A DNA stretch of 32,123 nt. Source: Candidatus Omnitrophota bacterium. GTDB taxonomy: Bacteria > Omnitrophota > Gorgyraeia > Gygaellales > Profunditerraquicolaceae. The stretch covers positions 1 through 32,123 of the forward strand of contig JADHWA010000006.1 in the NCBI GenBank assembly GCA_016783715.1, given 5' to 3'. The first letter of the stretch is position 1. Every line of letters starts with the position of its first letter. Below are positions 1 to 32,123 of the stretch, one piece after another. The position numbers and the translations under genes were made by a program. Under the pieces are notes generated by a model, which was given only the letters and a program-made list of their open reading frames with translations, had not been told where the DNA came from and did not search any database.

Positions 1-184
1 TTCCCTTGAGCAGGATATAACTTATAAAAGGTATATTGTCGTAGGAGTGAATCTTTTTATTACAAAGCGGGCAGTGTGAGCTCGGCCAGACAACCGACTC
101 CTCAAGCGGCATCCGGTGTATACAGACATTCAGGAAGCTGCCTACTATCGAACCAAAAATAAATACCAGAATATCGGCGATCAT
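1..184 (-). CDS. Prepilin peptidase (A24/PilD-like), N-terminal part, truncated by window edge
   Basis: Manual minus-strand translation from ATG at 184: MIADILVFIFGSIVGSFLNVCIHRMPLEESVVWPSSHCPLCNKKIHSYDNIPFISYILLKG. It has GSFLNVxIHRxP, a CxxC pair and DNIPxxSY, typical of prepilin peptidases. AAGGAG Shine-Dalgarno upstream. Not in the ORF track because it runs off the window. Confidence 0.88.
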   Translation of the reverse strand, partial: MIADILVFIFGSIVGSFLNVCIHRMPLEESVVWPSSHCPLCNKKIHSYDNIPFISYILLKG

Positions 185-329
185 AATTCATTCACTCCTT
201 GTATAATCCTCAGGCATGAACATAGATTATACCTGATTACTGTGATTAATTAAGATTACAGCGATTAAGGCATTAATCTGTGTAATCTGTTTTATATCTC
301 TGTAATCAAGGCATCCATAATGCTTGATG

Positions 330-1238
330 CTATTGGATGCCTTTATTTAGGGCCTTGCGCATAACCTCGATAGGCGCTTGTTTTCCTGTCCAGATATTGA
401 AGGCATCTGCCCCCTGGTAGAGTAACATCTCCAAACCATCTGCCACGGGCAAATCACGCGCTAAGGCATCTTTTATCAATTGAGTCTTGTCATTCCTGTT
501 ATAGACTACATCATAAACAGACAGCTCCTTATGAAGTAAGCTCTTATCTATCGGGGAATCCTGGGGATTCTTCATCCCTATAGGAGATGCATTTACCAAC
601 AAAGAACATTTCTTTATTGCCTCCTGCAGATCATCTCCGGAGATAAACTTCAGTTTGTCCGAGAGGAAATTAGCATGCGGCGAATTCGAAAGAAAATGCT
701 CTTTGGCCGACTTTATAGATTGACCATCTATATCATAGATGTAAATCTTCTTGCATCCTGACTTCTTCCAACTCAGGGCTGCGATTATGGCCCTGCCGGC
801 TCCCCCGCATCCGATAACCAAAACCTCTTTGCCGCTAGGATTAAACTTTAAGGACTCACTAAGAGATCTCCTGAAGCCGCTGGCATCGGTATTGTAATAC
901 TCTAAACTCTGACCTGTTTTCTTTACTGTTTTAACTGCCCAGCTTAATTTTACGTAATATGAATTCTCCTGTATAAGAGAATTTTCCTGCTTGAGAGGAA
1001 ACTTCTTCTCCAAAATCTCTTTTGCTCTAATTTTATGTGGTATAGTAATGTTGAAGCCCGCCAAATCTAACGCATAGACTTCCTCTGTCAAAAAACTCTC
1101 GAGTTTCTCGGATGTCTTCTCAAATAGTTTATACTCAGCATCTATCCCTAGTTTCCTGAATGCCGCATTGTGCATTTGAGGAGACAAGCTATGCCCTACA
1201 GGGAATCCGATTAATGCGTATAGCTGTTTCTTCTGCAT
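330..1238 (-). CDS. aroE: Shikimate dehydrogenase
   Basis: IGFPVGHSLSPQMHNAAF, NITIPHK, VIGCGGAGRAI and NASPIGM motifs. Confidence 0.95.
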   Translation of the reverse strand: MQKKQLYALIGFPVGHSLSPQMHNAAFRKLGIDAEYKLFEKTSEKLESFLTEEVYALDLAGFNITIPHKIRAKEILEKKFPLKQENSLIQENSYYVKLSWAVKTVKKTGQSLEYYNTDASGFRRSLSESLKFNPSGKEVLVIGCGGAGRAIIAALSWKKSGCKKIYIYDIDGQSIKSAKEHFLSNSPHANFLSDKLKFISGDDLQEAIKKCSLLVNASPIGMKNPQDSPIDKSLLHKELSVYDVVYNRNDKTQLIKDALARDLPVADGLEMLLYQGADAFNIWTGKQAPIEVMRKALNKGIQ

Positions 1239-1250
1239 ACTCTGCTTTCC

Positions 1251-1703
1251 TTAATCAAAGACGATTGAGAAGAATCCCTTCCAGTGTCTCTCTTTGAAAT
1301 TCACAAAGGGCTTCTGGTAGCGTTCAACTAACTCGAGCCTTAACTCTTCTTCTGATAACTGCCTCATAGTGTTCGGCAGCCCCGGCTCTTGCGGTTCTCC
1401 AACCGGATATACGCCATAAATCGTCGACCAGAACTCATCCCAATCCTCGGGAGTAAAACTGACGAAAGGCTCCCTGAAGCTGGAGGCCAACTTTATCTCC
1501 TGGGATACCGGATGCGGCGGCCTTAACCTTCTTATTACCTGAGGGTTGCGTATGGCGTAAAAATTATCAGTATAAGTCTTGATTTTTTTATACTGAAAAG
1601 AGATCTGTTCTCTAATCGTCTCGCCAAAAACTAAGGCTATAAACAAAAAAAAGAATCCCCAGAGTAAAAAATCTCTTATCAGGACTCTTCTTTTATAGGG
1701 CAT
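1251..1703 (-). CDS. Hypothetical small membrane-anchored protein with an internally repeated PFVxF...WxxF motif
   Basis: 150 aa ORF with an N-terminal hydrophobic helix (FLLWGFFFLFIALVFG). It overlaps the leuA stop and is followed closely by aroE. No family recognised. Confidence 0.75.
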   Translation of the reverse strand: MPYKRRVLIRDFLLWGFFFLFIALVFGETIREQISFQYKKIKTYTDNFYAIRNPQVIRRLRPPHPVSQEIKLASSFREPFVSFTPEDWDEFWSTIYGVYPVGEPQEPGLPNTMRQLSEEELRLELVERYQKPFVNFKERHWKGFFSIVFD

Positions 1704-3195
1704 ATTTATTTAAGGCGTTCAGGTAAGCCAGGACGCTTGCTTCAATGACATCAGTCGATGAGCCCCTAGACTGAATCATCCTGTTTTTGATTCTGACCCT
1801 TAAATAGACTTCTCCGATTGCATCTTTGCCTTTAGTTACCGCTTCTAACCTGTAATCCAGAAGCTCTCCTTTTACCCCGGTGATCTTCTCGATTGCCTTA
1901 AAACATGCATCGACCGGGCCGTCTCCGGAAGACCTTCCTTCTAAAATCTTACCCTTCTGTTTAAGCCTTACTAATGCCTTGGGTGCGATCCTGGTGCCGG
2001 AGGTAACTTCAAAACTATCCAGCTGCCAGAGTGGCTTTGCGACTTGGACCTGGTCTTCGACGATTGTAATCAGGTCGTCGTCGAAAACCTCCTTCTTCTT
2101 ATCCGCCAGACCCTTAAAATTTACAAATGCCTTATCTAACTGCATCTTATTTAAACTAAACCCCAGGGACTTAAGCCTTTCGCTAAAGGCATGCCGGCCT
2201 GAATGTTTACCCAGGACAAGGCCCCGGCCGTAGAATCCCACATCCTGAGGCTTAATGATCTCATAGGTTGAACGCTCTTTCAGGACGCCGTCTTGATGAA
2301 TGCCTGATTCATGACGGAAGGCATTTGTTCCTACGATCGCCTTATTAGGGGCAATCACGAATCCGGTAAGCCTACTTACCAACCTTGAGGTTTTATAAAT
2401 CTGTTTTTTCTTAATATTAGTGCTAAATTCGCCGAAAAGGTCAGCTCTGGTGTCCAGCGTCATCACTATCTCTTCGAGCGCTGCGTTTCCTGCGCGCTCC
2501 CCCACTCCGTTTATAGTACATTCGACTTGACGGGCGCCATTTTTTATCGCTGCCAGGGAATTGGCAACCCCTAAACCAAGGTCATTATGGCAGTGTACCG
2601 AGATTACCGCCTTGTTAATTTTGATCACGTTATCTCTGATTGCAGCGATCAATGCGCCGAATTCCTCCGGCTCGGCATATCCTACGGTGTCCGGAATATT
2701 GACCGTAGTGGCACCGGCATCAATTACCGCCTCGATTACCCTGTAGAGAAAACTCTTTTCGCTGCGTGAGGCATCCTCCGGAGAAAACTCGATATCTGCA
2801 CAATACTTCCTTGCGTATCTTACGCCCTCTACGGCCAACCTCAGTATCTCATCCTCAGCTTTCTTGAGTTTATACTGCATATGGATCTTAGAGGTAGCCA
2901 GAAATACATGTATGCGTGGCCTTTTCGCCGGCTTAAGTGCTGTGGCTGCTGCCTCGATATCTTTTTTGATTGAACGCGCCAATCCGCAGATCACCGCAGT
3001 CTTAACGCTCTTGGCGATAGACTGCACACTGGCAAAATCTCCTGCTGAGGTGATCGGAAAACCCGCCTCAATTATATCCACCCCCAAGTCAGCCAGAGAC
3101 TGGGCTATCTCGAGCTTCTCCTTCTGGTTCAATGAGGCACCCGGGGCCTGCTCTCCGTCTCTGAGTGTGGTATCGAATATGAGTATGTTAGCCAT
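1693..3195 (-). CDS. leuA: 2-isopropylmalate synthase
   Basis: DTTLRDGEQAPGASL, HCHNDLGLGVANSLAA and GVGERAGNAALEE motifs, plus a C-terminal regulatory domain; 500 aa. Confidence 0.95.
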   Translation of the reverse strand: MANILIFDTTLRDGEQAPGASLNQKEKLEIAQSLADLGVDIIEAGFPITSAGDFASVQSIAKSVKTAVICGLARSIKKDIEAAATALKPAKRPRIHVFLATSKIHMQYKLKKAEDEILRLAVEGVRYARKYCADIEFSPEDASRSEKSFLYRVIEAVIDAGATTVNIPDTVGYAEPEEFGALIAAIRDNVIKINKAVISVHCHNDLGLGVANSLAAIKNGARQVECTINGVGERAGNAALEEIVMTLDTRADLFGEFSTNIKKKQIYKTSRLVSRLTGFVIAPNKAIVGTNAFRHESGIHQDGVLKERSTYEIIKPQDVGFYGRGLVLGKHSGRHAFSERLKSLGFSLNKMQLDKAFVNFKGLADKKKEVFDDDLITIVEDQVQVAKPLWQLDSFEVTSGTRIAPKALVRLKQKGKILEGRSSGDGPVDACFKAIEKITGVKGELLDYRLEAVTKGKDAIGEVYLRVRIKNRMIQSRGSSTDVIEASVLAYLNALNKYAL

Positions 3196-3203
3196 GTCTT
3201 AAC

Positions 3204-3316
3204 TTAAAGTCCAAAGTGCAAAGCGCAAAGTTTAAGTGTAAAGTTTTAAGTTTTATACTCCAGCTTTGCGTTTTACGCTTTAGTTTTGCCGCTTTTTTGT
3301 TTTACGCTTTACGCTT
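3204..3316. repeat. Low-complexity, word-iterated imperfect hairpin (AAAGCGTAAAACGCAAAG / CTTTGCGCTTTGCACTTT)
   Basis: leuA-ilvC gap is built from reiterated aaagtgcaaagcgcaaagtttaagtgtaaag, then ctttgcgttttacgctttag...ttttacgctttacgc. Confidence 0.7.
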
Positions 3317-4304
3317 TTTTCATCCAGGGCATCATTTCTCTTAAGTCCTTACCCACTTTCTCAATCTGATGCTCGTCGCCTTCTTTTAGGCATTTATTGA
3401 AATTAGGGCGCCCTGCTTCATTCTCCTTTATCCACTCTCTGGCGAATTTTCCCGACTTTATCTCCTTCAGGAGTTTCCTCATCTCTTTGCGGGTCTTCTC
3501 GGTAATAATCCTGGGGCCGCGCGAAAGATCGCCGTAACAGGCGGTATTGGATACCCCCCGGCGCATCCCGGAGATCCCCCTCTCCTGAATTAAATCAGTG
3601 ATTAGTTTTAATTCATGCAGGACCTCAAAATAAGCGATCTCCGGCTGATACCCTGCCTCGATCAGCGTATCGAATCCTGCCTTGATCAGGGCAGTTACGC
3701 CTCCGCAAAGCACTGCCTGCTCTCCGAAAAGATCCGTCTCTGTCTCTTCTTCAAAGGTAGTCTCGATTACACCGGCAGTCGTCGCCTTAAGCGCCTTGGC
3801 ATAGGCCAGGGCGAGCTTTAAAGCATTGCCGCTTGAGTCCTGATAAACCGCAACCAGACACGGAACACCCTTGCCTTCTTCGTACATTTTTCTTACCAGG
3901 GCACCTGGGCCTTTCGGGGCGACCATAAATACATCGACCTTCTTCGGGGGCTTGATCTGCTTAAAGCGGATATTGAATCCGTGCGAGAAGCAAAGCGCCT
4001 TCCCCTTCTTTAGATTAGGCTTAATATCTTCTTTATAGACCTTGGCCTGCACATGATCCTGGGTAAGGATCTGGATAATGTCACCCTCTTTGGCTGCTTC
4101 ATCCGCAGAGAGGGGGTTAAATCCATCACTCTTGGCTAATTCGAAGTTGGTGGTTCCCTCGACTTCAGAGACAACTACCCGGCATCCGGAATCACGCAGG
4201 CATAATGCCTGACCGCGACCCTGAATACCATAGCCGATAATCGCAATTGTTTTATCTTTTAATAACTCTAAATCCGCATCCTTGTCGTAATAAACCTTTG
4301 CCAT
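3309..4304 (-). CDS. ilvC: Ketol-acid reductoisomerase
   Basis: [28 protein letters not shown] and [17 protein letters not shown] motifs. Confidence 0.96.
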
Positions 4305-4315
4305 CTAAAACCTCC

Positions 4316-4399
4316 TTTAATGAGCAGACCCAGCCCTTGCATGCAAGGGTGGGGTAGCGTCCGTTGTTATTCCTGTCTATTAAGCGTCTGCGCATTGAA
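4316..4399. repeat. A-type intercistronic hairpin module (long, branched variant) upstream of ilvC
   Basis: tttaatgagCAGAC-[cccaGCCCTTGCatGCAAGGGtgggg]...GTCTGcgcattgaa; sits directly at the ilvC Shine-Dalgarno. Confidence 0.7.
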
Positions 4400-4447
4400 C
4401 CCCGCACCCAAACAAGTAGCAGTAGATACTAAACTGGGTGAGGGGTT
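4398..4447. repeat. B-type hairpin module (AACCCCGCACCCA...TGGGTGAGGGGTT)
   Basis: 13-bp stem with one mismatch. Loop aacaagtagcagtagatact is shared with the copy at 30569-30616. Confidence 0.8.
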
Positions 4448-4510
4448 AAATTCGGACAGAGACTTATGTTCTCCGCCTTCGGCGGATCCATAAGTCTCGT
4501 CCTCATTTAA
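4446..4510. repeat. A-type hairpin module, inverted, overlapping the ilvN stop codon
   Basis: Minus strand: TTAAATGAGGAC-GAGACTTATG-gatccgccgaaggcggagaa-CATAAGTCTC-T-GTCCGAATTTAA. Confidence 0.82.
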
Positions 4511-4980
4511 TACTGCATTGCCACTCTGCCTGTCCTCACCAGATCCTTTATCCCGAATTGCTCCAGCTTAAGAAGCACCGCAGCGATCTGGCCCTGGTCA
4601 CCGACGATCTCAATAATCGCAGAGTTCCCCTTTTGTTGAATAATCTTAGCCACGTACTTATCAAGCGCTCGGGTCAACTTTGATTTATTTCCAGAGGAAT
4701 AGCTGACCTTTACCAGGATCATCTCGCGGTCGGCATGTTCTTTCTTGGTAAAATCAGTCACCGTGATTACATCTATCAGTTTATTTAACTGCTTCTTAAT
4801 CTGCTCCAATATTGACTCATCCTTGGCCTCGACCACGATGGTCATATATGAAACGGTCGGATCCAGGGTCTCGGATACCGCAAGCGAGGTGATATTATAA
4901 CCGCGGGCGCTGAAGAGATTAGATACACGCGCCAGGACACCCGACTTATTCTCTACTGTCACCGATATTGTATGTTTCAT
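4507..4980 (-). CDS. ilvN: Acetolactate synthase small (regulatory) subunit
   Basis: ACT domain: HTISVTVENKSGVLARVSNLFSARGYNITSLAV. Confidence 0.95.
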   Translation of the reverse strand: MKHTISVTVENKSGVLARVSNLFSARGYNITSLAVSETLDPTVSYMTIVVEAKDESILEQIKKQLNKLIDVITVTDFTKKEHADREMILVKVSYSSGNKSKLTRALDKYVAKIIQQKGNSAIIEIVGDQGQIAAVLLKLEQFGIKDLVRTGRVAMQY

Positions 4981-5060
4981 TCGCTTATCTCCATTTATCA
5001 GTTTTCGTTATTTCATTGTCTCGAAGAAAGTTTCAATGAAATTGCTACATTCTTAAATTA

Positions 5061-5172
5061 ATTTCTGAACAATAGAAAATAGACCGCAATTGAGCCTCGG
5101 CTCTATTGTTCTATTCTCCATTGCTCAATTGCTCTGTGCGCTGTCTGTTAAAAACTTTTTTTGACAGCGCAC
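5061..5172. repeat. Intercistronic inverted repeats between ilvB and ilvN
   Basis: GTGCGCTGTC (5136-5145) / GACAGCGCAC (5163-5172) perfect 10-bp stem abutting the ilvB stop. Also CAATTGAGC / GCTCAATTG and GAACAATAGA / TCTATTGTTC. Confidence 0.75.
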
Positions 5173-6836
5173 TACGCCATCCCTCCTATCATGCGGTTAA
5201 TAGCCTCACCCGCAGGAACCATCGGGTAGACATTCTCCTCCGGCTCGATATGAAAGTCAATCAACACCGTATTATCTATCTTGAGCGCCTTATCGATCGC
5301 AGGACGCACATCTTCTTTTTTGGTCACCCGGATCCCCGCGGCACCGTAACTTTCAGCCAACTTCACAAAATCCGGGCCGCTAATCCGGGTATAGGCATAG
5401 CGCTTCTTGTAGAATAATTCCTGCCACTGCCTCACCATTCCAAGGTAGCCGTTATTTAAAATTGCAATCTTGACGTTGATCTTATTGGCAACACAGGTTG
5501 CCAGCTCCTGTATATTCATCTGGATTGAACCGTCACCTGCGATATCAAAGACCGTTTTTTCCGGGCACCCCATCTTGGCACCCATGGCCGCAGGAAAACC
5601 AAAGCCCATCGTACCCAGGCCTCCCGATGATATAAAGGTATGGGGATGGCTGTATTTATACCACTGCGCCGCCCACATCTGGTTCTGTCCGACCTCGGTT
5701 GTGATAATCGCCTCGCCCTTGGTTGCCTGGTCAATCTGCTCCACTACATACTGCGGCTTGACCTTATCACCCTCTTTATATTTTAGGGGATACTTCTTCT
5801 TCAGAGATTCGACTTCTTTTATCCAGGCAGACGAATCAGGCAAAATCTTGATCTGCTCTAAGAGCTCACCTAAGATATTCTTGGCATCACCGACTATCGG
5901 GACATCGACTCTGAAGTTTTTACTGATTGATGACGGGTCAATATCAATATGGACGACTTTAGCATTGGGGGCAAAGGAATCGATCCTGCCGGTAACCCGG
6001 TCATCGAAACGGGCACCCACCGCAATGATCAGATCCGATTCCATAATCGCATGATTAGCATAAGCTGTGCCGTGCATCCCCAGCATCCCCAGGGCCAGAG
6101 GATGAACAGAAGGAAATCCGCCGATACCCATCAGGGTCCAGGTGACCGGTGCCTGAATTTTCTCGGCAAACTCCCGTAATAATAAATTTGCTCCGCTGGT
6201 GATGATCCCGCCGCCGGAATAGATCAGAGGTTTCTTGGCTTTAGAGATCAATTTAGCAGCTTTTTTAATCTGGCCGGGATGTCCGAAGTAGACCGGCTTG
6301 TAGCTGCGGATATTCAACACCTCAGGCCAGAGGAACTCAGCATCCTGCATCTGAATATCTACCGGGATATCGATTACCACCGGTCCCGGACGACCACTGA
6401 CTGCAATATAAAATGCCTCCTTAATAGTCGTGGATAAATCTTTTATCTCCTTTACCAGATAGTTATGCTTGGAGATCGGACGGGTAATTCCGGTAACATC
6501 TGCCTCCTGAAAAGCATCATTACCTATAAGGCAGGTCTTGACCTGGCCGGTAATCGCCACGATCGGAATCGAATCCATATAGGCATTGGCAATTCCGGTA
6601 ACCAGGTTAGTCGCGCCGGGACCGCTGGTGGCTATGCAAACTCCGGCTCTGCCGGTTGCACGGGCATATCCGTCGGCAGCATGGGCTGCACCCTGTTCGT
6701 GACGGGTCAGAATAAATTTAAAATCCGCATCATACAGGCTGTCGAATAAAGGCAGAACAGAACCTCCGGGATAACCAAAGATTACCTCTACCCCTGCATT
6801 CTTTAAACTCTTAACAATTATATCCGCACCCTTCAT
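5172..6836 (-). CDS. ilvB: Acetolactate synthase large subunit
   Basis: [33 protein letters not shown] and [14 protein letters not shown] motifs. The ORF track starts at 6881, but MKGADIIV at 6836 has AAGGAG upstream. Confidence 0.95.
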
Positions 6837-6859
6837 TGCAACTCCTTGACTATGCTCTC

Positions 6860-6932
6860 TAGCGTTTAGCGCGAAGCGCATAGAGTTAAATATAGTGCTT
6901 TTACTAAACGCTAACCGCTATACGCTGTACGC
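6860..6932. repeat. Word-iterated hairpin (TAGCGTTTAG ... CTAAACGCTA, then ACCGCTATACGCTGTACGCTA)
   Basis: 10-bp perfect arms at 6860-6869 and 6904-6913, plus repeated ACGCTA words. Confidence 0.75.
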
Positions 6933-8584
6933 TAAGTTAAAATAGCTCCTTTATCTGCTGAACTGACTAACTTAGAGTATCTTGATAGATATCCTGTCTT
7001 GATCTTCGGCGGCAAGAGCAAAGCATTTCTTAATCTCTTGTCTATGTCATATTTATTTAAGCGAACCGACAATTTCCTATTCGGTATATCGATCTCTATT
7101 ATATCACCGTCTTTTAAAATCGCAATCGGTCCGCCGCTCTTTGCCTCCGGAGATACATGGCCGATGCAGGGCCCCTTAGTACCTCCTGAGAATCTCCCAT
7201 CGGTAATCAGAGCCACTGAATCCGCTAAACCTAATCCCACTATTGCGGCGGTTGGCGCTAACATCTCTCGCATCCCCGGCCCGCCTGCAGGCCCCTCATA
7301 ACGAATAACCACCACATCGCCTGATTTTATCTTACGGCCTAATATCGCCTTCATTGCCTCTTCTTCCCTATTGAAGACCTTCGCCTTCCCCTTAAAATGC
7401 ATCATTCGAGAGCTGACCGCTGACTGTTTCACTACCGCCCCACAGGGAGCAAGATTCCCGAAGAGCACCGCCAGACTCCCCTGTTTATGATAGGCCTTAG
7501 TAAAGGGGCGGATAACATCCTGATCGAAAATCTCTGCCGCAGAGGCGATCTCAAGAGTTTTCTGCCCGCTTACCGAGAGCGTATTGTTTAATTTACCCCT
7601 GAGGCGTTTTAATACTGCAGGTATTCCGCCGGCATATTCTAAATCCTCCATAAAGTGTGTGCCCGATGGCTCAAGATTCGTAATGTGCGGGGTTTTTTTG
7701 CTGATCTTATCAAAAACCTCCAGATCCAAATCTGCCCCCGCCTCATGGGCGATAGCCATTAGATGAAGGACGGTATTACTTGAACCCCCCAAGGCCATAT
7801 CCACCACAATCGCATTCTTAAGTGATCTCTTATTTATAATATCCAACGGCCGAATATTCTTCCTGACTAATTCGCATATCTTTGTGCCGCTATCCTGGGC
7901 GATTCTGCGCTTTTTTGCCGAGACAGCCAAAGCGGTAGCACAGCCCGGCAGTGACATCCCCAAAGTCTCGGTAATACAGGCCATGGTATTGGCAGTATAT
8001 AATCCCTGACAGGAACCTGCTCCGGGACAAGCCTCCATCTCAAGACACGATAACTCCTCCCCGGAGATCTCCCCCTTCTTGGTCCTGGCCAAGGCCTCAT
8101 AAGTATCGTGAACAAAAGCAAGTTTCCGTTGTTTGTAGCGGCCGCTTAACATCGGGCCGGCGGTCACCACGATCGCCGGGATATTTAGACGCGCCACCCC
8201 CATCAACATCCCGGGTGTAATTTTGTCACAATTGGTCAACAGGACTAATCCATCTAACTGATGGGCATTTGCCACTGTCTCGATGGTGTCGGCGATAATC
8301 TCCCGAGATGGCAGAGGATAACACATACCCAGGTGACCCATGGCTATTCCGTCGCAGATACCAGGTACACCGAAGAAAAAAGGCACTCCTCCCCCGTAAC
8401 AGATGCCGCGCTCAATAAAACGCTCCAGGTCACGCATACCGATATGACCGGGAATCAGGTCGGTAAAAGAAGTGGCCACCCCGATGAAGGGACGGCTCAG
8501 GTCCCTGCGGGATAGACCTGTAGCATGCAAAAGTGCTCGATGCGGAGCTCTCTCGATTCCTTTTTTAATTTTATCAGAACGCAT
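6932..8584 (-). CDS. ilvD: Dihydroxy-acid dehydratase
   Basis: [33 protein letters not shown] and [14 protein letters not shown] motifs. Confidence 0.96.
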
Positions 8585-8598
8585 AAATGCCTCCTAAA

Positions 8599-9930
8599 TT
8601 AATCGTCACCTTCGCCGTCATGTGTAATTTCTTTAGCCTGTTTCTCCTTGCGCTTACGGCTGATCACACGCTTTAGGGCAACATACTTGTCTATGAGTTC
8701 CCTGTTATTTACGTTGTTAAGCTGCTTAAAGAGAAAATCGAATTTAGCTTCGATCTCAGCGGTGATTGCAAGCCGGACCTCCTCACTCAGTCCCATGATC
8801 TCTTTCTTGAACGGCCCTAAGGCTTTCTTCCTGGTTTTATAGATAAACTGATCATCGGTCTGGCCGTCTTTTCTCTCGCTTGCGGCATTGGTTTTTAACC
8901 ATTCATAAATCCGCTGTCTTAAGTCATCTGGAAAATGCTTACTCTCATAGATCATATTCTGGAATTGAGTAGCTAAATGCACTTCAGCTGCATCACACTC
9001 GGCAAACTTATGAAATGCTGTCTCAGGGAGCGTTGAGGCTCCGTGTTGCACTGCTCCGGCCATTCCGAATTCACTCCTGGCTAGTGCCGAAAGATTTTTT
9101 AAGGTATCAAAGTCCAATTTTACCTCGGCGATATTCCCGTCGGGTAAGACTACGCCCCCGTGTGAAGTGCCGGTCTGTATAGAGATCTTGCTGATACCTA
9201 CTAACCCCTTACGCAGTCTTTCCTTAAAACCGGCCATAAATGCCCTCAAATCCTCAGGTGTCGAATTCTGATGTCCAACCTCTCCGATCTCTCCACCCAC
9301 TGAAACCGTTACCCCTCTGGGCTCATTGCGGCGGATGAATTGAGTCAGTTTTGCACATACCTCATAGTTGAGATACTGCTGCTTCTTTACGCTGGGCTTA
9401 GAAAGATCAACCAGAGTAGAGGAATCGATGTCGATATTATAGAATCCGGCAGCCAGCGCATCGATGATTAGTGCCTGCAGTACATCCAACTCTTTTTGCG
9501 GATCATCCTTAAATTTCTTCAGATTGGCCTGAAAATGATCCCCCTGAATGAACACCGGCCCCTTATACTCCTCCTTGACCGCCGCAGCCAGGATTACCGC
9601 GGCAAATTCAACCGGCGGCTGAGCAGTATACCCCATCTCCGACTTTGCGATCTCAAAGATAAAAGATCCAGTGTTATTCTTCTTGGCTACTCGAAAAATA
9701 GCCCGCGCCAGGTCATATGTCATGGCCCGTAAATTGATCGCCGGGACGGTAAACCCGCTAAACTCCCCCCTGCCTCGCGCCATATAGAACTCGTGGATAC
9801 TCGAAGGATAAATCTCTTTTTTATAAGCGATGTCGGATATCTTCTTGGCGATCCTTCTCTTATCCGCCATATCATCGCTGTTAACTAACTCCATAACGAA
9901 TTTTTGCACATCGAGTGGCCTTCTACCCAT
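8599..9930 (-). CDS. Class II fructose-bisphosphate aldolase family protein (long form, 443 aa)
   Basis: FIQGDHFQ, AGFYNIDIDSSTLVD, GGEIGEVG, ISIQTGTSHGG and VQHGASTLPE motifs. Confidence 0.82.
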   Translation of the reverse strand: MGRRPLDVQKFVMELVNSDDMADKRRIAKKISDIAYKKEIYPSSIHEFYMARGRGEFSGFTVPAINLRAMTYDLARAIFRVAKKNNTGSFIFEIAKSEMGYTAQPPVEFAAVILAAAVKEEYKGPVFIQGDHFQANLKKFKDDPQKELDVLQALIIDALAAGFYNIDIDSSTLVDLSKPSVKKQQYLNYEVCAKLTQFIRRNEPRGVTVSVGGEIGEVGHQNSTPEDLRAFMAGFKERLRKGLVGISKISIQTGTSHGGVVLPDGNIAEVKLDFDTLKNLSALARSEFGMAGAVQHGASTLPETAFHKFAECDAAEVHLATQFQNMIYESKHFPDDLRQRIYEWLKTNAASERKDGQTDDQFIYKTRKKALGPFKKEIMGLSEEVRLAITAEIEAKFDFLFKQLNNVNNRELIDKYVALKRVISRKRKEKQAKEITHDGEGDD

Positions 9931-9942
9931 GCTACTACCTCC

Positions 9943-10001
9943 TTAAATGAGCACATCACTTAGCGAACGGCAGTGAAGCTAAGTGATAAGTGCGAATTTA
10001 T
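9943..10001. repeat. A-type hairpin module 1 upstream of fba
   Basis: TTAAATGA-GCAC-ATCACTTAGC-gaacggcagtgaa-GCTAAGTGAT-AA-GTGC-GAATTTAT; ends at the AAGGAGG Shine-Dalgarno. Confidence 0.85.
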
Positions 10002-10040
10002 CCCGTGGCCGTCGTTGTTCAACTATTACGGCCAGGGGAT
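10000..10040. repeat. B-type hairpin module 1 (ATCCCGTGGCCGT...ACGGCCAGGGGAT)
   Basis: 13-bp stem with one mismatch. Confidence 0.82.
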
Positions 10041-10041
10041 C

Positions 10042-10099
10042 TTAAATGAGCACATAGCTTAGCGAACGACAGTGAAGCTAAGTTATAAGTGCGAATTAA
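10042..10099. repeat. A-type hairpin module 2 upstream of fba
   Basis: TTAAATGA-GCAC-ATAGCTTAGC-gaacgacagtgaa-GCTAAGTTAT-AA-GTGC-GAATTAA, one G-T wobble. Confidence 0.85.
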
Positions 10100-10147
10100 C
10101 CCTCGACATTTACTTTAATTAATTTATTTTAGGTAGATGTCAAGGGT
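10099..10147. repeat. B-type hairpin module 2 (ACCCTCGACAT...ATGTCAAGGGT)
   Basis: 11-bp stem with one wobble around an A/T-rich loop. Confidence 0.8.
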
Positions 10148-10201
10148 AAGTTCGGATAGCAATTTATGATCACTACGTTCCATAAATTGCGTCCTCACTT
10201 A
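10147..10201. repeat. A-type hairpin module 3, inverted, overlapping the pfkA stop codon
   Basis: Minus strand: TAAGTGAGGAC-GCAATTTATG-gaacgtagtgat-CATAAATTGC-TA-TCCGAACTTA. Confidence 0.8.
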
Positions 10202-11164
10202 CGTTAAAATTTTAATTAAATCATACCAGTGTTCTATCTTGATCTTTTTCTTCTTTATAGCAGTAGCAAAAGATACGGTGCTGATCTTGTTACCGCATAG
10301 TCCTACCGCTTTGTCAATCTGGCCGCTTAATAAAGCATCTACTGCTGCCTGTCCCAGCCGAAGTGCTAGGTCACGGCTGAAAGCGGTAGGACGGCCTCCG
10401 CGCTGGACGTGTCCTAACACCACTGCCCTGCTGTCTAAACCTGTAATCTTCCTTATCTTCTTTGCGATATCAACTGCAGAGCCAGCGCCTTCAGCCACCA
10501 CGATTATCCAGCTAAGCTTACCCTGCAAGTTACCTTTTACGATATCCGAACAGATCGAATTAAGGTTATATTTTCTCTCCGGGATGATTGCAGCTTCGCA
10601 CCCGCCGCCCAGAGCGACTGTCAGAGCGATGTAACCGCTATCTCTACCCATTACCTCGACAACAAAGATCCTCTCCATAGAGGTGGCGGTATCACGAATA
10701 TTATCGATTGCGTTTAAGGCCGTATTCACCGCGGTATCCGAACCTATGGTAACATCTATACCGTTAACATCGTTATCGATTGAAGCAGGAATCCCGATAC
10801 AGGGAACTTTATATTTATTATATAACCTGTGCGCTGCGGTAAAACTGCCGTTGCCGCCAATGACCACCAAAGCATCAATTGAATTCGCCTTGACTACCTG
10901 ATATGCCATCTTCATGCCTTTTACAGTCCTAAACTCAAGGCACCTTGAGGTCTTTAATACCGTCCCGCCCTGGTTGATTATCCCCGAGACAGAGCGACGA
11001 TCCATTAACTTTATCTCATCATTGATCAGCCCCCACCACCCTTGCGAAACACCCGCTACCTGAAGCTTTTTATAGATGGCATAACGCGTAACCGAACGGA
11101 TTGCCGCGTTCATCCCCGGGGCATCTCCTCCGGTAGTCAGTACTGCAATCTTTTTTATCGCCAT
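10199..11164 (-). CDS. pfkA: 6-phosphofructokinase
   Basis: TTGGDAPGMNAAIR, PASIDNDVNGIDVTIG, VEVMGRDSGYIAL and GHVQRGGRPTAFSRDLA motifs. Confidence 0.93.
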   Translation of the reverse strand: MAIKKIAVLTTGGDAPGMNAAIRSVTRYAIYKKLQVAGVSQGWWGLINDEIKLMDRRSVSGIINQGGTVLKTSRCLEFRTVKGMKMAYQVVKANSIDALVVIGGNGSFTAAHRLYNKYKVPCIGIPASIDNDVNGIDVTIGSDTAVNTALNAIDNIRDTATSMERIFVVEVMGRDSGYIALTVALGGGCEAAIIPERKYNLNSICSDIVKGNLQGKLSWIIVVAEGAGSAVDIAKKIRKITGLDSRAVVLGHVQRGGRPTAFSRDLALRLGQAAVDALLSGQIDKAVGLCGNKISTVSFATAIKKKKIKIEHWYDLIKILT

Positions 11165-11175
11165 GGTTACTTACC

Positions 11176-12855
11176 TTAATACAGGCCTTCCACCTGCATA
11201 TTGCGCGGATGCTCAACGCTAAAGCTATAAAATATCTCCAGTTTCTGTTTAGGGGCAAGCTCCAGATCCCATAGCCAGACGCCCTTGCGATCCTTCCAAT
11301 CCTTCTGCTGAGGCCCTTGGGATACTTTTAGAATCTTGACTTTAATTCTATCATCCTCTGAAACAGGAATAGCTTCAAAGAGTTTTACTAAGATATCTTT
11401 GGATTTATAGTTTTCTATGCTTAACTTATACTCATAGGTCGTAATCTTCTTAGGTGAAGGAATACCGGCTACCAAGGTCTGGTCTATCGTTTTCTTTATC
11501 TGCTGGCGTTTTACCTTAACGCTTTCATCAACGCCTAGATAAAGATCAAACTCCTCTCCCGGACCGATATTATCGATGCTGGATGTACCGACATAATCCC
11601 CCTCTAAGAATATATTCACCCTGCCGGCAAGAAGCTGCAGATCCTTGGCGTTAGTTACTTTGCTGCCTAAATAGGCATAAGGCGCCAGGCGCGGAACGCT
11701 TGAATACTCAAAGTCAGCCTTAAGCACCTGTGTAGAAATCGCAAGCTTATGCTCTGTGCCGTCTGATTTGATCTTGGCCTTCCTCGGCAACCGATAGACT
11801 ACCGCAATACCCTTCTCTTCGGAGGTTGCATATATATTCTTATCAATCATCCCGGAAAGTGCCATCGCGCCCTCTACAGGAGCTGCTGCATCAAAGGCCT
11901 CGAATTGAAGAGCCCCTCGTCTAAGCTCGGCTTTCTCCTGTACCTTGAAAACCTCCGGCTGATACGGCCTGATAAACCAGGGGTTTACATAAGGCATCCG
12001 TCCACCGATAGTCGGCTTGGCAGTAGAAAGGACCATATTAACATCATTCCAGTCTTCACCGGTATTCTGCCTGATAATTCCAAAGGAAACCAACTCCACC
12101 TCTGCTTTTTGGAAGTCTGCCCGGGCATCATAGATAGGCTGCCAGGAAGCACCATATACAAGAAATGAAACCACCAACTCCACTTCGCCGGCTTTCTCAA
12201 CTTCGATCTCTACTTCGATTGATCTCTTCTGTTTCCTCGCTGGTCCAGAAATTTGCGATAATTTACGGTTTAGCAGATCAATCTCTTTATAAATATCCCG
12301 GATCTCGATCTCATTCTGCTGAATCCCTGAATAGTTATCTTGTAAGTTTCTATCAAGAAATTTCAGGGTTTCTTCCAGCTCCTTTGCCGGCGGCATCCTG
12401 GTGACCAGGTCCTTTGGGATCTGATCCCCGGAGAAGAGGCGCACTGAATCAAGAAACTTCCTGTTCTCAGCCAGAACCCTCTTTAAATCCTCTAAGCTCC
12501 GGATCTGATCCCTGAACTCCTGGATCTGATCCTGCAATTTCTTAACCTCCTCCTGCGGCACCTCTTTCAGGAACTCTTTTTTAAGCTGTGCCCCGAGAAT
12601 CTTTAATTCTGCGCTCCCCCCGGAGGAGACCCTGAGGGAATTCTCATCGATCTGGGGGATGATATCACCGAAGATTATCTTATAGTCTCCGGGTGAGAGT
12701 TTTAAATTCGCCAGCCTGGAAATTAAAGCTGAGTCCGGATAAATAGTGACTTCGCTGATATCTGAGCGTACATCAAGTGTATCTTGCGCCCAGGCGATAC
12801 TAGATGCAAAAAATACTAAAGCAAAAATTGCCAGAAATATCTTTGCCCTCTTCAT
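11176..12855 (-). CDS. DUF4139/DUF4140 (mucoidy-inhibitor MuiA-like) secreted protein
   Basis: Signal peptide MKRAKIFLAIFALVFFASSIAWA; SEVTIYPDSALISRLANLKLSPGDYKI; coiled coil; ASWQPIYDARA. Start at 12855 has GGAGG; the ORF track start at 12888 overlaps ahcY. Confidence 0.8.
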   Translation of the reverse strand: MKRAKIFLAIFALVFFASSIAWAQDTLDVRSDISEVTIYPDSALISRLANLKLSPGDYKIIFGDIIPQIDENSLRVSSGGSAELKILGAQLKKEFLKEVPQEEVKKLQDQIQEFRDQIRSLEDLKRVLAENRKFLDSVRLFSGDQIPKDLVTRMPPAKELEETLKFLDRNLQDNYSGIQQNEIEIRDIYKEIDLLNRKLSQISGPARKQKRSIEVEIEVEKAGEVELVVSFLVYGASWQPIYDARADFQKAEVELVSFGIIRQNTGEDWNDVNMVLSTAKPTIGGRMPYVNPWFIRPYQPEVFKVQEKAELRRGALQFEAFDAAAPVEGAMALSGMIDKNIYATSEEKGIAVVYRLPRKAKIKSDGTEHKLAISTQVLKADFEYSSVPRLAPYAYLGSKVTNAKDLQLLAGRVNIFLEGDYVGTSSIDNIGPGEEFDLYLGVDESVKVKRQQIKKTIDQTLVAGIPSPKKITTYEYKLSIENYKSKDILVKLFEAIPVSEDDRIKVKILKVSQGPQQKDWKDRKGVWLWDLELAPKQKLEIFYSFSVEHPRNMQVEGLY

Positions 12856-12869
12856 TTTGCCTCCGTTTT

Positions 12870-14126
12870 TTATGTACCTGACTCCCAACTGGACAAATAT
12901 TTAGTCTGCTCGGCTGTTAATGTATCTTTCCTGATCCCCATGGATTTAAGCTTCAGTTCGGCGATCCTGGAGTCGATCTCCTGTGGGACTCTATAAACAT
13001 CGCCTTCAAGCTGGGCATTCTCCTTACGGATATATTCGGCAGAGAGCGCCTGGTTGGCAAAAGACATATCCATTACCTGCGCCGGATGGCCTTCGGCAGC
13101 CGCCAGATTAATCAACCTGCCCTCACCTAGGAGGTTAACTCTACGCCCATTCTTTAAAGTATATTCATCTACGTAATCACGGATTGTTCTCTTCTTCTTG
13201 CTCAGTTTCTTCAATGCCGGAATATCAATCTCGACATTAAAATGCCCGGAGTTTGCCACGATCGCACCGTCTTTCATCACTTGGAAATGCTCACCGCGGA
13301 TAACGCTGGTGTCGCCGGAGACGGTAACAAAGACATCACCGACTTTGGCGGCATTCTTAATCGGCATCACCTCATAACCGTCCATAGTAGCCTCCAGGGC
13401 CCTCAAGGCATCAACCTCGACTATAATCACTTTTGCCCCCATTCCCTTGGCACGCATGGCAACGCCTCTACCGCACCAGCCATAACCGCAGACCACAAAG
13501 TTAGCGCCGGCTATCAGCATATTGGTAGCCCGCAGAATCCCGTCTATCGTCGACTGGCCTGTTCCGTAACGGTTGTCGAAGAAGTGCTTTGTCTGTGCGT
13601 CATTAACCGCGATAATCGGATAACGTAATTTCCCCTGCGCTGCCAGTGCCTTAAGCCTGATTACCCCGGTTGTAGTCTCTTCTGTGCCGCCGATGATATT
13701 ATTGTGCATCTCGGGAGCCCGCTGGTGTATGGTGCTTACCAGATCTGCTCCATCATCCATGGTAATATCGGGTTTAGGCGCCAACACCGCCTGAAGATGA
13801 CGGTAGTAAGTCAAGGTATTTTCACCCTTGATCGAAAATACTGAAATCCCCAGATTCTTCACCAGGGAAGATGCGACATCATCCTGGGTTGAGAGCGGAT
13901 TTGAAGCGCAAAGATAAATCTCGGCTCCTCCTGCCTTTAATACCCGCATTAATACACCGGTCTCTGTGGTTACATGGAGGCAGGCCGCCACTTTCAATCC
14001 TTTTAAAGGCTTCTCTTTGGAGAACCTCTTCTCAATCAGTCTGCAGACCGGCATATTATTGGAGGCCCATTCTATGCGTAGCGCTCCCTTCTTGGCTAAT
14101 TTAATATCTTTGATGTCGTATTTCAT
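12870..14126 (-). CDS. ahcY: Adenosylhomocysteinase
   Basis: [55 protein letters not shown] and [10 protein letters not shown] motifs. Confidence 0.96.
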
Positions 14127-14136
14127 TCAATGCTCC

Positions 14137-14195
14137 TTAAATGAGCCCACAATTTACGGAGTGAAAGCGAACGTAAATTGTATGGGCGAATTTAT
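14137..14195. repeat. A-type hairpin module upstream of ahcY
   Basis: TTAAATGA-GCCC-ACAATTTACG-gagtgaaagcgaa-CGTAAATTGT-AT-GGGC-GAATTTAT. Lower helix changed to GCCC/GGGC as a compensatory pair. Confidence 0.85.
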
Positions 14196-14234
14196 CCCGG
14201 GCAGCCCGTTGTCTTCTTGCAGGCTGCGGGGGAT
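14194..14234. repeat. B-type hairpin module downstream of metK (ATCCC..GGCTGC / GCAGCC..GGGAT)
   Basis: ATCCCgggcagcc...ggctgcgGGGGAT, with an internal mismatch. Confidence 0.75.
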
Positions 14235-14242
14235 CTTAATTG

Positions 14243-15415
14243 TTATATCCTCGATGCTTCTCTTTTTAAAATGCTCACCTTATCCAGCTTCTCCCAGGAA
14301 AATTCCTGCTCGTTCCTGCCGAAATGTCCGAAAACAGCAGTCTTCCTGTAAATCGGACGTAACAGGTCCAGCGTTTTAATTATCCCCCTGGGGTTAAGTT
14401 GGAAATTCTGGCGGATCAGTTTTACCAGCTTTGAATCAGAGATCTTACCCGTACCGTAGGTGTCTACATAGATAGATAAAGGATCCGCATAGCCGATAAC
14501 ATAAGATAGCTGAACCATCAGCTTTTCAGCGATCCCTGCGGCAACCAGATTCTTTGCGATATACCGGCTCATATAAGCTGCCGAACGATCAACCTTTGTC
14601 GGGTCTTTACCGGAGAAAGCGCCCCCGCCATGCGCCACTGTACCGCCATAAGTATCTACGATAATCTTACGTCCGGTCATACCGGTATCCGACTGAGGGC
14701 CGCCGATGATAAACTTCCCGGTCTGGTTGACGTAATATTTAGTCTTGCGGTCCACCAGATCTTTGAGTATCGGCTTTGCAATCACATCAATAAGCTCCTT
14801 ACGCGCTTTAGAGGTAATCTGCCGTCCGGTCCTATCGAGTATCTCATCGGTATGCTGACAGGCAAGTACAACCGAATCCACACGTCTAGGCTTACCATTA
14901 TGATACTCTATCGTCACCTGCGATTTACAGTCAGGCCCGAGGTACTTTAATACGTTATCCCTGCGCACCTGCGACATCCGCTTGACCAGCTTCTGGGCCA
15001 AGGTAATCGGAAGTGGCATATATTCAGGTGTTTCGCGACAGGCATAACCGAACATAATCCCTTGGTCACCGGCGCCTCCGACATTGACCCCCTGGGCGAT
15101 ATCCGGCGACTGGCTATGGATAGTATTGATAATCGCGCAAGTCTCATAGTCGAATCCGTACTTAGGATGCGTATAGCCGATCTCCTTGATGATTCTGCGT
15201 GCCATCTTCTGTATATCGACATAGGCGTTTGTGGTAATCTCCCCGCCTACTATTAACAAACCCATAGTAACATATGTTTCACAGGCAACCCTACACATCT
15301 CCTTATTCTCATCAAGCCTGATTACTTCGTCTAAAACGCCGTCTGAGATCTGATCGCAGAGCTTATCCGGATGCCCCTCGCCGACAGATTCCGATGTAAA
15401 GAAATGTTTATGCAT
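14243..15415 (-). CDS. metK: S-adenosylmethionine synthetase
   Basis: [50 protein letters not shown] and GHFGR motifs. Confidence 0.96.
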
Positions 15416-15426
15416 TACTTTCCTCC

Positions 15427-15492
15427 TTAAATGAGCACATCACTTAGCGATCCGCCGCAGGCGGAGAAGCTAAGTGATAAGTGCGAATTTAT
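15427..15492. repeat. A-type hairpin module 1 upstream of metK
   Basis: TTAAATGA-GCAC-ATCACTTAGC-gaTCCGCCgcaGGCGGAgaa-GCTAAGTGAT-AA-GTGC-GAATTTAT. Confidence 0.85.
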
Positions 15493-15531
15493 CCCGGGGC
15501 CGCCGTTATTCAACTATTCCGGCCGGGGGAT
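15491..15531. repeat. B-type hairpin module 1 upstream of metK
   Basis: ATCCCGGGGCCGCCG...CGGCCGGGGGAT. Confidence 0.75.
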
Positions 15532-15532
15532 C

Positions 15533-15593
15533 TTAAATGAGCACATCGCTTATGGAGTGCGCCAGCACGACATAAGTGATGAGTGCGAATTTA
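15533..15593. repeat. A-type hairpin module 2 upstream of metK
   Basis: TTAAATGA-GCAC-ATCGCTTATG-gaGTGCgccaGCACga-CATAAGTGAT-GA-GTGC-GAATTTAA. Confidence 0.85.
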
Positions 15594-15616
15594 ATCCGCC
15601 AAGCTTTGTGGCGGAT
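15594..15616. repeat. Short B-type hairpin (ATCCGCC-aagctttgt-GGCGGAT)
   Basis: 7-bp perfect stem next to the upstream gene's stop codon. Confidence 0.75.
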
Positions 15617-15618
15617 AT

Positions 15619-16359
15619 TCAATTAGAAAACTTTCTCTTTGCCTCGTTGAGAAATTTTAAATCTCCGATATCATACCACCTACCCTTGAAGACAAATCCG
15701 TAAACCTTTATTTTCTTACGCAGCCAATCTATGTAAAAACCAGTAGCGTCGGTCTTTGAAGACTTACTACTTAGGTAACTCTTGATTAATTTTACTCTCT
15801 GCCTGGGGAAATAATAAAGGCACATCGCCGCCAATTTTGATTTCGGATTTTGGGGTTTCTCCTGAAAATCGATAACCCTCTTAGATTTATCCAATGCCAC
15901 TATCCCGTATTTTTTCCCCTCTTTCTTGCTTTTTAATCTATACACGCCAAGAACCGGCGATCCTTTGCTGGCTTTAGCGAACTTTACAAACCCTCTCAGC
16001 CCCCCGTCGAAAAGGTTATCCCCTCCGATCACCAAGAGGTCGTCCTTTATTCTCTTTTTGTTGATTGCAAAACTCATATCTCCGATTGCGCCCCTGCGGT
16101 CAGAGAGTGTTTTTGACAAATCATCGACCAAGGATATTTTTTTATTGGTTTTAGCTTTAGCCGACCATTCCCTAAACCGCCGGACAAATTTAGTATTGGT
16201 AATCACAATGATCTCATCTATTTCATCGAGAGAATCCAATTTCTCGATTGCGTAATCGATTATACACTTCGGTCCCACTTTAAGCAGCGGCTTTGGATAT
16301 TTTTTGGTTAAAGGGTAAAGCCGGGTTGCATAACCTGCCGCCAATACCAGCGCTTTCAT
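15619..16359 (-). CDS. Sugar nucleotidyltransferase (NTP-transferase family)
   Basis: MKALVLAAGYATRLYPLTKKYPKPLLKV and VIGGDNLFD. Confidence 0.9.
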   Translation of the reverse strand: MKALVLAAGYATRLYPLTKKYPKPLLKVGPKCIIDYAIEKLDSLDEIDEIIVITNTKFVRRFREWSAKAKTNKKISLVDDLSKTLSDRRGAIGDMSFAINKKRIKDDLLVIGGDNLFDGGLRGFVKFAKASKGSPVLGVYRLKSKKEGKKYGIVALDKSKRVIDFQEKPQNPKSKLAAMCLYYFPRQRVKLIKSYLSSKSSKTDATGFYIDWLRKKIKVYGFVFKGRWYDIGDLKFLNEAKRKFSN

Positions 16360-17426
16360 CCTCTCTTCAACCTCTCCTTCAAAACTGTAATCCTATCTGT
16401 GGATGCCGGATCAATACCATAGAGAATCGCCAGATAATAAGATATAAAATCTCCGATATAGATTAAGGAGAATATCCTGCTTAATAAATCCTCCCCCCGC
16501 GACCAAACTTCCAGGATCCTCTGGCCTGTCTCCTTGGCGATAATCTCTTTTGTGAGCTCTATCCTCTTAGATATCCGCGGATTGACTAAATTATCCCTGA
16601 ATATCACAATCGCTGCCTTCTTCAGGAGGCTCTTAGGATTATCCCAGCCAGTGATCTCATTGTGGCCAATTTCCGGAAAGTAAGCAGATGATGCCAGAAC
16701 TTTAGAATTTTCGTTCAGCTGGCTGCGGAAACGCCTGACCACTACGCTAAAGTTTGCTGATGACGAATAGACCACCGGCAGCTTATTGTAGAGCTCCTGG
16801 GCAATGCATTTGGAGACATTATCCGCTGAGCCGATGCGCGGATTAATCTTGGTCTGCTGCAACTCCTCTAGTACCTTGATCGCCTGATTAATGTTAGGGA
16901 GGACTTCTTCGGTTAACCCCAGAGTGGCTAATATACTCAAAGGAATAATGCTTAAATATCCTATGGCATAGCGTGGCGGCAGGCCTCTGGGAATCTCAAC
17001 AAATGTGATCTTATCCTGCGCAGCCCTCTCCCTTAGCTGGCCCCCCGAAGAGATAGCAATTAAAACCGCCCCCTTATCTCTGGCCTGGGCGTAGGCACTT
17101 AAGGTCTCTTCGGTATTTCCGGAATAGCTGCAGACAAAAACCAGTGTCTGGCTATCGATATAAGCAGGAAGCTCATACTCACGGATCACCTGGATCGGCA
17201 ACGAAGACTTAAAATAAAGATAGGAGCGTACCAAATCTGCCCCGATCGCCGAACCGCCCACTCCGACAAAAACTATCCTTTTTACATCTTTGCACTCAGG
17301 CAAGTTCCTTAAGCCGGCGGCGATCTGACTCGCCTGACGGCATTGCCGGGGAAAATGATTCAAGGCATCCAGCATACCGGACTTATCAATCTTTTTTATG
17401 CTAGTCGGAGAAAGTGATCTTTTCAA
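16356..17426 (-). CDS. SIS-domain bifunctional phosphoglucose/phosphomannose isomerase
   Basis: VGGSAIGADLVRSYL, CSYSGNTEETLSAYAQA and GHNEITGW motifs. Confidence 0.88.
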   Translation of the reverse strand: MKRSLSPTSIKKIDKSGMLDALNHFPRQCRQASQIAAGLRNLPECKDVKRIVFVGVGGSAIGADLVRSYLYFKSSLPIQVIREYELPAYIDSQTLVFVCSYSGNTEETLSAYAQARDKGAVLIAISSGGQLRERAAQDKITFVEIPRGLPPRYAIGYLSIIPLSILATLGLTEEVLPNINQAIKVLEELQQTKINPRIGSADNVSKCIAQELYNKLPVVYSSSANFSVVVRRFRSQLNENSKVLASSAYFPEIGHNEITGWDNPKSLLKKAAIVIFRDNLVNPRISKRIELTKEIIAKETGQRILEVWSRGEDLLSRIFSLIYIGDFISYYLAILYGIDPASTDRITVLKERLKRG

Positions 17427-17438
17427 TCAATACCCGCC

Positions 17439-19169
17439 TTATCCGATTATCTCAACTAACTTTTTCTGACAGAAATCCTCTACCTCTTTGGCCGTAGTCA
17501 GCTTCAATGCCTCAAGCGCCAATTTCTCCATCGCAGAGATCTTGACGCTGCGGATAATAAACTTTGTCTCGGGAATCAAAAACGGGGGCACGCTGAATTC
17601 ATCAAGCCCTAAACCTAAGAGGATCAGAACCAGCATCGGCTCTCCTGCCATCTCTCCACACATCGCCACCTTTATACCGGCCTTATGCGCATGATCTATT
17701 ATATTTTTGATCATCCGCAGGATCGCTGGATGCGTCGGCTCATATAGATAAGCTACTTTTTCATTTGCCCGGTCCACTGCCAGGGAATACTGAATCAGGT
17801 CATTGGTTCCGATGCTGAAAAAAACCGCCTCCTGCGCCAGGATATCCGCAGTCAATGCCGCAGAGGGAACCTCGATCATCACCCCGACTTCAAGGTCTTT
17901 GTTAAAACTTATCTTTTGCTTTTTTAGCTCGGCCTTACACTCTTCTAGGATCTTATTGGCCTGCCTCAACTCTTCGACCCCTGAGATCATCGGGTACATC
18001 AGTTTTAATTTACCGTGGGCTGATGCCCGCAGGATCGCCCGCAGCTGCATCTTGAAGACATCTGGCCTGGCCAGGCAGAACCTGATCGCCCGCCAACCCA
18101 AAAACGGTTCTATCTCAGTAGGTACCTCAAACTGCGATAAAAATTTGTCCCCCCCTAAATCCAGTGTCCTGATCACTACAGGATGAGGAGCTAACTCCTC
18201 CGCTACATATTTGTAGGCCTGGTACTGCTGCTCCTCTGTCGGAGGATCCTTCCTGTTCATGTATAAAAATTCAGTACGATATAAGCCTATTCCCTGCCCT
18301 CCGTGGAGTTTTACCGCCGGCACCTCCTCAGGGAGCTCTATATTAGCCAAGACCTGGAGTGTCTTTTTATCAAGGGTAACAGGGGGGAGATCTTTACTGA
18401 CTAAGAATCTCTCTACGATCCCTTTTAGCTTCTTCTCCTCCTCCCGATATTCCTCTAATGTGGCCTGATCGGGATTAATGATTACCGCGCCGGTTACCCC
18501 GTCAACGATCAACAAGTCTCCGGTTTTAACTGTATTACTGAGCCCCCCCACACCGACTACCGCCGGGATCTCAAGTGACTTGGCCATGATAGCCGTATGA
18601 GATGTCTTTCCTCCGATATCGGTAACAAAAGCGCAAACATTCTGCTTATGCATCGCTGCGGTATCCGAAGGAGATAGATCATGCGCTACAATCACCACCT
18701 TTTCCTTAAAGTCTTGGAAATTCGTCCGCCCCTTCCCAAGAAGATTACGCAATATCCTCCTACCGACATCATTAATATCTGAAATACGCTCCTTAAGGTA
18801 TTCATCCTCAATATTCGAGAATACCTGGATGTATCTTTTTAGTACCTCGGAGAATATGTAGGCGACATTCAACTGCCCCTTTTTCAGGCGGGAGATGACC
18901 TCCTCAATCAGCATCCTGTCCTCAAGCACCAGAAGATGGGCATCGAAGATCTGGGCCTCATCCTGCCCCATGTCGACGGAAATCCTCTTCTGGAGACCGA
19001 TGATCTCGCGGCGGGTCTTAATCAGTGCTTCCTCGAACAGCTGGATCTGCACAGGAATCTCTTCTTCGCGGATAGCATACTTAACCACAACAAATTCCTC
19101 TTTACCTATCTTATAGGCTGGCCCTATACTTATCCCGGAAGCAGCTGCTATACCTTTTAACTTAAACAT
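17439..19169 (-). CDS. ptsI: Phosphoenolpyruvate--protein phosphotransferase (EI)
   Basis: GGKTSHTAIMAKSLEIPAVVG, GGQGIGLYRTEFLYMNR, FFSIGTNDLIQYSLAVDR and CGEMAGEP motifs. Confidence 0.96.
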   Translation of the reverse strand: MFKLKGIAAASGISIGPAYKIGKEEFVVVKYAIREEEIPVQIQLFEEALIKTRREIIGLQKRISVDMGQDEAQIFDAHLLVLEDRMLIEEVISRLKKGQLNVAYIFSEVLKRYIQVFSNIEDEYLKERISDINDVGRRILRNLLGKGRTNFQDFKEKVVIVAHDLSPSDTAAMHKQNVCAFVTDIGGKTSHTAIMAKSLEIPAVVGVGGLSNTVKTGDLLIVDGVTGAVIINPDQATLEEYREEEKKLKGIVERFLVSKDLPPVTLDKKTLQVLANIELPEEVPAVKLHGGQGIGLYRTEFLYMNRKDPPTEEQQYQAYKYVAEELAPHPVVIRTLDLGGDKFLSQFEVPTEIEPFLGWRAIRFCLARPDVFKMQLRAILRASAHGKLKLMYPMISGVEELRQANKILEECKAELKKQKISFNKDLEVGVMIEVPSAALTADILAQEAVFFSIGTNDLIQYSLAVDRANEKVAYLYEPTHPAILRMIKNIIDHAHKAGIKVAMCGEMAGEPMLVLILLGLGLDEFSVPPFLIPETKFIIRSVKISAMEKLALEALKLTTAKEVEDFCQKKLVEIIG

Positions 19170-19177
19170 ATATTAAA

Positions 19178-19441
19178 TTACTCCTCGCTGATTATGATCT
19201 TCTCTAACTCTACCAGAGCCGCCTGGGCATCATGGCCTTCGGCCTCAATGATAATCTCGCTGCCCTGCTCGGCCCCCAGCATCAGGATGCCCATAATAGA
19301 TTTACCGTTTACCTCTTCGGTGTCGTTTTTTACAGTGATCCGGGAATCGAATTTATTGGCGACCTGCACGAATAATGCTGCCGGACGGGCATGCAGCCCT
19401 GATTTATTCTTTACGGTTATTTTTTTCACTATTGATGCCAT
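19178..19441 (-). CDS. HPr family phosphocarrier protein
   Basis: NKSGLHARPAALFVQ (His15 region) and VNGKSIMGILML (Ser46 region). Start at 19441 has GGAGAACC upstream. Confidence 0.95.
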   Translation of the reverse strand: MASIVKKITVKNKSGLHARPAALFVQVANKFDSRITVKNDTEEVNGKSIMGILMLGAEQGSEIIIEAEGHDAQAALVELEKIIISEE

Positions 19442-19454
19442 GGTTCTCCTAAAT

Positions 19455-20732
19455 TTATACTTCTTCAATCAGTCCTAAGATCATCCCTGCAAGCTTGAGC
19501 GAATCATGCCTGACTACCCCTCCGCCAAGCACAAAATCATCCTCGATAACCCGATAACCTAAATTCCTGATATTTTTGGCGTCATTGACTACCCGATAGG
19601 CTTTCTCCTCCGAATATCGTTTCAATACCGAAACCGGCACCTCGGAAGTATTTAAAATACAATAATCTATTATCTGCTGATGGCTGTGTTTAATCAGCGC
19701 CTTTATATGATCAGACGCCTTAAATTCGTCTGTCTCACCCTGCTGGGTCATCAGATTGCATACGTAAACCTTAATCGCATTGGAAGCAACAATACTGTTG
19801 GCGATCTCCTTAATCAGGAGATTCGGGATTATACTCGTATATAGAGAACCTGGCCCCAGGATGATAATCTGAGCTTCCTCGATAGCCTTGATTGCATCCG
19901 GAGTCGCAACAGGGGCAGCAGGTTTTAAACTGACCCTGTTAATCGGAATATGCGCCTTAGGAATCTTATTCTCTCCTTCGGTAACCGAGCCATTCTTATG
20001 CTCTGCCACCAGTACCACATTGTTTAAGGTCGAGGGGATCACCTGCCCCCTAAGAGCCAGAACCTTACTGGTTTCTTTGATCGCCTTTTCAAAATCACCG
20101 GTCAACCTGGTCATTGCCGTCAAATAGAGGTTGCCGAAACTGTGGCCGGAAAGCTCTGGAGAGCTGCTATCAAAACGAAACTGAAAGAGATCGCGCATTA
20201 GTGCCGGCGCATCGGCCAGGGCGACCAAGCAGTTGCGTATATCCCCCGGAGGCAGGATATCGAATTGCTGTCTCAGCCGGCCTGATGAACCTCCGTCATC
20301 GGCCACGGTAACGATGGCGGTAATATTTGATGTAAACGCCTTAAGGCCCAACAGCAGCATTGACAACCCAGTGCCCCCTCCGATAGTGACTATCTTGGGG
20401 CCGCGATCAAGGTGCTTGCTCTGGTATAGGATATCGATTAATTCTTTCCCCTTGGAGGCCGGAACAAGTGCGGCAACAAAGGACCTGACGATCCGCTTAA
20501 TACTTAAGACCAAAATTATGATTCCGGAAATCAAAATTACCGTGTCCAGCACCTTTAGTACCTGAATCTCCTCTATGCGCAGATAGGCAGAACTGATAAT
20601 TATCAGGATCACGCCGAATATAGCCATACCCATCCAGCGTTTTAACCCAATACCCGGATAAAGCCATTTGAATAACTCCCGGGCAAACTTTGAACCTTTT
20701 AACTTTTCTAAATATTTAAATTCTTTTTTCAT
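19455..20732 (-). CDS. YvcK/CofD-like gluconeogenesis factor with N-terminal TM helices
   Basis: VTIGGGTGLSMLLLGLK, VADDGGSSGRLR, PPGDIRNCLVAL and LGPGSLYTSIIPNLL. MKKEFKY start at 20732 has an AGGAAG Shine-Dalgarno. Confidence 0.92.
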   Translation of the reverse strand: MKKEFKYLEKLKGSKFARELFKWLYPGIGLKRWMGMAIFGVILIIISSAYLRIEEIQVLKVLDTVILISGIIILVLSIKRIVRSFVAALVPASKGKELIDILYQSKHLDRGPKIVTIGGGTGLSMLLLGLKAFTSNITAIVTVADDGGSSGRLRQQFDILPPGDIRNCLVALADAPALMRDLFQFRFDSSSPELSGHSFGNLYLTAMTRLTGDFEKAIKETSKVLALRGQVIPSTLNNVVLVAEHKNGSVTEGENKIPKAHIPINRVSLKPAAPVATPDAIKAIEEAQIIILGPGSLYTSIIPNLLIKEIANSIVASNAIKVYVCNLMTQQGETDEFKASDHIKALIKHSHQQIIDYCILNTSEVPVSVLKRYSEEKAYRVVNDAKNIRNLGYRVIEDDFVLGGGVVRHDSLKLAGMILGLIEEV

Positions 20733-21186
20733 CTTCCTGAATAATAATCTTGGCGATTGCTTTATTCTCCTGACAGGCGCGTAAACTATCACGGAAATAT
20801 TTATCCTTTAAGAGCCTTGAGATGCGCGCCAGGGCCTTAAGGTGCGGCCCTGCAGAATCCTGAGGAGCCAGCAACAAAAAGAATATAAATGCCGGCTCAC
20901 CGTCTAAGGAATCGAAATCTACGCCTTTTTTGGAGAGGCCAAAAGAAGCAACTAATTTTCCGATGCAATCACATTTAGCGTGCGGTATGGCCACCCCCTG
21001 GCCGATCGCCGTCGACCCCAGGGATTCCCTTACCAGGAGCGCATCTATTACTTTGTTGCGGTGGCGCTTGTCGATCTGGCCGGCATTGATCAGAGCATCC
21101 ACCAATTCTTTAATCACATCTCCTTTTTTAGAAGATTTAATATCCGGAGTTATCGCTCCCTCAGCAAGAAAATCCTGGATCTTCAT
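20716..21186 (-). CDS. PTS EIIA (fructose/PtsN-like) domain protein
   Basis: LVRESLGSTAIGQGVAIPHAKCD motif with active-site His; LLLAPQDSAGPHLKALARISRLL. Confidence 0.92.
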   Translation of the reverse strand: MKIQDFLAEGAITPDIKSSKKGDVIKELVDALINAGQIDKRHRNKVIDALLVRESLGSTAIGQGVAIPHAKCDCIGKLVASFGLSKKGVDFDSLDGEPAFIFFLLLAPQDSAGPHLKALARISRLLKDKYFRDSLRACQENKAIAKIIIQEDEKRI

Positions 21187-21238
21187 CTTGTAATTCTCCT
21201 TCCTATTGTTTGTTATTGGCAGTTTAGAAGTTAATTAA

Positions 21239-21310
<72 letters not shown>

Positions 21311-21354
21311 ATTCATCTTAAAAAATAAGACTGACGATTCATCCGCACAAAAAG

Positions 21355-21436
21355 TGCGGACGGAGGGATTTGAACCCCCAAGGGTCTCCCCAATAGCTCC
21401 TAAGGCTATCGCGTCTTCCAGTTTCGCCACGTCCGC
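21355..21436 (-). tRNA. tRNA-Leu (TAG)
   Basis: gcggacgtggcgaaactgg...ATAGCctTAGgaGCTAT...ggttcaaatccctccgtccgca; class II long variable arm. Confidence 0.96.
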
Positions 21437-21646
21437 GTAAATTTTAGGCCCCTAGCATTATAATGAAATAGAGAAAATGCTCGGGGTAAATTTCCTGCCC
21501 GTTTATAACGGGGAAATTTATGAGCCTCCCGAGACCGGCTTCTCCCTCGTTTACTCCTTACGAGAAGCCGTCCCCCTCATGGCTATCGCTTATTTAAGGG
21601 GGATCTCAGATGAAAACTCTTACACCTCGTCTCGGATACAATTAAG

Positions 21647-21719
21647 TGAGCCTCCCGAGACTCGAACTCGGCACACGCGGCTTAAAAAGCCGCTGCTCTA
21701 CCGGATGAGCTAGAGGCCC
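21647..21719 (-). tRNA. tRNA-Lys (TTT)
   Basis: gggcctctagctcatccggtagagcaGCGGCttTTTaaGCCGCgtgtgccgagttcgagtctcgggaggctca. Confidence 0.96.
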
Positions 21720-21726
21720 AGATCTA

Positions 21727-22287
21727 TTAAAATTCGAGGATCTCTTTTTCCTTTTCCTCTCTCAATTCGTCTATCTTGGCGATATACTTATCGACTATCT
21801 TCTGTAATTCGTCGACACCTCTAAATTTATTGTCTTCGGAGATTATCTTATCCTTTAGAAGTTTCTCTAAATGCTCTTTGGCATCACGCCTGATCGTTCG
21901 CAGTGAGATCCTGCCCTCCTCGCTCATCTTATGTAAGAGCTTAACCAGCTCCTGTCTTCTCTCCTTAGATAGCGCTGGCAGCGAAAGCCTGACTATCTTC
22001 CCGTCGTTAGAAGGGGTGATCCCCAGGCTTGATTTCATGATCGCTTTTTCGATCTCTACGATTGCAGAAACGTCCCAAGGTTGTATGGTGATCAGATGTA
22101 CATCAGGCACCGAGATTGAGGCCATCTGCTTTAAGAGCGTCGATGTCCCATAATAATCAATATGAAGCCCTTCCACCAGATGAGGACTTGCCCTGCCGGT
22201 CCTGATCTCTGAAAACTCTCTCTTTACGGACTCCAGAGTCTTCTTCATCTTATCTTCAGTACTGTGTAAAACTTCTTTGGTAGTCAT
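21727..22287 (-). CDS. frr: Ribosome recycling factor
   Basis: IRTGRASPHLVEGLHIDYYG, ITIQPWD and LVKLLHKMSEEGRISLRTIRRDA motifs. Confidence 0.96.
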   Translation of the reverse strand: MTTKEVLHSTEDKMKKTLESVKREFSEIRTGRASPHLVEGLHIDYYGTSTLLKQMASISVPDVHLITIQPWDVSAIVEIEKAIMKSSLGITPSNDGKIVRLSLPALSKERRQELVKLLHKMSEEGRISLRTIRRDAKEHLEKLLKDKIISEDNKFRGVDELQKIVDKYIAKIDELREEKEKEILEF

Positions 22288-22307
22288 CGCTCCTCCGTTT
22301 ATAGACC

Positions 22308-23030
22308 CTAGCTAACTACCGTCCCTACTTTACCACCCAGGACAGCTTCCTTGATATTATTTTTCCGGTGAAGATTAAAGACTACTATAGGCAGTTTATT
22401 ATCCATGCAGAGGCTTACTGCAGTCGCATCCATGACTTTTAGGCCCTTCTTTAACACATCGATGTATTTAAGCCGCTTGAACTTCCTTGCGCTCTTTACT
22501 TTTAAAGGATCCGCTGAATAGATGCCGTCAACCTTAGTCGCCTTCAAGAGCACCTCGGCGTGAATCTCGGCCGCCCTAAGCGCTGCTGCGGTATCAGTTG
22601 TAAAATAAGGGTTTCCCGTACCGGCTACAAAGATCACTACCCTCCCCTTTTCTAAATGCCTGATCGCTTTTCTTCTGATATATGGCTCGGCTACCTTTTG
22701 CATCTCTATGGCGCTCATCACCCGGGTAGGGATTCCTGCTATCTCTAAGACATTCTGCAGGGCCAATCCGTTTATAACCGTCGCCAGCATCCCCATATAA
22801 TCGGCTACTGAACGATCCATATCCAGCCCCAGCGACCCGGAGTTCTGCTGCCCGCGAAAGATATTGCCCCCTCCTAAGACGATGGCGATATCTACCTTCA
22901 GAGCCTTGATATCCTTTATCTGGCGCGAGATCGCCAGCAAAACGGAATTATCGATCCCGTGAGACTTTTTACCCTGGAAGGTCTCGCCGCTTAATTTAAG
23001 TACGATCCTCTTATATTTGGCCTTCTTCAT
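22308..23030 (-). CDS. pyrH: UMP kinase
   Basis: [36 protein letters not shown] and [17 protein letters not shown] motifs. Confidence 0.97.
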
Positions 23031-23557
23031 TATTCACCGATCTTAAAACGGATGAATCTTCGAATAACAATATTTTCGCTGAATTTTGCCAAGAGACTGC
23101 CCATACAATCGTTGATCGTTACAGTTGGATCCTTAATAAAGGATTGTTCCAGGAGGCAATTAGCCTTATAGAAGGCCTCCTTATTCTTCTCCTTCTTGAG
23201 TATATCCTCCGGAACATCTTCCCTCTTTATATACGAAGGGCTTAATGCGGTTATCTGCATCGCCACGTCTTTAGTGAATTGACGGAACTCCTCGTTACGC
23301 GCTACGAAATCCGTCTCGCAGTTTACCTCAAGGATCACTCCTACTTTATTACCGGTATGTACATAGGCCTCGATCCTGCCCTCTTTTGCGGCGCGCTCTC
23401 CTTTTTTTGCGGCCACCTCAAGTCCTCGCTTACGGATCAGGGTTGCTGCCTTCTTGATGTCTCCCTTGGATTCCTCTAAGGCATCCTTACAATTAGCCAC
23501 ACTTGCCAAGGTCATACTTCTTAATTCTTTGATTGAGTCTAGTGGTATCTTTTTCAT
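23030..23557 (-). CDS. tsf: Elongation factor Ts (short form, 175 aa)
   Basis: [22 protein letters not shown] and [19 protein letters not shown] motifs; lies between rpsB and pyrH. Confidence 0.93.
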
Positions 23558-23564
23558 CTTATTC

Positions 23565-24467
23565 CTACGCTTTCTTCTTAGTCTTTATTTTGGTATCATC
23601 TACTCTGGATGGATGCCCCTTCTTCGGAGGTTTTGGCTGGCCTGCTGGTTCATCTTTACTCGATTCTTCGACTATCTCCTCGATCTCCTTGATTCCGGCC
23701 TCTTCCTCCGGCAATACCACGGGAGCCTCTTGCCCTGGCTCGTCCTTATTTAAGACCGCACCGCTTTCGGAAAGATAGGAGAGGAATTTCTTTCTCCCCT
23801 CGATAATGCTGTCGGCGATCAGGGATGTGACTAAACGCACAGATTTGGCGGCATCGTCATTGCCGGGAATCGGATAGGCTATTGGATCGGGATTACAATT
23901 GGTATCCAGGAATGCCACTATCGGGATAGAAAGCCGCCCTGCTTCTTTGACTGCGGTCTCCTCTTTTTTCGTATCCACGATAAAGATCGCTGCCGGCATC
24001 CTCTCCATCTGGACGATCCCGGAAAAGTTTTTCTTGAGTTTGCCGGCTTCCTTCTCAAGACCGGACACCTCTTTCTTGGTCAGTTTCTCAAAGGTCCCGT
24101 CCTCATGCATCTTATCGATCTCTTTAAGGCGATTTATGCTCTTTTTTACCGTAGAAAAATTCGTCAGCAATCCGCCCGGCCAGCGTTCGGCAACGTAATA
24201 CATACCCGCCCGCACAGCCTCTTCGCGAATGATCTCCTGGGCCTGCTTCTTTGTCCCGACAAAAATCACGTATTCCCCCTTCGATGCCAACTCCATCAAG
24301 AAATCTCTGGCTTTATTCAGACACTCCTCTGTCTTTTCTAAGTCAATGACATAGATCCCGCTCCTCCGGCCAAAAATGAACTTCTTCATCTTCGGGTTCC
24401 AGCGGGCGGTTTTATGTCCGAAATGCACCCCTGCTTCTAATAACTGCTTTATTAATTCTGACGGCAC
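23565..24467 (-). CDS. rpsB: 30S ribosomal protein S2 with charged C-terminal extension
   Basis: LLEAGVHFGHKTARWNPKMKKFIFG and RWPGGLLTNFSTV motifs; tail rich in E then K. Confidence 0.96.
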   Translation of the reverse strand: MPSELIKQLLEAGVHFGHKTARWNPKMKKFIFGRRSGIYVIDLEKTEECLNKARDFLMELASKGEYVIFVGTKKQAQEIIREEAVRAGMYYVAERWPGGLLTNFSTVKKSINRLKEIDKMHEDGTFEKLTKKEVSGLEKEAGKLKKNFSGIVQMERMPAAIFIVDTKKEETAVKEAGRLSIPIVAFLDTNCNPDPIAYPIPGNDDAAKSVRLVTSLIADSIIEGRKKFLSYLSESGAVLNKDEPGQEAPVVLPEEEAGIKEIEEIVEESSKDEPAGQPKPPKKGHPSRVDDTKIKTKKKA

Positions 24468-24587
24468 TTTTCTTACTCCTTCCTTTTCATTTTGCTTTTG
24501 ACGAGTTTTCCTGTCTAAATCATGCTTTTTGGCAGGAATAGGCTGGAAATATCGCTCTTTTATGGTTTTTTCAGAAATTAAAGTGTA

Positions 24588-24615
24588 ATTATATCATAAT
24601 CTTAGAAATAAACAA
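24588..24615 (-). promoter_or_regulatory. Candidate sigma-70 promoter for rpsB-tsf-pyrH-frr
   Basis: Minus strand TTGTTT-N16-TATAAT in the msbA-rpsB gap. Confidence 0.5.
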
Positions 24616-24618
24616 CAA

Positions 24619-26406
24619 TTATTGTAGTTCTTGCATCTGGTAAAGCTTCGTATATAATCCGCCTTTATCTAATAATGCCTGGTGATTCCCCTCTTCGGCA
24701 ATCACCCCATCCTGGAGAACGATAATCCTCTGGGCATTCTTTACCGTAGAGAGCCTGTGGGCAATCACCAGAACCGTTCTTCCGCAGACTAAGGTATCCA
24801 GGGCATCCTGAACAATGCGTTCGGAGCGGGTATCCAGCTGTGATGTCGCCTCATCCAGGATCAAAATCGGAGGATCTTTAAGCAGAGCACGGGCGATGGC
24901 TATCCTCTGGCGTTCACCTCCGGAGAGCTTCATACCCCTATCTCCTATGACCGTATCATAACCTGAAGAAAAGTTAGTGATGAATTCATGCGCATGAGCC
25001 AGGGTCGCTGCCTTCTCAATCTCCTTATCCGAAGTCTCTAATTTTCCGTAGGCGATATTTGCCCTGATCGTATCATTAAAGAGGAATGTCTCCTGCGTGA
25101 CGATACCGATCAGCCGGCGCAGTGATTTAAGTGATACCTCTTTAATATCTTTGCCGTCGATTAAAATCCTCCCCTTCACCGGATCATAAAAACGCGGGAT
25201 CAGATCCAGCAGCGTTGTTTTGCCTACACCGCTGGGGCCGACTACCGCCAACATCTGCCCCTTCTCTACCTTTAAACTGATGCCTTTTAGGATCTGGTTG
25301 TCACCGTAATTAAACCTTACATTCTCATAAACGATACTATTATCGAATCTACTGATATCGACCGCCCCCTTGGCCTCTTTGATACTTGATAAGGTATCTA
25401 ATACTTCATATATTCTGATACTGGCTGCGGTAGCCTGCTGATTCAGAGAATGCACCTGACTGATCTTCTTAAAAGGCCTGATACACGATAGTAGCGCACC
25501 CAGGAAGAGGCCGAATACGCCGAAGGAGAGTTTTCCGGCGATCACTTCCTTACCCCCCCAGACAAAAACTAAGATTCCGGCCACACAGCCTAAAAATTCG
25601 GTCACCGGGCTTAAAATCAACAGGCGCTTAATCGACTTCATCGAGATCTTATAATACTGCTGGTTGGTCTGGTCAAACTTTTTTATTTCATAATCTTCCA
25701 TATTGAAGGCCTTGACGATCCTGTTGCCGATGATCGACTCATAGAGCAGGGAATTTATATCGGCCATCTTCTCCTGGCCGCGATGCGATAACTTACGCAG
25801 AATCTTGCCTACTTTTACTATTGGGAAGGCGATAAAGGGCACTAAAATAAAAGATATCAACGCCATCTTAAAATATATGAAAAAGGTCAGCGATAGGAAT
25901 ATGACTATCTGCATCCCCTGGTAGATCAGGTCAGTGGAACCATAGGAAACTGCATTCTCCACAAGTTTGACGTCGTTGGTGACCCGGGAGATCATCTCTC
26001 CGCCGCGCTTCTGGGTAAAGTAATCAAGCGAGAGCCCCTGCAGCTTTGCATAAAGTTTACTCCTGATGTCCCTGACTACAGACTGGCCGATATCCGACAT
26101 TATGTAGCTCTGCAGGAAGCTGAATATCCCCTTAAACAAAAACAGCAGGATCACTCCCACCGCGATATATTTTAATACCACCATGGGCGAGGCATCATTT
26201 ATCCGGTCCACCAGACTAGCCAACAAAGGCGGCAGCTGCGCTGGGACAACTATCTTCTGGTTAGTCAAGACCTTATCCGCCACCGGCACAATCATCGCCA
26301 GCTGCACCCCGTCAAAGAGGGCAGAAAAGCCCATACAGATCGCCGCAAAGAAGAACTTACCTATATATGGTCGAACAAATTTCAGTAACCTTAAGTAATC
26401 CCGCAT
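24619..26406 (-). CDS. ABC transporter, MsbA-like lipid A exporter family (fused TM-ATPase)
   Basis: Walker A GPSGVGKTT, signature LSGGERQRIAIARALLKDPPILILDEATSQLD, six-TM N-terminal domain. Confidence 0.9.
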   Translation of the reverse strand: MRDYLRLLKFVRPYIGKFFFAAICMGFSALFDGVQLAMIVPVADKVLTNQKIVVPAQLPPLLASLVDRINDASPMVVLKYIAVGVILLFLFKGIFSFLQSYIMSDIGQSVVRDIRSKLYAKLQGLSLDYFTQKRGGEMISRVTNDVKLVENAVSYGSTDLIYQGMQIVIFLSLTFFIYFKMALISFILVPFIAFPIVKVGKILRKLSHRGQEKMADINSLLYESIIGNRIVKAFNMEDYEIKKFDQTNQQYYKISMKSIKRLLILSPVTEFLGCVAGILVFVWGGKEVIAGKLSFGVFGLFLGALLSCIRPFKKISQVHSLNQQATAASIRIYEVLDTLSSIKEAKGAVDISRFDNSIVYENVRFNYGDNQILKGISLKVEKGQMLAVVGPSGVGKTTLLDLIPRFYDPVKGRILIDGKDIKEVSLKSLRRLIGIVTQETFLFNDTIRANIAYGKLETSDKEIEKAATLAHAHEFITNFSSGYDTVIGDRGMKLSGGERQRIAIARALLKDPPILILDEATSQLDTRSERIVQDALDTLVCGRTVLVIAHRLSTVKNAQRIIVLQDGVIAEEGNHQALLDKGGLYTKLYQMQELQ

Positions 26407-26435
26407 CTTTTGCTCCTTTTAAAAAATTGTATGAT

Positions 26436-26463
26436 ATTGTAACATATATTGCTTAAAATGCAA
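26436..26463 (-). promoter_or_regulatory. Candidate sigma-70 promoter for the ABC transporter gene
   Basis: Minus strand TTGCAT-N16-TACAAT about 30 nt upstream of the ATG. Confidence 0.45.
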
Positions 26464-26497
26464 CTTTTTTTCTCATTTATTTGCATAATTTTGGGCA

Positions 26498-26786
26498 TTT
26501 CCGAAACCCCCCTGTCAATTTTCTCGCTCAGGTCGATTCTACCCTCTGGGCCGCCAATGCTCTTTCGTATTTTCGGTGGCTGCAGAACTCGCCCTATTTG
26601 CTCTATGCAAATAGGGCTCAGACAACTTCGCCATCCTGGTGCTGTCGCTTCGTCCTTCGATTTCACTCAGGACGAAATCCCGAGCGCAGTCGAGGGACTT
26701 CGCTCCACCAGGATCCCCGTAAATACTCAAGCTCCATTGGCTAAAATCGACATTCGCTGCGAAAACTGCCAATGGTGTTTCGGAAA
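26498..26786. repeat. Nested inverted-repeat block in the divergent msbA / Gfo-Idh-MocA intergenic region
   Basis: Outer arms TTTCCGAAAC (26498-26507) / GTTTCGGAAA (26777-26786). Inner hairpins GCCCTATTTG/CAAATAGGGC, ATCCTGGTG/CACCAGGAT and CCATTGGC/GCCAATGG. REP-like TCCTTCGATTTCACTCAGGA and TCCCGAGCGCAGTCGAGGGA. Confidence 0.8.
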
Positions 26787-26867
26787 CTATAGAAGTTAAT
26801 TATGAAATAAATCCCTTGCTATTCTCCGGTAAGATTTTAGTTGCATCGGTTATCGGAGTCTGATATT

Positions 26868-27797
26868 ATGCATAACATGAATAAGCCAAGAGTTGCCGTG
26901 ATCGGAACCGGACATCTCGGTTCAATCCACGCAAAGATTTACAGCGAATTTGACTGCTGTCAATTAGTGGGGGTCTGCGATATTAATCAGGACCGGCTCC
27001 ACAAGGTAGCCGAGCAGCTGGGGACTCCCCGGTTCACCGACCATAAGCAGCTATTCGGCAAGGTAGATGCCGTAAGTATCGCCACCACAACCGACACCCA
27101 CTATGGAATCGCTAAAGACTTCCTCCTGAACAAGATACACACCCTGGTTGAGAAACCATTCACTACCGGCCTAAAAGAAGCCGACTCTCTGATAGAGTTA
27201 GCAAAAAATAACAGGCTTATCCTGCAGGTCGGACATATAGAAAGATTTAATTCCGCCTTCGGTGCCACCAGAGATATAGTGCGCCATCCGCGATTTATTG
27301 AATGCCACCGCTTGAGCCCCTTCCCTCATCGCTCCCTGGATGTAGGGGCTGTACTTGACCTGATGATCCATGACATCGATATAGTCATTGGAATTGTTCC
27401 CTCAAAGATTACCAAGATTGAATCCGTCGGAATAAATGTCCTGACTAAATTCGAGGATATCGCCAATAGCCGGATTACTTTTAGTAACGGTTGTGTCGCA
27501 AACCTAACCGCCAGCCGCGTCTCGGATGAGGCTATGCGCAAGATCCGGATCTTCCAGGAGGACATGTATATATCCCTTGATTATAAGGAAGCTAAGGCGG
27601 TAGTCTACAGGAAGGATGGCCACTCAATCTCCAAAGAAAGCCTCCCTATCGAAAAAGAGCAGCCTCTGCAGAAAGAGTTGCGCTCCTTTATTGACTGCGT
27701 CAGCCAGAATAAGGTCCCGTTGGTCTCCGGAGAGGTGGCGCGGGAGGCACTTGAGGTGGCGCTGGAAATTCAGGAACAGATACGGCGCAACCGCTAA
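26868..27797 (+). CDS. Gfo/Idh/MocA family oxidoreductase
   Basis: PRVAVIGTGHLGSIHAKIYSE, VEKPFTTGLKEAD, QVGHIERFNSAF and MIHDIDIVIG motifs. ATG at 26868 is preferred over TTG at 26841. Confidence 0.9.
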   Translation: MHNMNKPRVAVIGTGHLGSIHAKIYSEFDCCQLVGVCDINQDRLHKVAEQLGTPRFTDHKQLFGKVDAVSIATTTDTHYGIAKDFLLNKIHTLVEKPFTTGLKEADSLIELAKNNRLILQVGHIERFNSAFGATRDIVRHPRFIECHRLSPFPHRSLDVGAVLDLMIHDIDIVIGIVPSKITKIESVGINVLTKFEDIANSRITFSNGCVANLTASRVSDEAMRKIRIFQEDMYISLDYKEAKAVVYRKDGHSISKESLPIEKEQPLQKELRSFIDCVSQNKVPLVSGEVAREALEVALEIQEQIRRNR

Positions 27798-27808
27798 ACA
27801 ATAAAATA

Positions 27809-28978
27809 ATGGCTAAACAAATCCATATTATGATCATCTGCGGCGAGCCCTCCGGCGACCTGCATGCGGCAAATCTGGCAAAAGAATTATTCAAGATAAA
27901 CCCCTCGATCATAATCCAGGCGGTAGGCGGCGATCAGCTGCGCTCAAGCGGAGCCGAGATCATATCTGAAATCAGAGGTTTTACGGTTTTAGGATTCTTT
28001 GATGTAATTAAAAAGCTCCCCCGGTTCCTGGCGCTTCAAAGGAATATATTAGATAAGATCAGGACGGTAAAACCTGCGGCTGTAATCCTGGTTGATTTCT
28101 CCGGATTTAACCTCCGCCTGGCAAAGAAAATCAATAATAGTGTACCGGTTATCTATTATATCCCACCTCAGGTTTGGGCCTCCCGGCCCGGAAGGTTGAA
28201 TTCGATAAGAAAGTATATCAGCAAGTTAATTGTGATCTTTGAGTTCGAGAGAGATTTCTACAAAAAGCATGGTATTGAAGTTGATTTTGCCGGCGGACAT
28301 CCTTTATTGGATACAGCAAAGCCCACGATGCCAAAGAAGGACTTCTTCGAGAAGTTTGGCCTTAATCAATCGGAGTTGACTATCGCTCTTCTGCCCGGTT
28401 CCCGCCAACAGGAGATCAGGCAAATTCTCCCGGTAATGCTGGAAGCTGCTAAGATCATCTCTAAGCAGATTCCCAGAATACAATTTATCGTGGCAAAGTC
28501 TGCCCAACTGGATAACAGCCTCTACCGCAATATTAGCAAGAATTTTAACCTCAATCTTAAAGTCATCGAGGCGATGACTTATGACTGCCTGCAGGCAGCG
28601 GATTTTTGCCTGATTACATCCGGTACAGCGACGCTTGAAGCTGCGATCATGCAAAAACCTTTCCTGATAATTTATAAAATGGGGATCTTAAATTACCTCC
28701 TCTATCGTCCTCAGGTAAAAATTCCCTATATCGGAATAGTAAATATCATCTCCGGAAAACAGATAATCCCTGAATTTATCCAATTTAACGCCCGGGGCAG
28801 GAGTATCGCCGCCGGAGCCTTAAAGCTATTAAAAAATGAATTCGAACTAAAAAAGATGACCGCAGATCTCACCCGGTTTAAATCTTTACTTGGAAAAGAG
28901 GGGGCGGCTCTACGCTCTGCCGGGATCATCACCGAATTCATAGCTAAAGATGAAAATAAATCCGACCAAAACAATTAA
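27809..28978 (+). CDS. lpxB: Lipid-A-disaccharide synthase
   Basis: GEPSGDLHAANL, YYIPPQVWASRPGR, LLPGSRQQEI and TSGTATLEAA motifs. Confidence 0.95.
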   Translation: MAKQIHIMIICGEPSGDLHAANLAKELFKINPSIIIQAVGGDQLRSSGAEIISEIRGFTVLGFFDVIKKLPRFLALQRNILDKIRTVKPAAVILVDFSGFNLRLAKKINNSVPVIYYIPPQVWASRPGRLNSIRKYISKLIVIFEFERDFYKKHGIEVDFAGGHPLLDTAKPTMPKKDFFEKFGLNQSELTIALLPGSRQQEIRQILPVMLEAAKIISKQIPRIQFIVAKSAQLDNSLYRNISKNFNLNLKVIEAMTYDCLQAADFCLITSGTATLEAAIMQKPFLIIYKMGILNYLLYRPQVKIPYIGIVNIISGKQIIPEFIQFNARGRSIAAGALKLLKNEFELKKMTADLTRFKSLLGKEGAALRSAGIITEFIAKDENKSDQNN

Positions 28979-30164
28979 CCAGATCGTCCCGCTGATCAGT
29001 TATGTAGCCGACCTGCAAAGTAACAGGGGGATCTACCACGGATGGCGGACGGCGATCTTTGCAGCACGCCTTGCTGAAATCTGCAATCCGGTAGAGATAA
29101 AGAGTATATTCTATGCTGCGCTACTCTTGGATATCGGCGGGATAGGCTTGGCCTACCACATCACCCATTACCTGATCCGTAACGATAGGGTCAGCCAGGA
29201 TGCTTTACTTTCGCATCCGATAATTGGCGCCCAGATCGTCTCCAATATACCCGGATTATCCAATTGCGCCAAAATTATCCTCGACCACCATGAGTGGTGT
29301 AACGGCAGAGGCTACCCCAGAGCAAAGAATAGCAATGATATCACCCCAGGGGCGCAGGTTACCAGGATCTCTGATACACTTGATATAGCATTGCGCCGGC
29401 GGCGTTGCCTGGGCCTTGCCGGACTTAAAAGTAAACTCTCAAAGACAGTAAATAGGGAATATTCGGAAAAACTGCTTCAGCAGGCATTTGAAATATTGAG
29501 GGGAGGTAATTTCTTTAAAAAAATGATTGACCGCGGGAGCATCCCTACATTATTCAAGGAGGCTCATGCGGCGGTAGGCAGTATCCGCATTCCGGCAAGG
29601 ATTGACGCTATCGGAGGGGCATTGAGGGTGATCGCAGAAATTACTGATATGAAACATCCCTACACCTACGGCCATTCACTGCGGGTCTCGCGGTATGCGA
29701 TGAGTATAGCCCTGGCGATGAAGCTGGAACATGACCAGGTAACTAAAATCAAATGGGCTGGCCTTATACATGATATCGGCAAGATCAGCGTCTCCCGCAA
29801 GATTCTTGATAAGCCGAATAAGCTGACAGGGAGTGAATACCGGAAAGTACAGGAGCATGTTAAAATCTCCGGGATAATGAAACTTGCCCCTTCATTGCAG
29901 GAGATCGCACCGATTGCTGCAGGGCACCATGAGTATTTTGACGGCTCGGGATACCCTATGGGTACAGCCGGTATGGATATACCCTTGGGCGCAAGGATCA
30001 TTACTATCTGCGATGCCTATGATGCAATGACCTCAAACCGTCCCTACCGCGGCGGCATCTGCCCTAAAGAAGTCTGCCAAAAAATTCAGAAACTCGCAGG
30101 CTCACAGTTTGACCCCGAGATAGTAAAGTTCGCCCTCCCGGTCTTCCGTAGTCTCGAACTCTAA
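28950..30164 (+). CDS. Tandem HD-type protein; C-terminal HD-GYP domain intact, N-terminal HD domain degenerate
   Basis: C-terminal: HDIGKISVSRKILDKP, HHEYFDGSGYPMG and CDAYDAMTSNRPYR. N-terminal: LDIGGIGL and HHEWCNGRGYP. Confidence 0.9.
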   Translation: MKINPTKTINQIVPLISYVADLQSNRGIYHGWRTAIFAARLAEICNPVEIKSIFYAALLLDIGGIGLAYHITHYLIRNDRVSQDALLSHPIIGAQIVSNIPGLSNCAKIILDHHEWCNGRGYPRAKNSNDITPGAQVTRISDTLDIALRRRRCLGLAGLKSKLSKTVNREYSEKLLQQAFEILRGGNFFKKMIDRGSIPTLFKEAHAAVGSIRIPARIDAIGGALRVIAEITDMKHPYTYGHSLRVSRYAMSIALAMKLEHDQVTKIKWAGLIHDIGKISVSRKILDKPNKLTGSEYRKVQEHVKISGIMKLAPSLQEIAPIAAGHHEYFDGSGYPMGTAGMDIPLGARIITICDAYDAMTSNRPYRGGICPKEVCQKIQKLAGSQFDPEIVKFALPVFRSLEL

Positions 30165-30168
30165 CCTA

Positions 30169-30214
30169 AGCCCTTCCTTACTTCGGGAGTGTCTCTTCGT
30201 AGTAGGGAAGGGCT
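30169..30214. terminator. Inverted repeat between convergent HD-GYP and L27-like genes; possible terminator
   Basis: AGCCCTTCCTTACT...AGTAGGGAAGGGCT, 14-bp stem with one wobble; tattttttat about 10 nt downstream on the plus strand. Confidence 0.55.
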
Positions 30215-30222
30215 GGGTCGAT

Positions 30223-30471
30223 CTATTTTTTATGTTTTTCTGTATGGGGAGTTATATTGATAAAAGTCCTGAATCTGCCGTGGGGGGTCTTCTTTTTGGT
30301 AAAATACACCTTCCCGGCGGCAAGCGCGATAAGGTTACCCTGGCCCTTGACGTTAGTGCCGGCCTTATACTGGCTGAGGCCTTTTGCTAAAATCTGCCCC
30401 GCTTTTACCTGCTGACCTCCTGAAATTTTCAGCCCCTTACCTTTCTTTGGTGTAGAAAAACCGCCGATCAT
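30223..30471 (-). CDS. Ribosomal protein L27-like protein, divergent
   Basis: KKGKGLKISGGQQVKAGQILAKGLSQYKAGTNVKGQGNLIALAAGKVYF resembles the L27 core. The canonical AHKKGGGSxxNGRDS N-terminus is absent. Confidence 0.7.
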   Translation of the reverse strand: MIGGFSTPKKGKGLKISGGQQVKAGQILAKGLSQYKAGTNVKGQGNLIALAAGKVYFTKKKTPHGRFRTFINITPHTEKHKK

Positions 30472-30483
30472 TTTATTACCTCC

Positions 30484-30569
30484 TTAAATGAACAGACACT
30501 TTATGGAACGAAAGTGACATAAAGTGTAGTGTCAGTTGTTTAACAATCTATCAACGTCTGTGAATTTAA
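30484..30569. repeat. A-type hairpin module (branched variant) upstream of the L27-like gene
   Basis: TTAAATGA-ACAG[ACACTTTATG...CATAAAGTGT]agtgtca[GTTG...CAAC]GTCTGT-GAATTTAA; ends at the AAGGAGG Shine-Dalgarno. Confidence 0.72.
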
Positions 30570-30616
30570 CCCCGCACCCAAACAAGTAGCAGTAGATACT
30601 GGACTGGGTGCGGGGT
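30569..30616. repeat. B-type hairpin module (ACCCCGCACCCA...TGGGTGCGGGGT)
   Basis: 12-bp perfect stem. Near-identical arms and loop to 4398-4447. Confidence 0.85.
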
Positions 30617-30698
30617 AAGTTCGCGCACACCCCGCCCTTTTTTACCTATTAATATAAAAATTCTTTATTTTAGGGTATAAAAGAGCGGGGCGCGCTTA
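30616..30698. repeat. Probable inverted A-like hairpin (TAAGTTCGCGC...CCCCGC ... GCGGGGCGCGCTTA)
   Basis: GCGC/GCGC plus CCCCGC/GCGGGG stems; TAAGTTCG boundary shared with the copy at 10147. Confidence 0.55.
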
Positions 30699-30718
30699 TG
30701 GATACTATCATATATCCC

Positions 30719-32113
30719 TTACTTTAGCAAGACTTCTTCCCCTCTTGAAGGCAGGTACACATCTACGCCGATCTCCCTCAGGGCACGGCCTAGCTGCTCT
30801 GATTGCCCCTGCTCACCGTGTACTAAGAATACCCTCTTAAGCGGAAGGCAATTTTTAGTAAAATCTATAAGCTCATTCTTATCGGCGTGCCCCGAGAAAG
30901 AATTGATTATCTGAACTTCGGCATTCAACTGGTAATCTAGCCCGAAAATTCGTACAAACCGCTCCTTTTCTACGATTCGCCTGCCCAAAGTATCGCCTGC
31001 CATATATCCAACTACCAGTATGGTATTCCGGGAATCCTCAATGTTGTTTTTCAGGTGATGCAAAATCCTGCCGGATTCGCACATGCCGCTTCCTGCAATA
31101 ATCACCATAGGCCGGCGGTCATTATTTAATATCTTAGATTTCTTCTGATCGCGTATGTAATTAAGATTTATTGCCTCGAAGGGATTCTCCCCCCTGCTGA
31201 TTACTCGTTTCGTCTCTTCATCCATGTAATCGAAATGACACTGGAATGCGTCGGTAATATCGGTGGCCAGCGGGCTATCAACATATATCGGAACCACCGG
31301 TATCGCCTTCTCCCTGAGGAGCTGATTCAAGTAATATATCACCTCCTGGGTGCGCTCCAGCGTAAAAGAAGGGATCAGGATCTTGCCCTTACGATTGATC
31401 GTCCGGTTAATTACCTCCTTTAATTTTCCCTTTGCCTCATCTATCGGCGCATGGAGCCTCCCGCCGTATGTGCTCTCTAAAATCAGATAATCTAACCCCT
31501 TGATCTTGGCTGGGTCATTTAGTATCGGCAGTCCTTTTCTGCCGAGATCTACGGCATATCCGATATTGATTGCTTTTGCATTCTCAACTACCTCTAGTTT
31601 AATAATCGCCGAACCCAGTATATGCCCGGCATCAAATAGACTGACATGCACGTCTTTGGCCAGGCAGGTCCTCTGGCCATAAGAGAGCGGGTGTATCTTT
31701 TTTGCCGCTTTACTTGCATCCCTTTTAGTATAAAGAGGCTTGCGCAAAGGCTTGCCCATACGTTTATTGATCTTGTTTACATACCTGATATCTTCCTCCT
31801 GGATCTTCCCTGAATCCTCAAGCATTAACCGGCATAAATCCTTTGTCGCCGAAGTAGCATATATTCGGCAACGCAACCCCTTTTTGATCAGGTTGGGAAG
31901 ATTTCCACAGTGATCAATATGCGCATGAGAAATTATCAGGGCTTTAATCCTGCTGAGGTTATAATTAAAAGTGGTATTAAACTTATAGAATTCATCGCGC
32001 TTCCCCTGAAAGAGCCCGGCATCAAAGATAACTTCTGCCTTTTTTGAGGATACCATGTGGCTTGAGCCGGTGACCGAACGAATACCGCCTAAAAATCTTA
32101 AGGTTATGGGCAT
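30719..32113 (-). CDS. MBL-fold / beta-CASP RNA-metabolising metallo-hydrolase (YSH1/CPSF-like exonuclease family)
   Basis: SHAHIDHCGNLPNL, DAGHILGSA, PSFTLERTQEVIYYL, GMCESGRILHHLKN and NSFSGHADKNEL motifs. Confidence 0.92.
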   Translation of the reverse strand: MPITLRFLGGIRSVTGSSHMVSSKKAEVIFDAGLFQGKRDEFYKFNTTFNYNLSRIKALIISHAHIDHCGNLPNLIKKGLRCRIYATSATKDLCRLMLEDSGKIQEEDIRYVNKINKRMGKPLRKPLYTKRDASKAAKKIHPLSYGQRTCLAKDVHVSLFDAGHILGSAIIKLEVVENAKAINIGYAVDLGRKGLPILNDPAKIKGLDYLILESTYGGRLHAPIDEAKGKLKEVINRTINRKGKILIPSFTLERTQEVIYYLNQLLREKAIPVVPIYVDSPLATDITDAFQCHFDYMDEETKRVISRGENPFEAINLNYIRDQKKSKILNNDRRPMVIIAGSGMCESGRILHHLKNNIEDSRNTILVVGYMAGDTLGRRIVEKERFVRIFGLDYQLNAEVQIINSFSGHADKNELIDFTKNCLPLKRVFLVHGEQGQSEQLGRALREIGVDVYLPSRGEEVLLK

Positions 32114-32123
32114 TTAATTTCTA

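Follow-up and report, generated by a model that had tools for sequence, protein, structure and literature searches.

Covarying hairpin repeats at gene boundaries of Omnitrophota, probable derivatives of a mobile element encoding a GIY-YIG nuclease

Introduction

The gap between pfkA and fba in the Candidatus Omnitrophota bacterium studied here is occupied by a row of hairpins, which raises the question of what these hairpins are, and whether they act as RNA in the operon transcript or as DNA. A reading of the sequence alone had described five hairpins in the order A-B-A-B-A', filling the whole gap and selected for their structure, either as RNA or as single-stranded/cruciform DNA. We followed this up in the window, by which we mean the whole analysed stretch of 32,123 nucleotides, in the rest of the genome (716,592 bp, 65% complete), of which the stretches around matches were used, and in relatives throughout the phylum.

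Results

The array at 9943-10202 consists of the five hairpins A1-B1-A2-B2-A', all of them found where they had been placed by the sequence-only reading. Both fba (8599-9930) and pfkA (10199-11164) are on the minus strand. The gap between them is filled, as had been claimed, but the array also runs into the pfkA stop codon, which is inside its right end, and the left end abuts the GGAGG (ribosome-binding site) of fba. A1 (9943-10001, plus strand), seen in the sequence, in a covariance-model match and in folding, adjoins this GGAGG. Its helices are P1 at 9944-9948/9996-10000, P2 at 9951-9954/9990-9993 and P3 at 9955-9964/9978-9987, and its unpaired parts are a GA/GA at 9949-9950 and 9994-9995 and a 3' bulge at 9988-9989. 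B1 (10001-10040) is a hairpin of the ATCCCG..GGGGATCTTAA type, recognised in the sequence and by DNA and RNA folding, and B2 (10099-10148) is an ORF-less hairpin with the arms CCCTCGACAT/ATGTCAAGGG, recognised by sequence, arm comparison and folding; neither has a strand. A2 lies between them at 10042-10098 on the plus strand (covariance-model match 10042-10100), and A' at 10146-10202 on the minus strand, with a 5' end, TAAGTGAG, that contains the pfkA stop codon (10199-10201). The covariance model recovers each of the three A copies.

From 5' to 3' the A module reads P1, GA, P2, P3, loop, P3, a 2-nt bulge, P2, GA and P1, starting with the consensus TNWARTGAG and ending with CGAAYTWNA. P1 has 5-6 bp (TNWART/AYTWNA type), P2 4 bp, and P3 10 bp with an invariant TTA/TAA. 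The module had been described with two helices, a 4-bp lower and a 10-bp upper one, and both are there, but the outer third helix P1 (TTAAAT/ATTTAA type), which also covaries and is separated from the lower helix by the GA/GA, had been overlooked. The lower-helix variants named in that description were recovered, GCAC/GTGC as well as GCCC/GGGC at 14137 and GGAC/GTCC at 4446. The loop of 12-13 nt is present too, but it is usually GA-ended and often has an internal GNNA hairpin. Among 184 modules of relatives, counts that are biased towards the covariance model by which the modules were found, the loop ends are of GA type (GA or AA) in 160, the loop folds further as GA-2bp-GNNA-2bp-GA in 72, the GA/GA is present in 168, and the bulge, said to be always on the same side, is 3' in every one. 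Stability is a known property of cGNNAg-type DNA loops. Tandem G-A pairs, which had been expected on one strand, are possible on the GA strand and not on the complementary one.

The covariance model was built on a seed of 12 modules from the bacterium's own genome, in which 98.2% of the cells are paired and 11 of the 19 base pairs have compensatory changes, that is on both sides. None of 500 shuffles reached the covariation of the seed, and slid controls dropped to about 19-37% paired. Single modules folded with z = -2.7 to -7.9 as DNA and z = -5.3 to -8.3 as RNA, and in most cases none of 200 shuffles folded as well as the module. The covariation is real and the module is under structural constraint, as had been proposed. 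Pairing over 250 modules (4724 pair cells) was about 97% Watson-Crick, with 1.2% G-U (G-T) and 0.7% A-C; the asymmetry of 56 GT to 32 AC is too small and too model-biased to show which strand folds. The recommended search against Rfam matched no family: the gap sequence gave nothing at the gathering threshold, the best permissive matches being microRNA models (E 0.14-0.59) far below it.

Similar modules stand at other gene boundaries in the window. At ilvC, an A variant with an enlarged 3' bulge (TTTAATGAGCAGA..TCTGCGCATTGAA; 4316-4399, plus strand, read by eye) is beside the SD. Next come a B hairpin of the CCCCGCACCC..GGGTGNGGGG type (4400-4446, no strand) between ilvN and ilvC and an A' module (4446-4510, minus strand; covariance-model match and folding) which has TCCGCCGAAGGCGGA in its loop and contains the ilvN stop codon (4507-4509). 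At ahcY, an A module (14137-14195, plus strand, covariance-model match) is beside the SD and directly adjoins a B hairpin of TCCCG..CGGGGGATCTTAA type (14195-14236, no strand). Two plus-strand A modules lie upstream of metK, one beside its SD at 15427-15492 with a loop enlarged by GATCCGCC..GGCGGA (covariance-model match) and a second at 15533-15594 (covariance-model match and folding), and a B hairpin at 15492-15532 fills the space between them. A further A variant with an enlarged 3' bulge is found at 30484-30568 (plus strand; covariance-model match 30484-30543), with a B hairpin after it at about 30569-30616. The enlarged-bulge type of 4316-4399 also occurs on another contig (C40:14072-14147). 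In all three copies of this subtype the 3' bulge of about 30 nt is conserved, AGCGTCC..TTGT..AAGCG, and in some copies it could form a second small hairpin. The whole genome has 89 covariance-model matches.

The module was present in 52 of the 59 genomes of the family, with up to 82 copies each, and, at the level of the phylum, in 185 of 285 genomes (149 of 224 genera), a count for which the covariance model scored the best candidates only. The exact A pattern gave three matches over 85,462 GTDB species, and the model confirms only the one in Candidatus Omnitrophica UBA1562; the matches in Patescibacteria and Leptospiraceae were rejected, as the model does not confirm them. In the pfkA-fba gaps that were read in relatives of the same order the synteny is kept and there is no array. 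Several of those relatives hold tens of modules elsewhere. The C-terminal end of pfkA and the start of fba are both intact. A conserved cis-regulator at pfkA-fba is rejected by the empty gaps among those read. Turnover is visible even within a genus: at three sites G299 has modules that are lacking from the aligned region of G237. The modules form a dispersed repeat family with turnover and precise sites. What the sequence-only reading had missed is a phylum-wide gene-boundary repeat of which some full copies have a GIY-YIG gene.

Single junctions could be compared between genomes. At one orthologous stop codon (..YLGEKFRM*) there is an A-type element in G048 (L197), G071 (L107) and G299 (L151/L229), whereas G237 (L242) has a variant hairpin that stands on the same GA/GA, and the bacterium's own genome (L123) has nothing there. 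The loci L103 and L105 represent the same junction of a tRNA-Gly and a downstream gene, with A-B in two genera and completely different helix sequences. A comparison of L242 with L229 showed that G237 has other junction repeats missing in G299, for example the CTACACCCTATACCC.. and CGCAGATTTATCTGCG.. types directly after stop codons.

Neighbouring modules less than 400 bp apart were convergent in 37 cases, tandem in 7 and never divergent (five genomes), and the 5' end of the GA strand faces outward, towards a gene. A co-directional ORF ends near the module start in 73 of 242 modules, and in 56 of these 73 the stop codon is inside the module at +1, +2 or +5. Another 105 of the 242 point to the beginning of a gene, whose start codon is at -2..+1 in 26 modules and, with the SD beside the module, at +8..+14 in 60, together 86 of 105. 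Modules also occur directly after tRNA 3' ends (L103, L105, L106). The stop-side and start-side ends are distinct subtypes that differ at the second base of P2: G prevails on the stop side (51 of 73 modules) and C on the start side (79 of 105; C/G only, Fisher p = 5e-14). Genes ending inside a module mostly have a C-terminal length within 0-1 residue of their module-free orthologues. The P1 5' strand contains the stop codon and the 3' strand its complement, and L287 has the rare form TCTAG/CTAGA around a TAG stop. This joint variation of P1 and stop codon may reflect target pairing or fold-back templating.

It is conceivable that the hairpins are cis-acting RNA in the operon mRNAs, protecting ends at stops and serving as spacers before the SD, with selection at the RNA level. 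The co-directional operon gaps, the fixed positions, the strong RNA folding and the covariation agree with this, but the array is missing from the relatives' pfkA-fba gap, modules are gained or lost within a genus, and the strand capable of tandem G-A pairs, which is sense at gene ends, is antisense at gene starts, following the orientation of A and A'. The very low level of G-U wobble also speaks against RNA, although the model search favours Watson-Crick pairs and the figure has no RNA control. We find an RNA function improbable. Of the two forms originally offered, DNA fits better than RNA, because A and A' have opposite orientations, G-U is scant and the relatives' gaps that were read have no array.

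Six complete composites, from three genera and two classes, have a GIY-YIG nuclease ORF within B. One is an insert in G299 at a site empty in G237 and is built as A' - CCCTTGACATTT - GIY-YIG ORF - AAATGTCAAGGG - A. The others have the same plan, L232, L234 and L163 (G299), L281 (G046) and L287 (G048). All six ORFs are in operon sense, with both B arms outside the ORF. Those of L151/L229, L155/L232, L163 and L234 match PF01541 with 37-57 bits against a cut-off of 22.6, and those of L281 and L287 had been found as PF01541 matches in the first place; by sequence family they are UPF0213/COG2827 GIY-YIG proteins. Among 58 composites, ORF-less B had a length of 14-225 nt, and the five ORF-bearing ones that were measured had 266-316 nt. 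In the ORF tree L229 and L287, which come from different classes and share the CCCTTGACATTT arms, group at 100/98, and L232, L281 and L163 at 100/86. All 11 occurrences of the CCCTTGACATTT arms adjoin an A module, as do the majority of occurrences for most other arm types. The B2 arms of the window are of the CCCTTGACATTT type with one change (CCCTCGACATTT), the same type that brackets the ORFs of L229 and L287, and the ORF is absent. An internal deletion of the ORF would be the simplest reading of B2. A tblastn search of ORF-less B loops gave no GIY-YIG remnants above the reversed-protein control.

GIY-YIG genes are also found apart from A. At L307 and L298 they lie in B-like arms without A at gene junctions, with the duplications TAAT and TGAA, and L282 and L292 have CCCGTTAGA arms and the duplications TAAA and ATGAAT. 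TGAA, TAAA and ATGAAT were read by eye; a first inverted-repeat scan around the GIY-YIG loci was too noisy, and a focused one gave few clear cases. The insertions of L298 and L292 split a probable overlapping stop/start, and neither gene is broken. This suggests that GIY-YIG genes with inverted repeats can insert at junctions. Since such elements exist without A, A is not required, and the link between A and the nuclease is an association and not proof. The outer flanks of A-B-A' gave no consistent target duplication. Among about 70 GIY-YIG loci inspected in the family only two are A-bracketed. The bacterium's own genome has a single non-UvrC GIY-YIG gene (L269, C38:5130-5348), which is flanked by GTCATTGCGAG..GAAGCAATCTCAT repeats belonging to another family of palindromic repeats. 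GIY-YIG ORFs inside tRNA genes were seen at L279, L280, L283, L284, L285, L289, L290 and L293 in family genomes, and in several of them the ORF is preceded by a partial copy of the 5' half of the tRNA and followed by a restored tRNA, a homing-type pattern.

Another explanation is that the A/B composites are mobile by other means and that the GIY-YIG genes are homing-like invaders which settled in the B loops. In its favour, GIY-YIG counts and A copy number are uncorrelated across the 59 genomes (rho 0.14, p 0.30). In G016 there are 40 A modules but a single GIY-YIG match, which is a 424-aa frame interpreted as UvrC, and the elements without A or within tRNA genes point the same way. Against invasion stand the six out of six ORFs within B, in operon sense and with the arms outside, and the ORF lineage, which tracks the arm type across classes; nor was any alternative A-bracketed enzyme met, an incidental observation and not a systematic survey. 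We regard independent invaders as unlikely, yet the most credible of the alternatives.

The one-sided bulge, the inverted hairpin pairs and the intergenic location resemble BIMEs, which could imply that the repeats are REP/BIME sequences mobilised by a Y1 tyrosine transposase (RAYT), and an unpaired GA in the stem can occur in REP families (PMC3733652). However, Y1_Tnp is absent from the bacterium's own genome and from G046, G048, G057 and G023 despite their 72, 52, 53 and 32 copies, the module consensus has no GTAG tag, and over the 59 genomes Y1 and A copy number are negatively associated (rho -0.33, p 0.012). This negative association makes Y1 transposases unlikely as the general mover, and we give a RAYT origin very little credence.

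Discussion

The pfkA-fba array probably consists of nested, MITE-like copies, most of them lacking the ORF, of a mobile DNA element that occurs phylum-wide. On balance, we think that the A/B repeats in general derive, as MITE-like copies, from a mobile element that encodes a GIY-YIG nuclease and ends in structured hairpins. Like MITEs they are dispersed, high in copy number and variable in presence and absence, and they have terminal inverted repeats in the convergent A/A' pairs (37:0), with ends that are structured and not identical.

A complete element, read in operon sense, would consist of A' from the upstream stop codon, the left B arm, the GIY-YIG ORF, the right B arm and the inverse A, ending at the downstream SD or ATG. 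Most copies would have lost the ORF and kept A'-B-A, A-B or A alone. We infer a nuclease as the mover, with recognition of single-stranded or cruciform DNA and pairing with the target. The nuclease, element-encoded or in trans, would recognise the folded A end (P1, tandem G-A, P2, 3' bulge and P3) as hairpin or cruciform DNA and cut stop/start junctions, and repair would copy the element in. The target may pair with the P1 3' strand, and this would account for the joint variation of P1 and the stop codon within it. An insertion at a stop/start junction would break neither gene. The mover may have been lost, may act in trans from a few copies, or may be something else.

More specifically, and only tentatively, we propose that the small GIY-YIG nuclease is a mobility enzyme with bulged hairpin DNA ends as its recognition sites, and that it inserts the element exactly at the stop/start junctions of operons, perhaps by target pairing with one strand of the end hairpin, with tens of nuclease-less copies per genome maintained in trans. 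The elements could then form a new class in Omnitrophota. A phylum-wide family inserted exactly between stop codons and ribosome-binding sites would account for a large part of the intergenic DNA in these compact genomes, and would offer a concrete system in which a tiny nuclease spreads DNA without a classical transposase. It also calls for caution, as covarying intergenic hairpins of this kind should not be read as regulatory RNAs.

Known GIY-YIG enzymes act as nucleases in repair or as homing endonucleases. We found no description of the element family in a literature of which our coverage is incomplete, no publication on palindromic repeats in Omnitrophota or on a connection between GIY-YIG and prokaryotic MITEs, and no GIY-YIG enzyme as the mover of high-copy inverted-repeat elements with structured ends. 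The attC site of integrons is a folded single-strand site with extrahelical bases and a variable terminal structure near stop codons. The Omnitrophota modules differ from it, being inverted pairs between syntenic housekeeping genes and not one-way cassette sites, and the GTT of the integron core GTTRRRY is not seen in the module consensus. Freestanding GIY-YIG homing endonuclease genes occur for example in T4-like phages. They are likewise small ORFs in intergenic gaps with unbroken neighbouring genes, but the Omnitrophota ORF is inside inverted-repeat arms and hairpin ends, and there are tens of ORF-less copies per genome. Structures exist for the same sequence family as the element ORF, UPF0213/COG2827 (PDB 1ywl, 1zg2), labelled only as hypothetical proteins.

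REP/BIME sequences with RAYT (PMC3733652) share hairpins with a one-sided bulge or mismatch, inverted pairs and an intergenic location, whereas the Omnitrophota module has no GTAG and a negative Y1 association, is larger, has an outer covarying helix and forms strictly convergent pairs. MITE/BOX-type repeats such as BOX and RUP of S. pneumoniae (PMC3049150, PMC10969869) are likewise short, high-copy, structured and intergenic, with modules in variable number, nested insertions and some copies with ORFs; neither GIY-YIG nor an endonuclease is mentioned in the MITE review. In contrast to these, the Omnitrophota repeats have ends that are covarying bulged hairpins, sites that coincide with stop codons and SD, and full copies with a GIY-YIG gene.
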